DNA from: Bacteroidota bacterium
GTDB lineage: Bacteria; Bacteroidota; Bacteroidia; NS11-12g; UBA955
Reading direction: 5' to 3'
Assembly (NCBI GenBank): GCA_016787485.1
Contig: JAEUUL010000039.1
Span: forward strand, 1 to 64,000
DNA length: 64,000 nt
The position numbers and the translations under genes are program-made. Below are positions 1-64,000 of the stretch, piece by piece (the stretch's first letter is position 1; every line of letters starts with the position of its first letter). Under the pieces are notes generated by a model. The model saw nothing but the letters and a program-made list of their open reading frames with translations. It searched no databases and was not told where the DNA came from.

Positions 1-1971
1 TCTGTAACCACTGGCGGCCGCACAAGGCCATCAACAGAGACAACGCTTACCGCACCGGCAGGCGGAAATGCTGGTGAAGTGAAATACCTGACCCAGGATG
101 CTGCGATGGAAGACAGTTTTGTTTGGGTTTATACGAAATACACAGACCTGGGCAATGGCTGCGATACCACCATCCGTATTAAAATCAAAATCAACGGTAA
201 GGTTAAAATTGTCTTGGCCGCGCCCGCATTTATTGGTCAGGGAGATACTGTAAAATTCATCAACAACAGCACTGTAGTCAGCGGAGGCATTGATTTCCTC
301 TGGAATTTTGGTACCGGCAAAACAGGAGATACTTCCAACCTGGTCAATCCGGTATTTATTTACAATACTCCGGGAACCTATAAAGTAAGGCTGACTGCCT
401 GGACCAACCCCTGGCATTACCCGAGTCGTGACAGCCTCACCATTGTAGTGTGTACCAAACCCCTGGTGGGTTTTACCCGCAGCACGGCCTGCCTGGGCAC
501 CAGCACCCAGTTTAACAGCACGACCACACCTGGAAATTCGACACTTATCTGGGATTTTGGTGATGGAAGTACCTCCACACAAACCAATCCCACCCATACA
601 TACACCGCAGCAAACCCCTTTTATGTAAAACTGGTAGCCACCTATAACGGTTGCAAAGACAGCATCACACGGAAAATACAGGTATATGCACAACCCAAAG
701 CCTCATTTACGGTTGTTGGCGGTCGGTGCGAAACCGATATTTTTGAATTCAGCAACTCCAGCACACTGAGCACCGGGGTGCTGAGCAACTATTGGGATTT
801 TGCAGACGGCAGCAACAGCAACCAGGAAAACCCACTGCACAAATTTGCCCAGACGGGTACACTGAATGTGAAGCTGCGGGTCATCAGCGATTTCGGCTGT
901 AAAGACTCAATCATCAGGCAGGTGAAGGTATATACTTCTCCAAAAGTGGCCTGGACAAACAGCGAACCATGCAGTGTAAGACCCACCTTGTTTTCCAACC
1001 AGACACCGGATGTTTCCGGTGCAGTGGCCAATTACCGCTGGGAGTTTGGCGACGGCGGCACATCAGCTGCAAAAAGCCCTGCACATGCCTGGTCAACCGT
1101 AGGTCCTAAAAATGTGAAACTGAAAGTGAGCCTAGACAACGGTTGCACCGATTCTCTCTCCCGGGCAATCATGGTAAAAACCCAACCCACATCCGGATTT
1201 ACCACAAAAAATGTATGCAGTGGAAGTGTGGCACAATTTGAAAACACAACCACCTATCCCCAGGGCACCATATCCTATGCCTGGAATCTGGGAGACGGAA
1301 ACCTGAGCACACAGACAGACGTAAACCACATTTACAACGTGAACAAAACCACCACCTACAATGTGCTTCTCATTGCCACCATTGCGGATGGCTGTTCGGA
1401 TACCTTCATAAAACCCATTACTGTAAATCAACTCCCGCTGGCCTGTGGATTCGTTGCTGAGCCTGACTATGCTTATAGTTTCTATGGAATAAAAATGCAG
1501 CCGAAATCACTCGGTTCCGGGACCATAGGCGGAGAAGATGGCGTGGATTACACCTGGGTTATCGGTTCAGATATCCTGAATGCTTCGGGCTCAGGGGCAT
1601 TCGTCAATCATGCATTGAATGCCGATGGCAATTATGCAGTGAATTATACCGCTAAGGTAGTATCCACCGGGTGCCAGTGCAGTAATTCCATGCAAGTAAC
1701 CATGAACCGGGCTGATGTTAAGACCAGTAATACTACATTGGTTCAGTTGTATCCAAATCCCACTACCGGCCTCTTTCAACTGATTACTCCACCTGGTTCA
1801 AACTATATATACAAATGTCTGAATGGCACAGGAAAAGAACTGATATCCGGCACAACCCAAACTTCAGGCTATACCTCAATTAATCTGGGTGAATACCCTC
1901 AGGGTTTGTATATGCTGAATGTTGCAGGAAAGGATACGGGCAAAACATTCAAGGTGCTGCTCACCCGATAA
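1..1971 (+). CDS. PKD-repeat surface protein with T9SS type-A sorting tail (5' end outside window)
   Basis: The reading frame is already open at base 1, so the N-terminus and signal peptide lie upstream of the window; a GTG at 79 is internal. At least five PKD (Ig-like) domains are visible from their W-x-F/L-x-D/T-G signatures at about 301, 550, 793, 1039 and 1282, an even spacing of roughly 82 codons. The last 80 residues contain YPNPTTGLFQL and end in KVLLTR, the layout of a type-A T9SS sorting domain. The protein is therefore probably exported through the type IX system and attached to or released from the cell surface. PKD domains usually mediate protein or glycan contacts; no catalytic domain is seen in this part. 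It converges with the next gene, 5 nt away. Confidence 0.9.
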   Translation, partial: SVTTGGRTRPSTETTLTAPAGGNAGEVKYLTQDAAMEDSFVWVYTKYTDLGNGCDTTIRIKIKINGKVKIVLAAPAFIGQGDTVKFINNSTVVSGGIDFLWNFGTGKTGDTSNLVNPVFIYNTPGTYKVRLTAWTNPWHYPSRDSLTIVVCTKPLVGFTRSTACLGTSTQFNSTTTPGNSTLIWDFGDGSTSTQTNPTHTYTAANPFYVKLVATYNGCKDSITRKIQVYAQPKASFTVVGGRCETDIFEFSNSSTLSTGVLSNYWDFADGSNSNQENPLHKFAQTGTLNVKLRVISDFGCKDSIIRQVKVYTSPKVAWTNSEPCSVRPTLFSNQTPDVSGAVANYRWEFGDGGTSAAKSPAHAWSTVGPKNVKLKVSLDNGCTDSLSRAIMVKTQPTSGFTTKNVCSGSVAQFENTTTYPQGTISYAWNLGDGNLSTQTDVNHIYNVNKTTTYNVLLIATIADGCSDTFIKPITVNQLPLACGFVAEPDYAYSFYGIKMQPKSLGSGTIGGEDGVDYTWVIGSDILNASGSGAFVNHALNADGNYAVNYTAKVVSTGCQCSNSMQVTMNRADVKTSNTTLVQLYPNPTTGLFQLITPPGSNYIYKCLNGTGKELISGTTQTSGYTSINLGEYPQGLYMLNVAGKDTGKTFKVLLTR

Positions 1972-1976
1972 TAGGA

Positions 1977-3014
1977 TCAGCGGAGTGTGTAATTCATGTA
2001 AATCCGAGTCAGCCACTTTGAAGGATCTTTTTCTTCTCCGGGGTCGGTGATGTATTCCTCTATACCTGTAGAACCCGGGATTTTACCTGATTTCATTATA
2101 TAGGTGGCCAACGCGCCATACGCTTCCTTCATTTTTGGGTCTGTGTAATTGCCATAATAATCCAGAGACGCGGCAGACATGTCCGGATATTTTGCCACCA
2201 TTACTCCGCCTTCTGCAGGACCGGTTTTGTCCACGCCCATGCCAATTCCCACATCACTGGTTTGCGTTGCAGAATCCCAATGCATATAAAACGCCAGGGG
2301 TGCAGTGGTGGATTTCATGCCATGTTTTTCCATATATGCACCCACCTTGGTATAGGCATCACTGAACACAGATTGATTGATATCGGACATTTTCATTTTG
2401 ATCTTCTGCACAATGGCAAAATATCCACCTTTAAAAATTTTATCCGCCGGATTCCACCCGGCACCCGATGCATTTTTGGGATTTTCAACAATTTCCTTCA
2501 ATGTTTTCAATCCCCTTTCATAGTCACCACCCACTGCTTTATCAATCCCACCCATAAGAAACATGAATATCCGGGCCATAAATCCATTCTCGCCGGTCAT
2601 GCCCCAACTCAGGGTAACCTTGCCATCTTCACCTTCCAGTGTATGGTACACATTTGCTTCACTTTCAAACGGCTTAATAAAATGAAGGTGGTTTTTTATG
2701 CTCTTCATGTCCTGCAGCTCCAGACGCTTCATCTCTCCTTCTCCTACCTGGTCATTGCCGGTCCAGTGGTAAACACTGCCCACCTCTCCGTCATTGCCGG
2801 TAATGGTTTGTTTCATGGCTGTATCCAGTTTGGCCCAGGGGCTCCAGCTATTAAAATTCTTCCAATAGTAAACCTGCTCCCACACAGCCTGTTTCGGGGC
2901 GTTGATAACCACAGTGCGTTCAACTTTGTAGCTTTTGGGCAATACGAGGCCCAATACCAGCAGCGCTGCTATCAGAAACAGTACTACATACAAGATCCAT
3001 TTTAAGATTTTCAT
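1977..3014 (-). CDS. SRPBCC-fold protein with GyrI-like C-terminal domain
   Basis: A protein of 345 residues. Residues 1-27 form one hydrophobic N-terminal segment (membrane anchor or uncleaved signal). Residues about 30-170 look like an SRPBCC/polyketide-cyclase ligand-binding domain (ERTVVINAPKQAVWEQV, then SWSPWAKLD). Residues about 185-345 resemble a GyrI-like small-molecule-binding domain. This two-domain membrane-anchored arrangement is common in Bacteroidota, but the ligand is unknown. It stands alone, divergent from the arginine decarboxylase, with 197 nt between the two starts. The start is the ATG directly before the hydrophobic segment. Function cannot be stated beyond likely ligand binding. 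Confidence 0.8.
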   Translation of the reverse strand: MKILKWILYVVLFLIAALLVLGLVLPKSYKVERTVVINAPKQAVWEQVYYWKNFNSWSPWAKLDTAMKQTITGNDGEVGSVYHWTGNDQVGEGEMKRLELQDMKSIKNHLHFIKPFESEANVYHTLEGEDGKVTLSWGMTGENGFMARIFMFLMGGIDKAVGGDYERGLKTLKEIVENPKNASGAGWNPADKIFKGGYFAIVQKIKMKMSDINQSVFSDAYTKVGAYMEKHGMKSTTAPLAFYMHWDSATQTSDVGIGMGVDKTGPAEGGVMVAKYPDMSAASLDYYGNYTDPKMKEAYGALATYIMKSGKIPGSTGIEEYITDPGEEKDPSKWLTRIYMNYTLR

Positions 3015-3171
3015 AGGGTTTGTTTTTTTTTGCCAAATACGGTAATTCAGTTGAAAAAACCAGACAATATTCTATAAATGTAAAAAAAGAATGATTCATC
3101 ATTAACCATTCCTTAACAATACACTCATTCACCTTTGTTACATTGGGTAAGATATTTACATCCAACTGAGT

Positions 3172-3179
3172 TACCTTTG
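3172..3179 (+). promoter_or_regulatory. -7 promoter box TACCTTTG for the arginine decarboxylase gene
   Basis: An exact match to the Bacteroidota -7 consensus TAnnTTTG, 32 nt before the GTG start. No -33 TTG at the ideal distance is obvious; the nearest is at 3143. A transcript would start near 3185 and have a short A-rich leader. Confidence 0.6.
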
Positions 3180-3211
3180 CACAATCTTTGCAATCCATAC
3201 AAACATAACAA

Positions 3212-4609
3212 GTGAAAAACAAGTATCTCGACCTCATCAACCAAACCTTTTACTTCCCGCAGGAAGAGTTTACATTGAACGACAAAGAACAACTGGAATT
3301 CCACAAAATTCCATTGATGGAACTGGTTGCTCAATATGGAACCCCACTGAAATTCACCTATTTACCCAAAATATCCGAGAATATCCAGAAGGCACGCACC
3401 TGGTTCAACGTAGCTATAGCAAAGGCTGACTACCAGGGAAAATACTACTATTGTTATTGCACCAAGAGCAATCATTTCAACTATGTCATTGAAGAAGTCT
3501 TAAAAAACAATGTACATATTGAGACCTCATCGGCTTTTGACATCAACATTCTGGAGACCTTACATGAACAGGGTCTCATCGGCAAGGACAAATTTGTGGT
3601 ATGCAATGGGTTTAAACGCGAACCTTACATAGACAACATAGCCGGACTCATCAACAATGGCTGGAACAACGTTATCAGTGTGCTCGACAACGACACTGAA
3701 CTGGATCAGTTGCAGGCAAAGATAGAAGTGCCCTTTACCTGCGGTATACGAATAGCCAGTGAAGAAGAACCCAAGTTTGAGTTCTATACCTCCCGACTCG
3801 GTATTGGCTACAAGGATATACTTCCGTATTACCGCAACCATATAAAGAAGAACAAAAATGTAAGACTGAAGATGCTGCACTTCTTTATCAATACCGGCAT
3901 TTACGACACTGCATACTACTGGAATGAGTTGCATAAATGCCTGAAAGTGTATTGTGAACTGAAAAAAGAGTGTCCCACCCTTGATACCCTGAATATTGGC
4001 GGCGGATTCCCTATTAAAAACAACCTGAACTTTGATTATGACTACGAATATATGGCCACTGAAATCGTGTCACAGATCAAACAGGTTTGTACAGAGAATG
4101 AAATTCCGGAGCCGGATATTTTTACAGAATTTGGCAGTTTTACTGTGGGAGAAGCGGGTGGAGCCATCTTCAGTGTGCTGGACCAGAAAGCACAGAATGA
4201 CCGCGAGAAATGGAATATGATTGACAGCAGTTTTATGACCACACTGCCTGATTCATGGGCCATCAACAAGAAATTCATCATGCTGCCCATCAACCGCTGG
4301 GACGAGGAATATGAACGTGTGCTGCTGGGTGGCATTACCTGCGACAGCGATGATTATTACAACAGTGAGCAGCACGTTAATGCGATTTACCTGCCCAAGT
4401 ACGATAAAGAAGACACCCTGTATCTGGGTTTCTTTCACACCGGAGCCTATCAGGAAAGCATTGGAGGGTATGGCGGTATACAACACTGTCTTACCCCTTC
4501 ACCCAAACATGTTATCATAGACCGCGACGAGAACGGAGAATATTATTTCCGCCTGTTCAGCAAAGAGCAGAGCTATAAAAGTATGCTAAAGACGCTGGGG
4601 TATCTTTAA
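3212..4609 (+). CDS. arginine decarboxylase (fold-III PLP enzyme, Bacteroidota short form)
   Basis: 465 residues. A pyridoxal-phosphate decarboxylase of the alanine-racemase-fold (ornithine/diaminopimelate/arginine decarboxylase) superfamily, expected to make agmatine from arginine as the first step of polyamine synthesis in the cytoplasm. The PLP lysine is probably K85 in YCTKSNH. The glycine loop is GGGFP at 263-267, and C377 lies in GGITCDSDD, the conserved active-site Cys-Asp motif. At 465 residues it matches the short Bacteroidota form usually annotated arginine decarboxylase (sometimes speA), not the 650-residue E. coli SpeA. The GTG start is chosen because homologues begin with M-x(2-3)-YxDLI. 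Specificity for arginine rather than another diamino acid is inferred from family resemblance. Confidence 0.85.
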   Translation: MKNKYLDLINQTFYFPQEEFTLNDKEQLEFHKIPLMELVAQYGTPLKFTYLPKISENIQKARTWFNVAIAKADYQGKYYYCYCTKSNHFNYVIEEVLKNNVHIETSSAFDINILETLHEQGLIGKDKFVVCNGFKREPYIDNIAGLINNGWNNVISVLDNDTELDQLQAKIEVPFTCGIRIASEEEPKFEFYTSRLGIGYKDILPYYRNHIKKNKNVRLKMLHFFINTGIYDTAYYWNELHKCLKVYCELKKECPTLDTLNIGGGFPIKNNLNFDYDYEYMATEIVSQIKQVCTENEIPEPDIFTEFGSFTVGEAGGAIFSVLDQKAQNDREKWNMIDSSFMTTLPDSWAINKKFIMLPINRWDEEYERVLLGGITCDSDDYYNSEQHVNAIYLPKYDKEDTLYLGFFHTGAYQESIGGYGGIQHCLTPSPKHVIIDRDENGEYYFRLFSKEQSYKSMLKTLGYL

Positions 4610-4615
4610 TCTGTT

Positions 4616-6550
4616 TCAACCTTGTTTTACAGTGACCCGTGGTGCGGGCTTTTTCCCTTTGCGAACACCCTCGGGCCGGTGCATCATTTTCATCAGTAAA
4701 ACGTCCCGTTTATAGTCATCTGCAGAGAATTGAATCCCCCCGTTTTCTCCCTGCCAGGCTGTAAAATACACGATATAGACAGGCAGGTTTGAATCCAGAT
4801 GAAAATACTTGTCGTGCTCAGGTTTAAATTCGGATTTACCGCTGGTATCCTTTGAAGCCGCCAACTTTTCCTTTTTCCACTTTTTCAGCAATTCTTGATC
4901 ATGTTCCGGAGGCAAACCGGCAGACATCAGCACCCGGTCATAGTTATCCTTCCGATTGAATGATGTAAGAAATTCAACCAGTTTAAAGGGCTTTTCCAGA
5001 CGAACGCAACCATGGCTCACATGCCGTTCATCCAGTCCAAATACAAATTTATAGGGTGTATCATGCATATAAATGCTGAATGGATTGGGGAAATGGATGA
5101 CCACCAATCCCAGCGAATTCGATGAGCCTGTGGTTTGTTCTACCCGGAAATTCATCTGCGAAGGCCTGATGCTGTTCCAGTCTATGTCAAATGGATTGAT
5201 TTCATTTCCTTTCTGGTCTTTTAATACATACCCCAAACGAATCAGACTATTGGGGTCTTTTCGTATTTCCGGCAGCATTTCTTTTACCAGAATATTATGC
5301 GGAACATACCAGGTAGGGTTTGCTACCAGGTGCGTAATTTTACTTTGAATCTGAGGTGTTTCCAGATTGTCCGGTGGCAACACTTTACTGCCCGGCTTTT
5401 TCGACGCCTCCAGCTTTTCGTACCATGCCTTGTTTCTGGGCTCTCCGCTGCAGGTATTCATTTTCAGTATCAGACTGTCATGCCTTATTGCGAAGAGTTT
5501 GTTGGCAGCCACATTCACCCATATCCGGTTTTCCGGCAATCCGGGCCCGAACCAGCGCCATTTTTCAAGACTGCCTCTGAGGTACCTTACCATCTGTTTA
5601 TAGGAATAATTCAAAGCAAAAAGTGTTGCCTTATCCAACTCTCCGGTGACCGTGAGGTCTTGTGAAAATTGGAAACGGCGCAGCGCAGAGGCCAGATTTT
5701 CATCCAGCCTGGCTGATTTGCTTAAAACGGTATCGTGCGTAGAGAGCATGCCCCGCATTTTCAACCGGCGAATCAATGGTTTCCGAACATGAACCGGCAT
5801 CTCATCTCCCTCCTTAAATGAGGAGATCCATGGAACAGGCACATCTCCCGCTGTATCGGTAAATGCAAGCAGGCGCTTCAACTCTTTGCGCAGAGCATTG
5901 TATGCAGGAAAATCAGGTACAATTTTTTTCAGATATGCGACAGACTGTTTTTGGTTTAACACGTCCTTCACATCCGGCGCTGGTCTTGTCTTCAATGTGT
6001 TTGCTGTTCCGGAATAGCCACTGTGTACCCTTCCCGCCGAAAAATCATGATACAATCCCATACAGGCATCGGCACTGAATAAAATATACAGCGCAAGGCT
6101 GTCGTATGGGATTTTACCCGCTTCTGACCAATGATTGCCCTGAATTCGCTGATAGGCCCGTCTCAGATAAGCACCGTGATAAAATTCATCTTCCAAACCA
6201 TGCGATGGAATATCGTCCAACAGGCGCAATAAGGCAGAATCCTGTTTTTGAGAAATGAGGTTCTGAAACCATTTCCAGGCATTTCCATTCTTCGCCAGCC
6301 ACCATTTCAACGTATCTCCAAAATTCAGGTAAACACCTGAAAAACTGCCACTGTCCGATATGAGTGGCAAAATGCCCTTTAAGGATTGTTCCACCCTGTC
6401 CTTTCTTGCATTGTCCAGCAAATTCCCCACAGGCGGTGAAACAACTGGTTCGGGCCCGGAACAAGACCACAGTCCCAACACTATCATCCAGAGGAAGAAT
6501 AAAATGTGTCTCACCCAAAGCGAAAGTACTTTATATGCCCTGAATTTCAT
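4616..6550 (-). CDS. L,D-transpeptidase of the YcbB/YkuD type, probable lipoprotein
   Basis: A murein cross-linking enzyme that forms 3-3 (meso-DAP to meso-DAP) peptide bonds in the periplasm. The catalytic YkuD motif is HVSHGCVRL, with the active-site Cys at residue 515 from the ATG at 6550. A peptidoglycan-binding-like helical segment precedes it (residues about 258-315, with RRFQFSQDLTVTGELDKATL), after a long N-terminal scaffold domain, as in YcbB (LdtD). From the start at 6550 there is a hydrophobic segment ending in GLWSC, a plausible but imperfect lipobox. An ATG at 6571 would add seven residues in front of the signal, so it is less likely. The gene is divergent from the YciI-like gene and converges with the arginine decarboxylase, leaving 6 nt. 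Confidence 0.9.
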   Translation of the reverse strand: MKFRAYKVLSLWVRHILFFLWMIVLGLWSCSGPEPVVSPPVGNLLDNARKDRVEQSLKGILPLISDSGSFSGVYLNFGDTLKWWLAKNGNAWKWFQNLISQKQDSALLRLLDDIPSHGLEDEFYHGAYLRRAYQRIQGNHWSEAGKIPYDSLALYILFSADACMGLYHDFSAGRVHSGYSGTANTLKTRPAPDVKDVLNQKQSVAYLKKIVPDFPAYNALRKELKRLLAFTDTAGDVPVPWISSFKEGDEMPVHVRKPLIRRLKMRGMLSTHDTVLSKSARLDENLASALRRFQFSQDLTVTGELDKATLFALNYSYKQMVRYLRGSLEKWRWFGPGLPENRIWVNVAANKLFAIRHDSLILKMNTCSGEPRNKAWYEKLEASKKPGSKVLPPDNLETPQIQSKITHLVANPTWYVPHNILVKEMLPEIRKDPNSLIRLGYVLKDQKGNEINPFDIDWNSIRPSQMNFRVEQTTGSSNSLGLVVIHFPNPFSIYMHDTPYKFVFGLDERHVSHGCVRLEKPFKLVEFLTSFNRKDNYDRVLMSAGLPPEHDQELLKKWKKEKLAASKDTSGKSEFKPEHDKYFHLDSNLPVYIVYFTAWQGENGGIQFSADDYKRDVLLMKMMHRPEGVRKGKKPAPRVTVKQG

Positions 6551-6579
6551 AACAACAGGCAAGTATTCCATAAATTGAA

Positions 6580-6587
6580 TAATTTCG
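6580..6587 (+). promoter_or_regulatory. -7-like box TAATTTCG for the YciI-like lipoprotein gene
   Basis: One mismatch from TAnnTTTG (C for T at position 7), and only 4 nt from the ATG at 6592. The same TAnnTTCG variant precedes the genes at 14459, 30460 and 32398. It implies a nearly leaderless mRNA. Confidence 0.45.
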
Positions 6588-6591
6588 ACGC

Positions 6592-7071
6592 ATGATAAAA
6601 AGTGACTACATAATCCTCACCGCACTCATTTTACTTACCGCATGTCAATCCGGGACAACAGAAAAAACAATGGCACCGGATTCTCCGGATACTGCACTCA
6701 TACGCAAAACAGGTGCAGACCCATATGGCATGAGAAAATACATATTTTGCTATCTCAAAAAAGGGCCCAACCGGAAACAAGATTCCGCCACTGCTGCCAG
6801 ATTACAGCAAGGGCATATGGAAAATATAGGCAAACTGGCCGAAGCAGGCAAGCTGATCCTGGCAGGTCCCTTTCTGGATACAGGAGAAATCCGTGGTATT
6901 TTCATTTTTAACTGTAAAACCCTTGAGGAAGCCAGAGCACTCACCCAAACAGACCCGGCGGTTCAGGCCGGCAGACTCACCATGGAACTACACGAATGGT
7001 ATGGATCTGCAGCCCTAATGATGGTGAACGAACAGCACAATAAACTCGAATCTAAAAAAATCACCGATTAA
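6592..7071 (+). CDS. YciI-like domain lipoprotein
   Basis: 159 residues. The N-terminus is a lipoprotein signal ending in LLTAC at residue 18, so it is probably anchored on the periplasmic side of a membrane. Residues about 50-145 resemble the YciI fold (ferredoxin-like, related to muconolactone isomerases): HMENIGKLAEAGKLILAGPF followed by a region ending in MELHEWYGS. Catalytic activity is not established for most YciI proteins. A lipidated YciI is seen fairly often in Bacteroidota. It faces the symporter gene with 4 nt between the stops, and no operon partner is visible. Confidence 0.8.
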   Translation: MIKSDYIILTALILLTACQSGTTEKTMAPDSPDTALIRKTGADPYGMRKYIFCYLKKGPNRKQDSATAARLQQGHMENIGKLAEAGKLILAGPFLDTGEIRGIFIFNCKTLEEARALTQTDPAVQAGRLTMELHEWYGSAALMMVNEQHNKLESKKITD

Positions 7072-7075
7072 GAGA

Positions 7076-8581
7076 TCAGGCATCTACAGCAGGAGCCGGA
7101 TGAACACCACGGTTTTGGAGCCGGCCCAGTAACCACAAACCCAAAAAGGTAAGCGATCCGTTTACTATCAGCAGTTCAAATCCGAATTTGTAGCCTCCAA
7201 GCCATTCAGCACTGTTTGCACTCAAAATCCAGCAAAGTGCAGGAGACAGCAGACATGGCAGCCAGGCCAGAGAATCGGATATCTTTGTCCGGGTAAGAAA
7301 ACCAAATGCATATAAACCCAACAAAGGGCCATAGGTATAGGTTGCCGCAACAAACAAATTACGGATAACCGCATCGTTATTTATGACCCGGAATAGCAGA
7401 ATCACACCCAAAAGCAATATTGCAAATCCGATATGAACTATGTAGCGGATTTTCTTCTGTTTCTTTTCGGTGAAATGGGGTTTGTTCTGAATACCCAAAA
7501 AATCAAAACAAAATACAGTGGTCAGTGCAGTCAATGCTCCATCTGCACTGGGGTATGCTGCACTGATCAAACCAATCAAAAATATCAATCCGGGTACCAC
7601 TCCCAAATATTTTAATGCTACAGTAGGAAACAAATCATCGGTATGTTTCGGGTCTATAGTGATTCCTTTTTGCTGAGCAAAGAGAATCAATGCAGCTCCC
7701 AACAAAACAAAAAGAATATTCACCACAACAAGCACTGCGGTAAATGAAAGTACATTTTTTTTCGCCTCTTTAATGTTTTTGCAACTCAGATTTTTCTGCA
7801 TCATTTCCTGATCAAGCCCTGTCATAGCCACAGCGATAGCAGCACCGCCCAGAAAATCCTTCAGAAAATGATTTTTATGCAGATAATCCCAATTGAATAT
7901 TTGTGCTTTTCCCAGATTTCCAATGGAATCAGTAAATGATACGACCTCCGCCTTTAAGTCCTGACCCAGATAATGATCATACCAAATGTACCACAGCGTA
8001 AAACCCAGAGCCACCAACATGAATGTAGTTTGCAGTGTATCTGTCCAAACAATGGTTTTCACTCCGCCTTCATACGTATAAAGCAAAATCAGAAGCATAA
8101 ATACAGCCACTGTTATCACAAAGGGAATACCCAGGGCATCAAATACAAAATTCTGCAGCACATTGATAACAATAAACATGCGAAAAGCAGCGCCTATGAC
8201 CCTGCTGAGAATAAAAAATGCACTGCCGGTTTTGTGTGAAACCGGACCGAAACGCTGCAACAAATAGGTATATATACTGGTCAATTGTAACCTGTAATAT
8301 ACCGGGAGTAAGACAAGGGCGATGATGGTGTACCCCACAATGTAACCCATAACCACCTGCAGGTAAGTGAAATTTTTATTAAACACATCTCCTGGAACGG
8401 ACATAAAAGTTACACCAGACAAGCTGGCACCAATCATACCGTATGCCACGAGCCACCAGCGGCTGGACCTTGAACCAATAAAATAGGCCTGATTATCTGC
8501 TTTGCGGCTGGTGAGCCATACCACAACAAAAAGTAAAATACTGTAGGCGGCAAAAACTGTGAGTAACAATCCGGGAGACAT
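7076..8581 (-). CDS. sodium:solute symporter (SSS family)
   Basis: 501 residues with about 13 hydrophobic segments running throughout, the usual size and topology for the SSS (solute:sodium symporter) family. Characteristic stretches are YFIGSRSSRWW near the N-terminus (start of TM2), GYIVGYTIIALVLLPVYYRL, and SAAYPSADGALTALTTVFC in the C-terminal half, which fits the Na+-site region of the family. It is an inner-membrane importer driven by the sodium gradient. The substrate (sugar, amino acid, sialic acid or other) cannot be read from the sequence. The gene lies 36 nt downstream of the next gene upstream on the same strand's end; a weak AT-rich stretch before it may carry its own promoter. 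Confidence 0.9.
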   Translation of the reverse strand: MSPGLLLTVFAAYSILLFVVVWLTSRKADNQAYFIGSRSSRWWLVAYGMIGASLSGVTFMSVPGDVFNKNFTYLQVVMGYIVGYTIIALVLLPVYYRLQLTSIYTYLLQRFGPVSHKTGSAFFILSRVIGAAFRMFIVINVLQNFVFDALGIPFVITVAVFMLLILLYTYEGGVKTIVWTDTLQTTFMLVALGFTLWYIWYDHYLGQDLKAEVVSFTDSIGNLGKAQIFNWDYLHKNHFLKDFLGGAAIAVAMTGLDQEMMQKNLSCKNIKEAKKNVLSFTAVLVVVNILFVLLGAALILFAQQKGITIDPKHTDDLFPTVALKYLGVVPGLIFLIGLISAAYPSADGALTALTTVFCFDFLGIQNKPHFTEKKQKKIRYIVHIGFAILLLGVILLFRVINNDAVIRNLFVAATYTYGPLLGLYAFGFLTRTKISDSLAWLPCLLSPALCWILSANSAEWLGGYKFGFELLIVNGSLTFLGLWLLGRLQNRGVHPAPAVDA

Positions 8582-8617
8582 AGGGCAATGAAAATTTGAA
8601 ATTATATGGGTGGTATG

Positions 8618-11065
8618 TTACTTATTTTTTATTCCAAGCAATGTATCTAATTCCTGTGCACTTTTTACCGCATGCGGAATTTCGGTAAGAGGCAAATAAA
8701 TAAAACTATTGCCTGATGCACCTGCCGTTTTAAAGGTGGATGCATTCATCACATACACCCGGTTTTTCGAATCCACGCAGGCGATATATTGCAATTTGGC
8801 GGGTTGAATACGACCGAAATACACATCTGCAGCTCCAAAAGTCTGGTATGAAAACGGGCTGCTGTGTGCAATCCATGCGCGTTTCACATCCAATGGAATG
8901 CCTCCGGCATCGGTCATTTTCAGTGTCAGGTTGAAACTATCCGGCTGCAACACAGGCACTGCCCATGCAAAAAGGCCGGTAGAACGAACGCGGAATTCCC
9001 TGACTGCGGTGCCGCGTGGTTTTATCTGGCCATAAAACAATACCCTTTTATTGTTTGCCGATGTGCTTTCCAGAAATTCCCTTTCCCAACCTTCTGCGGC
9101 AGCATTCTTCTCCTCAACTATCGCAAAATATTGTTTCATCCGGCGCAAAAATTCCTGCTGTTGTGCCCTTCCCTTTCTGCTCTTTTTCTTGTACTTTTCG
9201 TAGGGCTGCAACAACTGCAACCGCCAGTATCCGGTTTCTGTGCGCAAATCCAGGAACCAGTGCGCCCCCTCCTGTACGATGCGCACATCACTGTATACTG
9301 CACCTCTGATAAAGTGTGCTGTAAAATCCCTGCTATTCATCGCTGTACGGATTTCAAGCGCATAATTTTCCAATGCCTTTAATTCCGGAAACAAATTGGC
9401 GGTTTTATCAAATATCTGAAAACGTATGATTCCTTTTTCGCTGCGTTTATCGGCATACTCCCGCTTAATACCAATCAGGTTGCGCCCTCTGCGCAAAGTA
9501 TAGGCACCGGCTTTTGGAGCCCGGTCTGCTACCGGAGAAACATAAAAACCCTTCCAGGATTCCAGACTCTGCCTGTTTACTCCGGGTGGCAGCGAATAAA
9601 AATACCCCTCAGTCTCAAACCTTTGCGCAGCATGTGTTTGATCTGCTGAAAGCACTTCGGTGGCTGTGTGTTTATTGCTATAAAACCCATGAAAATCGAT
9701 GGGTTTTATTTTACTGTCATCAAAGTTGTAATCATAATCATAAAAATGCATCCACCTGCCCTTGTTCTTGCTGTATGCATAGAATCTGGAAACTGTATCG
9801 GCCTGAGACAGGAAGACAAACTTAACGAAATAGCCGTCTTTGATCTGTAATGGCATATTTCCGGCAGCAGCAGACAATTCAAACAAACCCTGTGGTGCAA
9901 GATCATAGGCAATTCCACTGCTGTCAAACTGCAGGGAATACCCTCTGCTAAACATCTCCCGGGGTTGATTCAACCACTGGATTCTGAGGCTGTATGAACC
10001 ATTCCACAAGCTGTCTCCGGCAACCTCCATGCAACCCTTCGGTATCAGAACCGCTGCATCTGTTCCCAAATAATATATTCTGTCCTGCTCATTGTTACCT
10101 GCAAACCGATATTCTCCGTCTTTGAATTCAGGTAAAAGACTTTTTTGTCCGGCTACCTGCGAAAATGCCGGCTCTTTTGGCGGAAATATTTTAACAAAAT
10201 CTGCAAACGAGGCGGTGATACCGGAATCTCCGCCTGCACTCATCAGCGGTGCAAACCGGGAGGCCGGAAACAGTGAGAGCAAATGCTCATGCTCCCATTG
10301 GGTAAGTTCTGCATCTGTGGCTTTGTATGTAAAATCGAGATAACGGTAGCCATTCTGGTATTGGTACTCCAGATTCTTGTGCAATACTGACAGGTCTTCC
10401 AGGTATTTCTCACTCATCCAGCTCAGATTGTCTATGATGACAAGTTTCTTCAATCCCTGAATGGACTTTACAGAAGGCGGAAGATCTGTCAGTTTATCTG
10501 TGCTGATGCCGAATGACTGAAGTCCCGGCAGGACAGCGGCAGCAGAAATGGCGGCCGGAATCTCTTTTGCAACATAAGGAGCTACCAATGTCAGCTCCCG
10601 CACTTTGGTCCAGCCGGCCATGAACTGATAATCTTCAGGAACGACCTCAAAAATCAGGGTGAGTCCCGGCAGTTTGCCCAGGTAATTGTTCAGCAATATC
10701 TGGTCTTCTTTGCCATTGCGGAGAAAAAGGGTAATGTTTGAAACCCACTCCAGTTTTTCCAGGTCATCGTCGGTCAGTTCTCCGGTAAATTTCAGCAACT
10801 GCACATCTTCCACTTCATCCAGCAGCGACAGTGTGCCTGCAACTTTGCTGATATCCACATTGCCATTTACCCGCACATGCTGTACACCATAAAATCGCTT
10901 TAAGTTCTTACGGATAAAATCCAGATCTTTTTGCTCATTGATTTCAAGGTTCAGGGTGATTCCTGAAGCTACTTTCCGCGGATTCAGGTAGGGCTGCGCA
11001 CTGGCAATCGGAGCCCAAACCGCAAACAATATTGCAAATAAGAATTTAAAACGGATGATTTTCAT
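8618..11065 (-). CDS. secreted leucine-rich-repeat-like protein of unknown function
   Basis: 815 residues from the ATG at 11065, which starts a clear signal peptide (MKIIRFKFLFAILFAVWAPIASAQ). An ATG 240 nt upstream would add an 80-residue Cys-rich tail that precedes the signal peptide, contains the likely promoter and overlaps the neighbouring gene, so it is rejected. Residues about 30-260 show irregular leucine-rich-repeat spacing (LSLLDEVEDVQLLKF, LPGLQSFGISTDKLTDLPPSV, GLKKLVIIDNLSWM). The rest is beta-rich, with a basic stretch (KYKKKSRKGRAQQ) in the middle. No enzyme motif is recognised and there is no T9SS tail. It is probably periplasmic or at the outer membrane. It follows the 11187-11642 gene on the same strand after 121 nt. 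Confidence 0.75.
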   Translation of the reverse strand: MKIIRFKFLFAILFAVWAPIASAQPYLNPRKVASGITLNLEINEQKDLDFIRKNLKRFYGVQHVRVNGNVDISKVAGTLSLLDEVEDVQLLKFTGELTDDDLEKLEWVSNITLFLRNGKEDQILLNNYLGKLPGLTLIFEVVPEDYQFMAGWTKVRELTLVAPYVAKEIPAAISAAAVLPGLQSFGISTDKLTDLPPSVKSIQGLKKLVIIDNLSWMSEKYLEDLSVLHKNLEYQYQNGYRYLDFTYKATDAELTQWEHEHLLSLFPASRFAPLMSAGGDSGITASFADFVKIFPPKEPAFSQVAGQKSLLPEFKDGEYRFAGNNEQDRIYYLGTDAAVLIPKGCMEVAGDSLWNGSYSLRIQWLNQPREMFSRGYSLQFDSSGIAYDLAPQGLFELSAAAGNMPLQIKDGYFVKFVFLSQADTVSRFYAYSKNKGRWMHFYDYDYNFDDSKIKPIDFHGFYSNKHTATEVLSADQTHAAQRFETEGYFYSLPPGVNRQSLESWKGFYVSPVADRAPKAGAYTLRRGRNLIGIKREYADKRSEKGIIRFQIFDKTANLFPELKALENYALEIRTAMNSRDFTAHFIRGAVYSDVRIVQEGAHWFLDLRTETGYWRLQLLQPYEKYKKKSRKGRAQQQEFLRRMKQYFAIVEEKNAAAEGWEREFLESTSANNKRVLFYGQIKPRGTAVREFRVRSTGLFAWAVPVLQPDSFNLTLKMTDAGGIPLDVKRAWIAHSSPFSYQTFGAADVYFGRIQPAKLQYIACVDSKNRVYVMNASTFKTAGASGNSFIYLPLTEIPHAVKSAQELDTLLGIKNK

Positions 11066-11109
11066 ACTGAGCCATTTAAGCAAACGCATTGGGATGCATG
11101 CACATTGCG

Positions 11110-11153
11110 CAAAGATGCAAAATGCAGGGAAATGGCCTGCAAAAGGTTTTGCA
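11110..11153 (-). promoter_or_regulatory. possible promoter with dyad operator for the LRR-like gene
   Basis: On the minus strand, CATCTTTG (11110-11117; one mismatch from TAnnTTTG) lies 44 nt before the start at 11065. About 22 nt further upstream a TTTTG could serve as the -33 element. That TTTTG is part of an inverted repeat, TGCAAAA-2 nt-TTTTGCA (11138-11153), which could be a repressor site or a small hairpin. This is inference only. Confidence 0.35.
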
Positions 11154-11186
11154 AGTGTATTTAATACAGGACGTTGGCGGCCCGGA

Positions 11187-11642
11187 TTAGCGGCGAAACT
11201 TGCTGAACAAGCCGCCAAACTTGCCGAGCAAACCCAGCATGCCCCCATCCAAACCGATAAAACTGAGCACACCCTGCAAATCGTTTGAATAACCTCCGGC
11301 TTCAAACCGTTGTTTCAACCCATTCAACGCAAATGCCAAAGCTGTTTCTGCAAGTTGTTGTTTTTTATCTGCCGTCCAGTCCAGGCCATAGTATGTATCC
11401 GTAATTTTTTGCATCAGTTCCTGATAATAGCTGCTGCCTTTGATCGCATCGGCACCGCTGCTGAACATGTTTTGCAATTCTCCCATTTTACCACTCATGG
11501 CCAGTCCCTGAATATACTGCATGGCGGCCTGTGTGGTAAGGTCAAAATGCGCCTCACTCTGACTCTCGGTAAAACCAAATTCAAACCCATGCCTCAAATG
11601 AAAATCTTTGGCAATTTCTTTCAGATACTCCTGTAATTTCAT
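11187..11642 (-). CDS. conserved small protein of unknown function next to the HerA-like ATPase
   Basis: 151 residues, no signal peptide, mostly predicted helix. I do not recognise a named family. The last 20 residues are a glycine- and leucine-rich amphipathic stretch that ends in a basic cluster (GLFSKFRR). The neighbouring HerA-like protein also ends in a Gly/Leu-rich segment followed by basic residues. It lies 24 nt downstream of that gene on the same strand, so the two are almost certainly co-transcribed. The start ATG at 11642 is the only one that gives the whole conserved-looking N-terminus (MKLQEYLKEIAKDFHL). Confidence 0.7.
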   Translation of the reverse strand: MKLQEYLKEIAKDFHLRHGFEFGFTESQSEAHFDLTTQAAMQYIQGLAMSGKMGELQNMFSSGADAIKGSSYYQELMQKITDTYYGLDWTADKKQQLAETALAFALNGLKQRFEAGGYSNDLQGVLSFIGLDGGMLGLLGKFGGLFSKFRR

Positions 11643-11666
11643 GTAATTGTTTTTTTGTTTTATTCT

Positions 11667-13217
11667 TTAAAACCAGGAAGATTTGCGTCTTCTGGTTCCA
11701 CCGATTCCGAGCACGCCCAGCAACCCACGGGTGAGTTCTCTCACCACAGTTCGGCCCACACTGCTGTTTACGGCCTGCTCTATAATAGATTTTTCCTTGC
11801 GCCCTCCTGTTTCTTCTTTCTTTTCCTCTTCCTCTTTTCGGGATTCTTCTTCCTCGTTCTTTTTTGCTTCCAGTTTTTTGATCAGTATTTCTGCAGCACT
11901 TTCCCGGTCAATGCGCTTGTCATATTTTCCATGAATTTTACTCCCTGCCACCATGGCATTGATTTCTGATGCTGAAATCACATCCATTCTGCTACCCGGA
12001 GCACACATCATACAATGCACCAGCGGAGTGGGAATGCCTTTTTCATTCAGTACAGTGACAAAAGCCTCACCAATTCCCAGTTGAGTCAGCAATTCATCGG
12101 CATCATAAAAATCGCTGAGGGGATAATTCTCGGCTGCCTTCTGAATGTCTTTGCGGTCTTTGGCAGTAAATGCCCTGAGTGCGTGCTGCAACTTAAAACC
12201 CAACTGACTCAGCACGGCATCCGGAATATCAGCCGGATTCTGGGTAATGAAAAATATGCCCACTCCCTTACTGCGAATGAGCTTGACCACGGTTTCAATC
12301 TGATCCAGAAGCACTTTCGGTGCATCCTTAAAAATCAAATGGGCTTCATCGATAAATATAACCAGTTCAGGTGCATCCACATCCCCGCGTTCCGGAAGGG
12401 TTGCATAGATTTCTGCAAGCAGGCACAGCATGAAGGTACTGAATAACAAAGGCTTGCCCTGCACATCGGTAAGCCGGAGTATATTGATATATCCCCTTCC
12501 ATTGTCGTCCAGCCGCATCAGATCTTCCACTTCAAAACTGGGTTCACCGAAGAATGTATCGGCACCCTGACTTTCTATCTGCAAAATATTGCGGAGTATG
12601 GTACCCACACTTTGTGTGCTTACCAGTCCGTAGTTCTGTTCAATTTCATCTTTTCCATCCTGACTGATGTGCTGCAAGGCTTTGCGTAAATCCGCTATAT
12701 CCAGCAGGGGAAGACTGTGGTCATCACAATACTTGAAGAGCAGAGAAATGGTACCGCTTTGCACATCGTTCAGTTCCAGTATTTTTGAGAGCAGCACAGG
12801 CCCGAATTCGCTGACAGTTGCGCGCATACGGGTACCCGGCTCATCGCTGATACTGAGCAATTCTGCTGCATTTTGCAAAGACTGCCAGGGTACACCCAAT
12901 TTGGCATGTCTCTCCTCTATTTTCGGATTGCTGCTGCCGGGTTGAGAGATACCGGATAAATCGCCTTTGATGTCCATAAGCAATACCGGAACCCCTTTTT
13001 GGCTCAATTGTTCGGCAATCATTTGCAGACTTTTTGTTTTTCCGGTACCGGTAGCCCCGGCAATCAAACCGTGCCGGTTGAATGTGCGAAGCGGTGCGGA
13101 TACCCGGAATCCGGAAACCACCTCGCCGTCGAGCATGGGTCCGCCCAGTACGATGCTGTCTCCCTGAAAAGTGTATCCGGCACCCACCTGGGAGAGGAAT
13201 TTTTCTTTATCTGCCAT
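11667..13217 (-). CDS. HerA-like bipolar helicase/ATPase, DUF853 (YjgR) family
   Basis: 516 residues, close to the usual length of E. coli YjgR-type proteins. Walker A is GATGTGKT (residues 54-61) and Walker B is LVIFIDEA (about 285-292), followed by the sensor-like FFITQNPADIP. These features place it in the HerA/FtsK superfamily of hexameric P-loop ATPases. DUF853 members are predicted DNA translocases, but their cellular role is not settled. A charged linker rich in E and K (residues about 450-480) separates the ATPase core from a Gly/Leu-rich basic tail. The start codon is 5 nt from an AAATTTG sequence, and the 14 nt ending in the ATG are identical to those before the methyltransferase gene at 32349. 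Confidence 0.88.
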   Translation of the reverse strand: MADKEKFLSQVGAGYTFQGDSIVLGGPMLDGEVVSGFRVSAPLRTFNRHGLIAGATGTGKTKSLQMIAEQLSQKGVPVLLMDIKGDLSGISQPGSSNPKIEERHAKLGVPWQSLQNAAELLSISDEPGTRMRATVSEFGPVLLSKILELNDVQSGTISLLFKYCDDHSLPLLDIADLRKALQHISQDGKDEIEQNYGLVSTQSVGTILRNILQIESQGADTFFGEPSFEVEDLMRLDDNGRGYINILRLTDVQGKPLLFSTFMLCLLAEIYATLPERGDVDAPELVIFIDEAHLIFKDAPKVLLDQIETVVKLIRSKGVGIFFITQNPADIPDAVLSQLGFKLQHALRAFTAKDRKDIQKAAENYPLSDFYDADELLTQLGIGEAFVTVLNEKGIPTPLVHCMMCAPGSRMDVISASEINAMVAGSKIHGKYDKRIDRESAAEILIKKLEAKKNEEEESRKEEEEKKEETGGRKEKSIIEQAVNSSVGRTVVRELTRGLLGVLGIGGTRRRKSSWF

Positions 13218-13274
13218 GCAGGCAAATTTCAGGAAAATTCAGCGCTAAAATGAAAATTTCATCGACAAACCTGA

Positions 13275-13994
13275 CTAATCTTTTACCCTGCCGGCAGATC
13301 TGAGAAAATGACTGAATTCCTGCCTCTCCTCATTCCGGATTCCTTCGGGTTTCAGCGCATCCATACGCACTTTGCCATGGGCATGGATAATCTGCATATC
13401 CGGGCCGGCTATACCCACATGTGTGGTTTTTTCTTTGCCGAAAAACACCAGATCCCCTTCCGAAATCTCATGAAAAGACACGGGAGAAACAACCTGCTCC
13501 TGCTGCCATGCGTCACGCGGCAATTGCACCCCATGCATTTTGTACACCACCTGTGTCAATCCGCTGCAGTCCATGCCGCAATCGCTACGCCCACCCCACA
13601 GGTAGGGCACTTCCAGAAAACCCAGTGCCTTTTCCCACAGGGAAACAGGCGGGATTTGCTCACGCACCAGCAATTGCCAGGTCTTGCCATCCAGTGTGAG
13701 GGTGTCCGCTTCCGGCAGGCCGGAGCCGGCGGAGAGGTGAATGCGTTGTGCGCCGCAAACCCAGCTGGCGCCCTGTGCTTTCAACACGCGCGGGAACTGC
13801 AGTTCTGACTCATGCAGGTAATAAAAGGGTATCCATCCCGTATAGCTGTCCCAGTCGCAGCTTACCAGCAGCCACTCTCCTTTTTCTTCAAGTACGGTGC
13901 AGGTTTCTCCAAAAAGAAGGCTGCTCACCATTTCTGATGTGGAAGAAGGTTCCTTTCTCAGCGGACACCAGGTTTGAAGCAGTACTTTTTGCAT
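13275..13994 (-). CDS. C40 (NlpC/P60) peptidase with N-terminal SH3-like domain
   Basis: 239 residues. The N-terminal half has SH3-like sequence (LRKEPSSTSEMVSSLLFGE, then DWDSYTGWIPFYYL). The C-terminal half is an NlpC/P60 Cys peptidase: Cys143 in DCGMDCSGL, His192 in THVGIA, and a third polar residue in IIHAHG (204-206). There is no signal peptide, so it is probably cytoplasmic. That fits the dipeptidyl-peptidase VI / YkfC type, which cuts the gamma-D-Glu-L-DAP bond of recycled muropeptides; the substrate is inferred. It lies between the ferredoxin gene (54 nt away) and the HerA-like gene (57 nt away) on the same strand. Confidence 0.88.
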   Translation of the reverse strand: MQKVLLQTWCPLRKEPSSTSEMVSSLLFGETCTVLEEKGEWLLVSCDWDSYTGWIPFYYLHESELQFPRVLKAQGASWVCGAQRIHLSAGSGLPEADTLTLDGKTWQLLVREQIPPVSLWEKALGFLEVPYLWGGRSDCGMDCSGLTQVVYKMHGVQLPRDAWQQEQVVSPVSFHEISEGDLVFFGKEKTTHVGIAGPDMQIIHAHGKVRMDALKPEGIRNEERQEFSHFLRSAGRVKD

Positions 13995-14048
13995 GCAAAA
14001 ACAGGATATTGAATGAGGCTGATGGGTGGAATCCGAAGTCTGTGCGGT

Positions 14049-14396
14049 TTAAACGTGTAGTCTTTCCTTTCGGTCGAGCAATACTTCCTTGCTCTCTACA
14101 TGGTCCGGGTCGGGTACACAACAATCTACAGGGCAAACGGCAGCGCACTGCGGTTCTTCGTGAAAACCGGTGCATTCCGTACACTTGTCGGGCACAATGA
14201 AGTAAACCTCGTTGCTTACCGGACCGAATTTTTCATGCACATCCACAACACGCCCGTCTACCAATTGAAAAGTACCGGTAACCTCGGTACCATCAGCGAT
14301 AGACCAGTCCACCCCGGCTTCATAGATGGCATTATTGGGACATTCGGGCTCACAAGCGCCGCAGTTGATGCATTCTTCAGTGATTATAATTGCCAT
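14049..14396 (-). CDS. 2[4Fe-4S] ferredoxin, Alvin-like
   Basis: 115 residues. First cluster motif C9-x2-C12-x2-C15-x3-C19. The second is C72-x2-C75-x8-C84-x3-C88, with the 8-residue insertion typical of ferredoxins related to the Allochromatium vinosum type. A longer-than-usual loop (residues 20-71) separates the two motifs. It is a cytoplasmic electron carrier with no redox partner encoded nearby. A perfect -7 box stands 17 nt before the start. The gene is divergent from the phosphodiesterase gene at 14459, sharing a 62-nt intergenic region. Confidence 0.92.
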   Translation of the reverse strand: MAIIITEECINCGACEPECPNNAIYEAGVDWSIADGTEVTGTFQLVDGRVVDVHEKFGPVSNEVYFIVPDKCTECTGFHEEPQCAAVCPVDCCVPDPDHVESKEVLLDRKERLHV

Positions 14397-14413
14397 TTGT
14401 AGGAAAAGCGGTG

Positions 14414-14421
14414 CAAAGTTA
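14414..14421 (-). promoter_or_regulatory. -7 promoter box TAACTTTG for the ferredoxin gene
   Basis: An exact TAnnTTTG match on the minus strand (reads CAAAGTTA on the plus strand), 17 nt before the ATG at 14396. The identical octamer is used before guaB, higB and the IPP isomerase gene. Confidence 0.65.
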
Positions 14422-14432
14422 CAACTCTTGTG

Positions 14433-14440
14433 TATTTTCG
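14433..14440 (+). promoter_or_regulatory. -7-like box TATTTTCG for the phosphodiesterase gene
   Basis: A TAnnTTCG variant 18 nt before the ATG at 14459, back to back with the ferredoxin promoter. Confidence 0.4.
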
Positions 14441-14458
14441 GCCTGTAAATTATAAGCT

Positions 14459-14962
14459 ATGATTTTTGGCGTACTAAGCGATATCCACGACAACCTTACA
14501 AATCTGGACCGGGCACTTCAATTGCTGAAGGCAAAGGGTGCTGAGGCGCTGATATTCTGCGGGGACTTCTGTGCTCCGTTTGCTGCGGTAAAACTGGCAG
14601 AATCCGGATTGCCGGTGCATGCAGTGTTTGGTAACAATGACGGCGACCGCTTTGCGATAAGAAATCTCACATCCGGTTTTCAAAATTTCACGCTTTACGG
14701 AGAATATATCGGAGACACTCCGAATCCTCTGGAACTTGATTCTGTAAAAATAGGGGTTACTCATTATCCCTTCTATGCAAAGCCATTGATCAAGACAGGA
14801 TGGTATGATTGTGTATTTTTCGGTCACTCCCACAAGGCAGAAAAGCAAAAATACGGACAGAACCTGCTGTTAAATCCGGGAGAAATTGCCGGCATTTTTG
14901 GCCAGCCCAGCTTTGCAGTTCTGGATACAGCCCTGCGCAGTTCAGAAATCGTGTATTTTTAA
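14459..14962 (+). CDS. YfcE/MJ0936-family metallophosphoesterase
   Basis: 167 residues, the normal size for this family of small binuclear-metal phosphodiesterases. The metal-binding motifs appear in order: LSDIHDN (residues 5-11), CGDFCAP (about 36-42), FGNNDGD (about 59-65), THYPFY (about 100-105) and FGHSHKAE (about 119-126). Family members hydrolyse phosphodiesters such as bis-pNPP in vitro, but the natural substrate is usually unknown. It is cytoplasmic, with no signal peptide. It converges with the DUF6498 gene, leaving 19 nt. Confidence 0.9.
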   Translation: MIFGVLSDIHDNLTNLDRALQLLKAKGAEALIFCGDFCAPFAAVKLAESGLPVHAVFGNNDGDRFAIRNLTSGFQNFTLYGEYIGDTPNPLELDSVKIGVTHYPFYAKPLIKTGWYDCVFFGHSHKAEKQKYGQNLLLNPGEIAGIFGQPSFAVLDTALRSSEIVYF

Positions 14963-14981
14963 GCAATCCCTTTCTGTTGAA

Positions 14982-15605
14982 TCAGTCGGCCGGGTGCCAG
15001 TGTTGCTTGCGGTAGGCATAAAGCAGATCTGTGATGATATCCACCAGAAATTTAAGCAACATAAACAAATAGAAAACAGAAAAACGGTGAGAGAGAAATG
15101 CGCCGCCCAAAATAACCAAATGCATGGGAATGATGCGCAGATACGGGGTAAAGAACATTTTCATGATGTCCATTTTGCGTTTCGCATTGTCGCTGATTTC
15201 GTAGGGAAGTTGTGCGATCATAGCTGCGAAAAGCAGCATGGCCGTGAGGAAAGTATTGTGCGCATTTCCCAGCATGCTGCCGGGTATGGATTTCGAAACA
15301 AGAATAAACACACCGTATACAAGATGAAATCCTCCGAAATGTATCGCAAAAAATAAAGCCATTGAAATTTTAAGGGACCATGAAGGACCCTTCATTTCTC
15401 CATTTACTTCAACAGGTGAAAAGTCCTTCAGTGCCAGCATCTGCACGAAATTACTCATGCCCAGGCAAACCGATTGCCACCAGAACAACATGATTACACT
15501 GCGGATTCCGTCCGGATCATTTCTGTATTCAAACAGGATATAAATATTGAATAAAATATTCAACCAGAGCTGAGGGGTGCGAAAATATCCTTTCCAGTTG
15601 TTCAT
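14982..15605 (-). CDS. DUF6498-type membrane protein
   Basis: 207 residues with about five or six hydrophobic segments. The sequence WWQSVCLGMSNFVQMLALKDFS after the second hydrophobic stretch resembles DUF6498 proteins, a family of unknown function. It is an inner-membrane protein. It is the last gene of a three-gene operon: its ATG overlaps the uridine-kinase stop (ATGA), so translation is probably coupled. Nothing in the sequence indicates a substrate or activity. Confidence 0.7.
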   Translation of the reverse strand: MNNWKGYFRTPQLWLNILFNIYILFEYRNDPDGIRSVIMLFWWQSVCLGMSNFVQMLALKDFSPVEVNGEMKGPSWSLKISMALFFAIHFGGFHLVYGVFILVSKSIPGSMLGNAHNTFLTAMLLFAAMIAQLPYEISDNAKRKMDIMKMFFTPYLRIIPMHLVILGGAFLSHRFSVFYLFMLLKFLVDIITDLLYAYRKQHWHPAD

Positions 15606-16234
15606 GATGGGATTGTTCTGAGGCCGGTTTTAGCCGCAATATATTCCCAAAGAGACTGTATTTCCATGGGTTTATCCTCTGCGTTCGGGATGCAATACTG
15701 GCATTGGTTACGATAGGGTAAAATATATCGTTCGTAAGCCGGAATGACATGATGCATCCATTGATACATGCTTTTACCGGCATCAATCCCCCTTTCCAGT
15801 TCGTCGCGTTTCAACCGGCGCGACAAACCGGTATCCGTGGATGATTCTACAAATACACGCACATCAAGCAAACTGAAACAATCAGGCTCACTGAATACAA
15901 AGAGCCCATCGGCAAGAACCACTGGGGCTGGCTCAATAATTTCCACCGTTTCCGGGGCAGCGTCCAGTTCAAAATGGTACTTTTTCACCAGCACCGTATG
16001 TCCGGCTTTCAACAACCGAAGGTCGTGAACAAATTGCTGCAGATTGAGTGCGCCGGGGAGATCATAATTCACGTACCCGTTTTCATCAACCTGCTGCTTA
16101 TGCCGGGGCAGATAATAATCATCCATAGAAAGACAGACCACCGAATGGCCGCCTCTGGATTGAAGCTCCCGCACAAGAAAAGTCTTCCCCGCACCGCTAA
16201 GTCCGCTGATACCTATGGTGAGGATTGGATTCAC
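15602..16234 (-). CDS. uridine kinase-like P-loop kinase
   Basis: 210 residues. Walker A is GLSGAGKT (residues about 12-19), followed by the uridine-kinase-like SMDDYYLPR and the acceptor-region motif YDLPGALN, then VVLADGLFVF (Walker B position) and a lid-like RRLKRDELERG. It probably phosphorylates uridine or cytidine, or a related small alcohol such as pantothenate; the exact substrate is inferred. The start is a GTG that overlaps the TGA of the MORN gene (GTGA), and its own TGA overlaps the DUF6498 start (ATGA). Confidence 0.8.
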   Translation of the reverse strand: MNPILTIGISGLSGAGKTFLVRELQSRGGHSVVCLSMDDYYLPRHKQQVDENGYVNYDLPGALNLQQFVHDLRLLKAGHTVLVKKYHFELDAAPETVEIIEPAPVVLADGLFVFSEPDCFSLLDVRVFVESSTDTGLSRRLKRDELERGIDAGKSMYQWMHHVIPAYERYILPYRNQCQYCIPNAEDKPMEIQSLWEYIAAKTGLRTIPS

Positions 16235-17346
16235 TTCTTTCGTTTGGGTTTGCGATAGTGTTTCTCTTTGAGTAAATCTCCCTCATCGCTGAATTTCTGC
16301 TTCATCAGCAGGTCGCCATCCTTGTCATAGAATTTCCACTCACCGGTCATCACACCGTGGTCGTAGGTACCTTCCCGCATCTGCATGTGTGAAATCTGAC
16401 CATATATCCAATAACCATCCGGTTCACCATCCGAATAGGTGCCTTCTGTTTCGATACCCCTTTGCTGACTGAACAGGGTAACCTTTCTGTCGGTTCCCTT
16501 CACCCTTACTTTCACCGGCTCTGTAACCACACTCCATTGTTTAAACATCCCATCCCGCTTTCCGCGCGACCATTGTTCCAATTGCAGCGTATCTCCGGAA
16601 AAATCGAACTGAATAAACGTGCCGTGCTTTTCCCCGGCCAGATACTCTTCCACCGCCAATGGATTGCAGTTTTGCTCATTCCATAGCCGCCGTATGCTAT
16701 CGGTTTTCCCCGATTTGAAATAACTTTCCTCTGCCGGACAGCCACTGCGGTGATACCTGTAATACCGGCCATTCCGTACCCCCATTTTATAGTCTGCCAC
16801 ATAGCGCAAACTGGAATCGGGATACCAGGCGAGTACTTCCCCATCCGGCAAATCATTTACAAAAAACGATTTCTGTTCAGGTGCTCCGTTCTTATGCCAG
16901 GTAAAACTCTCCCCTTGCCTGATACCGCGGTAATAAGTATTTCGGTAACGCAGAAATCCATTAGGGTAAAAACCTTCTATAACTCCATCCAACTGGTCAT
17001 GAAAAAAGGTACCGCGGCTTTGCAGGTGTCCTTCAGGGTCATGGTACTCATAGGGTCCGTTTTTATATCCTTCCTGCCAGGTTTCCATGGTATATAGGAC
17101 ATGTTCCTCGGTGTATTCACGGTACTCGCCATCTTTCAGCCCGTCGCGGTAGCTGGTTTCAGTATTGATCTGCTTGTTGTCCCAGAAAGAAAATGCAGTT
17201 CCGGTGTAGGGCTGATTTTTGTAGTACGCCACCCCATTCACCATTTCAAGTGCGGAAGCCAGTATTCGCTTACCGGCAGTATTACCCGGCTGTGCCTGCG
17301 CCACGGAGGCTATAAGTGTCAATAAGAAAAATGCCTTACCTCTCAT
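16231..17346 (-). CDS. MORN-repeat (YwqK-like) secreted protein
   Basis: 371 residues with a signal peptide (MRGKAFFLLTLIASVAQAQ). The body is a long series of MORN_2-type repeats with the pattern G-x-(F/Y)-x-x-(Y/F)-x-x-(G/D)-x-(L/R), for example YHDPEGHLQSRGTF, FYPNGFLRYRNTYYRG and WYPDSSLRYVADYKMG. Automatic pipelines often call such proteins YwqK-family antitoxins; the signal peptide and lack of a toxin gene make that name unhelpful here. It is probably periplasmic or surface-exposed. First gene of the operon with the uridine kinase and DUF6498 genes, expressed from the box at 17363-17370. Confidence 0.85.
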   Translation of the reverse strand: MRGKAFFLLTLIASVAQAQPGNTAGKRILASALEMVNGVAYYKNQPYTGTAFSFWDNKQINTETSYRDGLKDGEYREYTEEHVLYTMETWQEGYKNGPYEYHDPEGHLQSRGTFFHDQLDGVIEGFYPNGFLRYRNTYYRGIRQGESFTWHKNGAPEQKSFFVNDLPDGEVLAWYPDSSLRYVADYKMGVRNGRYYRYHRSGCPAEESYFKSGKTDSIRRLWNEQNCNPLAVEEYLAGEKHGTFIQFDFSGDTLQLEQWSRGKRDGMFKQWSVVTEPVKVRVKGTDRKVTLFSQQRGIETEGTYSDGEPDGYWIYGQISHMQMREGTYDHGVMTGEWKFYDKDGDLLMKQKFSDEGDLLKEKHYRKPKRKK

Positions 17347-17362
17347 TTATCAAAGTATTTTT

Positions 17363-17370
17363 CAAAATTA
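17363..17370 (-). promoter_or_regulatory. -7 promoter box TAATTTTG for the MORN operon
   Basis: An exact TAnnTTTG match on the minus strand, 16 nt before the ATG at 17346. It lies back to back with the divergent box at 17382-17389. Confidence 0.6.
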
Positions 17371-17381
17371 GTGCCGTACTG

Positions 17382-17389
17382 TAGTTTTG
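17382..17389 (+). promoter_or_regulatory. -7 promoter box TAGTTTTG for the MmcQ/YjbR - peptidylprolyl isomerase operon
   Basis: An exact TAnnTTTG match 19 nt before the ATG at 17409. Confidence 0.6.
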
Positions 17390-17408
17390 CCCTCCGGCTT
17401 TTTCCCAC

Positions 17409-17762
17409 ATGTGGTTCGATATCGTCAGAGATTATTGCGTTTCCCTGCCCGGGGTAACTGAGGAGTTTCCCTTCGGTCCGGATACGATTGTGTGGAAAGT
17501 TGCCGGAAAAATGTTTTGCCTGGGAAATGCAGAGCAGTTTCGTTCCATCAATCTGAAATGCGATCCGGAACGTGCCGCAGAGCTGCGGGAATCCATAGAA
17601 CAAGTACAACCTGGTTATCACATGAACAAAACGATGTGGAATACCGTTGTATTGGATGGCTTGTCATGGAATTTTGTGCAAGACCTCATCCGGCATTCAT
17701 ATGATGAAGTGGTACGAAAATTGCCTAAGACTACCCAAACCATCCTGAAACAGAAACAATGA
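17409..17762 (+). CDS. MmcQ/YjbR-family protein
   Basis: 117 residues. The opening [38 protein letters not shown] is typical of the family ([10 protein letters not shown]-x(4)-VWKV). The later [16 protein letters not shown] is also conserved. The fold is a double-stranded-DNA-binding-like CyaY fold, but the biological function is unproven. The TGA overlaps the ATG of the peptidylprolyl isomerase gene (ATGA at 17759-17762), so the two are co-translated. Confidence 0.88.
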
Positions 17763-18841
17763 AACGGATATACACATTTGCCCTGGCAGCTGCAATCGCA
17801 GGTTCAGCCCTGGCACAGAACAACAAAAAAACAAAAAACCAACCTGTAAAACCTGTGGAAGCACAACAACAATTGCCTGAATTTATCAGCAAACAACCCG
17901 ATGGCATGTATGCCCGGATGGTAACCAACCGCGGAGACATTCTCCTGCGCCTAAATTTCAAAGAAACCCCGATGACCGTATGCAACTTTGCTGGTCTGGC
18001 CGAAGGGAAAATCAACAACCGGGCAAAAGAGGCCGGCAAACCGTATTATGATGGCCTTACTTTTCACCGTGTGATTGCCAACTTTATGATACAGGGCGGC
18101 GACCCGGCTGGCAATGGCAGCGGCGGACCCGGCTACAATTTCGACGATGAATTTGTAGATACACTGAAACACAAAGGACCCGGTGTTCTTTCCATGGCCA
18201 ATGCCGGACCCGGCACCAATGGCAGTCAGTTCTTCATCACACACGTGGCCACCCCCTGGCTGGACGGCAAACACACCGTGTTCGGTCATGTAGTGGAAGG
18301 ACAGAACATTGTAAACGCCATTGCACAGGGTGACACAATAAAGAAACTTGAGATTTACCGTAAAGGTGCAGAAGCCCTTGCTTTCAACTCAGACAATGCA
18401 GCGTTTGAACAACACCGCAATGCCGCTGTGGAACGCAAAAAAGCTGCGATTGCCAAAGCGCAGGAAGGTTTTGCCACCTGGGTGAAAACCAATTATCCCA
18501 CTGCCAAAAAGACCGAAAGCGGACTGTGGTATGTGGTGGAAAAAGAAGGAACCGGTGCCCAGGCTACTGCAGGTAAGACTGTATCTGTGCACTACTCCGG
18601 TAAACTCACCAATGGATCGGAATTCGACAACAGCTACAAACGCAATTCTCCCCTGGAATTCATGCTGGGGGTAGGACAGGTAATTCCCGGCTGGGACGAA
18701 GGGATTGCGCTGATGAAAGTGGGTGCCAAATACAAACTGATTATTCCTTCTCATCTTGGATATGGAGAAAGCGGTGCAGGCGGAGTTATCCCTCCCAATG
18801 CAACACTGGTATTCGACACCGAACTGATGGATGTGAAATAA
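17759..18841 (+). CDS. two-domain peptidylprolyl isomerase (cyclophilin + FKBP)
   Basis: 360 residues with a signal peptide ending at ALAQ (residue 20). Residues about 55-205 are a cyclophilin ([19 protein letters not shown], then [29 protein letters not shown]). Residues about 250-360 are an FKBP domain ([59 protein letters not shown]). Both prolyl-isomerase folds in one periplasmic chaperone is an arrangement seen in Bacteroidota. It helps fold secreted proteins, which fits the several large exported proteins in this window. A strong terminator follows at 18861. Confidence 0.93.
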
Positions 18842-18860
18842 TTTTATTTCTCAGATACTG

Positions 18861-18890
18861 AAAAGGCCGCCTGTCCAGGTGGCCTTTTTT
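18861..18890 (+). terminator. Rho-independent terminator after the peptidylprolyl isomerase gene
   Basis: A 12-bp stem (AAAAGGCCGCCT... paired with ...AGGTGGCCTTTT, one G-T wobble) with a 4-nt loop, followed by a T run. It lies 20 nt after the stop codon. Confidence 0.85.
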
Positions 18891-18954
18891 ATGCGGCATA
18901 CAGACTGAAAATCCTTATATAAAAGCACTTTGATATAAAAATCTGCCTCCTCTT

Positions 18955-18990
18955 ATCCGACCACAAACGCTTACAAATACTTGTAACCGA
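18955..18990 (+). promoter_or_regulatory. 36-bp upstream element of ssb copy 1 (shared with ssb copy 2)
   Basis: This element matches 42413-42448 upstream of the second ssb at 34 of 36 positions. It contains two adjacent 10-bp repeats, ACAAACGCTT and ACAAATACTT (8 of 10 identical), one helical turn apart. From its first base to the first base of the AACCTTTG box is 77 nt in both copies. It is probably a binding site for a regulator that controls both ssb genes. The rest of the 306-nt gap 18842-19147 holds the terminator at 18861, the -7-like box at 19032 and a roughly 100-nt A/C-rich leader with a small dyad near 19066; no gene is seen there. Confidence 0.7.
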
Positions 18991-19031
18991 ATGTAAATGA
19001 TTCCATACCGAATCGTTTCTGAAAGCAGCTA

Positions 19032-19039
19032 AACCTTTG
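19032..19039 (+). promoter_or_regulatory. -7-like box AACCTTTG of ssb copy 1
   Basis: One mismatch from TAnnTTTG. The same octamer, at the same distance from the 36-bp element, precedes ssb copy 2 (42490-42497). The ATG is 108 nt downstream, giving a long A/C-rich leader. Confidence 0.55.
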
Positions 19040-19147
19040 TATCACCAAAACGGCAAATCCAACTCACCTGGCGCCGGTGAACAGGCAACAACCGCTGAGG
19101 CACAACAAAACATTTTTAAACCAAACACACACGTAAAAACACACATT

Positions 19148-19534
19148 ATGAAAAATTCTGTTAATTCTGTACGACTGATCGGAAACGCTGGCATGAACCC
19201 CGTGGTTCGCCAATTTGAAAACGGTGGCAAAGTGGCCAATCTGAGCCTGGCCACCATGGAAGGCCGCAAAGACATTCAGGGCAACTGGGTTTACAACACC
19301 AGCTGGCACAGCCTGGTGTTCCGCGGTAAGCAGGCCGAAACCGTAGAAAAACTGGTAGGCAAGGGCACCAAACTGGCCATCGAGGGAAAACTGAACCACC
19401 GCGATTACGTGGACAAGGAAGGCCAGAAACGATATGTAACCGAAATTTTGGTAAATGAAGTGCTGCTGCTGGGACAGCCTAAAAATGCAGGCAAGGCGGA
19501 AACCTTGAAGGAGCAAGAAGTCCTGCCCTTCTGA
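19148..19534 (+). CDS. ssb: single-stranded DNA-binding protein (copy 1)
   Basis: 128 residues, one OB-fold domain. It starts MKNSVNSVRLIGNAGMNP, the same first 18 residues as the second copy at 42539, which fixes the start; a GTG/TTG-type start upstream at 19037 would add 37 residues of unrelated sequence. The middle has KVANLSLAT and WHSLVFRGKQAETVEKLVGKGTKLAIEGKL, typical for SSB. The C-terminal tip EQEVLPF is the acidic-hydrophobic tail that docks partner proteins. It protects and organises single-stranded DNA in replication and repair. It is followed by a terminator at 19553, so it is a single-gene unit. Confidence 0.93.
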   Translation: MKNSVNSVRLIGNAGMNPVVRQFENGGKVANLSLATMEGRKDIQGNWVYNTSWHSLVFRGKQAETVEKLVGKGTKLAIEGKLNHRDYVDKEGQKRYVTEILVNEVLLLGQPKNAGKAETLKEQEVLPF

Positions 19535-19552
19535 GACATATACTTCACCAAA

Positions 19553-19586
19553 GAAAAGCCCGGATTTCTTCGGGCTTTTCTTTTTT
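19553..19586 (+). terminator. Rho-independent terminator after ssb copy 1
   Basis: A perfect 10-bp stem GAAAAGCCCG / CGGGCTTTTC with an 8-nt loop, followed by six T. It starts 19 nt after the stop codon. Confidence 0.9.
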
Positions 19587-19653
19587 CCCCAAATTCAGCC
19601 ACAGCGTCTTTTTTAAGTTTTCTGGATTTAATTTAATCCCCGAACTTGCGCCC

Positions 19654-20160
19654 ATGCATACAGTCAGTTCAGAACACTTACGCAAAGAGTTTCAGGAAAT
19701 CACCGAATCGGTAAAACATACAATCATGTCCTTTGGAGAAGACCGCTTTTTGTGGAAGCCAGGTCCGGACAAGTGGTGCGCCGCAGAAGTGGTGGAGCAT
19801 CTCTGGATCTCTGACCGTTCGGGCTATTTTGCCATGGTAAAAAAGGTGGAACCCAGCGAACGGGATCCGTTTCAGAAAATAGCAGAACTGCAGGCCCGCA
19901 TGGAACAACCCGACCTGAAACTACAGGCCCCCGAAGGGGCCCAACCCAAAGGGGCATTTGCCACTATTCCGCAGGCTGTGGAAACCTGGTATGGTTTACG
20001 GCTGAAAATTTCCGACCTGGCACTGACGGAAGATTTAACCCTCATGGCATTGGGATTTGAACACCCCCGGTTGGGTTTAATGACCCGGGCAGAGTGGCTC
20101 AAGTTCCTTTCCTGGCATGCCGGGCACCACCACAGACAGTTGCAGCGCCTGTTGCTCTGA
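19654..20160 (+). CDS. DinB-superfamily protein
   Basis: 168 residues, a four-helix DinB/YfiT-like fold. It has a metal-binding His pattern: VVEHLWISD (His about 49) and the C-terminal FLSWHAGHHHRQLQRL (His about 155-161). Members are metal-dependent thiol transferases or of unknown activity. No partner gene is adjacent; pyrG follows after 81 nt with its own promoter. The ATG at 19654 gives a normal N-terminus (HLRKEFQEITESV...). The substrate is unknown. Confidence 0.82.
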   Translation: MHTVSSEHLRKEFQEITESVKHTIMSFGEDRFLWKPGPDKWCAAEVVEHLWISDRSGYFAMVKKVEPSERDPFQKIAELQARMEQPDLKLQAPEGAQPKGAFATIPQAVETWYGLRLKISDLALTEDLTLMALGFEHPRLGLMTRAEWLKFLSWHAGHHHRQLQRLLL

Positions 20161-20212
20161 GTGCTGTTGAAAACTCCGTAATTTCTTTTCCGGCCACTGG
20201 CTGAAGTCATTG

Positions 20213-20220
20213 TAATTTTG
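20213..20220 (+). promoter_or_regulatory. -7 promoter box TAATTTTG for pyrG
   Basis: An exact TAnnTTTG match 21 nt before the ATG at 20242. The TTG inside this box (20218) is in frame with pyrG, but it lies in the promoter and is not a start codon. Confidence 0.65.
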
Positions 20221-20241
20221 CATCCCGTAACGTCAGGTTCC

Positions 20242-21858
20242 ATGAAAAAAGCGAAATATGTGTTTGTTACGGGGGGAGTAACCTCGTCATTAGGAAAGGG
20301 AATTGTTGCCGCCTCACTGGCAAAACTGCTTCAGGCGCGCGGCTACAGCGTTACCATTCAAAAATTCGACCCTTACATCAATGTTGATCCGGGAACCCTG
20401 AATCCCTATGAACATGGCGAGTGCTATGTTACGGAAGACGGAGCCGAAACGGACCTTGACCTGGGCCACTACGAACGATTCCTGAATGTACCCACCTCCC
20501 AGGCCAACAATGTGACCACCGGCCGGGTATACCAAACCGTAATTGAAAATGAAAGGCGCGGGGAATATCTGGGCAAAACCGTACAGGTAATTCCGCACAT
20601 TACCGATGAGATCAAGCGCAGAATGCGGCTTCTGGGTGAAACCGGGCAGTACGACATCATCATTACAGAAATCGGTGGTACCGTGGGCGACATTGAGTCA
20701 CTGCCCTACGTGGAAAGCATGCGTCAGCTGATTTGGGACCTTGGGGAAGAGAACACAGTTGTGATTCATCTTACCCTTGTACCCTACCTGGCAGCCGCCG
20801 GTGAACTGAAAACCAAACCCACCCAGCACAGCGTAAAAATGCTGCTGGAATTGGGTGTGCAACCCGATGTGCTGGTATGCCGGGCAGAACGCCACCTGAG
20901 TACCGAAATCCGGAGAAAAATTGCACAGTTCTGCAACGTGCATCAGAATGCTGTGGTAGAAAGTATAGATGTAAAAACCATTTACGAAGTTCCGCTGATG
21001 ATGCTCAAGGAAAAGCTGGACCGTGTGGTTCTGTCCAAATTAAAACTCAGCACACGCAATGAGCCGGATTTGGATACCTGGAGGGATTTTCTTTTCAGAT
21101 TAGAACATCCCAAAGGGGAAGTGAATATCGCCCTGGTGGGAAAATATGTAGAATTGCAGGATGCCTATAAAAGCATCAACGAGGCCTTTGTCCATGCCGG
21201 TGCCGCCAATGAGTGCAAAGTTTCTGTCAAATTCGTACACAGCGAGTTGATTACGGACAGCAACGTGCATCACAAACTGGCAGGGTATGACGGAATACTG
21301 GTAGCCCCTGGTTTCGGGCACCGGGGTATAGAAGGCAAAGTGCATGCGGTTCAATACGCCCGTGAACACAACATTCCGTTTTTCGGAATCTGTTTGGGCA
21401 TGCAGTGTTCTGTGATCGAGTTTGCCCGCGATGTATGCGGATTGAAAGGGGCACACAGCAGCGAAATGGAGTCTCAAACACCCTACCCTGTGATTGACCT
21501 TATGGAGGCCCAGAAACAGGTGACCCATAAAGGCGGAACCATGCGTCTGGGTTCCTACAACTGTGAGTTGGTCAAAGGAAGTCAGGCATACAAGGCGTAT
21601 GGAAAATCGCGCATTACCGAACGGCACAGACACCGTTACGAATTCAACGATGCTTTCAAACAGCAGATTGAAAATGCAGGTATGAAAATTACCGGCACCA
21701 ACCCGGAAACCGGACTCGCAGAAATTGTAGAAATTCCTTCACACCGCTGGTTTGTAGGGGTGCAGTTTCACCCCGAATTAAAAAGCACTGTGGCAAACCC
21801 GCACCCTTTGTTCGTAAAGTTTATCAAAGCGGCAACAGAAGCCCGCAATGATCAGTAA
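20242..21858 (+). CDS. pyrG: CTP synthase
   Basis: 538 residues from the ATG at 20242, the usual size. It makes CTP from UTP, ATP and glutamine, the last step of pyrimidine nucleotide synthesis, in the cytoplasm. The N-terminal synthetase domain has [16 protein letters not shown] (ATP loop), [19 protein letters not shown] and the [10 protein letters not shown] motif. The C-terminal class-I glutamine amidotransferase domain has [12 protein letters not shown] with the nucleophilic Cys, and VQFHPE with the catalytic His-Glu. An in-frame TTG 24 nt upstream lies inside the -7 box and is rejected as a start. Confidence 0.97.
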
Positions 21859-21875
21859 ATTCAATTGCTGCTGAA

Positions 21876-24110
21876 TTACAGGGATTCTGCCAGCCAGGAG
21901 TATATTTCCTGTTGACTGCGCACCAATTGTTTGCCCTCTTCTGCCTGCAGATAGACATTCGACAATCCTGCATCGAGCTGTCTGGCTTTTACATTGTCCG
22001 AAAGTTGAATTTCAAGCATTTTCAGCAACTGCTTACGCAGGGTCTTGTTTAATACAGGTGTGGTAACTTCCACACGGTATTTCAAATTGCGGGGCATAAG
22101 GTCAGCACTTCCCAGAAAAACTTCCGGCTTGCCCTGATTCTCGAAAAAGAAGACCCGGGCATGTTCCAGATAACGGTCAATCACACTTACAATTCTCAGA
22201 TTCGGAACATTGCCTTCCAGTCCGAGGCTGCAACTTCCACGAACAATCAAATCCACCTGAACGCCCGCTTTTGCCGCCAGATACAAGGCGATACAACATT
22301 CCTCATCTACCAGGCTGTTCACTTTTACAATCACACGTGCTTTTTTTCCGTTAGTTGCGTGTTTCACTTCTCTTTGCAAAAGTTCCAGAAAGCGGGATGT
22401 GGTATTTACAGGGCTTACCCAAAGTGTGCTGAATCTGAATTTTTCCGGTTTGAAATTGTGGATCATATCAAACACTTTCAGACATTCCGCTGCAATTTTC
22501 TCATGTGTGGTAATAAGGGAATAATCGCCATACAGCCTGGCTGTTTCTTCATTGAAATTGCCGGTTCCAATGTGCGCAATGTGGGTGGTTTCAAAATTGC
22601 GCCTCCGCGAAATCACTATCATTTTTGTATGCACTTTGCGGTTATGCACCCCATGAATAACATGGGCCCCTTCTTCCTTCAGGCGGTTTGCCCAATAAAT
22701 ATTGTGCTCTTCCATAAACCGCGCCCTCAGTTCCATGACCACCGTTACATGCTTACCATTGTGAACGGCATTGATCAGTGCATCACAAATACTGCTGTTT
22801 TCTGCGACCCGGTACAGGGTCATTTTAATCGCATATACCGTGGGGTCGATGGCCGCTTCACGCAACATGCGGATGATATAATGAAAAGACTGGTAAGGAT
22901 AGCTCAGCAGAATGTCATGCTTTTCAGCCACATTCAGAATACTCTTTGCAGCATCCAGTTCCTGAAGGTGCAAAGGCTGTAAAGCAGGGTAACGCAATTC
23001 TGCCGGTCCCACTGCTGGAAAACGCATATAGTCCCTGAAATTATGGTAACGTCCGCCAGGAATGGCTCCGTCTGCATCTATTTTCAGTTTGCGCAATAAA
23101 AAGTCGAGTAAATCGGATGGAATGTCTGCATCATAAAGGAAGCGGGTGGGTACACCAAACTTGCGTTGCTTCAGGCTTTTCTGAACCTTTTCCATCAGTG
23201 GTGATGCCATTTCGCTGTCCAGATCCAGCTCAGCATCCCTGGTGATTTTTATGGTATGTGCTGTGAAAGTATCGAAATCCAGACTTGAAAAAACAATCTC
23301 CAGGCCACAGCGAATCATGTCGTCCAGCAGAATGAGTCTCGTTTTACCCTGTGTTTCCGGGAGACGATAGAAGCGGGGAATTACGCGGGTAGGGATATTA
23401 ATCAATGCAAACTGAACGTGCGCAGTGGCCGAATTCTGCATGCGCACCGCCAGATAGATTTCACCGTCTTTTAATTCCGGAATGGCTTTACCCTGCTCCA
23501 GAATTAATGGAAACAAACGGGGAGAAATCTGCTCGGCAAAATAATTTTTTACATGCTGCAATTCCTTGCGGTTCAGGTCTGTTTCCTTTACAATATAAAT
23601 GTGATGAGAGGCCAGCTCAGGCAGCAGTTTTCGGGTATAAACCTCATCAAACAACCGTTGCTGCTTCATTACCTCCTTCCGGATTTTATCCAACAATTTT
23701 TTCGCTTCGGTTCTTTCAGAAGCTATGGCTTTGTTTTTCAACTGTAAAACCCTTCGGATACTCGCTACCCTTACACGAAAAAACTCGTCCAGATTGTTTG
23801 AAAAAATACCCAGAAATTTGAACCTTTCCATCAGCGGAACATTTGGATCTGCAGCTTCCTGCAACACGCGGGCATTGAAAGAAAGCCAGCTCAAATCCCT
23901 GTTGATCAGAACAAATTTATCCTTATCCTTTTTGAGTACTACTTTCTTTACTGGCGCATTTTTATTCTTTATCAATACCCTGCTCCGTGCACCCGTTTTT
24001 ACTGATTTATTAACAGATTTTACTGATTTTGTTGCGGTATTTCCCGGCTTCTTTGCCGTTTTTTTTACCCGCGTTTTATTTTGCCGTTTTGTCTTTTTTT
24101 CAACGTTCAT
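21876..24110 (-). CDS. ppk1: polyphosphate kinase 1 with lysine-rich N-terminal tail
   Basis: 744 residues from the ATG at 24110 (33 nt inside an upstream in-frame ATG). It reversibly makes inorganic polyphosphate from ATP. The N-domain starts at FVLINRDLSWLSFNARVLQEA. The active-site histidines are in VHTKMIVIS (phosphorylated His) and HIGTGNFNEETARLYGDYS, and a third conserved His in YLEHARVFFF. SADLMPRNLKYRVEV is the conserved C-terminal block. Odd feature: about 60 residues before the core are extremely rich in Lys, Thr and Arg, like a histone-H1 tail, and are absent from typical PPK1. The start codon lies 11 nt inside the upstream endonuclease gene, so the two are coupled. Confidence 0.95.
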   Translation of the reverse strand: MNVEKKTKRQNKTRVKKTAKKPGNTATKSVKSVNKSVKTGARSRVLIKNKNAPVKKVVLKKDKDKFVLINRDLSWLSFNARVLQEAADPNVPLMERFKFLGIFSNNLDEFFRVRVASIRRVLQLKNKAIASERTEAKKLLDKIRKEVMKQQRLFDEVYTRKLLPELASHHIYIVKETDLNRKELQHVKNYFAEQISPRLFPLILEQGKAIPELKDGEIYLAVRMQNSATAHVQFALINIPTRVIPRFYRLPETQGKTRLILLDDMIRCGLEIVFSSLDFDTFTAHTIKITRDAELDLDSEMASPLMEKVQKSLKQRKFGVPTRFLYDADIPSDLLDFLLRKLKIDADGAIPGGRYHNFRDYMRFPAVGPAELRYPALQPLHLQELDAAKSILNVAEKHDILLSYPYQSFHYIIRMLREAAIDPTVYAIKMTLYRVAENSSICDALINAVHNGKHVTVVMELRARFMEEHNIYWANRLKEEGAHVIHGVHNRKVHTKMIVISRRRNFETTHIAHIGTGNFNEETARLYGDYSLITTHEKIAAECLKVFDMIHNFKPEKFRFSTLWVSPVNTTSRFLELLQREVKHATNGKKARVIVKVNSLVDEECCIALYLAAKAGVQVDLIVRGSCSLGLEGNVPNLRIVSVIDRYLEHARVFFFENQGKPEVFLGSADLMPRNLKYRVEVTTPVLNKTLRKQLLKMLEIQLSDNVKARQLDAGLSNVYLQAEEGKQLVRSQQEIYSWLAESL

Positions 24111-25176
24111 AATTAAATTTTGCCAATACGGGAAAATGATCACTATACCCGTTCAGATACGTGTTACCTGAAAAAGTGCGCAACGGGCTGCCCTTTTGTT
24201 TGCCTTCCGCCACACGCATCCACTGGGGTGAAAACACCACATGGCTGTAATGCATGAAATGAATGAAAGGTGCGGCAGCAGAGTCCCATAGCGAACGTGA
24301 CACAATCATCTGATCAAACAAATCCCATCTTCCATTGTGCCGTAAACTTCCCCCTTCCCTCACATTCAGTAAAGCTGTAAGATTGAGCAGTGTTGCGGTG
24401 GTATTCTTACCCGGCCTTGCGGAATTCAGCACATGCCTCACAGAACTATCCCAGGGATTGTCATTCAAATCCCCGCAAATCAGCACAGCCCGGGATTCAA
24501 GTCTGCGTGATGAGATGAACTGCTGAAGCGTGCGGGCTGCGGTGCATCGCTTGGGTTCCGAAATAGCTTCTCCCTCTCTGCGGGAGGGCCAGTGATTTAC
24601 AAAAACATGCAGGGTATCGCCAGTTTTTTTCAATTTGAATTGGGTGTACAATATATCCCGGGTTTTATCCCCTGCATCCAAAGTCACGGCTATTGCCTGC
24701 GAGTTCAGTACATCGCATACTGCACTGCGGTAAATAACACCTGCATCTATTCCCCGTTCATCCGGCGAATCGTAATGAACAAAAGCATATCCTTTGTTTT
24801 TCAATTCGCTTTCTGCCAGTAAATCTTTGAGCACCGCTGCTGATTCCAGCTCGCAAAGGCCCAGAATATCTGCGTCCATAGCATGTATGACCCTGGCGGT
24901 ATGCTCAAGTTTGTTTTTATATCTTTTTGTTGTCCAGTTCAGTTTGCCAGCTGGCGTAAAATCGTCGTCATTCCATGCATCATTTCTGGTATCGAACAGA
25001 TTTTCAACATTCCAGAACCCGCAAACCAAAACAGAATCTCCGGTATTCACCAGCGGTTCCTTTTCCTGAGCACTTGTACAAGTATAGCTGGCTAAGAAAA
25101 ACATGAGCCCCAAACCCAAAATCAAAAATTTATTGGAATTGAACCTCTGCACAGTGTGCGAAAATAATTCTGACAT
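24100..25176 (-). CDS. secreted endonuclease/exonuclease/phosphatase-family protein
   Basis: 358 residues. An N-terminal hydrophobic stretch (residues 14-33) with TCTSAQEKE suggests a signal peptide, possibly a lipoprotein. The EEP-fold motifs are readable: FWNVENLFDT (metal-binding Asn and Glu region), LGLCELE (catalytic Glu), VNHWPSRREG, ICGDLNDNPWDSS and YSDHFPVLAKF (final Asp-His pair). This is a metal-dependent phosphodiesterase or nuclease, acting in the periplasm or outside the cell; the substrate is not readable. Its last 11 nt overlap the start of ppk1. Confidence 0.87.
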   Translation of the reverse strand: MSELFSHTVQRFNSNKFLILGLGLMFFLASYTCTSAQEKEPLVNTGDSVLVCGFWNVENLFDTRNDAWNDDDFTPAGKLNWTTKRYKNKLEHTARVIHAMDADILGLCELESAAVLKDLLAESELKNKGYAFVHYDSPDERGIDAGVIYRSAVCDVLNSQAIAVTLDAGDKTRDILYTQFKLKKTGDTLHVFVNHWPSRREGEAISEPKRCTAARTLQQFISSRRLESRAVLICGDLNDNPWDSSVRHVLNSARPGKNTTATLLNLTALLNVREGGSLRHNGRWDLFDQMIVSRSLWDSAAAPFIHFMHYSHVVFSPQWMRVAEGKQKGSPLRTFSGNTYLNGYSDHFPVLAKFNYER

Positions 25177-25212
25177 GAAAAGTTTAACTTGAAATTAACG
25201 TTAACATTGTGT

Positions 25213-25229
25213 TTCCCTCTTGGAGGGAA
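25213..25229 (-). terminator. weak hairpin after guaB
   Basis: A 7-bp perfect stem (TTCCCTC / GAGGGAA) with a 3-nt loop, starting 7 nt after the guaB stop on the minus strand. There is no T run, so termination is doubtful. A palindrome TTAACGTTAA lies just beyond at 25195-25204. Confidence 0.35.
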
Positions 25230-25236
25230 TCACGCC

Positions 25237-26721
<1,485 letters not shown>

Positions 26722-26733
26722 TTATTTGCGGTG

Positions 26734-26741
26734 CAAAGTTA
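26734..26741 (-). promoter_or_regulatory. -7 promoter box TAACTTTG for guaB
   Basis: An exact TAnnTTTG match on the minus strand, 27 nt before the guaB ATG and 10 nt before the divergent start at 26752. Confidence 0.65.
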
Positions 26742-26751
26742 GCGAAAAAAG

Positions 26752-27294
26752 ATGACAACCCGCATATGCCTTCTGAGAGGGGTGAATGTTACCGGCAAGA
26801 ACCCCATGAATATGAAAGAACTGGCACTGTGCCTTTCCCGGACCGGAATGGATAATGTAAGCACCTATATCCAGAGTGGGAATGTATTGTATCATTCTGA
26901 CAAAAGCATCGCTGCAGATACTGAGACGATACACAAAGAAATCCTGGCACAATGGGGGTATGACCTTCCCGTGCTGGTGTTTGATGCAACCCAACTGGGG
27001 AAGTGGATTGAAGAAAGTCCGTTTGCAGGGAAACCAGAGGTAAACCCGGAAAAGCTGCATGTTACCTATCTGCATGCAACCCCGGCTGCGGCGCTGCTGA
27101 CAGATCTGCTGCCAACTGTCTTACCCGGCGAAGCATTCGCATTCGGTGACCGGGTAGTCTATCTTTACTGCCCGGGAGGGTATGGCAATACCAAACTGGA
27201 TAATACTTTTTTTGAGAAAAAACTGAAAGTGGCGGCCACCACGCGCAACTGGAAAACCACCCTGAAACTTTTGGAACTGAGCCGGGACTATTGA
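26752..27294 (+). CDS. DUF1697 protein
   Basis: 180 residues. The opening TTRICLLRGVNVTGKNPMNMKELALCLSRTGMDNVSTYIQSGNVLY is characteristic of DUF1697 (RGINVGG-x-N-x-M-x(2)-L, then YIQSGNV). The family has a two-lobed alpha/beta fold and no assigned biochemical role. It is probably cytoplasmic. The start lies close to the guaB promoter region, and no clear box of its own was found. It ends 31 nt before the osmC-family gene, which has its own promoter. Confidence 0.88.
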   Translation: MTTRICLLRGVNVTGKNPMNMKELALCLSRTGMDNVSTYIQSGNVLYHSDKSIAADTETIHKEILAQWGYDLPVLVFDATQLGKWIEESPFAGKPEVNPEKLHVTYLHATPAAALLTDLLPTVLPGEAFAFGDRVVYLYCPGGYGNTKLDNTFFEKKLKVAATTRNWKTTLKLLELSRDY

Positions 27295-27312
27295 CGGACC
27301 AGACGACTGAGT

Positions 27313-27320
27313 TACCTTTG
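27313..27320 (+). promoter_or_regulatory. -7 promoter box TACCTTTG for the OsmC-family gene
   Basis: An exact TAnnTTTG match with a TTG 19 nt upstream as a possible -33 element. Only 4 nt separate it from the ATG at 27325, so the mRNA should be leaderless or nearly so. Confidence 0.7.
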
Positions 27321-27324
27321 TGCC

Positions 27325-27735
27325 ATGGCCGGATTTGAAACCATCTATCTGGGTGAACTGCGCACCGAAAATACGCACCTGCAAAGCGGAACCAAAATTA
27401 TTACCGACGCACCCACCGACAATCAGGGCCGCGGCGAGGCCTTCTCCCCCACAGATTTGTGTGCCCTCAGCCTGGCCAACTGCATCATCACCACCATGGG
27501 TATCTATGCCCAAAATCAGGGCTACCATATGGAAGGTACCACTGCACGTACCATCAAACATATGGCCAGTGACCCGCGCCGCATTGCCCGCATTGAGATC
27601 CATATGGAAATCAAACTGCAGGAAAAAGAGGATGAACATGCCCGCGAAGGGCTGCTGCGTATCGTAAAAACCTGTCCGGTGGCGCGCAGCCTGCATCCTG
27701 ATATAGAGCAGGATGTGCAGGTGGCGTTTGTATAA
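27325..27735 (+). CDS. OsmC-family peroxidase-like protein
   Basis: 136 residues. Members reduce organic hydroperoxides using two cysteines; here Cys48 in TDLCALSLANC (with the second Cys close by) and Cys113 in IVKTCPVARSLHPD fit the peroxidatic and resolving positions. FSPTDLCALSLANCIITTMGI and the central beta strand region are typical. The last 15 codons (27691-27735) recur, diverged, at 30371-30415, after the T9SS gene, as though DNA had been inserted at the end of this gene. This copy ends VQVAFV; the downstream remnant ends VQVKFV. Confidence 0.88.
   Translation: MAGFETIYLGELRTENTHLQSGTKIITDAPTDNQGRGEAFSPTDLCALSLANCIITTMGIYAQNQGYHMEGTTARTIKHMASDPRRIARIEIHMEIKLQEKEDEHAREGLLRIVKTCPVARSLHPDIEQDVQVAFV
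27691..27735 (+). repeat. direct repeat, left copy: 3' end of osmC
   Basis: 45 bp covering the last 14 codons plus stop of osmC. It matches 30371-30415 at 37 of 45 positions with the reading frame kept: Leu-His-Pro-Asp-Ile-Glu-Gln-Asp-Val-Gln-Val-(Ala or Lys)-Phe-Val-stop. Most differences are at third codon positions. The offset is exactly 2680 bp. Confidence 0.8.
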
Positions 27736-27783
27736 GGCTCATCCGCCCATAATCCAATTATCTTATGAATATTCAGGGTAAAC

Positions 27784-27894
27784 TTACAAAATCTCCTTAG
27801 GATATAAAGTATACTCCTTTATCCCCTTCAGACAGGATTCATTCTTCTTTAAAATATCAAATAATTCAGGCAACAGAACTAAACCTTCTTCTGT
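27784..27894 (-). pseudogene. C-terminal remnant of a foreign gene, minus strand
   Basis: An open frame of about 36 codons between two stops, with no start codon, running antiparallel to osmC. It reads like the end of a real protein (EEGLVLLPELFDILKKNES ... EYTLYPKEIL-stop). It lies in the 175-nt AT-rich gap between osmC and the T9SS gene. I do not recognise the parent family. A chance open frame of this length in AT-rich DNA is possible, so this is tentative. Confidence 0.35.
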
Positions 27895-27910
27895 CTAATG
27901 TAAAACCGAC

Positions 27911-30367
27911 ATGAGACCTACTCTCCTTCTTCTACTTTTCATTGGATACACTCTGGGAAAATTGCATTCCCAAAATTTAAAAGCTGACATACAGATAGAA
28001 TCACCAAGCAGTAAAGTCCTAGTTCTAAAATACTCTCTCTTTCGGCTATGTGTTGATACTACAATTCCTAAAATCTATATGCATGTGAAAGGCAAAAATA
28101 ACAATGGTGAGATCCATGACTCCATTGAATTAAAATATATTGGCAAAATTGATGTAACAGACTGCTTTAAATACTTCACCGGCGCTTCTGTCTGCAATTC
28201 TTCCGGAGGATCATTTCAGTCCCAAAAAATAAACAAACTCATTTTTGCTGATTCCATTTTTAGTAATTCCGGGAGATGGACTTTATTCATTTCGGACACA
28301 AGTATTAAAAGTCTTAATTTATTTGTAAGTCATTGTTGCAGGTCTGACATATACACCAACTTGAAAGGCTCTAATAATTTATATACACATTGCAATATTT
28401 ATCTTGACAAAATCAGACGTTGCTCTTCCCAGACTATTAACTTTCCCACTTCTAATAATCCATGTTTCAAACCCTATAAATATACTAATTATTACTACAG
28501 TCCCGAATATACGGATGCTATAGAAGGAGATTCCGTTGCATTTCGGATTACTCCACTTAAGACGAACCCTGATTCTGTCCTGAAGTATTACACTCCGTAT
28601 AGCTTTGATTACCCTTTTACCGGATTCTGTGTTCCAACCGGGAAAATAAGGTGTCCGGCTAACACGAATACAAAACCTATCCGAGGCTTTTATTTCGACA
28701 GCTTATCAGCAACTGTGGCATATTATCCCACCCGGGCCAAGGAGATTTCAAGTTTTGGTATTCTGGTAAGGGAGTTCCGAAAAACCAAATCCGGAACATT
28801 TGTACAAATTACTGAAAATTACAATGAAATCTTCGGATATACTGATTCTCCGGGCATCAACTTTGAACCTGTTCAATATGGATTCAAAACGCTATCCAAT
28901 GCTTGCCCCGGAGACAGCCTTCATTTTGAATTTTATGTATATGACAGTTTTAATCCATATTTCAATTATACCAATGATACTATAACCTGCAATGTTCCAG
29001 GAGGTAAAACAATTACTAAGAGAATAAGTAAATATGTTTATCATGTTATTGGAAGTGTTTTTATATCTGCGAACAATTCCGGGAAATCATTTCCAATCAC
29101 AATATCTGTTAAGGACAATTTTCCACTGGAATCAAAATATTTGACTAAAGTATACTCTGTTAATGTAAGAAATAAACCAGAAAGAAAAAGAAATTATAAT
29201 ACAATTGGAAACCGGCTCTATTTTGACTTTAATGATTCGGCAATTCGTTATAATATATGGGTCATATCAGATGTTCTATCCGATTCTGTTTTGAGAAAAA
29301 CCAATACCAGAAATTCTTTTATTGACACCCAATCTATGAAAGTTGTTGGTGCTAATCTCATTATTGAAGATTCATTTGGCTGTTCTAATTTATTCAATGA
29401 TACCATTTTTTATATACCCAAAAAATATCCATGTCTGAAGGACAGTTTCATTGGCTGTAATAAAGTACTGATTTACATGTGCGATTCTGGGGATATTAAT
29501 TCAACCTATCAATTCATAGCTACGGACAACTTTGGGAGAAAAGATACAATTATCACAAAATACCCGGGTGTAATCTTAAGAATAAAAGATAATTCATACA
29601 ACAAATTCAATCTGACAATAACAAATTCAAACATATTTTTTTATCCTGTTTCTGATAGTTTGTACAATTCAAAAAAAGGCTTAATCAAAATAATCCACGA
29701 TACAGTTATTTGTAAAAACAAATACACCCAACTGAACACAAAATACAAACCATTCAGCAGATGTGACAGCATTCGTTGGACAAGCAATCATGGATTGTTT
29801 GACTCGGGCGTGTCAATTATATATTTTGTATCGCATCATACAGAAAACTTTAAGGTTGCCGGCTATAAGGATTACTGTGTATTTACTGATAGTTTAGCAA
29901 TATTTACACACGAAACTCCTTCTGCTATATCTATTCATCGTACTGGCGATAGTCTTTATTCTGACTCTCCTGCTGCTCAATATCAATGGTATCTGAATGA
30001 TACTGCAATTGTCGGGGCAGTCTTCTCTTCAATTGCCTTGTCAGGGACAGGACCATACAAACTACGGATATGGAACCAGGATGGGTGCGATACAATAAGC
30101 CCACCTTTTCAGGTTACAACCTTGAGATATAATAAATCGCACATAGTAGGTATCCGCATTTCCCCTAACCCCAGCACTGGTGATTTCCAGATCACATCAT
30201 CTCAAATTCCCATTTTTCGGGCAGATATTTATTCAGCAGAAGGCCGCAAACTGCAGGAAAACTTGTTTTCAGGCACTAAACAGGCATTTATTTCCTTGCC
30301 CGCAACTCAAGGACTCTATCTGGTGCAAGTGAATGGCGCGTATTGGGAAAAGATCTGGATATTGTAA
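27911..30367 (+). CDS. large secreted protein with T9SS type-A sorting tail, AT-rich
   Basis: 818 residues with a signal peptide (MRPTLLLLLFIGYTLGKLHSQ). The passenger region (residues about 22-670) is Cys-, Asn- and Tyr-rich and matches no domain I recognise. Residues about 665-730 look Ig-like (SPAAQYQWYLNDTAIVG). The tail from about 745 has ISPNPSTGDFQI and ends EKIWIL, the T9SS type-A layout. The passenger is clearly more AT-rich and uses different codons from its neighbours, while the last 450 bp look native, so the gene seems to be a mosaic. The region is bracketed by the duplicated osmC 3' end. No -7 box is recognisable upstream. It is probably a cell-surface or released protein; function unknown. 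Confidence 0.85.
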   Translation: MRPTLLLLLFIGYTLGKLHSQNLKADIQIESPSSKVLVLKYSLFRLCVDTTIPKIYMHVKGKNNNGEIHDSIELKYIGKIDVTDCFKYFTGASVCNSSGGSFQSQKINKLIFADSIFSNSGRWTLFISDTSIKSLNLFVSHCCRSDIYTNLKGSNNLYTHCNIYLDKIRRCSSQTINFPTSNNPCFKPYKYTNYYYSPEYTDAIEGDSVAFRITPLKTNPDSVLKYYTPYSFDYPFTGFCVPTGKIRCPANTNTKPIRGFYFDSLSATVAYYPTRAKEISSFGILVREFRKTKSGTFVQITENYNEIFGYTDSPGINFEPVQYGFKTLSNACPGDSLHFEFYVYDSFNPYFNYTNDTITCNVPGGKTITKRISKYVYHVIGSVFISANNSGKSFPITISVKDNFPLESKYLTKVYSVNVRNKPERKRNYNTIGNRLYFDFNDSAIRYNIWVISDVLSDSVLRKTNTRNSFIDTQSMKVVGANLIIEDSFGCSNLFNDTIFYIPKKYPCLKDSFIGCNKVLIYMCDSGDINSTYQFIATDNFGRKDTIITKYPGVILRIKDNSYNKFNLTITNSNIFFYPVSDSLYNSKKGLIKIIHDTVICKNKYTQLNTKYKPFSRCDSIRWTSNHGLFDSGVSIIYFVSHHTENFKVAGYKDYCVFTDSLAIFTHETPSAISIHRTGDSLYSDSPAAQYQWYLNDTAIVGAVFSSIALSGTGPYKLRIWNQDGCDTISPPFQVTTLRYNKSHIVGIRISPNPSTGDFQITSSQIPIFRADIYSAEGRKLQENLFSGTKQAFISLPATQGLYLVQVNGAYWEKIWIL

Positions 30368-30370
30368 ATC

Positions 30371-30415
30371 CTCCACCCTGATATTGAGCAGGATGTGCAG
30401 GTGAAATTTGTGTAA
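30371..30415 (+). repeat. direct repeat, right copy: orphan osmC 3' end
   Basis: An in-frame copy of the last 14 codons plus stop of an osmC gene, 3 nt after the T9SS gene's stop. It encodes LHPDIEQDVQVKFV and then stops. Nothing of the rest of an osmC gene precedes it. It is probably the original or displaced end of osmC, or the stump of a second osmC gene. Confidence 0.8.
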
Positions 30416-30443
30416 TCAACTTGCAGATCCCACCGGGGTTTGC

Positions 30444-30451
30444 TAATTTCG
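30444..30451 (+). promoter_or_regulatory. -7-like box TAATTTCG for the 30460 gene
   Basis: A TAnnTTCG variant 8 nt before the ATG at 30460. Confidence 0.4.
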
Positions 30452-30459
30452 AACCTGCC

Positions 30460-30978
30460 ATGTTTCGCCAATTTCTCTTTATTTCATTTATAATCAGCAC
30501 CTTACTGCTTTTGCAGAATTGCGGCAGTAGCCGGCAAACCATTACCCATGGCACCGTGCAATGGCGGGACCAGTACCCTTCCTCAAATGCATCAGAACCA
30601 AGCTTTGCAGTAAAAACAACTGAAAATCATCTGTCTGCACCAGCTCAAACCGTTGAATCAGACCCGCAACCTCAAAAGATGCCTGCATTAAAACGGGCAA
30701 AACTGGCGATAAAAACTGCCCGGGCTCTGATGAAAACTGAAAATCCAGCTCGCAGTTTGGCGGACATGCAACCGCTGGCACAAAAGGCATTGAAACAATT
30801 GCACAAAAAAGAAGTAACCCCTGGTGACTGGCTGTTGTGGGGGCTTATATTGCTGGGACTGTTGGTGGTTATTTTGCTTGTTTGGCTCCTTCAAAAAGTG
30901 GGCCTGAGCAGGGGTTGGGCCTGGACACTGATGATCCTGGCCGTACTTGCAGCCCTGGCCTATCTGGCGTTTTCCTGA
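30460..30978 (+). CDS. small membrane protein with N-terminal lipoprotein-like signal
   Basis: 172 residues from the ATG at 30460; an upstream in-frame start at 30421 would place the signal segment too far in. The N-terminal hydrophobic segment ends LLLLQNCGSS, an imperfect lipobox (Asn before the Cys). A charged and Pro/Gln-rich linker follows (residues about 30-115), then two hydrophobic segments at the C-terminus (DWLLWGLILLGLLVVILLVWLL and the last 20 residues). It has the look of the small Bacteroidota membrane proteins often found beside surface-protein genes; no family function is known. Confidence 0.7.
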   Translation: MFRQFLFISFIISTLLLLQNCGSSRQTITHGTVQWRDQYPSSNASEPSFAVKTTENHLSAPAQTVESDPQPQKMPALKRAKLAIKTARALMKTENPARSLADMQPLAQKALKQLHKKEVTPGDWLLWGLILLGLLVVILLVWLLQKVGLSRGWAWTLMILAVLAALAYLAFS

Positions 30979-31058
30979 TTGTTTCCAACTTTTCTTAACG
31001 TTCTTATGGCCGGCATTTCTGCGAAGATGCCACGAAGACCCGAGGGGGAGTTTTCAAA

Positions 31059-31484
31059 TTACTTAAACCCGTTCTGCACCTTTTCCTGGTCCAGGTCAAA
31101 CGTAAGATCCAGAGTGCCTGATTTTTTCAGGGTAAATTCCCCTTCGTACACAGCATCCATAATGTACATGTTAGCAGTGTTGAACTCTTCCCACTTGTCG
31201 TTGTATAACACCCAGCTCACCACCTTGATTTTATGGGTGCCTTTTTTCAGTTTATAATCCGCATGATTGGGAACAGTACACTTGCTTGCGGTGGTCTCAC
31301 CCATGTCTTTGCCGTCAATCCACACATGGCATTTGCTTTCGTAGTCAAACAGTTCGTAAACTCCTTTGTACACCCAGGCCAGGGTAAATTTTCCTTTGCA
31401 GGTTTCATCAGCGGGTTTGGTGAAAGACATGCTGCCGGTACAAAGCACGGCGGTGAGGGCGAACAACAGGATGCGGTTTCTCAT
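31059..31484 (-). CDS. small secreted beta-rich protein of unknown function
   Basis: 141 residues with a signal peptide (MRNRILLFALTAVLCTGSMS). The mature part is probably a single beta sandwich (GKFTLAWVYKGVYELFDYES, CHVWIDGKDMGETTASKC, LKKGTHKIKVV), which loosely recalls PEGA-like or other domains that display a short peptide. Two of its cysteines could form a disulphide. No family could be named. It has a perfect -7 box 7 nt from the ATG. The intergenic space to the preceding gene (30979-31058) holds nothing obvious. Confidence 0.7.
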   Translation of the reverse strand: MRNRILLFALTAVLCTGSMSFTKPADETCKGKFTLAWVYKGVYELFDYESKCHVWIDGKDMGETTASKCTVPNHADYKLKKGTHKIKVVSWVLYNDKWEEFNTANMYIMDAVYEGEFTLKKSGTLDLTFDLDQEKVQNGFK

Positions 31485-31491
31485 GCAGGTT

Positions 31492-31499
31492 CAAAAATA
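31492..31499 (-). promoter_or_regulatory. -7 promoter box TATTTTTG for the 31059-31484 gene
   Basis: An exact TAnnTTTG match on the minus strand, 7 nt before the ATG. The leader reads AACCTGC just before the ATG. Confidence 0.6.
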
Positions 31500-31533
31500 G
31501 GAATTCCCGGCCTACCTGAACAAGCGAATTCCA

Positions 31534-32349
31534 TCAATTTGGTTTGTATCCACTTACCACCCAGGCACTGAGTGGGGATTGCAGGGGCGCGTCTCCCAGC
31601 TTCAGCGACAGTTCTGCGGTGACTGCATCCAGTATCCGCAGTTCCATTTCCTTTCCCTGCTTGCGGATAAAATGGTACAAATGGTTGGCTGTGACCATGC
31701 CGGTGGCAGCATCCCTGGCAGTGGGGCTCACACCTGTTTTTTCCAGCAGTTGTATTTCAGTATTCTCAAACCCGGCCTGCTGCATCCATTCCTGAAATGC
31801 CTCAGGATCGTACATGGAAAACGGCAGATTTGAATTTTCGGGTTCTCCACCGGGAAAGAATGTGGCGATTGTATTGCGTGAAATGTCGATGGCCTTGCAA
31901 TAATCCCTTCTGTTCCATGTATTGAAGCAGAGTATTCCACCGGGTTTCAGCACACGCCACATTTCATGAAGGGCTGTCTTCCGGTCCTCAAAAAACATGA
32001 GACCAAACTGGCAAACCACTGCATCGAAAGAATCATCTGCAAACGGCAGGGCTTCTGCTCTGGCCACCAGCCAGCTTATGCGTGCATCGGGTAAGGCATT
32101 GCGGCCTACCTGCAGCATGGGTTCACTGATATCCGTTGCCGTGATGCGACCCTGTGCCGGCAGTCCCGCCGCCAGATGCCGGGTAACCCTGCCCGTGCCA
32201 CAGGCTATTTCGAGTATGTTTTCTGCACCGCTTTTCAACACCCGCTGTGCCATATCCACCGCAAAGGGCTCGAATACAAAGGGGCCCATGAAAGTATCAT
32301 ACCGCTGGGCGACTTCTGCATCAAACAGCAATTTTTCTGCTTCTTCCAT
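31534..32349 (-). CDS. class I SAM-dependent methyltransferase
   Basis: 271 residues. SAM-binding motif I is ILEIACGTGRVTRHL (residues about 42-56), the acidic post-I loop is ITATDISEPM, and motif II is FDAVVCQFGLMFF. This looks like the UbiE/COQ5-like family of small-molecule methyltransferases. The substrate is unknown, and no quinone or antibiotic pathway genes are adjacent. The ATG at 32349 follows a TAATTTG, and the 14 nt ending in the ATG are identical to those of the HerA-like gene. It is divergent from the cytochrome c gene. Confidence 0.87.
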   Translation of the reverse strand: MEEAEKLLFDAEVAQRYDTFMGPFVFEPFAVDMAQRVLKSGAENILEIACGTGRVTRHLAAGLPAQGRITATDISEPMLQVGRNALPDARISWLVARAEALPFADDSFDAVVCQFGLMFFEDRKTALHEMWRVLKPGGILCFNTWNRRDYCKAIDISRNTIATFFPGGEPENSNLPFSMYDPEAFQEWMQQAGFENTEIQLLEKTGVSPTARDAATGMVTANHLYHFIRKQGKEMELRILDAVTAELSLKLGDAPLQSPLSAWVVSGYKPN

Positions 32350-32382
32350 GCAGGCAAATTACTGTGTTTTGCCGGTTTTTTC

Positions 32383-32390
32383 TATCTTCG
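32383..32390 (+). promoter_or_regulatory. -7-like box TATCTTCG for the cytochrome c gene
   Basis: A TAnnTTCG variant 7 nt before the ATG at 32398. Confidence 0.4.
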
Positions 32391-32397
32391 TGTCTGC

Positions 32398-32775
32398 ATG
32401 AAAACCCTGTACACTTTTGCAGGCATTGGCCTTACAGCGCTGAGCCTGACTTTTCTGCTGACTTCTGTGCAACGCTACCCCGACCCGGACAGCCTCAGGC
32501 GGGGCAAAGCCCTGTTTGAAATGAAATGCACACCCTGCCACGGCAGTAAAGGCGAAGGAACCGCTGGCCCAAACCTTACAGACCGCTACTTTCTGCATGG
32601 CAACCACACCCATGGGATAGCCCATGTAATCCGGCATGGTGTGGTGAATAAAGGCATGCCACCGTTTCGGGATATGCTTACCCACCAGCAGGTACACGAT
32701 CTGGCGCACTATGTGCACAGCCTGGCAGGGACCCATGTCGCCGGAGGCAAGGCCCCGCAGGGGAAGAAGCACTAG
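32398..32775 (+). CDS. small c-type cytochrome
   Basis: 125 residues from the ATG at 32398. A hydrophobic N-terminus (FAGIGLTALSLTFLLTS) works as a signal or anchor, and the haem motif CTPCH lies in LFEMKCTPCHGSKGEG. The class-I cytochrome pattern GPNLTDRYF and a distal Met in GVVNKGMPPF fit the sixth haem ligand. A periplasmic electron carrier. No oxidase or reductase is adjacent, so its partner is unknown. A longer version starting at 32176 would add 74 residues antisense to the methyltransferase gene and is rejected. A 141-nt gap follows with no feature I can name. Confidence 0.88.
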   Translation: MKTLYTFAGIGLTALSLTFLLTSVQRYPDPDSLRRGKALFEMKCTPCHGSKGEGTAGPNLTDRYFLHGNHTHGIAHVIRHGVVNKGMPPFRDMLTHQQVHDLAHYVHSLAGTHVAGGKAPQGKKH

Positions 32776-32916
32776 TGGTTCGTTGCTGGTTATTGGTTGA
32801 AAGACGGGAGAATGCGACGTTTCATTATGGGATGATGAGGTGGACGAGTAATGAATTAATGTTGGGCAGACAATGAATCAGTTTGGCCACCACAATCAAC
32901 AACTGCAGGACATTCA

Positions 32917-33399
32917 TTATCTCGGATAAACCAGCAGACTAAATATGAAAATTACAATGAGGAGAAATGCAGTGAAGCTGCCTTCAAAACAGATCCACTT
33001 TCGATAATTCTTGGATAAATCCCAATAACTATAAATTTCGGGCTTCCAATTTGTTTCCTTTGAACTAATTTTAAATCCAGCCAACTCTTCTATCTGGCAC
33101 ATATAACTCCTTATAAAATAATTACTGGTTGCCTGCGATTTTGAAATTGGAAATAACCAAAGTAGATAATGAAAATATAAGGTAGCCGAAGAAATAAGCA
33201 AATAAATTAAGATAAATTTTTTCTGATTACAACTGCATAGATTTGGTAATATTTCCTTTAATAAAACAGCACCGGAAATGGCAATCAATGTCCAGATAGC
33301 AATATTTACTTTAAACTCAAGTTCCACCAATGTTTTATGCCTTTGGGACTCATCCTTTTGTAATTCAATCAGGCAATCGGCTTTTTCCTTATCAGTCAT
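32917..33399 (-). CDS. small three-segment membrane protein, possibly part of the higBA unit
   Basis: 160 residues. Three hydrophobic stretches: about 31-46, 62-83 and 138-156. The rest is polar, and no family was recognised. It lies 48 nt downstream of higA on the same strand and may be co-transcribed as an accessory gene. It is AT-rich like its toxin-antitoxin neighbours. It is not evidently a toxin or an immunity protein; the position alone suggests a link. The ATG at 33399 is the first in the frame. Confidence 0.6.
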   Translation of the reverse strand: MTDKEKADCLIELQKDESQRHKTLVELEFKVNIAIWTLIAISGAVLLKEILPNLCSCNQKKFILIYLLISSATLYFHYLLWLFPISKSQATSNYFIRSYMCQIEELAGFKISSKETNWKPEIYSYWDLSKNYRKWICFEGSFTAFLLIVIFIFSLLVYPR

Positions 33400-33447
33400 G
33401 TCAGGTACAATTTAGCTATTCAATAATAGTCCATCCTGTTCATATCC

Positions 33448-33804
33448 TCAATACTCTTTTATCAGCACGTCCGTAGATATCCCCAGTGAGGCATGAAGTT
33501 TTCGGATCATATCAACGGTTAATTTACGTTTCCGGTTCAGAATTTCACTTACACGGCTTTTCAATCCAATTACCCGGGCAAGGTCCTTTTGCTTATAGCC
33601 CATTTGCTCCATGCGGAATTTGATGGCTTCAATCGGATCCGGCATATCTATAGGGAATTGCTCATTTTCATACTTTTCAATCAGTAACGTTAACAGTTCC
33701 AGTTCATCAGCTGCTTTTGAATCCTTTTTGACATCAAATATTTCTTCAAGCCTCTTCAGGGCTTCCTGATATTGTTCTTCAGTTTTAATTACTTTCTGTT
33801 TCAT
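33448..33804 (-). CDS. higA: HigA-type antitoxin with helix-turn-helix domain
   Basis: 118 residues. The C-terminal half is an XRE-type helix-turn-helix (EQMGYKQKDLARVIGLKSRVSEILNRKRKLTVDMIRKLHA), typical of HigA antitoxins of type II toxin-antitoxin pairs. The N-terminal half is helical and rich in Glu and Lys, like other Bacteroidota HigA proteins. It binds and neutralises HigB and represses the operon. It starts 4 nt after the higB stop, the toxin-first order typical of higBA. The HTH is assigned with high confidence; pairing with higB comes from position. Confidence 0.87.
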   Translation of the reverse strand: MKQKVIKTEEQYQEALKRLEEIFDVKKDSKAADELELLTLLIEKYENEQFPIDMPDPIEAIKFRMEQMGYKQKDLARVIGLKSRVSEILNRKRKLTVDMIRKLHASLGISTDVLIKEY

Positions 33805-33808
33805 GTTT

Positions 33809-34102
33809 CTAAATGGCTAGTGCGTTAATTTTATCATATTCTGCATGAGTGCCAATAAAACGAATCCAAACGATTGAATAATCATAATTTATTTTAACAA
33901 TTAAACGATAATGGTTGCCTTTAATATTAAAAACCACTCTGTTGTCTTGTAAAAAACTCGCCGTGGGATATTCTTTTTTTATATCCTGTGGTGTTTTCCA
34001 AATCGCCTCTTCCGCTTCTTTGTGCCATGCTTTTAATCGATCCTCAACATCTCCATGTTTGAGCCAAAACTCCTTTAAAGTCTTTTTCGCTATGACCCTC
34101 AC
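33809..34102 (-). CDS. higB: HigB-type toxin (mRNA interferase family)
   Basis: 97 residues of the HigB family: KTLKEFWLKHGDVEDRLKAWHKEAEEA, then a strand region HYRLIVKINYDYSIVWIRFIGTHAEYDKI. The family cleaves mRNA on ribosomes and halts growth. The start is a GTG that follows a perfect -7 box with only 4 nt between them, so the mRNA should be leaderless; a GTG start on a leaderless mRNA would be expected to lower the amount of toxin made. First gene of the higB-higA unit. Confidence 0.87.
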   Translation of the reverse strand: MRVIAKKTLKEFWLKHGDVEDRLKAWHKEAEEAIWKTPQDIKKEYPTASFLQDNRVVFNIKGNHYRLIVKINYDYSIVWIRFIGTHAEYDKINALAI

Positions 34103-34106
34103 ACAG

Positions 34107-34114
34107 CAAAGTTA
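34107..34114 (-). promoter_or_regulatory. -7 promoter box TAACTTTG for higBA
   Basis: An exact TAnnTTTG match on the minus strand, 4 nt before the GTG of higB. A second AACTTTG lies 11 bp upstream, so the promoter contains a short direct repeat that might be the HigA operator. Confidence 0.6.
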
Positions 34115-34176
34115 CTTCAAAGTTCCCAAATATGGAACAATCGATACGAAAAGTTTCAAATAACCCAATTTATGTG

Positions 34177-35868
34177 CTACCTCTTTCCTCCTCCCCAGTT
34201 CCCTCCGGCTTGCCAGGAGAAGATGATGGCAAATTCGCTGCTTTTGGGGTACAGGGCAGAGCTTGCCCGGTGCATACACCAGGCCTGAAGGGAAAAGCGG
34301 TGGATTTTGTGCAGGGTATAAGCGGCACTGCTACGCAGGTTCCAGGTGCCGGGAACCCAATCCCTGTTGCGCAGGGTTCCCGCATAACTGGCTGAGGCCT
34401 GCCATATTCCGGCTTTGGCAGCAAATGGCTGTTGAAACTGCAATACCGGAGCCATTGTCCACAAGCTGTTTTGCGACCAGTCGCTGCGGCTGGTGTTGAT
34501 ACCTGCACTGATGCCCCGGCCGCTGCTTTGCTGCTGTGAAGACCAGGTGAAGACGGCATTTACGAATTGATTGCGCCGTTCACCGGCATGGCCGGCATCT
34601 CCGCTTTGCTGCCAGTTGAATTGACCATTAAATGCAGACATTCCTCCTGCTCTGCGAAAGGACCGGGTCAGGCTCACGGCTGCCTGCCGGGCCACCTGCC
34701 TGAATTGCAGTGTATCCACCCATTCATACGGCTTCAGGGTGAGTACATCGGTTATGGCCCGCAGATTGGTGTAGCTGATGAAGTTGCTGTAAGACAACTG
34801 GAATTGGGTGTGAGAGGCAGGCCGCAGCCCCAGATTCACCGACCCAACCCTGCGTAACATGCTGCTGAGCCGCGACTGGTTCAGATTGTCATGTTGCAAT
34901 CCACCTTGCAGGGCGACAGAAACTTTACCCCTTGCCAGCCTGAAATCACTGCTGATGTGCAGGTTTTCCAGGTCATTGACAAAATAATAGGCCCCCAATG
35001 TGCGGTAACCAGGCGATACACGTTCGTAGTTGAGACCCAGATTGAAGGCAGAAGGGCTAAAACGAAGACCGGCCTTTACAGCAGGGTACGTGCTGATTTT
35101 TAGTCCTGAAAGTTGGCGAACTGACAACCGGGGGCCCGCCTGATACAAATCTTCATTCAGAATGCTTACTGCACCTTCTGCCTGAAGGGAGAGACGGCGG
35201 CTAAGTGTGTGCTGAACAGAAAGACTTGTTGCCAGATTGGCCATGGGTGTGATACCTGAATACGCAGCGGGTGGGGGAATGGATTCCACATGATCGTGAA
35301 TGCGAATACAGACGCCCTGCACCAGTGTCTTTCCCGGTATGGCGTATCCTGCTTTTATCCCCTGTCCGGTGCGTCGAAAGGCTGGCAATATATCTGCGTC
35401 TGAAACACCCGGTTCAGGAATAATGGCACGCTGAAAACGACCGGTAAAAAACCCGAACTGAAAGCGACCCGGACTTAGCTCTGCGGCCACGCCGTCCATA
35501 AGGTGACCGTTTAGTGTATAGCCGCTGTAAACAGGACTGATGCGGCCAATGTTCAGGCGAATCCATTTCCATTGCGGATGCAGGGCCACCTGATTGAAGC
35601 CAGGCTGGGTATAGCCGTTCCCCTGATTGCTGAAAAAGAAAGTAAATGGTGCGTTTACAAAGCCCAGAATCTGAAAATTGAGGCTGCCATTGAGTAAAAA
35701 TCCCACCGGTTTGCGGGCAGCAGACATGCCCCGGGAATGCGAAAACCATTGCTGATACCCCAGATTACCCGAAACCTGCAGCAAATCTCCCTTTGCAATC
35801 TGCTCAAGGTTCTGCGACTGCAGCCCAACAGTCAGGAAACAACAAACGGATATCACCCACCTTTTCAC
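34177..35868 (-). CDS. probable outer-membrane beta-barrel protein, third gene of the large envelope operon
   Basis: 563 residues from the GTG at 35868, which overlaps the previous gene's stop as GTGA, the same junction type found between genes one and two. This start begins a good signal peptide (VKRWVISVCCFLTVGLQSQ). The mature part alternates polar and hydrophobic residues and is rich in Gly and aromatic residues (FTGRFQRAIIPEPG, SLSVQHTLSRRLSLQAEG, SFNPSAFNLGLNYERVS-like), as in outer-membrane barrels, and ends with an aromatic-rich strand. No known porin motif was recognised. With the two upstream genes it probably forms one assembly. Confidence 0.7.
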   Translation of the reverse strand: MKRWVISVCCFLTVGLQSQNLEQIAKGDLLQVSGNLGYQQWFSHSRGMSAARKPVGFLLNGSLNFQILGFVNAPFTFFFSNQGNGYTQPGFNQVALHPQWKWIRLNIGRISPVYSGYTLNGHLMDGVAAELSPGRFQFGFFTGRFQRAIIPEPGVSDADILPAFRRTGQGIKAGYAIPGKTLVQGVCIRIHDHVESIPPPAAYSGITPMANLATSLSVQHTLSRRLSLQAEGAVSILNEDLYQAGPRLSVRQLSGLKISTYPAVKAGLRFSPSAFNLGLNYERVSPGYRTLGAYYFVNDLENLHISSDFRLARGKVSVALQGGLQHDNLNQSRLSSMLRRVGSVNLGLRPASHTQFQLSYSNFISYTNLRAITDVLTLKPYEWVDTLQFRQVARQAAVSLTRSFRRAGGMSAFNGQFNWQQSGDAGHAGERRNQFVNAVFTWSSQQQSSGRGISAGINTSRSDWSQNSLWTMAPVLQFQQPFAAKAGIWQASASYAGTLRNRDWVPGTWNLRSSAAYTLHKIHRFSLQAWCMHRASSALYPKSSEFAIIFSWQAGGNWGGGKR

Positions 35869-37841
35869 CGGCTTTCCCTCCCATCTTTCCATACCGCGCG
35901 GATAAATACATCCCCAGGCAAAACACCTTTGTATGGCCCGTTCCAGTGTTGTACACCAGACGGACAGGGTTCAAGACTCTGTAATACTGTTTTTGACGCC
36001 CCACCCCCTAGCAAATAAATCCTGTAAAACCGCACCTGTCCATCGAAAGGATAATTCCAGTTGATCTGCAAAGTATTCAGTGTGGTATCCACCTGCCAGT
36101 GAATGTCATTCACACGGGGGACAAAATCAGCAAGGGGATTATTCACCATGATACCCTGAGAAAAGCCACTGATGTTGCCATTGCGGTCGCAGGCCTGAAG
36201 AAAATACTCAGCGCTGGTACCGGCAACAGGAAATGAATCTAGCCAGTGATTGACGCCTGCTCCCAGTGATACAAGCAAATGCAGAGCCTGATTTTCGTCA
36301 GCCCGCCAGATCCGGATATTCTTTAAATCGGCACTCAATGGATTTTTCCACTGCAACAGCGTTCCGCTGTCTCCGGAACGCAGGTGTACAAATGCCGGTG
36401 CAGGCGGCGGCATTGTATCAGGTAAAGGAATTGCATGCAGATCACTGAATGCACTTGGATTGTAGCGCCGGTCGAAAGCACGCAGCGAGTAGTACAGACT
36501 ATCCCGGATCATACCTGTAGCTACTGTATCTGTAAAAACCGTATCTGTGACATAAGTAGAAACCGGAACAGCCTCAGCGTTTCGGGACATGGCCCTATAT
36601 ACCCGGCAGGCATACAAATCCTTATCTGCACCCGGACTCCAGTGAAGAACGACTACCCCATTGCGATTGCAGGTGCCGGTAAGCCCCAGTGGAGGTGCCG
36701 GAGGAATTGAATCCGGTTTCTGAAGTAAATACGGAAGCGAAGTCTTTTTTAATCCGGATGTATTTGAAACGGAAATTCTGTAATAGCCATCGGGCAGCAA
36801 TGTATCGGGCAGGCAAAAACTGTTAAAATCCTGAAGTGAAAATGTATACGTCTGCATGAATGCAGCACCCATGGTATCTGCATGCTCCAGCTTCCATATC
36901 CAATCCGGATGACTGACAGCGGGACGATTCGACCATTTGACACAGTACAGATTTTTTCCAGCCGGCAACAATGTCAACTCTTCCGGAGTCTCAGGCAGGG
37001 CAGCAGGGAAAATGATGGCCATTGTATCTGATTGCAAAGAAGTATCTCCAAAGAAATCCACAGCACACAGACGATAGGTATACCTTCCACCCTCAGCGGG
37101 TATGGTATCTGAAAAGGAGAATTCTGCCATTCCCGTATCCGGAATAAGCAAGCCTTTATGAATTGCTTTATCATCCTGCTCTGCACCTGATTTCTTATAC
37201 AGAATATAGCCCAAGACCTTACTACTGGTTGGCAGAACCCAATGAAGTCTGACAAAAGGGTCTGTTATTTCTCCCATCAGTTTCGGCAAACCTGTTATCC
37301 TGTTATTTATCGTATTTTCAACGTAAACGAATGCAGTATCCATAGTCTCTGCTGCATATATTTTATACACGTAATGCATGCCGGGCTCTGCCGTATTATC
37401 CCGGTATCCGAGTGCCAATTGCTGAGCCAGTGAAAAATCAGCTCCGGCAGCCAATCCTATCAGTGAATAGGCATTTTCAGATTGATTTATCTGTTCGTTT
37501 ACAGGCATTGAACCCATCGCATTTTCTGCACTGTCTAAAAGTTGTAAAAAAGCTGAACCCAATGAATTGTTTATTATATTCCGGTTCGGCATTAACGGTA
37601 TTTGATTCAATAAATATCTGGGTGCAGAATGATACATATTTTCACCGTTTCCCAGAGTAATTCTCTCAATAAAATATCCCTTATGGATTTGGTTGATCAA
37701 AGATTGAAATCCGGAGGGAAACCATCGTAGTTTTATGCCTTCTGCAGAAGGTTTTGCCAGAACATGAAGACCCTGAGCCTGGGTGCTTGCATAATTAAAA
37801 CAAAGAAAAAAAACGGGGATTATCCATTTGTAAATTCTCAC
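35865..37841 (-). CDS. secreted fibronectin-III-like protein, second gene of the large envelope operon
   Basis: 658 residues, GTG start overlapping the stop of the 1515-type gene (GTGA), with a signal peptide (ending ASTQAQ). The body contains several fibronectin type III-like domains of about 90-100 residues; examples are the WNRNGVVVLHWSPGADKDLYACRVYRAMSR-type stretch and the later VDTTLNTLQINWNYPFDGQVRFYRIYLLGG. Such domains act as spacers or in protein binding at the cell surface. There is no T9SS tail, so it probably stays in the periplasm or outer membrane. Function unknown. Confidence 0.75.
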   Translation of the reverse strand: MRIYKWIIPVFFLCFNYASTQAQGLHVLAKPSAEGIKLRWFPSGFQSLINQIHKGYFIERITLGNGENMYHSAPRYLLNQIPLMPNRNIINNSLGSAFLQLLDSAENAMGSMPVNEQINQSENAYSLIGLAAGADFSLAQQLALGYRDNTAEPGMHYVYKIYAAETMDTAFVYVENTINNRITGLPKLMGEITDPFVRLHWVLPTSSKVLGYILYKKSGAEQDDKAIHKGLLIPDTGMAEFSFSDTIPAEGGRYTYRLCAVDFFGDTSLQSDTMAIIFPAALPETPEELTLLPAGKNLYCVKWSNRPAVSHPDWIWKLEHADTMGAAFMQTYTFSLQDFNSFCLPDTLLPDGYYRISVSNTSGLKKTSLPYLLQKPDSIPPAPPLGLTGTCNRNGVVVLHWSPGADKDLYACRVYRAMSRNAEAVPVSTYVTDTVFTDTVATGMIRDSLYYSLRAFDRRYNPSAFSDLHAIPLPDTMPPPAPAFVHLRSGDSGTLLQWKNPLSADLKNIRIWRADENQALHLLVSLGAGVNHWLDSFPVAGTSAEYFLQACDRNGNISGFSQGIMVNNPLADFVPRVNDIHWQVDTTLNTLQINWNYPFDGQVRFYRIYLLGGGASKTVLQSLEPCPSGVQHWNGPYKGVLPGDVFIRAVWKDGRESR

Positions 37842-40800
37842 GGATATTTTCCTTTCTGTGTAAATATTTCTGTTGGTTTCCCCGGTACAGAATAATAGAA
37901 GGTCACCGGAAGTTCTGAATTTTTAACCGGAGGTGCCACGGTCCAGTCTTTAAGAGCCTTCAACAGAGCCAGATCCGGGATCTTTACCGGTGGCAATGCG
38001 ACTGCTCCTGAACCCAATGGTGCGGTACCCACCGAACCTGACATACCTGGTCCCGCGGACCCGGCTGTGGCTGTTCCCGTTGTAACAGGCGTTCCTGCAT
38101 TTGTAGCAACCAAACTCCGGATAAATGTTTCGTTCTTGCCCGGATTTGCCGCCATATACGCCAACAGGGTTTCTTTCAGATGCTGCACATCAGCCTGGAC
38201 CTCAGATTGCAGGGTGCTTGCAAAATCAGGGGCCTGACCCGGCCAGCGAATATCCTTGGAGGTTTTATGCGCTGTATGCAGAAACAAGGAATCTGACCAG
38301 GGTTGGCGTATGCGAATGGACTTAACTGGTACAAAACCGAGTAGTGAAGTGTCGCGGCGAAAACCGGTTACGGCAGCCAGATCAGGAGGCATTTTTGCCC
38401 AACGCTGATATAAAGCCGGTATAACCGCAGTGGTTAACCAACCTGTCGTATTGCCCAACTGTACCCGCAACAAAGGGCTGCCTGCAGATACCTCAGCTTT
38501 GTCAAAAGAAGCTTCCACCGGGGCTATTCCTGGTAAAACATCCATGTTACCCAAAGCAGGGTCGGCTTTCACGGCAGTACCAATACTGATGGCACTGAAT
38601 CTATCGGCAGCACTTGCATAGGTGCTTGTCCGGAATCTCCATTCAATTACCGGAATTGTGCCGGAAGATCCCTTGCGAAGAACCAGATGGTAAATGGTCC
38701 CGGGTTTTAAACCTGCCGGCATATCAAAATTCAGGGTATTACCACTGATTTTTACAGGCCCGGCTGGCATAGTCTGTCCAGTTTCATCTGTAAGCTGCAT
38801 TTCAAGACCTGCAGTCGCTGCAGGTTGCTGCTGATGCAAGAGAATCTGGCCCTGAGACTGCCCGGCAAACCACTGGAGCTGGTCTTTTACAGGCCAGGTC
38901 ATCGAAACGTTGCTCCATGGTATTTCCAGGCGCTGGTCTGTGGTAGTGAATTCTGTAAGCCGGGTTTCCAACAATTCCTTTCCACTTTCTTTCAGGACAT
39001 TCCAGGCATTGTCCGGTTCGTAAATACCTTTGGACTGAAGTGCAGCCACTACCTCTACACGAAGGGTGGCATTCGGAGGCAGTACTTCCGTGGGTTTGAG
39101 CAATAATTTGCGGGACTCTGTTTGCCAAAACCACTGACAGGCCAGTGTTTTACTGCCGTTTTGTACAACTGCTTTCTGAATATGCAACCTGAGTAGTTTG
39201 CCGGTACCTGGTTGTTCCAAAGCTGTTTCCGCAGGCATAGTAAACTCAATTACAGGCTGGGCGTATACAGACTGAAGACTGCCCTGTCCGGGTGAAACCG
39301 ACTGAATCAACGTTCCGGATGTTTGATTGCTGTTTTGCAACACGCACTCCACGCCCAGTTTGTATTTCAGGGTATATCTGCCACGCAAAAGACCGCCGAG
39401 TACATTGTAACTGGCTGCAACAGCGCCTCTTGTATAGAAGGGATTTGGACCCTGCCATTGCAATTGCGAAGCAAAAACAGCATTGAGAATATCAAAACGG
39501 AATGATTTGTAACCCAATCCGATGGCCACATTCATCCATGCGTATAAATCACCAAAAGCATACCAGCCTTTGATTCCTGCCTGACCGGCAGAACCTGCGC
39601 AGGTTGCTTTCTGTCCATAGTCGCGCAGCATGGCTTCACTGCCCACTCCCATGTGAACGGTGGAATAAAATTGCAATCCCAGTAATTTTTCATCCAAACC
39701 CAGCCGGGCGTTGAACTCATTGCCGTAGGCAAAACCTGCACCGGCTGCCATGGCCTGAATTTGGCGCAGTTTATCAAGATACACTGTGCCCATGGCCGAC
39801 CTGACACGGGCTGGCGCTGGCAAGGCAGGCAGTATTTCCGTTCCGGCCATGAGGTAACTGCGGGTTTGCAATTTCACCACTACAGCATCTACGGTCAGTC
39901 CCAGAGGATTTTCGGGCGTTCCTGCATGAACAAACCATTTGGTTTCGCCAAAAAACAGACTGATTTCCCCGGCTCTTCCAATGGGTCCATTCCCGGAAAC
40001 CGCACCTTTTCCTATATCGTTAACATACAATCCAAACTTGCCATACAGCGAAGGTTTGCGAAAATCCAGTGATAAAAATGCGGCGCCCGCCAATTGGCCC
40101 TGTGGCTTGTATGCATTCAGAAATGCATCGGCGCCGGCAACCTGTAGCATGGGTCGGGTCTGACTAACCAGTGCCGGCTTCTGAACCGGTGTTGAAACGG
40201 GTAAAATTTCCGCATTGCCATATAAATTGATGCTGCTGAGTCCGCCACTTCTCCAGAACTGGAATTCCATTACTACCATCGCCTTATATGCCTTTGCACT
40301 GGGTCCGCTGTTTTTCAGATAGACACCGGCTTTCAGGCCCAGACCTGCATCTGCATCCGGAACATAAACCAGTCCACTGAGCCCTTTTCCCAGTGCAGAA
40401 GCTGGCGCTTTATCACCAGGCTTCAATTGCCGCACCCTGCGCCACGCACCACCGGTAAATCCATTGATGTCGCAGCCCGGGAAAACGGGCAGGCCCGCGC
40501 TTTCCAGGACAAAAGAGGCATCGGTAAACCAGTAGCGGTAAGAAGGTTTGTTTTTGATTTCCGGCATTTTCCCGAATAAGACCATAGCACCCATTTCCAT
40601 GCGTGGTTGTCGTATTCCCAATTTAATGCTGCCCGAAAAGCCCTGGCCATAACTGACATCTGCGGAAAAGTATTGAAGCCGTCCATCCAGACTAAAAGCA
40701 GCAGTTTGGGCACGCAGCAAAACTTCGGTGAGTGTAGTGCGCTGATACACAAAACGATCCTTTTTTCCCTGCTTCTCATACCGGAACAGAAGTTTTAAAC

Positions 40801-42319
40801 CCACGGCGCCGGCTATTTCCTCACTCAGATGTATGTCAAGTCCTGCTTCAAGTAAAAATTCACCGGGAACACCGGATTTGCGCAGCCCAATACGGTTGAT
40901 TGAAATGGGAAAATTGTGAACCCGACTGCTGTCCGCACCCCTTGAATAGCCCAGATAAGACACATCAATCCTGGGTTCACGGTTTGAAACCCTTAGCTCC
41001 TGAAACTGCACTGCAGGAATATGGTAACTCAGTTTTTCTGCACCTGTGGCTTGGGGAATGCCTATGGTCATACTTCCCGTCATATTGGCAACCAGGGTTG
41101 CTTTGCCGCTGTCAAGCCTGAGGGTGAAATAACTCACCGGATCTAATCTTACCCTTGAGGCCTTCAACGCATCAAACTGAAGGGTGGATGAAGGTTGAAT
41201 TGCAAATGCGTACCGGTCGTAACAACTCACGGCAGCTGAATAGCGCAGAGCAGAAGTATCAGGCAACAGTGGCATGCCCAGCAACCCTTTCATGCTGCCT
41301 TCCTTCAACTGATTCATGGCAAAGCGAAGGCGCAGTTCATCTATACTGAAAGCCCAGCCGCCCAGTTCGCCTTCTTTGAAGGGAAGCATCTGCCCGGCGA
41401 CTATGGCTCCACTGAACCCCCATGCATCAACCAGCATCCCATTTACTCCCAACTCCAGCCGTTGTGCATTGCTGCGTTTGGCCCAGGGCGGGAATTTCAC
41501 TCTGCCGGCTTTCATCCATACCCCTTCCCAGGCGCCACCCTGGGTCATCGCCTCTGGTATCTGCCGGTATTCTGGTGGGAAGAGCACATCCGGGTCGTTG
41601 CCGGTTTCACTCAAATCCAGCACGCATTGCTGAAGTTGGAAGGAAAATCCGGGCAGGGCACGCAATTGAAAGGCAGGCAGTGACAAGTTGATGAGCATGT
41701 CATTCCAGCGGCGGGCAACAAACCGGAAATCTGCCTGCAGTGGATTGTCCGGATCCGGTGTGCCATCGGTTTTTTCAGGCACCATCAGTGTGTTTCTGAA
41801 CTTCAGGTTGCCCACAATGGAAAAAGACTTCAATCCCTTACACTCCATCACTGCATAGGTATTGCCCGGTCCCGGACTGAGTTGTATTTCCGCACTGCGG
41901 CCCAGATGAAAAAGAAGGGGCGATAAGAGTTCAAGGGTGGCATCTCCGCTGAGTCCATGGGTATAGCTGAATACCACATCCCGGGCCCGGAAAGCTGCTA
42001 CTTGTCCGCTATGGGGTTCACGGAACGCGATACCTGCTGTAAATAACGCTTTGTCCGGGTAAATGCGGATCTGATAGATGACGATGCCATAGCGGAAATC
42101 CCCATTGTCTGGCATGAGCAGGAAATTCTCCCCGGCGTGCTGCCGGAAACCGTCTTTGAGGTCGCCCACCACCCTGCCCTGCTGCAGGGCAGATTCCCGG
42201 CGCAGCAGCAAAGAATCAGCCTCTGAAAGGCTCTGTGCCCTAAGGGGAAAATGACTGAAGGCCAGCAGTGCGGCAATGAAGGCACACCCTATCCCGGATC
42301 TGAAAAAATATCCCTCCAT
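37838..42319 (-). CDS. very large beta-rich envelope protein, first gene of the three-gene operon
   Basis: 1493 residues from the ATG at 42319, which gives a clear signal peptide (MEGYFFRSGIGCAFIAALLAFSHFPLRAQ); an ATG 66 nt upstream would precede it and is rejected. GGAGGG just before the ATG resembles a Shine-Dalgarno sequence, unusual in this window. The protein is beta-rich throughout. A central block contains FPGCDINGFTGGAWRR, which I associate only with uncharacterised Bacteroidota proteins. Near residues 1190-1270 there is an Ig-like module (GLEMQLTDETGQTMPAGPVKISGN). The C-terminal 250 residues contain a Gly/Ala/Thr-rich linker (ATAGSAGPGMSGSVG). Function unknown; probably extracytoplasmic scaffold or lipid or polysaccharide handling. 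Confidence 0.7.
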   Translation of the reverse strand: MEGYFFRSGIGCAFIAALLAFSHFPLRAQSLSEADSLLLRRESALQQGRVVGDLKDGFRQHAGENFLLMPDNGDFRYGIVIYQIRIYPDKALFTAGIAFREPHSGQVAAFRARDVVFSYTHGLSGDATLELLSPLLFHLGRSAEIQLSPGPGNTYAVMECKGLKSFSIVGNLKFRNTLMVPEKTDGTPDPDNPLQADFRFVARRWNDMLINLSLPAFQLRALPGFSFQLQQCVLDLSETGNDPDVLFPPEYRQIPEAMTQGGAWEGVWMKAGRVKFPPWAKRSNAQRLELGVNGMLVDAWGFSGAIVAGQMLPFKEGELGGWAFSIDELRLRFAMNQLKEGSMKGLLGMPLLPDTSALRYSAAVSCYDRYAFAIQPSSTLQFDALKASRVRLDPVSYFTLRLDSGKATLVANMTGSMTIGIPQATGAEKLSYHIPAVQFQELRVSNREPRIDVSYLGYSRGADSSRVHNFPISINRIGLRKSGVPGEFLLEAGLDIHLSEEIAGAVGLKLLFRYEKQGKKDRFVYQRTTLTEVLLRAQTAAFSLDGRLQYFSADVSYGQGFSGSIKLGIRQPRMEMGAMVLFGKMPEIKNKPSYRYWFTDASFVLESAGLPVFPGCDINGFTGGAWRRVRQLKPGDKAPASALGKGLSGLVYVPDADAGLGLKAGVYLKNSGPSAKAYKAMVVMEFQFWRSGGLSSINLYGNAEILPVSTPVQKPALVSQTRPMLQVAGADAFLNAYKPQGQLAGAAFLSLDFRKPSLYGKFGLYVNDIGKGAVSGNGPIGRAGEISLFFGETKWFVHAGTPENPLGLTVDAVVVKLQTRSYLMAGTEILPALPAPARVRSAMGTVYLDKLRQIQAMAAGAGFAYGNEFNARLGLDEKLLGLQFYSTVHMGVGSEAMLRDYGQKATCAGSAGQAGIKGWYAFGDLYAWMNVAIGLGYKSFRFDILNAVFASQLQWQGPNPFYTRGAVAASYNVLGGLLRGRYTLKYKLGVECVLQNSNQTSGTLIQSVSPGQGSLQSVYAQPVIEFTMPAETALEQPGTGKLLRLHIQKAVVQNGSKTLACQWFWQTESRKLLLKPTEVLPPNATLRVEVVAALQSKGIYEPDNAWNVLKESGKELLETRLTEFTTTDQRLEIPWSNVSMTWPVKDQLQWFAGQSQGQILLHQQQPAATAGLEMQLTDETGQTMPAGPVKISGNTLNFDMPAGLKPGTIYHLVLRKGSSGTIPVIEWRFRTSTYASAADRFSAISIGTAVKADPALGNMDVLPGIAPVEASFDKAEVSAGSPLLRVQLGNTTGWLTTAVIPALYQRWAKMPPDLAAVTGFRRDTSLLGFVPVKSIRIRQPWSDSLFLHTAHKTSKDIRWPGQAPDFASTLQSEVQADVQHLKETLLAYMAANPGKNETFIRSLVATNAGTPVTTGTATAGSAGPGMSGSVGTAPLGSGAVALPPVKIPDLALLKALKDWTVAPPVKNSELPVTFYYSVPGKPTEIFTQKGKYP

Positions 42320-42412
42320 ATTCCCTCCGAATCGTGGGACAAATACATAAACTATTTCTACAATTTCATGAGTATAAAATACCAATTTGACTAGGTATTT
42401 ATACGCATCCCC

Positions 42413-42448
42413 ATCCGACTACAAACGCTTACAAATACTTGCAACCGA
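42413..42448 (+). promoter_or_regulatory. 36-bp upstream element of ssb copy 2 (shared with ssb copy 1)
   Basis: 34 of 36 positions match 18955-18990. It carries the same tandem decamers, ACAAACGCTT and ACAAATACTT. Its first base lies 77 nt before the AACCTTTG box, exactly as in copy 1. The 93 nt between the start of the large envelope gene (42319) and this element hold AT-rich sequence with no clear feature. Confidence 0.7.
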
Positions 42449-42489
42449 CAATAACTGTTTGAAAACCGGATGAGGAAAAGCAGGTGCTG

Positions 42490-42497
42490 AACCTTTG
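42490..42497 (+). promoter_or_regulatory. -7-like box AACCTTTG of ssb copy 2
   Basis: One mismatch from TAnnTTTG and identical to the box of ssb copy 1. It lies 41 nt before the ATG at 42539. Confidence 0.55.
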
Positions 42498-42528
42498 CAT
42501 CAACAAACCGAAACAAAATCTATTGATC

Positions 42529-42538
42529 ACAAACGCTT
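42529..42538 (+). promoter_or_regulatory. third decamer ACAAACGCTT abutting the ssb copy 2 start codon
   Basis: An exact copy of the first decamer of the 36-bp element, ending on the base before the ATG at 42539. It could be a second operator for the same regulator, or a translational control site in the mRNA. Copy 1 has no equivalent at this position. Confidence 0.45.
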
Positions 42539-42931
42539 ATGAAAAATTCTGTAAATTCTGTACGACTGATTGGAAACGCAGGCATGAACCCTGAAATCCG
42601 CACCCTGAACAACGGCAAAAAAGTGGCCAACCTGAGCCTGGCCACCACCGAACGCTACAAGACCGCGAATGGCGACTGGGTGGAAAACACAGACTGGCAC
42701 AAGCTGGTGGTGTGGGGCAACGACGCGGCCATGGTGGAAAAGTATGTGACCCGTGGTGCGAAGCTGGCCATAGAAGGCAGGCTTACCCAGCGCGATTATG
42801 TGGCCAAAGACGGGAGCAAACGCTATGTAACCGAAGTATGGGTGAATGAGCTGTTGCTGCTGAACGCAAAAAAACAGGAAGACACCCCAGTGGCTGATGC
42901 ACCGAAAGAAAAAGAAGAATTGCCCTTTTGA
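42539..42931 (+). CDS. ssb: single-stranded DNA-binding protein (copy 2)
   Basis: 130 residues, an OB-fold SSB close to the copy at 19148, with the same first 18 residues (MKNSVNSVRLIGNAGMNP). Central WHKLVVWGNDAAMVEKYVTRGAKLAIEGRL and the C-terminal tip KEELPF are typical. The two proteins differ most in the linker before the tip. Two SSB genes under the same upstream element suggests paralogues with shared regulation; one might serve replication and the other repair or DNA uptake, which cannot be told from sequence. Single-gene unit with a strong terminator. Confidence 0.93.
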   Translation: MKNSVNSVRLIGNAGMNPEIRTLNNGKKVANLSLATTERYKTANGDWVENTDWHKLVVWGNDAAMVEKYVTRGAKLAIEGRLTQRDYVAKDGSKRYVTEVWVNELLLLNAKKQEDTPVADAPKEKEELPF

Positions 42932-42956
42932 AGAACGGGTGTAACCCCTTACGATA

Positions 42957-42992
42957 AACAAAAAAGCCCGGTGAAATCCGGGCTTTTTTGTT
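42957..42992. terminator. bidirectional terminator between ssb copy 2 and the 42991-43716 gene
   Basis: A perfect 15-bp stem (left arm 42957-42971, right arm 42978-42992) with a 6-nt loop; the outer parts are A-rich on the left and T-rich on the right, so it can serve both converging genes. Confidence 0.85.
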
Positions 42993-43716
42993 AAAACTGA
43001 GGCAAACGGCATACAACGAAATATTTGAGCAGCCGGCGGTTCAAAAGCCTTCCCCGGACATTGTATATCAGTTGGGGTTGCCATAGTCTTTGCGGGTTTC
43101 TGGTTTCGGCCCTTTCTTCTTTTTCCACGTACCATACAAACCGGTTTCGCAGTCGCTGATAATCCAGTGTAATGTCTGTAACCCGGCCATCCCAACGCTT
43201 GTCATTCAGTGCTTTTTTGTAAATGGTACAAGGCCTTGCAAACCGGCCCTTATTTCCTTTCAGGCCCTTGCGGGGAATCTGGTGGGCAAACAGTCTGTGG
43301 CCCTTGGGGTTGAAGGACAGGGTAAAATAGTACCGGAAGTCGTTTTGGATGGTGAAATAAAACTGCATGGCATATCTCTGCCGCCGGGCACAATGTCGGG
43401 ATCGTTTCCAGGGATGAACCTGAAACAGGGAATCGCGCAGGGAGGGCTCGATCAACTGGCATTGGTACAACGAAATACCGGAGGAAAAAGTCTTGCCACA
43501 GCGCCGGCGCAGGTATTGTCTTGCTTTATGGTGTACAAATGCCGGAATGTGCTGGGAATCTGTTTCAGCATAGGGACAACAGAGCACATGGTCAAAATGG
43601 TTATAATGACCATTGCTGCACCGCACCTTCACAGAATCGCAGACGACTGACTGCGGGAAGGCTTGACATGCCAGCAGAAACGAACACAGGAAAGCGAAAA
43701 TCCCCGGCCACTGCAT
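42991..43716 (-). CDS. secreted protein of unknown function
   Basis: 241 residues from the ATG at 43716; a TTG two codons earlier lies inside the -7 box and is rejected. Signal peptide (MQWPGIFAFLCSFLLACQAFPQ). The mature protein is rich in Arg, Cys and aromatic residues. It has paired cysteines in CSNGHYNHFDHVLCCPYAE and a basic patch (HCARRQRYAMQ). No domain was recognised. The opposite strand carries a comparable open frame (43090-43650), but only this strand has a signal peptide and promoter box. Probably periplasmic. Confidence 0.6.
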   Translation of the reverse strand: MQWPGIFAFLCSFLLACQAFPQSVVCDSVKVRCSNGHYNHFDHVLCCPYAETDSQHIPAFVHHKARQYLRRRCGKTFSSGISLYQCQLIEPSLRDSLFQVHPWKRSRHCARRQRYAMQFYFTIQNDFRYYFTLSFNPKGHRLFAHQIPRKGLKGNKGRFARPCTIYKKALNDKRWDGRVTDITLDYQRLRNRFVWYVEKEERAETRNPQRLWQPQLIYNVRGRLLNRRLLKYFVVCRLPQF

Positions 43717-43719
43717 GGT

Positions 43720-43727
43720 CAAATATA
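43720..43727 (-). promoter_or_regulatory. -7 promoter box TATATTTG for the 42991-43716 gene
   Basis: An exact TAnnTTTG match on the minus strand, only 3 nt before the ATG at 43716, implying a leaderless mRNA. Confidence 0.6.
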
Positions 43728-43731
43728 CAAT

Positions 43732-44631
43732 TCACCCGATAAACCCACTCGCCGGCAGGCTAAGCAGGTGGATGACAATGGCTACCTTTAAAAGGGTATC
43801 GGCGATGGAATACACTGCGGAACGTTCCGTTTCTGACGGAAAAAGGCAGATGAATGATACCAGCAGGGAGGTAATGATACTGAATCCGCTTACCGCCGAA
43901 AAATACTCCAGACGGGGAATAAACGTCAGGAAACCCACTAGCCATGCGGAAGTGAGCAGCAAATTGATGGCTACAAGCCAGCGCCGGGTAAATACAGAGC
44001 CTGCGGCAACCACAACCGTGGTATAACCAAAAATGATGTTGCCCTTGTTGCCCTCGAGATCTTTGACCACCTCGCGGGTGAAACCCAGCACCAGCAGACT
44101 GCCCATATACAGCAATACCCCGAAGTGATACGTGGCATAATGCAGCCAGACAGCGAACAGCGGGGCTGTGGCCAGCAGGCTGGCACTCACTTCGCGCAGC
44201 AGGGGCATTTTCTGCAGTTTGTGGCTGTAGAACCAGAACAGAAAGATGAGTACCGCACAGAACACAAATACTTTGGTGGAAGCCAGCAGTGCCAGAAACA
44301 GGGAAATCACATTCAGTCCTGCATATACATTCAACAGGAAATCCTGCCCCAACAAACGGTTGAAAACCACCTGCCGGCTGTGATTCACGAGGTCCTTATC
44401 CACATCGTAGAAACTATTGATGATAAACGCACCAGCCACAGCGAAGCTGGTTGCAAAAATGAGCAGGTGCAACTTGGGATGCAACAGAAAATCAAGTATA
44501 TCCAGATGGGACTGAAAGACAAAACGGGCCAGCAGGTATTGAGACAGCACCAGCAATCCCAGGTTGTACCAGCGCACCACCCGCAGCAGCAGAATGAGAT
44601 TGTAGGTAAGGGACCGGATACGGCTGGACAT
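43732..44631 (-). CDS. UbiA-family prenyltransferase, probably geranylgeranylglyceryl-phosphate geranylgeranyltransferase type
   Basis: 299 residues with about eight membrane segments. The two Asp-rich UbiA motifs that hold Mg2+-prenyl diphosphate are NSFYDVDKDLVN (residues about 72-83) and REVVKDLEGNKGN (about 186-198). Bacteroidota often carry such an enzyme next to mevalonate-pathway genes, annotated as geranylgeranylglycerol-phosphate geranylgeranyltransferase; menaquinone or haem prenyl transfer is an alternative. The acceptor cannot be read from sequence. It lies on the same strand as the mevalonate kinase gene, separated by the 44915-45766 gene on the other strand. Confidence 0.85.
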   Translation of the reverse strand: MSSRIRSLTYNLILLLRVVRWYNLGLLVLSQYLLARFVFQSHLDILDFLLHPKLHLLIFATSFAVAGAFIINSFYDVDKDLVNHSRQVVFNRLLGQDFLLNVYAGLNVISLFLALLASTKVFVFCAVLIFLFWFYSHKLQKMPLLREVSASLLATAPLFAVWLHYATYHFGVLLYMGSLLVLGFTREVVKDLEGNKGNIIFGYTTVVVAAGSVFTRRWLVAINLLLTSAWLVGFLTFIPRLEYFSAVSGFSIITSLLVSFICLFPSETERSAVYSIADTLLKVAIVIHLLSLPASGFIG

Positions 44632-44703
44632 GGGGCTGAAACGGGAAACTTCCGCAAGTTACGTGCAACGGGTGGTTTCCAGAAATACAGCAGCCTACGG
44701 GGA

Positions 44704-44747
44704 GTTATTGGTTATAGGTGATTGAGTTATAGGGTTATTGGTTATTG
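44704..44747. repeat. tandem 7-bp repeat GTTATTG (six copies, degenerate)
   Basis: GTTATTG, GTTATAG, GTGATTG, GTTATAG, GTTATTG, GTTATTG, with a single-base spacer after the third and fourth copies. It lies in the 283-nt gap between the UbiA gene and the 44915 lipoprotein gene. A shorter GGTTATTGGTTG stands near 32783. Probably slippage-prone non-coding sequence. Confidence 0.7.
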
Positions 44748-44771
44748 GGGGTACTCAAACCATCAAATATG

Positions 44772-44830
44772 ATTTCATATTTTCATAATTACACATTTAC
44801 AAAATTTCACAGTTTCACAATCCCACAAAT
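44772..44830. repeat. degenerate tandem repeat of about 9 bp (TTTCACAAT-like)
   Basis: Successive units such as TTTCATATT, TTTCATAAT, TTTACAAAA, TTTCACAGT, TTTCACAAT and CCCACAAAT. It adjoins the 7-bp repeat at 44704 and completes a gap with no gene. No protein coding or RNA structure is recognised. Confidence 0.5.
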
Positions 44831-44914
44831 CAGTCCACCCGGATTACACAAAGTCAAAACCGCATTTCACAAAAAATTATGACATGGATAAACCCGTGTT
44901 ATTTTATTCGCAAC

Positions 44915-45766
44915 ATGAGAATACAAGTTGCAGTCCTTGCTCTTACCCTTGCCGGTGTTACCGCCTGCAAAAAAGAATTATCGCATGTGGTGAATTCAAC
45001 CACCCCCACCGATGCGCTGAAAACTGAGAAAACGCCTCAAGCGCAGGTGCTTTTCCTGAATTCCTGGCTCTATGGCAGCGAAGGCCGCCGTATTCTGCGC
45101 GTGAAGGTAGCCAACAATGAAAACCGCGTGCGCCGCATTAAAGCCGAAATGTACTGTGAAGATATACGCTTCTCATACAGCAGCGCCTGGGGCAAACCCC
45201 TGAATGACAATACCATTGCGGCTGCCATGGATTTCAAAGCCGTAGGCACCGACAATGACGGCAACGACTATATGGATATTGTGCTTCCCATAGAAAAAGG
45301 GGATATCGTTGGTGCATGGGTGCAGGGCAGTATCACCCTGCTGGATGAAAAAGGCAGTCAGCTTGGCAAAACACTGAGCATTGCAGAACAGGCAACTGTG
45401 CTGGATTTTGACAAAAAAGAAGACCCCGAAGTAAACGGGATCAAATTTGTGAGTTATGACAAAGGCAGCACCTGGAACCTGATCATTGCTGTGGACAATT
45501 TTGGGGGTGGTCTGGACTCCGTTACATTCCAGTTTGACAAGGAAAGCCGGAATTTTTACGGTAAAAAAGGCGGCGGCAAAGTGACCAAAATTGTGGTGAG
45601 CAGCGGGGGGCTGGATTACAATGCTTACCGGCAAACCTATACCGCATCGGGTCTGGTGTTTGAGAAAGACCCCACAGGACAGATACTGGGAGGAAATGTA
45701 TACCTGTTTGGCACCGGCACCCGCACGACCGCCACTCAAGCCAACAGTAAAGCAGAACTGTTATAA
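44915..45766 (+). CDS. lipoprotein of unknown function
   Basis: 283 residues from the ATG at 44915, which starts a lipoprotein signal (MRIQVAVLALTLAGVTAC, Cys at residue 18); a start 36 nt upstream adds an unrelated stretch. The mature protein is beta-rich and has no recognised domain. The stretch VLFLNSWLYGSEGRRILRVKVANNENRVRRIKAEM looks like a binding-face sheet. It probably sits in the periplasm or on the outer-membrane surface. It ends in a strong terminator and is a single-gene unit inserted between the UbiA and mevalonate-kinase genes. Confidence 0.8.
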   Translation: MRIQVAVLALTLAGVTACKKELSHVVNSTTPTDALKTEKTPQAQVLFLNSWLYGSEGRRILRVKVANNENRVRRIKAEMYCEDIRFSYSSAWGKPLNDNTIAAAMDFKAVGTDNDGNDYMDIVLPIEKGDIVGAWVQGSITLLDEKGSQLGKTLSIAEQATVLDFDKKEDPEVNGIKFVSYDKGSTWNLIIAVDNFGGGLDSVTFQFDKESRNFYGKKGGGKVTKIVVSSGGLDYNAYRQTYTASGLVFEKDPTGQILGGNVYLFGTGTRTTATQANSKAELL

Positions 45767-45784
45767 CGCCATGAATACGATTGG

Positions 45785-45814
45785 AAAAAGGCTGACTCCG
45801 TTCAGCTTTTTTTA
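45785..45814 (+). terminator. Rho-independent terminator after the 44915-45766 gene
   Basis: An 11-bp stem AAAAAGGCTGA / TCAGCTTTTTT (one G-T wobble) with a 6-nt loop and a T run. Starts 18 nt after the stop. Confidence 0.8.
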
Positions 45815-45908
45815 GGGGTTACAGTTTGAGACGAAACGATAAATCCTGTTCATGCAGAAGAACACAGGGAAATATCCCTGTATTCATGGGTCGGTGCAGA
45901 CACCCCGT

Positions 45909-46856
45909 TTAAAACTTATGGATGACCCGCAGGTGCTGATCCTGCAGCAATGACTGGGCTTTTTCCAGGTCTTCGGTGAAACCGAGCACAAACCCACCGC
46001 CCCCGCTGCCGCAGAGTTTGAGGTAATAGGCATTGGTTTCAATTCCTTTGCGCCACAACGCCTCAAAATGATCTGGAATCATGGGTCGGAAATTCTCAAG
46101 AAACAGGCTGGACAACTCCTTGAGGTTGGACATCAGTGGTTTGGTGTCCCCTTTCAAAAATGCCTGGATGCAGGCATCGTTGTATTTCTTCAGGCGGGTT
46201 TTTACCAGGTGCCTGAAACCTTCATCCTTCAGTTTTGTAAGAAACAGGGAAACCATGCTGTGGGTTTTACCCGGAGTGCCGCTGTCCATGAGGAAAATGC
46301 CTCCTTTACCTTCCAGATTTTCAGTAGGAATAGCTACTGTACCAAGGTCTGTTTTGCCTTTGATAAGGATAGGCAGGTTGAGGTAACAAATGAGTGGATC
46401 CAAACCACTGCTGCGGCCGTGGAAATAACTTTCCAGTCCTGCCAGTACTGTTTTCAGCTTGAGCAGGGCCTCTTCACTTTTGTGTATATCCGCTTCAGTG
46501 ATTTTGTCCAACGCATAGCTGTCGTAGACTGCAGCCACCAATGCCCCGCTGCTGCCTACGCCGAAACCCTGGGGTATGCTGCTTTCAAAACAGAGGCCCA
46601 TGTGAATGTCTTTGCGCAAACGCACCAAATCCAGACGGCAGGGCAAATTGCCTTCTGCCTGCAGGTCTTCCAGGTGGCTGCAGTAATCTGAAAGGCTGCG
46701 GTTGCTCTGTTGCTCTGCCCTGGTGGGTGATGCCTGTGGCCTCAGCAGTTTTCCCTTGTAAAATGTATACGGGATGCTGAGACCCATGGAATCTTCGATG
46801 ATTCCATATTCCCCGAATAGGAGAATTTTGGAATAGTAAAGTGAGTCCTTCAGCAT
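45909..46856 (-). CDS. mvk: mevalonate kinase
   Basis: 315 residues from the ATG at 46856, which overlaps the mvaD stop as TGATG; an upstream in-frame start would add 20 residues inside mvaD. GHMP-kinase motifs: LLFGEYGIIEDSMGLSIPY near the N-terminus, GVGSSGALVAAVYDSYA as the glycine-rich ATP loop, and GSGGGGFVLGF near the C-terminus. It phosphorylates mevalonate with ATP in the cytoplasm. Assignment to mevalonate kinase rather than another GHMP kinase rests on its pairing with diphosphomevalonate decarboxylase and other pathway genes nearby. Confidence 0.85.
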   Translation of the reverse strand: MLKDSLYYSKILLFGEYGIIEDSMGLSIPYTFYKGKLLRPQASPTRAEQQSNRSLSDYCSHLEDLQAEGNLPCRLDLVRLRKDIHMGLCFESSIPQGFGVGSSGALVAAVYDSYALDKITEADIHKSEEALLKLKTVLAGLESYFHGRSSGLDPLICYLNLPILIKGKTDLGTVAIPTENLEGKGGIFLMDSGTPGKTHSMVSLFLTKLKDEGFRHLVKTRLKKYNDACIQAFLKGDTKPLMSNLKELSSLFLENFRPMIPDHFEALWRKGIETNAYYLKLCGSGGGGFVLGFTEDLEKAQSLLQDQHLRVIHKF

Positions 46857-47887
46857 CAGTGCAATTTCTGGGGTGCCACCCCGGTGGTACTGCAAAGGTA
46901 CTGCCGGTTCTGACAATATAATAACAAATTGCCTTCAATAAAGTTTGTGACCTCACTGGTATACATTTTCGGAAACAGCAGATGCACATTGGCTCCCGCA
47001 TCAAGGGTAAACATCAGTGGTACCCCGGTATTTTCTCTGAAAGCCCACACATTTTCGATGATAGACAGGGTTCCGGGGCGCATGAGGATGTAGTAGGGAT
47101 TGCTCACCATCATCATGGCATGCAATTGCAGGGCTTCACTTTCCACAATAGAAATGAAACGATGCAAACTGCCGGTTTCCAAGGCATTGCAGATTTTTAT
47201 CAGATTGTCTTTTGCCACCCCATAGCGGGCTGAGGCATAGGGGTTTTGCTGAAGCAAACCATGTCCTTCGCTGCTGCTCACTTTTTTCTCTCCGGCATCC
47301 ACGATTAGCACGGCATCCATCAGGATCTGCAGTTCGGGGGCTATTTCCCCGGAAAAAGGAATGGCGTATTCATCGCTGCTGCCAGCTATTTTCTCATGCT
47401 CTCCCCAAATGGCAGGAGCTGCGAAAAGACTGCGGCAGGCAGAACCACTGCCCAGCCTGGCAATGCGGCTGGCTTCGTGATGCGGGGAATCTGGCAATGG
47501 ATACAACTGCTGTTGAAGGTCATAAATACACAAAGCAAGTGCGCCAAAACCGGCTGCAGAACTGGCTATTCCTGTGCCGTGCGGAAAATTGTTGGTGCTG
47601 CGGATAAGCAGACGGTGGTTGCGCACCAGTTCATAACCGTCCCAAATGCGGCGAAAAAACACATCGAGCTTGGGTGTAAACGAGGGTTTGGGCTGATCCT
47701 GAAACAGAAAATCGAAGGCAGGTTTACCACTCACATTTCCACTTACAATTTCCACTGAAGTATCAGCATACAAATCTCCGAGTGTGAGGCTTATGCTGGG
47801 ATTGGCGGGCAATTGGGTCCCCCCCTCTTTTTTGCCCCAGTACTTGACCAGGGCTATATTCGACGGACAACGATAAGCGGCTTTCAA
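46856..47887 (-). CDS. mvaD: diphosphomevalonate decarboxylase
   Basis: 343 residues. Turns mevalonate 5-diphosphate into isopentenyl diphosphate. Motifs: PSNIALVKYWGKK near the N-terminus, the ATP loop GTGIASSAAGFGALALCIYDL, GSGSACRSLF, and the C-terminal FTLDAGANVHLLF with the catalytic Asp. The start is a TTG, 5 nt after a perfect -7 box; homologues begin at the same place (M-K-x-x-x-R-C/S-PSNIAL), so TTG is accepted. First gene of an operon with mevalonate kinase. Confidence 0.95.
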   Translation of the reverse strand: MKAAYRCPSNIALVKYWGKKEGGTQLPANPSISLTLGDLYADTSVEIVSGNVSGKPAFDFLFQDQPKPSFTPKLDVFFRRIWDGYELVRNHRLLIRSTNNFPHGTGIASSAAGFGALALCIYDLQQQLYPLPDSPHHEASRIARLGSGSACRSLFAAPAIWGEHEKIAGSSDEYAIPFSGEIAPELQILMDAVLIVDAGEKKVSSSEGHGLLQQNPYASARYGVAKDNLIKICNALETGSLHRFISIVESEALQLHAMMMVSNPYYILMRPGTLSIIENVWAFRENTGVPLMFTLDAGANVHLLFPKMYTSEVTNFIEGNLLLYCQNRQYLCSTTGVAPQKLH

Positions 47888-47892
47888 CGCTG

Positions 47893-47900
47893 CAAAGATA
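47893..47900 (-). promoter_or_regulatory. -7 promoter box TATCTTTG for the mvaD-mvk operon
   Basis: An exact TAnnTTTG match on the minus strand, 5 nt before the TTG start of mvaD. Confidence 0.65.
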
Positions 47901-47999
47901 ATTGTACACCCGGCAACAAAGACCGGATTTTATCCGGCAGTGTGAATCGGTGACACAAGTCATATTTCATTTTCTGATCATTTCCTTAATTGCCGCGAA

Positions 48000-49340
48000 A
48001 TGACGAACAAAGTGCGCAGGATACTGCCCGGTTTCACAGCTTTGCTGATGATACTCCCACTGTTAACCTGTATAGAAAGCTGCAAAAAGAAGGAAACAAC
48101 CTCAGACCAGCCACGGGTTACCATTACAGGAAGAATAAACAGGCAATCGCCTGTGCGGAGGGGAGATACTCCCACTCTGGCCGACGCTGCAAAAGTTCTG
48201 GTTTTTAAAGGGGTGAGTATAAAACGTGCTGAAGAGTTTGTAAGTGCCGAAGTTGTGTCCATTAACAATGACAGTTTCTCATTTTCCACCGCGATAGGCA
48301 ATGCCACAGCCCTTGTGTTTATAACCTCCAACAACAAGTTTATCGGCAACCTGAATGTACAGGGACTGAATGTGTTGCCTCTGGGTAAACTGCGCGATGG
48401 TGAGAGGGCTGTAATCAACCTGAGTGAACTTCAACTTGTGGGAACATCTGTCATACCTGCGCACGACCCGCTGGGTAATGAAATCATCATAACACCAGAA
48501 GAACTGGCAAGCTTGCAGGAGCAGGACAGCTATTTTGAGGCGATGGTGCAGAATCTGGATGCCGACAACGACGGAATCATAGACTGGACACAGCAACAGG
48601 ATAAGTTTATCACCACACGGATTGAAGTTATCGGTGGCAAATATGGAATAGGCTCAACGCTTCCTGTGCTCTCAGATACCCAATCGAAATGGGTTGGGTA
48701 CCTGGTGCAAATATGGGCCCGAGGTGCATGGACTGCAGACCAATTGAAAGGCAGTAAACTCAACGGACCCGAAAACAATCCGCATAATGACATACAATAC
48801 CAGGGCTGGCGGGAAGGAATGGAATTTTACCGTCCGCCGTTAAATCCTCAGGTTGGGGTAATCAATACCTTCAGACCATACAGTAAGGGAAAATATAATC
48901 TCATACTGGATGGCAAAAACTACAATTTTATCTATTCCACCACGCTGAATATTTCCAAACTTGTGGTCCCGGTGCCAACCCTGAGAACAAACGTTAACGG
49001 TTTGATTACCGGAATTTCACTGGCTTATAAAACGAATAACGGGCAAAGCATAGCCCCGGAACACCTGATTACATGGGTTAGTGCGGTTGTAAACCATAAG
49101 CCCAGAAATATGAATGGGAAGACATTGGCCGCCCTGCCGTCCATGTTTGTGTACGACCCCAACCGCATAAAGGATCCGAAAGCCCCTAAAGAAAACTTTG
49201 GCTGGTACAAAGTAGGCATAGAGGGCGGAGACTTTGCCACACCCCTGGATCTGAGTCTGTATGACCCGTCAGAAATTCAGGTAGTATGCTCCTGTTATGA
49301 TATGATGGGTAACAAATATGATTATTTCTGGCTGAATTAG
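48000..49340 (+). CDS. lipoprotein of unknown function
   Basis: 446 residues with a lipoprotein signal (MTNKVRRILPGFTALLMILPLLTCIESC, Cys at 28). The mature protein begins with a polar region, then a run of beta-rich sequence. NLDADNDGIIDWTQ looks like a Ca2+-binding EF-hand-like or thrombospondin type-3-like D-x-D-x-D-G loop. The C-terminal part has no recognised domain. It lies between the two mevalonate-pathway operons and has no evident relation to them. Probably an outer-membrane surface or periplasmic protein. Confidence 0.8.
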   Translation: MTNKVRRILPGFTALLMILPLLTCIESCKKKETTSDQPRVTITGRINRQSPVRRGDTPTLADAAKVLVFKGVSIKRAEEFVSAEVVSINNDSFSFSTAIGNATALVFITSNNKFIGNLNVQGLNVLPLGKLRDGERAVINLSELQLVGTSVIPAHDPLGNEIIITPEELASLQEQDSYFEAMVQNLDADNDGIIDWTQQQDKFITTRIEVIGGKYGIGSTLPVLSDTQSKWVGYLVQIWARGAWTADQLKGSKLNGPENNPHNDIQYQGWREGMEFYRPPLNPQVGVINTFRPYSKGKYNLILDGKNYNFIYSTTLNISKLVVPVPTLRTNVNGLITGISLAYKTNNGQSIAPEHLITWVSAVVNHKPRNMNGKTLAALPSMFVYDPNRIKDPKAPKENFGWYKVGIEGGDFATPLDLSLYDPSEIQVVCSCYDMMGNKYDYFWLN

Positions 49341-49364
49341 CGGCACTGCAGTAAGCTGCTGCTT

Positions 49365-51308
49365 TCAGATTTTTGTAATCAGGATTATCTCTCTGTGCAG
49401 AATACCTTTGGAATCGGTTACTGTAATAAAATATAATCCATCTGTTTGGCCTAACACATTCATTTCTGTCTCCATTGAGTTGGATTTTTCCTCTTTAATT
49501 ATTCTACCTGAAGCATCTGTAATCCGGATGATTAATGGTTCAGAATTTTCATGCCTGATAAAAATTCTTCCTGAAGAAGGGTTTGGGTAAATTAGAATGT
49601 GGGGATTGTTCTCTTGATAAATATCGGCATTTGCAACCGTATAGCAAGGAGACTGCACCGTGCATTCTCCGGCATTTAACACAACAGAATAAATTCCGTT
49701 CACAGTAGGAATATAAGTTGGATTAACCTCGCCGGCTATGGGCAAGCCTGTGGCGCAATTGAACCACTGAATAGATGCGCCTGACACATTTACCGCAAGT
49801 GTTCCCCCGTTTTTTGTAATTGTATGTGTAACCGGGCAATTCAGCTTCTGCAGATATACATCCATTCCACCTTTCGGGTACTGAACCGAAGGAGCAGAAT
49901 TCAATGCAAAATCTACGGTGTCCATGAAATGACCAAACTGAAAAAGTTCGCCATATTTCCCCAAACAGGATCCAAATGATGCCAAATAATTTACACCATC
50001 TCCATGTCTTTTTGCAAACACAAAATCTCCGTTGATTTTGTATTTAGCCGTAAATGAATTCTTAATAAACTTACCCGAGCCCAATTTGTATTTTTTGGGT
50101 CCCGGGTCAAAATCCAAACTGTCATTGTACGTGCCGGATATGATGATATTACCGGCACCATCGCAATGCAGCCGTCGGATAAAAGCCGTGCAGTAAATGT
50201 CTACAGGCAGCACTTTTACCCAGCTAAAATTCCCGTTTTTATCCAACTTAAAAATAAACTGATCTGAATTGGAAGTGGATTCCATTTGAACTCCTGTACC
50301 AGGGTCAAAATCCACTGTGGCATAAAACGTTCCGCCCGCGATGACATTGTTATACAAGTCTGTACCAATGGAATAAATCTGCATAGAACTGGCTTCAAAA
50401 GATTTTGCCCATATATATACTCCATCCTGACTTAATTTACAGATATATCCTTCCTGAAAACTTTCGGAGGCCACATTGTGGTTTTTCGTGCCCGTTCCGG
50501 GATCCAGATCCACAATATAATTGTAATAGCCACAGGTAAGTATATTCCCGTCTTTGTCTATGGCGGCATCATTTAATTCTACCACATACTTATCTGTTCT
50601 GAACTCTTTGGCCCACAGGAGTGCACCAGTAGTGGAACTGTACTTGCATAAAAAGGCATTTTGAGCATCCGGCACATAAATGGTTGATACGGTAAGTACT
50701 TTTGTACCGGCATCCGGGTCGAAATCCACACTCTGCATATAGGTGCCGGTAAGCAGCAAATGCCCATCACCCGTTACAATCAGTTTGCTGACATTTTGAA
50801 TGCCCCCCTGCAGCGTTTTGTGCCAAACATAATTGCCATTCGAATCCAGTTTAATCATAAACCATGCGGTTTGTTTGTAGTAACTCATTTTCCGCGCAGT
50901 CCCCGGGTCAAAATCCACCGAGTCTGAAAAATATCCGGCAGCATATACATTGCCATCATTATCCGTGGCCACAGAATAACAACCTTCGTCGCTTTTTCCA
51001 CCCCAGGCGACGGCCCACTTAACTTTTCCGGCAGCATTCAGTTTCTGAATATAACAATCAGAAAAACCAGTGCTCTTTTTGTTGAGTGTACCGGCAGAGG
51101 GATCAAAATCCACAGTATTGGAAAATGTACCGAATACAATGGAATTCATGCGGTCATCAAGAACAGACTGTATGAAACCTTCATCGCCTGTGCCGCCATT
51201 GGCCACCAACCACTGGTGGGTTAATTGCTGGGAACAGACTGTGGCAGGCAGAAGACAGACCCACATAAGCAGCAGTCCATACCTCCGCATTGAATTTATG
51301 CAAATCAT
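49365..51308 (-). CDS. T9SS-exported repeat protein with D-F-D-P-G repeats (beta-propeller-like)
   Basis: 647 residues with a signal peptide (ending VCSQQ) and a type-A T9SS tail (HILIYPNPSSGRIFI ... EIILITKI). The passenger contains at least seven repeats of about 50-60 residues, each with V-D-F-D-P-G/S-x-G or a variant (DPSAGT, DPGTAR, DPDAGT, DPGTGT, DPGTGV, DPGPKK, then a degenerate one) and a K-W-x-x-x or Y-x-W motif, the style of SBBP-type beta-propeller blades. An Ig-like segment (SIQWFNCATGLPIAG) precedes the tail. Function unknown. Start: ATG at 51308; the ATG at 51290 (MRRYGLL...) would give an equally good signal peptide. Confidence 0.88.
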   Translation of the reverse strand: MICINSMRRYGLLLMWVCLLPATVCSQQLTHQWLVANGGTGDEGFIQSVLDDRMNSIVFGTFSNTVDFDPSAGTLNKKSTGFSDCYIQKLNAAGKVKWAVAWGGKSDEGCYSVATDNDGNVYAAGYFSDSVDFDPGTARKMSYYKQTAWFMIKLDSNGNYVWHKTLQGGIQNVSKLIVTGDGHLLLTGTYMQSVDFDPDAGTKVLTVSTIYVPDAQNAFLCKYSSTTGALLWAKEFRTDKYVVELNDAAIDKDGNILTCGYYNYIVDLDPGTGTKNHNVASESFQEGYICKLSQDGVYIWAKSFEASSMQIYSIGTDLYNNVIAGGTFYATVDFDPGTGVQMESTSNSDQFIFKLDKNGNFSWVKVLPVDIYCTAFIRRLHCDGAGNIIISGTYNDSLDFDPGPKKYKLGSGKFIKNSFTAKYKINGDFVFAKRHGDGVNYLASFGSCLGKYGELFQFGHFMDTVDFALNSAPSVQYPKGGMDVYLQKLNCPVTHTITKNGGTLAVNVSGASIQWFNCATGLPIAGEVNPTYIPTVNGIYSVVLNAGECTVQSPCYTVANADIYQENNPHILIYPNPSSGRIFIRHENSEPLIIRITDASGRIIKEEKSNSMETEMNVLGQTDGLYFITVTDSKGILHREIILITKI

Positions 51309-51330
51309 CCTGCCAATTACGGCAATAACC

Positions 51331-51354
51331 CTACAAATGCCAACAAATACTTTG
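51331..51354 (+). promoter_or_regulatory. possible third copy of the ssb-type tandem decamer element
   Basis: Reads as two decamers, ACAAATGCCA and ACAAATACTT, in tandem on the plus strand. It matches the ssb element at 19 of 24 positions. It lies between the T9SS beta-propeller gene start (51308, minus strand) and the end of the GYDIA gene (51411), and points away from the T9SS gene. It may be coincidence. Confidence 0.3.
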
Positions 51355-51410
51355 TCAGGATATTATCCGGAACTCCTCCAGACAAATCCGGTAAGGCATA
51401 AATCCGGTTT

Positions 51411-52352
51411 TCAGAATTCGCGCTGGTGAGCAACGCAGTCTGCCCATCTCATTACTTCCATTGCGCCGAAAGTTTCACTGTATTTTGAAACAATGGTTTC
51501 ATTCACAAGGAGCACATCGCCCCCCCAGGCACCCAGCCACTTGCACAGTCCGCCCTGAATGGGTTTTATACCGAGATCGTCATAGGCTTTGGGTAAGCCC
51601 AGTGCCTGAGCCAGCAACGCCTGATACAATTCCAGCATGGCCTCCAGCATGGGTATACTTTGCGCATTTTTTACTGCCAGAATACAAGCATTCAGTTGTT
51701 GCATGAGCAGGGCATCGTTCCTGAGCAGATTCAATTTTTCCCGCGTATCGGAAATTGCCTCCCGGCTGTCCGATTTATGGCCCGGAAATGCCAGATACCA
51801 GTTTTGAGTAAAGTCAGCATTCAGGAGCCATGGAGACCAATTGGGTTCGCCTTCCTCCAGCCAGTAGGCTATGGGTTTTCCGGTGCTGCACACGGCGGCA
51901 TCGTATCCACTGCCACCAAATCCAGCTTGTTGCAATGCAAACACATCCACACCGGAGTAGGCAGATAAACACGCCACAAGTGTGCTGCTGCTGCCTAATC
52001 CATGGTTGCGGTTGAATTCACAACGGGTTTCTATCCGAATGGTTTTGTGTTCAAAAAAGGCGGGTTTGTGTGTTTTGATTTCGCGCAGCAACAGAATGAG
52101 TCGTCTCGCCGTTTCCTCATCATTGGTTTCTACCACATGCATAATATCCGAATCTATGCGGACATCACACCATGGTTTTCCGTCGGCTTCATTTCCCTGC
52201 CATATCACTTTTCCATTGCCTTTTGAAGGCATTTCCCAAACAGAAAGCCATTGACCGGAACGCACAGGGAGGGCCAATACTTCCAACCCCGCCAGCACGG
52301 CATACTCTCCGCAAAGAAGCACTTTACCCGGAGCAAAAAATGTGCGTTGCAT
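51411..52352 (-). CDS. GYDIA-family GHMP kinase, probable phosphomevalonate kinase
   Basis: 313 residues. GHMP motifs: APGKVLLCGEYAVLAGLEVLALPV (motif 1), NHGLGSSSTLVACLSAY (ATP loop) and PIQGGLCKWLGAWGGDVLLV (motif 3). Between them lies GFGGSGYDAAVCSTG, the signature of the Bacteroidota GYDIA family, here with Ala for Ile. The reaction assigned is inferred: phosphorylation of mevalonate 5-phosphate, because that is the only step from HMG-CoA to DMAPP not otherwise encoded in this cluster. Its ATG overlaps the HMG-CoA reductase stop by one base (TAATG). Confidence 0.83.
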   Translation of the reverse strand: MQRTFFAPGKVLLCGEYAVLAGLEVLALPVRSGQWLSVWEMPSKGNGKVIWQGNEADGKPWCDVRIDSDIMHVVETNDEETARRLILLLREIKTHKPAFFEHKTIRIETRCEFNRNHGLGSSSTLVACLSAYSGVDVFALQQAGFGGSGYDAAVCSTGKPIAYWLEEGEPNWSPWLLNADFTQNWYLAFPGHKSDSREAISDTREKLNLLRNDALLMQQLNACILAVKNAQSIPMLEAMLELYQALLAQALGLPKAYDDLGIKPIQGGLCKWLGAWGGDVLLVNETIVSKYSETFGAMEVMRWADCVAHQREF

Positions 52353-53713
52353 TAATGACCCTTTCTTGCAGCAAACACTTCCTGACTTATGCCTCTGATC
52401 TCACAAAAGACTTTAACGGTCTCTGAAAAACTCACAACATGGTCTTTAAAGTAATCTACAATTTTCAATTTTTCTTCATCGGTGGCTTCCAGTTGATTGA
52501 GGATATTGAGCAGGTGCATTTTCATGTGCCCTTTCTGAATACCACTGGTAATGAGGCTTCTTACTGCACTGAAATTCTGGGCAAGGCCTGCAGCCGCGAC
52601 AATCTGCATGAGACCCTGCGCATTTGGATGGCCTAGTATTTCATGGGCAAATTTCACCATTGGATGCAGGCTGGTGATGCCACCTACCGTGCCCAGAGAC
52701 AGCGGAATCTCCATGCTGAAGACGAACAGGTCATCCACAATTTCTGCATGGGTAAGGCTTCTATACGAACCGTTTCTGGCGGCATAGGCGTGAATGCAGG
52801 CTTCCACTGCCCGAAAATCATTACCAGTAGCCAATACCACAGAATCAATGCCATTCATAATGCCTTTGTTATGCGTAACTGCCCGGTACGGTTCTATTTC
52901 TGCGATACGTATGGCACGGCAGAATTTCTCTGCAAATTCCTGGTTGCCAATACCGCTGCCCTCATTGATTTCCTCCACCGGACAACTTACTTCTACCCTC
53001 ACCAGACACTCCGGGGTATAGTTGCTGAGAATGCTCATAACAATCTGCAATTGCCTGTCGTCCCCTTCAAGCAAAGCACTGGTGGCCATTTCTTCCTGAA
53101 GCGTGTGCGCGAAACTTTCCAGGCACGAATTGATGAAATTAGCCCCCATACTGTCACAAGTCTCAAACTGAGCTTCTAACTGGTAATACCCGGGCTCCAG
53201 ATGGGTTTTATCCCTGAGTTTCAGGTCTGCAATACCACCACCCCGGCTTTCCATATTTCGGGTAATTGCCTGACTGTTTTCGTAAAATTTCGATTGAATA
53301 TTCTCGAAAAAATGGAAAAGGGTTTCGTGATTCTGCCCATGCCAGATAAAATGAACATGACCTACTTTCCGGGTGCTGAGAATAGTTGTTTTGAAACCTC
53401 TCCTTTCCAGCCAGAAATTGGCCGCCTTACTGGCCGCAGCTACCACGCTGCTCTCCTCTATTGCCATGGGTATGGCATACAACTGGCCATTGATTAAAAA
53501 ATTGGGTGCGATACCAAAAGGCAGATAAAAATTACTGATGGTATTTTCAATAAATTCATCGTGCAGTTTCTGTACTGAAACATCCTGGTGCAGATATCCC
53601 TGTATCGTATCCAGTGCTTTATCCGGTTGTAAACTGTAGTTGTTGATTAACCACTCAATCTTTGCCTGTTTGCTGAGTTTACTAAATCCTTTTACCGGTT
53701 GAATCTTTTTCAT
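52352..53713 (-). CDS. mvaA: hydroxymethylglutaryl-CoA reductase, class II
   Basis: 453 residues, class II (bacterial) HMG-CoA reductase, which reduces HMG-CoA to mevalonate. Catalytic residues: Glu in AIEESSVVAAASKAA, Lys in THNKGIMNGID, Asp in ATGNDFRAVE and His in the GHMKMHLLN stretch. Cofactor (NADH or NADPH) cannot be decided by eye. It overlaps the isomerase gene by ATGA upstream and the GYDIA gene by TAATG downstream, so the three are translationally coupled. Confidence 0.95.
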   Translation of the reverse strand: MKKIQPVKGFSKLSKQAKIEWLINNYSLQPDKALDTIQGYLHQDVSVQKLHDEFIENTISNFYLPFGIAPNFLINGQLYAIPMAIEESSVVAAASKAANFWLERRGFKTTILSTRKVGHVHFIWHGQNHETLFHFFENIQSKFYENSQAITRNMESRGGGIADLKLRDKTHLEPGYYQLEAQFETCDSMGANFINSCLESFAHTLQEEMATSALLEGDDRQLQIVMSILSNYTPECLVRVEVSCPVEEINEGSGIGNQEFAEKFCRAIRIAEIEPYRAVTHNKGIMNGIDSVVLATGNDFRAVEACIHAYAARNGSYRSLTHAEIVDDLFVFSMEIPLSLGTVGGITSLHPMVKFAHEILGHPNAQGLMQIVAAAGLAQNFSAVRSLITSGIQKGHMKMHLLNILNQLEATDEEKLKIVDYFKDHVVSFSETVKVFCEIRGISQEVFAARKGH

Positions 53714-54717
53714 TTTTTCAGGGTTAAAAACGTATATGCCAACTCAAGACCTTTGATCTGTGCGGCAGTAAATTCCATCACTTCTTTTTCACCAAGCATT
53801 GCATACTTCAAAAATGCAGAAGCCTGGGCATACATCGTTTTCCAGGGAATTCCCCTGAGGTAATAATAACCATCCAGAAAATTGCGTACTCCTCCGGAAA
53901 CGATATATGCGCGGGTTTTAATGACGTTCTCTGACCGATTGCACAAGGCAGTTGCCATTTTAACCATTTCATGCGGACTGTGACCTATATGGGTCACAGG
54001 TTCATACATATCCTGGTGAAAAGCATCACTTCTCAGGTTTTCAAGAAGGGCAAAATTGGTTCCCCCCTGAGCAGCAAACTCAATGGCCTCCAGCGGCAAG
54101 GCCGACAATGCTTCCATACTTTTCGGGCCAAACCCCTGCCCCACTTCCTTTACCATTACAGGAAACCCAACTTCATCGAGCAAATGGGTTATTGTATCCA
54201 GAGGACTCATTGCAATGCGGTCACCTTCAGGCTGAAGCCACTCCTGCAATGGATTCACATGCACGATTAATCCATCCGCTTCCAGACGTTCTACCAGTGT
54301 GCTGATTTGTTTTACCTTACCCAGTGCCAGCATTTCCTCGATCTGCGCAATGCCAAGGTTTGCAAAAAGGGGTTGATCACCTATGTGTTTCCTGATGGCA
54401 AAATCGGGCAGACTTTCATCACTGCCCAGCAGAGGACGGCAGCTGCCCAGACCCATTCCCAGTCCGAATTCACGGCATGCAAGTGCAAGGTTCCTGTTGA
54501 TGGTGCCGGCAAGCTGCGCACCACCGGTCATACTGCTAATCCATAATGGTGCCTTTAATGTTTTTCCTGCAAGTTGGAGGGGTGGAATGCAACCGGCAAC
54601 CGGGTGTGCGTTCAACATGGGTTCATAGTTGAAACGGTCATCCAAATTTGTGGCCTGAGCTTCAAAGGCCAGTTGGATATGGTCGGTTTTGCGGGAGTTT
54701 AAGTTTTCGGGTTCCAC
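53710..54717 (-). CDS. fni: isopentenyl-diphosphate delta-isomerase, type 2 (FMN)
   Basis: 335 residues, type 2 isomerase that interconverts IPP and DMAPP using reduced FMN. Motifs: RKTDHIQLAFE at the start, LWISSMTGGAQLAGTINRNLALACREFGLGMGLGS, VMVKEVGQGFGPKSMEAL and the FMN phosphate region TRAYIVSGGVRNFLDG. The start is a GTG 7 nt after a perfect -7 box. First gene of the fni-mvaA-GYDIA operon. It is unrelated in sequence to the type 1 (Nudix-like) isomerase. Confidence 0.95.
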   Translation of the reverse strand: MEPENLNSRKTDHIQLAFEAQATNLDDRFNYEPMLNAHPVAGCIPPLQLAGKTLKAPLWISSMTGGAQLAGTINRNLALACREFGLGMGLGSCRPLLGSDESLPDFAIRKHIGDQPLFANLGIAQIEEMLALGKVKQISTLVERLEADGLIVHVNPLQEWLQPEGDRIAMSPLDTITHLLDEVGFPVMVKEVGQGFGPKSMEALSALPLEAIEFAAQGGTNFALLENLRSDAFHQDMYEPVTHIGHSPHEMVKMATALCNRSENVIKTRAYIVSGGVRNFLDGYYYLRGIPWKTMYAQASAFLKYAMLGEKEVMEFTAAQIKGLELAYTFLTLKK

Positions 54718-54724
54718 CAGTGTT

Positions 54725-54732
54725 CAAAGTTA
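54725..54732 (-). promoter_or_regulatory. -7 promoter box TAACTTTG for the fni-mvaA-GYDIA operon
   Basis: An exact TAnnTTTG match on the minus strand, 7 nt before the GTG of fni. Confidence 0.65.
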
Positions 54733-54798
54733 ACGAATCAATGCGGCGATTGTTTGGAACCTATCGGCAAACAGGCAGGGAAATTGGTTTGACGTCAG

Positions 54799-55134
54799 TT
54801 ATTTCAGTTTTTCATTGTTCTGATGCCGGTCCTTGTCCCTTGTATTTTTCTTTTGCAAATTCTGTTCAAACGCTTCAGTGAGGTCCACTCCTGTCTGATT
54901 GGCCAGACATATCAGCACCCAAAGCACATCTGCCATTTCATCGGCCAGGTTTTTCTCCAAATCGGTTTTTTTAAAACTCTGATCTCCATAGGTACGCGCC
55001 ATAATTCTGGCTAGCTCGCCCACTTCTTCTGTGAGTATGGCCATGTTGGTCAGTTCCGAAAAATACCTTACCCCTACCGTATTTATCCATTCATCCACTC
55101 TGGACTGGGCTTCTTTCAATGAAAGTGCAGACAT
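54799..55134 (-). CDS. MazG-like nucleotide pyrophosphohydrolase
   Basis: 111 residues. The all-alpha NTP pyrophosphohydrolase signature is EEVGELARIMARTYGDQS (EExxE, residues about 36-53) followed by LADEMADVLWVLICLANQTGVDL (ExxD). Members hydrolyse NTPs or dNTPs to NMPs, cleaning damaged or excess nucleotides. The exact substrate is unknown. The C-terminus is a charged tail (QKKNTRDKDRHQNNEKLK). Perfect -7 box 4 nt before the ATG. Confidence 0.88.
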   Translation of the reverse strand: MSALSLKEAQSRVDEWINTVGVRYFSELTNMAILTEEVGELARIMARTYGDQSFKKTDLEKNLADEMADVLWVLICLANQTGVDLTEAFEQNLQKKNTRDKDRHQNNEKLK

Positions 55135-55138
55135 CTTG

Positions 55139-55146
55139 CAAACTTA
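55139..55146 (-). promoter_or_regulatory. -7 promoter box TAAGTTTG for the MazG-like gene
   Basis: An exact TAnnTTTG match on the minus strand, 4 nt before the ATG at 55134. Confidence 0.65.
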
Positions 55147-55173
55147 ATCTGCAATGTATAACATTGTATAGTC

Positions 55174-55710
55174 ATGAATGATAAACCAGCCCGCATTCCC
55201 CCCTTGCTTCTGCACCCGGAAGGGTATTATTTCCGGGAAATGGCGTCTGCCGACGCTATTCCGATATGGGAGATAAACAGCGACGGTGAAACCCGCAAAT
55301 ACACGCGATTGCTGAGACAGCAATCTCCGGAGGACATTGCCTCCTGGCTGGCCTATTATCCCCATTACAACCGGCATGGTTACGGGATCTGGGCTATTAT
55401 AGACCCAAACGGCGGGACTTTGGCAGGCCTGTGCGGTCTGCGGGTAAGGAAAGACATGCAGGAAAAAACGGATATAAGCTACCGGATTCATCCGCACTAC
55501 CGCAGGAGGGGTATTGCCAGTGCAGCAGTGAAATCATGCACTCTGTACGCGCAGCACATACTCATGTTGCCGGAGTTGCTGGCACAAATCCATACCAATA
55601 ATGCAATTTCCTGCCGGATTGCAGAAAACCAGGGATTCCGGTGCACAGGGCAAGAGGATGTGTGGAAAAACTACATTCTTACCTTTCCGGTCAGTCAAAC
55701 GGAGAATTGA
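55174..55710 (+). CDS. GNAT-family N-acetyltransferase
   Basis: 178 residues of the GNAT acetyltransferase fold. EMASADAIPIWEINSD near the N-terminus and the acetyl-CoA-binding stretch YRIHPHYRRRGIASAAVKSCTLYA, with the pyrophosphate loop R-R-R-G-I-A-S, are typical. This resembles the RimJ/RimL-like branch that acetylates protein N-termini or small amines. Substrate unknown. Its 3' end overlaps the 3' end of rfbC by 20 nt (convergent genes). Confidence 0.88.
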   Translation: MNDKPARIPPLLLHPEGYYFREMASADAIPIWEINSDGETRKYTRLLRQQSPEDIASWLAYYPHYNRHGYGIWAIIDPNGGTLAGLCGLRVRKDMQEKTDISYRIHPHYRRRGIASAAVKSCTLYAQHILMLPELLAQIHTNNAISCRIAENQGFRCTGQEDVWKNYILTFPVSQTEN

Positions 55711-56236
55711 ACCCGGAAAACTCAGGGTGCAATTCATCCTTTGCAGACAAAACCGGATTCTCAACCTGCCAGTTGATATTCAGAGAGGGACTTTTCCACA
55801 GGATGCCCCCTTCCGCTTCCGGATGATAATACTCGGTACACTTGTACTGGAATATGGTTTGATCCTGCAAAGTGACAAAACCATGTGCAAAACCCTTGGG
55901 AATGAGAACCATCAAAAAATTATCTGCTGTAAGCTCAATGGAAAAATGCCTGCCATAGGTGGGTGAAGACTTTCGGATATCCACCACTACATCCAGCACA
56001 GCCCCGGTTACCACCCTCACCAGTTTATCCTGTGCATAAGGCGGTGCCTGAAAATGCAAACCCCTTACAATTCGGCTGTTGCTAAGGCTCTGGTTGTCCT
56101 GAACAAATTCTGCATGCAGATTGAGTTTTTCCACAAAATCGTGTCTGAAACTCTCAAAAAAATGGCCTCTGTGGTCGGCAAAAACCCTGGGTTTTATGAC
56201 AAATAGGCCTGATAATGGTTCCTGAATAATTTCCAT
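55691..56236 (-). CDS. rfbC: dTDP-4-dehydrorhamnose 3,5-epimerase
   Basis: 181 residues from the ATG at 56236, chosen because homologues begin with M-E-I-I-x-x-P-L; an ATG 60 nt upstream adds a basic stretch. Cupin-like RmlC fold: FESFRHDFVEKL, FVQDNQSLSNSRIVRGLHFQ with the catalytic His, KLVRVVTGAVLDVVVDIR and LIPKGFAHGFVTLQDQTIFQYKCTEYYHP. Third step of dTDP-L-rhamnose synthesis. The other rhamnose genes (rmlA, rmlB, rmlD) are not in the window, so it is an orphan here. Convergent with the GNAT gene. Confidence 0.95.
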   Translation of the reverse strand: MEIIQEPLSGLFVIKPRVFADHRGHFFESFRHDFVEKLNLHAEFVQDNQSLSNSRIVRGLHFQAPPYAQDKLVRVVTGAVLDVVVDIRKSSPTYGRHFSIELTADNFLMVLIPKGFAHGFVTLQDQTIFQYKCTEYYHPEAEGGILWKSPSLNINWQVENPVLSAKDELHPEFSGFNSPFD

Positions 56237-56251
56237 CTGATTGGACAGTGG

Positions 56252-56259
56252 CAAAGTTG
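56252..56259 (-). promoter_or_regulatory. -7-like box CAACTTTG for rfbC
   Basis: One mismatch from TAnnTTTG, on the minus strand, 15 nt before the ATG at 56236. Confidence 0.5.
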
Positions 56260-56285
56260 ATGGTTTTGGAAGGCTTTTTGTAGTA

Positions 56286-56293
56286 TTACTTTG
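56286..56293 (+). promoter_or_regulatory. -7-like box TTACTTTG for the coiled-coil gene
   Basis: One mismatch from TAnnTTTG (T instead of A at position 2), 18 nt before the ATG at 56312. Divergent from the rfbC box, 26 nt away. Confidence 0.5.
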
Positions 56294-56311
56294 CAAAAAT
56301 CGAAAATAATC

Positions 56312-57262
56312 ATGGAAAACAACCCTGTAAACAACTCTGGTGAGAAGAACAAGAACAGCAAAGCCTTGCTTTACACCATTATCGGCATTCTGCTCGCACT
56401 AAACGTAGGCTTGTTTTACAAGTGGCAGAAATCTGACAACGAAAAAGACAAACAAGGAACTGAGCTAAAAACGGTAAGTACAGACCTGAAAGAAAAAAAT
56501 GAAGCCCTGGCAGAAGCCGAGCATCTGCTGGAGAAGTACAGGGTGGACAGTATTGCCCTGTCCAAACATGACAAGGAGGTAAGCGAGGAACTGATGGCTA
56601 AGAAAAATGAAATACTTGCCCTGGTTACCAAGCTGAAGAAAACCACCACTGCTGATGCGGCTGAAATTGCCAAACTGAAGGAGCAACTTGCAGACTTGAC
56701 CAGCCAATTGGCTAAACTGCAACAGGAGAACAAAGAACTGGTAGCTGTAAATGCAAAACTGGAAGAGGACCGCAGCAGACTTGAAAGTGAAAATCAGGAA
56801 GAACGCAGCAAAAACCGTGAACTGAGTGCAGAGAAGACCAAATACAAGAGTCTTGCACAGAGGCTGCAGGCATCTGCAATCAAAGTAGAAACACTGAAGA
56901 AACGCTGGATTTCCGGAAAAGAAGCAGGAACCAAGAAAGCCAAGGATGTGGAAAGTTTCCGCACCAGCTTTACCATTGCCGAAAACAATGTGGCCGAACC
57001 CGGCAACCGCACCATATACGTAAAAATCACCGGACCGGAAGGAGTAACCATGACAAACCCGGGCAATGAAAGCGGAACCTTTGAGTATGAGAATGCGGAA
57101 AGCAAATACACTTATAAAATCACCACAGCCTTTGACCAGGAGGCTAAACAAGTAGCTGCCACAACCTGGAAACCTGCAAATACCCTGAAATCGGGTAAAT
57201 ACACTGTTGAACTTTACAGTGAAGGTTTCAAGATGGGAGGAACCACCATTACTCTGGAATAA
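56312..57262 (+). CDS. membrane-anchored coiled-coil protein
   Basis: 316 residues from the ATG at 56312. One transmembrane segment at about 19-37 (ALLYTIIGILLALNVGLFY). Residues about 45-205 form a long coiled coil with heptad-like Leu spacing (ELMAKKNEILALVTKLKKT, IAKLKEQLADLTSQLAKLQQENKELVAVNAKLEEDRSRLE). Residues about 215-316 are a small beta-rich domain (FRTSFTIAENNVAEPGNRTIYVKITGPEG). The C-terminal domain probably faces the periplasm, but topology is not proven. It may be a spacer or scaffold protein. Single gene with a strong terminator. Confidence 0.85.
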   Translation: MENNPVNNSGEKNKNSKALLYTIIGILLALNVGLFYKWQKSDNEKDKQGTELKTVSTDLKEKNEALAEAEHLLEKYRVDSIALSKHDKEVSEELMAKKNEILALVTKLKKTTTADAAEIAKLKEQLADLTSQLAKLQQENKELVAVNAKLEEDRSRLESENQEERSKNRELSAEKTKYKSLAQRLQASAIKVETLKKRWISGKEAGTKKAKDVESFRTSFTIAENNVAEPGNRTIYVKITGPEGVTMTNPGNESGTFEYENAESKYTYKITTAFDQEAKQVAATTWKPANTLKSGKYTVELYSEGFKMGGTTITLE

Positions 57263-57280
57263 TAAACGATTCTCTTATAG

Positions 57281-57317
57281 AAACAAAAAGGGCTGTCCGT
57301 GGCAGCCCTTTTTGTTT
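57281..57317. terminator. Rho-independent terminator after the coiled-coil gene
   Basis: A perfect 15-bp stem (left arm 57281-57295, right arm 57303-57317) with a 7-nt loop. The left arm starts AAACAAAAAGGG and the right arm ends CCCTTTTTGTTT, so it can serve both strands. Starts 18 nt after the stop. Confidence 0.9.
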
Positions 57318-57418
57318 GTTCCTATTGGTCCGGATTGTCTTAACGTCTTGCAACCCTTGTTTGCGCGTTCGCTAAAACAAAATCAGCGGTTCACTGAAAC
57401 TGATTCGGCAGATTGTTT

Positions 57419-60400
57419 TTACTCGTCTATGATGTTATTGGTGGCCTTTTTATTCTTCAGTTTTGCCAGTTTTTCTTTGGCTTCGTTTGCTATTTCGGGA
57501 ATGCTGAAGTTTTCAACCACACTGTTCCAGGTAGCTTTTGCACTAAACTCATCACCACCTTTCAGGAATGCATCGCCAAGCAGCAACATGGCTTTACCCA
57601 CCCAGAAATCATAACTGTTGAACTGATCCAACACATCGTAGCATGAATTTTTACAGGCCTCAAGACTATCCAGTGTATAATATACCAATGCCTCACGGTA
57701 TTTGGCTTCGGCAGCATACTGGTTGTTGTATCTGGTATATACCTCGGCAAAACGATCCATCGCACTCCGGTACTTTCTCTCATTAAAATCCGCTTTACCC
57801 AGGTACACCAGTGCCTCGGCCTTTAATTCATCCGGAGAGCTCAATTCATTGCCCACACGGGTGGCAACATCCCGGGCATCGGTCAATTTACCCAGCTTGT
57901 CGTAGCAACGCAGCAATGCACGCCAGGCCTTGTACTTTGTATCGCGGGTTTTGGTGAGTTTTTCTATTTTTTCCAGATATACAACCAAATCCTCACATGG
58001 TCCGTCGGGCCCATACAAGCGCAGTAAACGCAGCACCGCATCTTCCTGGAAAGGACTTCCATTTGCGTCGGCCACATACTTGTAGTCTTCCATGGCCTGC
58101 TTGCTCTCATTCAATTCTTCATGGCATAAAGCCTTGTAGTAATGTGCATCTACCACCCGTTGACCGTTTCTCATTTTGTTCAGGTATTTCTCGAAAGAGG
58201 TAATTGCGTTTTTGTACTCATCTTTTTCGAAATAAGTAAATGCTGAATTGTACATCAGGCTATCCAGTTCGCTGGATGAAATGCCTCCACGCTTGGCTGC
58301 CCAGTTTTCATATTCCTCGGCCCGGCCAGTGCTTGCATATATGGTTTTTACATTATCCGCTGCTCCTCTGGCTTCAGGTGTTCCGGGAAATTCATCGTAC
58401 AGACGGGTGTACATTTCTATGGCTTTGTCATTCTTGCCTTCATTGCGGTACATGCGTCCAAGTATGTTGTAGCAATTAGCCACAAGGGGATTTCCCTTGA
58501 AATCATCAATCACCAGTTTGCAGTATTTCTCAGCCTCACGGTTGTTACCCGAAAAAAAGTACTCAGAACCCAATTGAAAATACGCATCTGCCATATAGCG
58601 GCTTCCGGGATAATCCGTTGTCAGGCGCTTCATGGTCACAATTTTTTTCTCCCTTTTTTCCTGTAACCCATTGATCATACCACTCTGAAAAAGGGCATAA
58701 TCTGCATCTGCACCCCGCTTACCTGTAACATAGGCATACGCTTTAAGTGCATTTTCCAATTGCTGATCTGTGCTGCTGCTTTTGTTCATGCCCAGCCTCA
58801 GGTTGCAATCTCCCAATCTCAATTGGGCGTCGTTGTATACTTTTTCATCGTACCTGCCCCGTGTGGCTGTGCGTGCATATTTGTCAAAATATGAAACTGC
58901 GTCGGCAAACCTCTCCTGCTTATACCGCGCGTAACCCAATCCATAATAGGCATAGGGAGCATAGTCCAGATCCTCGGTACCGTCGGCATCCAGAAACTTT
59001 TGATAATTCGCGGCTGCCTCAGCCCAAATCTCCATTTGCATCTGGGATTCTCCCTTCCAGAATGCAGCCTGTCCTGCAAGACTTCTGTTTGCGCGTCTTT
59101 GCATGCATTTATCAAACAAAGCAATTGCTTCATTCCATTGCCGGCTTTTAAACAATTCCATGCCCCTTGCCAGGGTTACACGCTGGTAACTTTCTTCCGT
59201 CTGCGCATCCAGATCGCCAATACTCTCAAGCACGGCAACTGCATCACGGTAATTGTCGGTATTGAGCATTAACCTGGCCAGCAATTTCTTGGCCTCTTTC
59301 GCATCGGGCGATGAAGGATAATTGTCTACAAATTTTTGCAGCAAAGTACCTGCATTGCTTTCACCCAGTTCTACTGCCAGTTTGGCCTGATTAAACAAAG
59401 CCTGTTCTGCCACTTTTTTATCATAGGCTGCACGATAGGCTTCGGCGAATGCGTTCATGGCGTCGCGCTTGCTTTTCAACCGAAGAAAGCAATCCGCCAG
59501 GTTATAGCTGGCCAGTTGACTCAAGCTGTCTCCCTGATAGGATACCATTTTCAACCACTCACCTGCCTTGGTATAATTGCCCGCTTTATAGTTTGAATAT
59601 CCGAATTCATAAATCTCATTCCTGTCCAGGCTATCGCTGCTCATTGCACTCTGATTGTAGGCATCTGCGGCCAATTCGTATTTACCCAGACGATACTGGC
59701 ATTTCCCTTTCAGAAACTGAACCCTGCTTTTGGGAACACCGCTGGTTATCTTATCCGCTGCCATAAGGGCTTTTTCATACTGTCCCTGCAGGTAATAAAT
59801 CTGAGCAATGTATAACCTTACATATTTGGGACCGTCGGCTTCTATTTCCTGAAAAGCACGCAAAGCCTCGGTATAATTACCGGTATAATATGAGCAATAC
59901 GCATAGTAATAGGTTGCCAGAGTGCGGAATTCATTTTCCTTTTCAGTAAGCGGCCTCAGGGTTTCAGCAGCATCTTTGTATTTGCGTGTAGCCACCTGGC
60001 TGTACCCTTTGCGGAAATAGAACCTGTCTTTATCCTGGTTGGCTATAGCAAGGGGATCTACCTGTTTATAATAGCTGAGTGCTGTGCTGAATTTGCGATT
60101 CAGGTAATAGTAATCACCCAGTGCAAGATTGGCCATATGGGTTTTGTGCGATCCGGGATTCTTCTCAACAAAATGCAGCACGGAAGTTTCCCCATCCGCA
60201 TGGCCTGCATAAAGTTTGCTCATGGCCATATAATAATCTGCTTCAGCGTATTCTCCCGGACCCGGATTGGACTGTATAAAAAGTTGAAACTGTGTGATGG
60301 CCGCATTGAACTTTTTCTCATCAAACAGTTCTACACCACGCTGGTAGTGAACAGAGGGATAGCGAAATACCGCATTTTGCTGTGCAGTAAGTTTTACACC

Positions 60401-60436
60401 AAAACCCAACAAGAACAGGAAGATCAGTTTCCTCAT
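57419..60436 (-). CDS. large TPR (tetratricopeptide) repeat protein, secreted
   Basis: 1005 residues with a signal peptide (MRKLIFLFLLGFGVKLTAQ). At least 15-20 TPR-type units, for example VHYQRGVELFDEKKFNAAITQFQLFIQ, YYYAYCSYYTGNYTEALRAFQEI and AYYGLGYARYKQERFADAVSYFDKYAR, fill nearly the whole protein. No other domain is seen. TPR solenoids bind other proteins; this one is probably periplasmic and might hold part of a secretion or envelope complex, but no partner can be named. It is similar in size and style to large TPR proteins common in Bacteroidota. The ATG is 8 nt from a perfect -7 box. Confidence 0.88.
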   Translation of the reverse strand: MRKLIFLFLLGFGVKLTAQQNAVFRYPSVHYQRGVELFDEKKFNAAITQFQLFIQSNPGPGEYAEADYYMAMSKLYAGHADGETSVLHFVEKNPGSHKTHMANLALGDYYYLNRKFSTALSYYKQVDPLAIANQDKDRFYFRKGYSQVATRKYKDAAETLRPLTEKENEFRTLATYYYAYCSYYTGNYTEALRAFQEIEADGPKYVRLYIAQIYYLQGQYEKALMAADKITSGVPKSRVQFLKGKCQYRLGKYELAADAYNQSAMSSDSLDRNEIYEFGYSNYKAGNYTKAGEWLKMVSYQGDSLSQLASYNLADCFLRLKSKRDAMNAFAEAYRAAYDKKVAEQALFNQAKLAVELGESNAGTLLQKFVDNYPSSPDAKEAKKLLARLMLNTDNYRDAVAVLESIGDLDAQTEESYQRVTLARGMELFKSRQWNEAIALFDKCMQRRANRSLAGQAAFWKGESQMQMEIWAEAAANYQKFLDADGTEDLDYAPYAYYGLGYARYKQERFADAVSYFDKYARTATRGRYDEKVYNDAQLRLGDCNLRLGMNKSSSTDQQLENALKAYAYVTGKRGADADYALFQSGMINGLQEKREKKIVTMKRLTTDYPGSRYMADAYFQLGSEYFFSGNNREAEKYCKLVIDDFKGNPLVANCYNILGRMYRNEGKNDKAIEMYTRLYDEFPGTPEARGAADNVKTIYASTGRAEEYENWAAKRGGISSSELDSLMYNSAFTYFEKDEYKNAITSFEKYLNKMRNGQRVVDAHYYKALCHEELNESKQAMEDYKYVADANGSPFQEDAVLRLLRLYGPDGPCEDLVVYLEKIEKLTKTRDTKYKAWRALLRCYDKLGKLTDARDVATRVGNELSSPDELKAEALVYLGKADFNERKYRSAMDRFAEVYTRYNNQYAAEAKYREALVYYTLDSLEACKNSCYDVLDQFNSYDFWVGKAMLLLGDAFLKGGDEFSAKATWNSVVENFSIPEIANEAKEKLAKLKNKKATNNIIDE

Positions 60437-60444
60437 AAAGCTTT

Positions 60445-60452
60445 CAAAAATA
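60445..60452 (-). promoter_or_regulatory. -7 promoter box TATTTTTG for the TPR protein gene
   Basis: An exact TAnnTTTG match on the minus strand, 8 nt before the ATG at 60436. Confidence 0.6.
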
Positions 60453-60514
60453 CAACGGCAAAACAGCCTGCTTTCATTTATTTACAAACAATTGAGGCAC
60501 AGCAGGCTATAAAA

Positions 60515-61636
60515 CTAAACCAACCAATCCAGCAGTTTGCGGGCATTTGTCAGGTTGTCGAAACCGGCCGCCAGCCCTTCTTTCCTTCTTGAAAGCATTT
60601 CCGGAGTAAACTCCTCTTTCCAGCACTGTTTTATCAATTTTACCAGTTCGTCGGCAGAATCACCAATCTGCACCAGAGATTCCAGGCCCGTATTCTCCAC
60701 CATCATGGTATTGGCAACACAATGCCTGCCGCGGTGCAAACTGTTCAGCAATTTGAGTTTGATTCCTGTATTCTGAAAAGTGACCATCACATTCACCTGC
60801 GCTTCCTGAACCAATTTCAGTATATCCCCACTGCTGATATGGTCTGCCAGACTGATATGTGATTGCCCGGATACCGCCTGTTGCAATTGTCGGGATGGAT
60901 TGTTTCCGGCAATAATGCAAGGTAGCTCCAGTTGTGGAAACACTTCGTGGACGAGATACAGGGCGGCTTTATTGTTTTCTCCCACACCCATATTCCCATG
61001 ATACAAAACAAACTTGCCTTTACCCGGTTTGCAAAGCAACTCCATATTGCTATGAAATGCAGGCAGATATCGGGTATTGCCAAATTTTCCGTCATAATAG
61101 CCAGTGTCGGAAGGTGAAATTGCCGCAATACACTGGGCATTGCGCAAAACAGGTTCATATTTTTCCAGTCTTTCCGCTTCTATCCGGAAGAAATATTTTT
61201 TAAAAAAACTGCTTTCTGAATCCTCAAGTGCCCGGTAATAAGTATGCTCCACATTGTGGGTGCGTACGATTTTGAACCGGTTGCGAAGCGCAGGATGAGG
61301 CAAAAAACTGGTGGAGTGAAGTCCTTCAAACAGGATCGGATGTTGATCCGTTCGAAGATTGCGCAACAAGTCTGCATCGTTTCTGGTAGCAACAATATAT
61401 GGCAATTCTCCACTGAAAGGATTCTTAAATCTGCGGCGTGGATAATAATAAACCTTTGTGCATAATTGTTCCAGCATGCGAGAGGGTTCTTTTCCGGCAT
61501 ACAAAAACACATGTAAAATGATTTTTGCACCCATTTCATGCAGTGCTTTGATTTTGAAAAAAATATCGATTACGCCTCCATATTCCGGAGGATAAGGCAT
61601 GTCGAAGGCAACAATATGCAACGTTTTATTGGCCAT
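60515..61636 (-). CDS. glycosyltransferase, GT-B fold
   Basis: 373 residues. The N-terminus MPYPPEYGGVIDIFFKIKALHEMG carries the GG-x-x-x acceptor-side motif of GT-B enzymes. The C-terminal donor domain has KFVLYHGNMGVGENNKAALYLV and IKLKLLNSLHRGRHCVANTMMVENTGLE (a Glu-containing donor motif). It is probably a family-1/4-like transferase acting on the cytoplasmic face. Donor and acceptor are unknown. It ends 78 nt before the TPR gene start and overlaps the next glycosyltransferase by 11 nt. Confidence 0.85.
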   Translation of the reverse strand: MANKTLHIVAFDMPYPPEYGGVIDIFFKIKALHEMGAKIILHVFLYAGKEPSRMLEQLCTKVYYYPRRRFKNPFSGELPYIVATRNDADLLRNLRTDQHPILFEGLHSTSFLPHPALRNRFKIVRTHNVEHTYYRALEDSESSFFKKYFFRIEAERLEKYEPVLRNAQCIAAISPSDTGYYDGKFGNTRYLPAFHSNMELLCKPGKGKFVLYHGNMGVGENNKAALYLVHEVFPQLELPCIIAGNNPSRQLQQAVSGQSHISLADHISSGDILKLVQEAQVNVMVTFQNTGIKLKLLNSLHRGRHCVANTMMVENTGLESLVQIGDSADELVKLIKQCWKEEFTPEMLSRRKEGLAAGFDNLTNARKLLDWLV

Positions 61637-62717
61637 TCTTCAAATTACCATATATATCCAATAACCGCAACGATTCCTGCTCCCAATTCCATTTTTGAGC
61701 AGCTAAATTACAATTCAATCTCAATTTGCGATGCAATTCTTCGTTTGTGAGCAGCAGGGTTGCGTTCTTCGTCAAATCGTTTGGATGGGCTTCTGTAAGT
61801 ATCCCCACTTCACATTCCGTCAACAACCGTTTGTATTCAGGAAACGGATTGATGAGTGACGGCAGACCGGCATGCACATAATCGAAAAACTTGTTATTCA
61901 GTGATAAGTAATAACTGAGACCTGCATTTTCACTCACATTCAGGCCAATCCACGCCCGGGCTGTAAGTGCAGGCAACTCCGCCGGCGGAACAAAGCCTAA
62001 AAACTGTACTTTGTCAGTAACGCCCAAATCAGAAGCCATTTTCCGCAATTTCAGACTCAAATCGCCCTCGCCGGCCAAAACCAGTTTGCAGTTTAACACA
62101 CACATGGCCTGAAGCATGGCCTCCAGACCACGTCCGGCATTCAGGGCACCCTGATAAAGGATAAACCGTTCAGTATCTGGCTCCCATGGAATTTGCCGGC
62201 TCAGCAAAGGTGCATTTCTAACCACCTCCACCTGAACATGATAGGTGTTGGTAAACCATTGTGCCAGCTCGGAACCCACTGTATATGCCTTGTCTGTATG
62301 CCGGAATGCCAGTTTCTGCAACCAGCCCCACAGCTTTTTTACTGTCTTGCGGTTTGCCACCTCAGGTACTTCGGTAAACAATTCATGGGCATCGAAAACA
62401 TGGTTTTTCCTGCGCAGTCTGGCGGCCAGCAATCCTGCGCCAACGGTATCTGCATCTATACTGCATATGGTATCAACAGGTAAAAAAAGAAAGAATAAAA
62501 AAAGGCGCAAATTGTATTCCAGATAAAACAATGGTCCGCGGTGAAACCAGCATTTCAATCTCTTCTGAATATACGGATGTTCCGTTACCGGTCTGGAATC
62601 AGGCAAAACCCTGCCCACCAGCACACAGGTATATCCGGCCTGACTCAACGAAGTGCAGATGCGATTCATCCTCTGGTCGGATGACAAATCATTGATTACA
62701 GAAAATACAATTCTCAT
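61626..62717 (-). CDS. glycosyltransferase, GT4-like
   Basis: 363 residues, GT-B fold. MRIVFSVINDLSSDQRMNRICTSLSQAGYTC is the N-terminal domain, and SIDADTVGAGLLAARLRRKNHVFDAHELFTEVPEV is the link typical of family-4 transferases. The donor-site region is FILYQGALNAGRGLEAMLQAMCVL, then LVLAGEGDLSLKLRKMASD and VSENAGLSYYLSLNNKFFDYVHAGLPSL. Sugar and acceptor unknown. ATGA overlap with recQ upstream and an 11-nt overlap with the next glycosyltransferase downstream, so the three genes form one operon. Confidence 0.87.
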   Translation of the reverse strand: MRIVFSVINDLSSDQRMNRICTSLSQAGYTCVLVGRVLPDSRPVTEHPYIQKRLKCWFHRGPLFYLEYNLRLFLFFLFLPVDTICSIDADTVGAGLLAARLRRKNHVFDAHELFTEVPEVANRKTVKKLWGWLQKLAFRHTDKAYTVGSELAQWFTNTYHVQVEVVRNAPLLSRQIPWEPDTERFILYQGALNAGRGLEAMLQAMCVLNCKLVLAGEGDLSLKLRKMASDLGVTDKVQFLGFVPPAELPALTARAWIGLNVSENAGLSYYLSLNNKFFDYVHAGLPSLINPFPEYKRLLTECEVGILTEAHPNDLTKNATLLLTNEELHRKLRLNCNLAAQKWNWEQESLRLLDIYGNLKNGQ

Positions 62718-64000
62718 TCCCGGCCCCAGTATAATTGTTGATTGGCATCTATCAGCACATATCTGTTATCCATAAGCCACCGCAGCACTTCCCTGCCCTC
62801 CGTGGCGTGGTCAGTGTCCATTTTTCCCAGAATCTCAGTGCGAGTCATCGCTTTCACCAATAACCATTCTCTGATCAGCTCCCGCCATTGGTCAAAGGTA
62901 GGCCCTTTCAGTGCTTCCTTTTTACGACGGGTGCACAGGTCGCACAGACCGCATTCAGCGCCTGGAGTGCTGGTATAATGCTCAATCCAGAAAGCAGATC
63001 TGCAATGGCTTTTGTGGATATAAGACGCCATTTTCTTTACCCCGTCGAGTTTGCTTTTTTTCAGAGGTTCCAGTTGCCTCAGGTTGAATTTTGGGTACGG
63101 GCTGCGTGGTTCAATGATGGTGATGCGGGGAGCATCAGATGCTGGAAGGTATTCCAGTATACCTGTCTTGTGCAGGGCTTGTAAATCTGCAATAAGCGCA
63201 GCTTGTGTGGTGTGTAACCTGCGGGCCAACACCTGTTCACTGATTTTTATATAACTGTCAAATACACCTCCGTAACTGCGCAGCAGCATATCAATAATGG
63301 GTTGAAAGCGGGCGTAACGCACTTTGAAATCGTATACGCTGGAATAGTCTGCGGTAATATGCAGACGTGATGGCGCCAGCACACCTTCAGTCAGCTGCAG
63401 CATTTCCAGCAGTTCCAGGCATTTCAACCCATGATAGACGAGACCATTGGGCAATTGATAGGTTTCTGCGAATTGATACAAATCCATTTCGAACTGCCGG
63501 TTTTCACCGCCGCCGGCGGGAATTCCCAGATAATTCATCAGCCCAGTATACACCCTTTCCAGATCTTCCCGTCCGGGAAACATCTGACGAATGCGGTTTT
63601 CCAATTCTTCCAGATCCTTCTTCCGGTATAACAATATACACCAGCTATCCTGCCCGTCCCGTCCAGCGCGGCCTGCTTCCTGATAGTAATCTTCAGGAGA
63701 CGGGGGTGGCATGGTATGGATAACCACACGCACGTCCGGTTTGTCCACACCCATGCCGAAAGCATTTGTGCAAACCATAACCCTGACATGGTTTTGCATC
63801 CATTGCTCCTGCCGGCGGCTGCGTTCCGCTGCGGGCAGACCAGCGTGGTAAAACTCCGCAGATACTCCCTTTTCCTGCAGGTAGCGCGACAATTCTTCGG
63901 CATCACGCCGGGTATCGGTGAAAACAATGGCGGCACCTTTGCTGCGCAGCAGTGCCCGGGTGATATACCCTGTTTTGTTCTCAGTTTCCACACACCAGAA
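62714..64000 (-). CDS. recQ: RecQ-type ATP-dependent DNA helicase (N-terminus outside window)
   Basis: About 428 residues are in the window, and the frame is open to base 64000; an apparent GTG at 63991 is internal. The part present begins just before the second RecA-like domain: AAIVFTDTRRDAEELSRYLQEKGVSAEFYHAGLPAAERSRRQEQW, CTNAFGMGVDKPDVRVVIH (motif V) and YYQEAGRAGRDGQD (motif VI). The zinc-binding region CRSAFWIEHYTSTPGAECGLCDLC has the expected four cysteines, followed by a winged-helix-like region. It unwinds branched DNA in repair and recombination. The ATP-binding domain lies outside the window. Confidence 0.93.
   Translation of the reverse strand, partial: FWCVETENKTGYITRALLRSKGAAIVFTDTRRDAEELSRYLQEKGVSAEFYHAGLPAAERSRRQEQWMQNHVRVMVCTNAFGMGVDKPDVRVVIHTMPPPSPEDYYQEAGRAGRDGQDSWCILLYRKKDLEELENRIRQMFPGREDLERVYTGLMNYLGIPAGGGENRQFEMDLYQFAETYQLPNGLVYHGLKCLELLEMLQLTEGVLAPSRLHITADYSSVYDFKVRYARFQPIIDMLLRSYGGVFDSYIKISEQVLARRLHTTQAALIADLQALHKTGILEYLPASDAPRITIIEPRSPYPKFNLRQLEPLKKSKLDGVKKMASYIHKSHCRSAFWIEHYTSTPGAECGLCDLCTRRKKEALKGPTFDQWRELIREWLLVKAMTRTEILGKMDTDHATEGREVLRWLMDNRYVLIDANQQLYWGRE

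Follow-up and report, generated by a model that had tools for sequence, protein, structure and literature searches.

Repeated gene 3' ends behind accessory genes in a Bacteroidota genome point to recurrent gene gain with no integrase nearby

Introduction

Integrase-bearing islands and CIMEs are found at the 3' ends of genes, where the end of the target gene is restored and the displaced end is left on the far side of the inserted DNA. In the minimal mobile elements of Neisseria, whole accessory genes are exchanged between conserved neighbours by homologous recombination, in a scheme that to our knowledge includes no end duplication. The locus reported here resembles the displacement of rhs C-terminal ends (Jackson 2009, PMC2935791), in which a conserved end comes in with a new tail and the old end is shunted downstream by homologous recombination, with no integrase and with circles proposed, as well as the sequential displacement seen among effector-immunity modules of the Vibrio T6SS (Kirchberger 2017, PMC5361080), in which a new module enters behind one conserved upstream anchor and the old one is shifted downstream. 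The long target duplication described for restriction-modification genes of Helicobacter (Nobusato 2000, as summarised in PMC1643837 and PMC3031569) is also similar in that, according to the summary in PMC1643837, accessory genes lie between long variable direct repeats with no mobility gene. Finally, a duplicated homologous end like the one seen here is the experimental product of the single-crossover variant of homology-facilitated illegitimate recombination (HFIR, PMC3240628).

In spite of these likenesses, the locus differs from each of the known systems. Unlike rhs cores, which are specialised toxin genes with a changing tip, the anchors here are housekeeping genes with an almost unchanged protein product, and the cargo forms a gene of its own. 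Displacement in Vibrio is confined to T6SS loci (PMC5361080), whereas here the cargo is T9SS or CRISPR-Cas. Compared to long target duplication as PMC1643837 presents it, the repeats are gene 3' ends that stop at or near the stop codon, mostly with allelic synonymous differences, and while HFIR typically deletes recipient DNA (PMC3240628), no such deletion is seen. In contrast to integrase islands and CIMEs, there is no tyrosine integrase near, the five targets are unrelated, and no backbone is shared.

Methods

Isolated repeats and repeated gene ends were sought over 2.46 Mb, or 72% of the 3.41-Mb genome, and whole paralogues, internal repeats and dispersed palindromes were removed before scars were counted. 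The first stretches scanned were chosen around T9SS genes. Integrases were sought over the same genome with PF00589, a search that covers tyrosine recombinases. The relatives compared were family- and order-level genomes (70 of the family, including this one, and 108 of the order). "The window" is the whole stretch of DNA that was analysed, 64,000 nucleotides in length, and positions given with no contig name refer to it.

Results

The osmC locus comprises the following features.

27325-27735, + strand: osmC, OsmC/Ohr family, 136 aa, complete (Pfam OsmC, 6e-15; single copy per genome)
27690-27735, + strand: left copy of the osmC 3' end, read as the restored end, closing in DVQVAFV and stop (repeat comparison)
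27736-27910, + strand: leader of the insert, 175 bp, no similarity elsewhere in the part of the genome examined
27911-30367, + strand: cargo gene for a putative T9SS-sorted surface protein, 818 aa, 35.7% GC (Por_Secre_tail; own-genome paralogues with the same tail)
30153-30367, + strand: C-terminal sorting segment, 96% identical to C37:58487-58701 (the end of another T9SS gene) and 73% to C1:15941-16151
30368-30370, + strand: right junction, cargo stop codon fused to the osmC remnant (sequence)
30370-30415, + strand: second osmC 3' end, read as the displaced one, closing in DVQVKFV and stop, 38/45 identical to the left copy (repeat comparison)
30460-30978, + strand: next gene, 172 aa, lipoprotein- or membrane-anchor-like, orphan (no Pfam family)

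A second osmC end, consisting of the last 14 codons and the stop, is present in frame 2,680 bp downstream of the first, behind the T9SS gene, just as an earlier note on this DNA had claimed, and the two ends form a 46-nt repeat (27690-27735 and 30370-30415) with 85% identity. The 37 of 45 identical bases given in that note need correction, as a codon-by-codon comparison of 27691-27735 with 30371-30415 yields 7 differences and 38 identical bases; four of the changed codons are synonymous, and one is an A/K change. The remnant starts 0-3 bp past the stop codon of the T9SS gene (27911-30367) and in the same frame. Chance is not a serious explanation for this repeat, because it comes out as isolated and non-paralogous when 2.46 Mb are compared with themselves in an unbiased way, with an E-value of about 1e-6 within its segment. 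When a 26-nt core pattern of the repeat was searched with up to three mismatches, exactly two sites were found in the 3.41-Mb genome, both at osmC, and the reversed control gave no match.

A complete second osmC, which the earlier note had considered as evidence for a decayed tandem duplicate rather than an insertion, was not encountered, as there is one osmC in each of the 34 osmC-bearing genomes, this genome included. The nearest OsmC proteins are about 82% identical. No second osmC tail matching at 30 or more of 45 positions was found in the stretches examined (34 family or order genomes with a match, and 80 loci from genome contigs), and therefore no donor or sister scar was identified. 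Viral contigs gave no match to an OsmC query, and the other 69 genomes of the family gave no homologue of the gene at 30460-30978, which would be the former downstream neighbour of osmC. Among the genomes compared, no empty site with this gene immediately behind osmC was seen.

The gene between the two osmC ends had been called compositionally foreign. It is indeed AT-rich (35.7% GC vs 47% for the part of the genome examined), but it is a member of a resident multi-copy family and has a C-terminal segment in common with a paralogue, and the label foreign fits only in part. Diverged homologues of its body are found in its own genome and in 98 of the 108 genomes of the order, where the relatives are only about 21-35% identical, and the genome contains other AT-rich T9SS genes (35.7% GC on contig C1 and 41% on C37). 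The 818-aa protein has a weak match to the sorting domain Por_Secre_tail (E 3.4e-4, below the Pfam cut-off); a genome-wide search with PF18962 returned a match on the osmC contig (C22:30158-30340), and the tails of two paralogues, homologous to the tail of this protein, pass TIGR04183. The sorting domain has 125 matches in the genome. The last 215 bp of the gene are 96% identical to the end of an otherwise different T9SS gene on C37 and, because this shared block (30153-30367 and C37:58487-58701) stops at the stop codon, sorting ends have probably been exchanged between T9SS genes by gene conversion within the genome. Near-identical T9SS-family sequence is also found at the starts of contigs C36 (10-699) and C37 (10-699), where the assembly breaks in the family. 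Elsewhere in the window, an AT-rich block with 33% GC (32917-34102) encodes a HigB-type toxin and an HTH antitoxin between flanks of normal GC content, and no gene-end duplication was found around it.

The osmC site does not stand alone, as at least five scars in this genome can be assigned to one process. The earlier note saw a real scar but took it for a single site, whereas equivalent scars, five in all, were found in the 72% of the genome examined:

osmC (contig C22): 46 bp, 85% identity; T9SS cargo
menB-type enoyl-CoA hydratase gene (contig C14): 138 bp, 91%; 139-aa ORF and T9SS gene, L218 10896-13410
outer-membrane-protein gene (contig C14): 74 bp, 82%; T9SS gene, L219 10665-12977
pyridine-nucleotide oxidoreductase gene, ferredoxin/thioredoxin-reductase type (contig C12): 88 bp, 94%; small cassette
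dut (contig C8): 96 bp, 100%; complete type III-A CRISPR-Cas (cas1, cas2, cas6, reverse transcriptase, csm2-5, cas10 and array), C8:21692-31567, locus L281

These five repeated gene ends remain after filtering, and a tblastn scan of 3,961 ORF ends returned exactly the same five as genuine. The anatomy is the same at all five loci, with a complete gene followed by accessory cargo and then by a remnant of the 3' end of that gene, and the remnants are uniformly short (46-138 bp). T9SS genes account for three of the five cargoes, a share biased upward by the choice of the first stretches, and all five inserts are below the genome in GC content (35.6-43.2% vs 47%). There is no sequence common to the five inserts, and no motif common to the five repeats beyond chance. 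The genome has ten tyrosine-recombinase matches; contigs C22 and C8 carry none of these, the loci on C12 and C14 have none within 100 kb, and the earlier note was correct in placing no integrase near osmC, as the PF00589 search gave no tyrosine integrase on that contig. Long direct repeats around accessory genes occur here with no mobility gene, tyrosine integrases being those searched. A mirror scan of the 3,961 ORFs for duplicated 5' ends found nothing comparable, the antisense image of dut and an array of toxin tips being its best matches.

At the reductase-like locus (C12:11438-13920, locus L288), the remnant lies between two homologous small cassettes with differing middles, 92-95% identical where aligned. 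This arrangement gives the impression of a displacement that has been kept in place, with alternative modules piled up at a single site, and it has the same appearance as the displacement of T6SS modules in Vibrio (PMC5361080). The leader of the reductase insert contains, at C12:11586-12020, a dispersed repeat that reaches about 430 bp, has a palindromic motif and is 75-93% identical between copies, and which also occurs on C17, C37, C9 and C34.

Several other repeats were rejected as gene-end scars. The one on C17 is the dispersed palindromic repeat, the one at C34:143361 is satellite-like, and that of L039 is AT-rich and not a gene end; C27 and several T9SS pairs are whole paralogues, and the C13 repeat is an internal fragment of a paralogue. 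The repeat at C34:206871 was attributed to toxin-tip displacement. In that region (C34:205600-207509) an internal segment is repeated ahead of an alternative C-terminal end, and the whole looks like a displacement array of polymorphic-toxin tips.

The differences between the copies, and the boundaries of the homology, are informative about their history. Differences are present in four pairs, in which synonymous changes make up 24 of the 32 changed codons; the null mean is 25%, and none of 20,000 simulations reaches that count. Under a mixed null, with all changes on the left constrained and those on the right neutral (half neutral), P is about 0.03, so that the synonymous excess by itself leaves room for a drifting remnant. 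For the menB pair, comparison with relatives assigns about 8 of 12 changes to the remnant lineage, and these are mostly synonymous. Homology ends at the stop codon or a few bases from it, even in repeats that are 99-100% identical (+3 bp at dut, -1 bp at a ROK-kinase gene in two Chitinophagales MAGs). The synonymous excess and the end of homology near the stop codon suggest that two functional alleles had diverged before they came to lie side by side, and that the insert brought its own gene end. The earlier note had attributed the two osmC ends (VQVKFV and VQVAFV) to different alleles, and the two do behave like distinct functional alleles; the end of the osmC gene at 27325-27735 would have been brought, at least partly, by the insert. 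Codon adaptation of the left and right copies gave no sign of which one is native.

Similar scars were also seen in other Bacteroidota. In the two Chitinophagales MAGs (L095 1727-3174 and L081 2712-4124), 69 bp of the ROK-kinase 3' end are repeated around a gene for a 278-aa lipoprotein-like protein; the copies are 99-100% identical within each MAG and differ between the two, and they seem to evolve in concert. In Aequorivita viscosa (L082 1724-2426), the 3' end of a 540-aa gene is repeated 617 bp away, and the repeat encloses a small toxin-antitoxin-like pair on the opposite strand.

Discussion

The earlier reading of the locus as an insertion scar behind osmC is supported by our analysis. 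We think it probable that homologous recombination took place in the shared 3' end with DNA carrying such an end together with cargo, and that this added the segment 27736-30367 behind osmC. The donor would have been a related bacterium with the T9SS gene already behind its osmC, and the incoming DNA would have consisted of the last ~50 bp of the donor osmC and the T9SS gene. Recombination of the RecA type within the shared 3' end would have linked this DNA to the resident osmC, which would have stayed complete while its own end came to lie beyond the cargo, forming the remnant at 30370-30415. Most simply, the chromosome would have undergone a single crossover with a circle, or a circularised fragment, that carried the osmC 3' end and the cargo. 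In E. coli, in fact, integration of circularised DNA through one crossover left 109-950 bp of the homologous end in duplicate (PMC3240628), and circular intermediates have been proposed for Rhs tips (PMC2935791). Alternatively, homology on one side and an illegitimate join on the other, as proposed for the T6SS modules of Vibrio (PMC5361080), would give an equal product. We infer the donor, the direction of transfer, the circle and the part of RecA from the arrangement of the locus. Recombination in the 3' end is favoured by the repeat itself, its recurrence at four other genes, the synonymous excess, the boundary at or near the stop codon, the low GC content of all five inserts, the absence of tyrosine integrase genes from the contig and the lack of a common element. 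Displacement, in turn, is favoured by the reductase-like remnant between homologous cassettes, an arrangement that replacement of a resident module by a new one would leave; the process recurs at five loci, and new modules stacked before old ones are seen in the cassettes behind the reductase-like gene.

Some findings speak against this recombination model. The synonymous excess is only mildly unexpected under the mixed null. A 46-bp stretch at 85% identity is a poor RecA substrate today, and the crossover would therefore have needed the 18-bp identical core or longer homology upstream. In addition, the uniformly short remnants are more naturally explained by a site-specific mechanism, in which a tyrosine recombinase would have acted on an attachment site mimicking the osmC 3' end and restored the gene, the integrase being later lost or acting in trans. 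Integrase sites classically show short repeats of a 3' end, a coding end that is restored but differs at synonymous positions, and homology that breaks off close to the stop, and repeats of 46-138 bp fit them. We nevertheless regard site-specific integration as unlikely, given that C22 and C8 carry no tyrosine integrase, that the five unrelated target genes share no core and the inserts no common backbone, and that the cargo amounts to a gene or two, or to a CRISPR-Cas locus. The entry of DNA proposed in the earlier note is therefore retained, but a lost site-specific element explains the anatomy less well than homologous recombination in the 3' end. It is also possible that cargo entered the osmC end with a long target duplication, the target being copied in place so that the two copies started out identical and the remnant drifted afterwards. 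This pattern is known to occur with no mobility genes (Nobusato 2000, as related in PMC1643837 and PMC3031569), and the 99-100% identity of the dut and ROK-kinase repeats would agree with it. The synonymous excess, however, is unlike neutral drift and at menB falls on the remnant lineage itself, no equivalent 5'-end duplications were found in 3,961 ORFs, and a random duplication should not stop at the stop codon every time. Transfer of a gene end with its cargo predicts that boundary, whereas duplication in place gives no reason for stopping there, and we find the latter quite improbable.

A tandem duplicate of osmC around the T9SS gene, whose second copy was reduced to its last 45 bp, would account for a remnant that is in frame and coding-like, but is very unlikely, because one osmC is present in each of the 34 osmC-bearing genomes and the same improbable decay would be required at five loci, each time leaving only the last 46-138 bp. 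Least credible of all is an artefact of assembly or binning. Repeats did break the assembly, as the near-identical T9SS-family starts of C36 and C37 indicate, but there are 7 differences among the 45 positions of the osmC copies, and the T9SS tail is not identical to that of its paralogue, so that neither can be an assembler duplicate; furthermore, there are five independent cases, contamination is 0.29%, and similar scars are present in unrelated assemblies.

Bacteroidota have many T9SS surface proteins and defence loci, and how these are acquired with no mobile element in sight is a largely unanswered question. The osmC locus, with the same scar behind four other genes, points to recurrent gene gain with no integrase nearby. 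The process resembles published displacement models, which so far have been tied to toxin loci, and here the anchors are ordinary housekeeping genes; as far as we could find in a limited literature search, which returned nothing of this exact pattern beyond the precedents cited, the use of housekeeping anchors for T9SS and CRISPR-Cas cargo is apparently undescribed. A more speculative and rather doubtful idea is that Bacteroidota possess a dedicated, undescribed system which replaces the 3' ends of arbitrary housekeeping genes and in this way places single accessory genes behind them. If this were true, gene ends would be general docking sites for surface-protein and defence cargo, with no need for an element-borne recombinase. 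Such gains leave a signature that can be searched for, namely a gene 3' end repeated behind an accessory gene with homology stopping at the stop codon, and this signature makes the question of how these genes are acquired testable in any genome.
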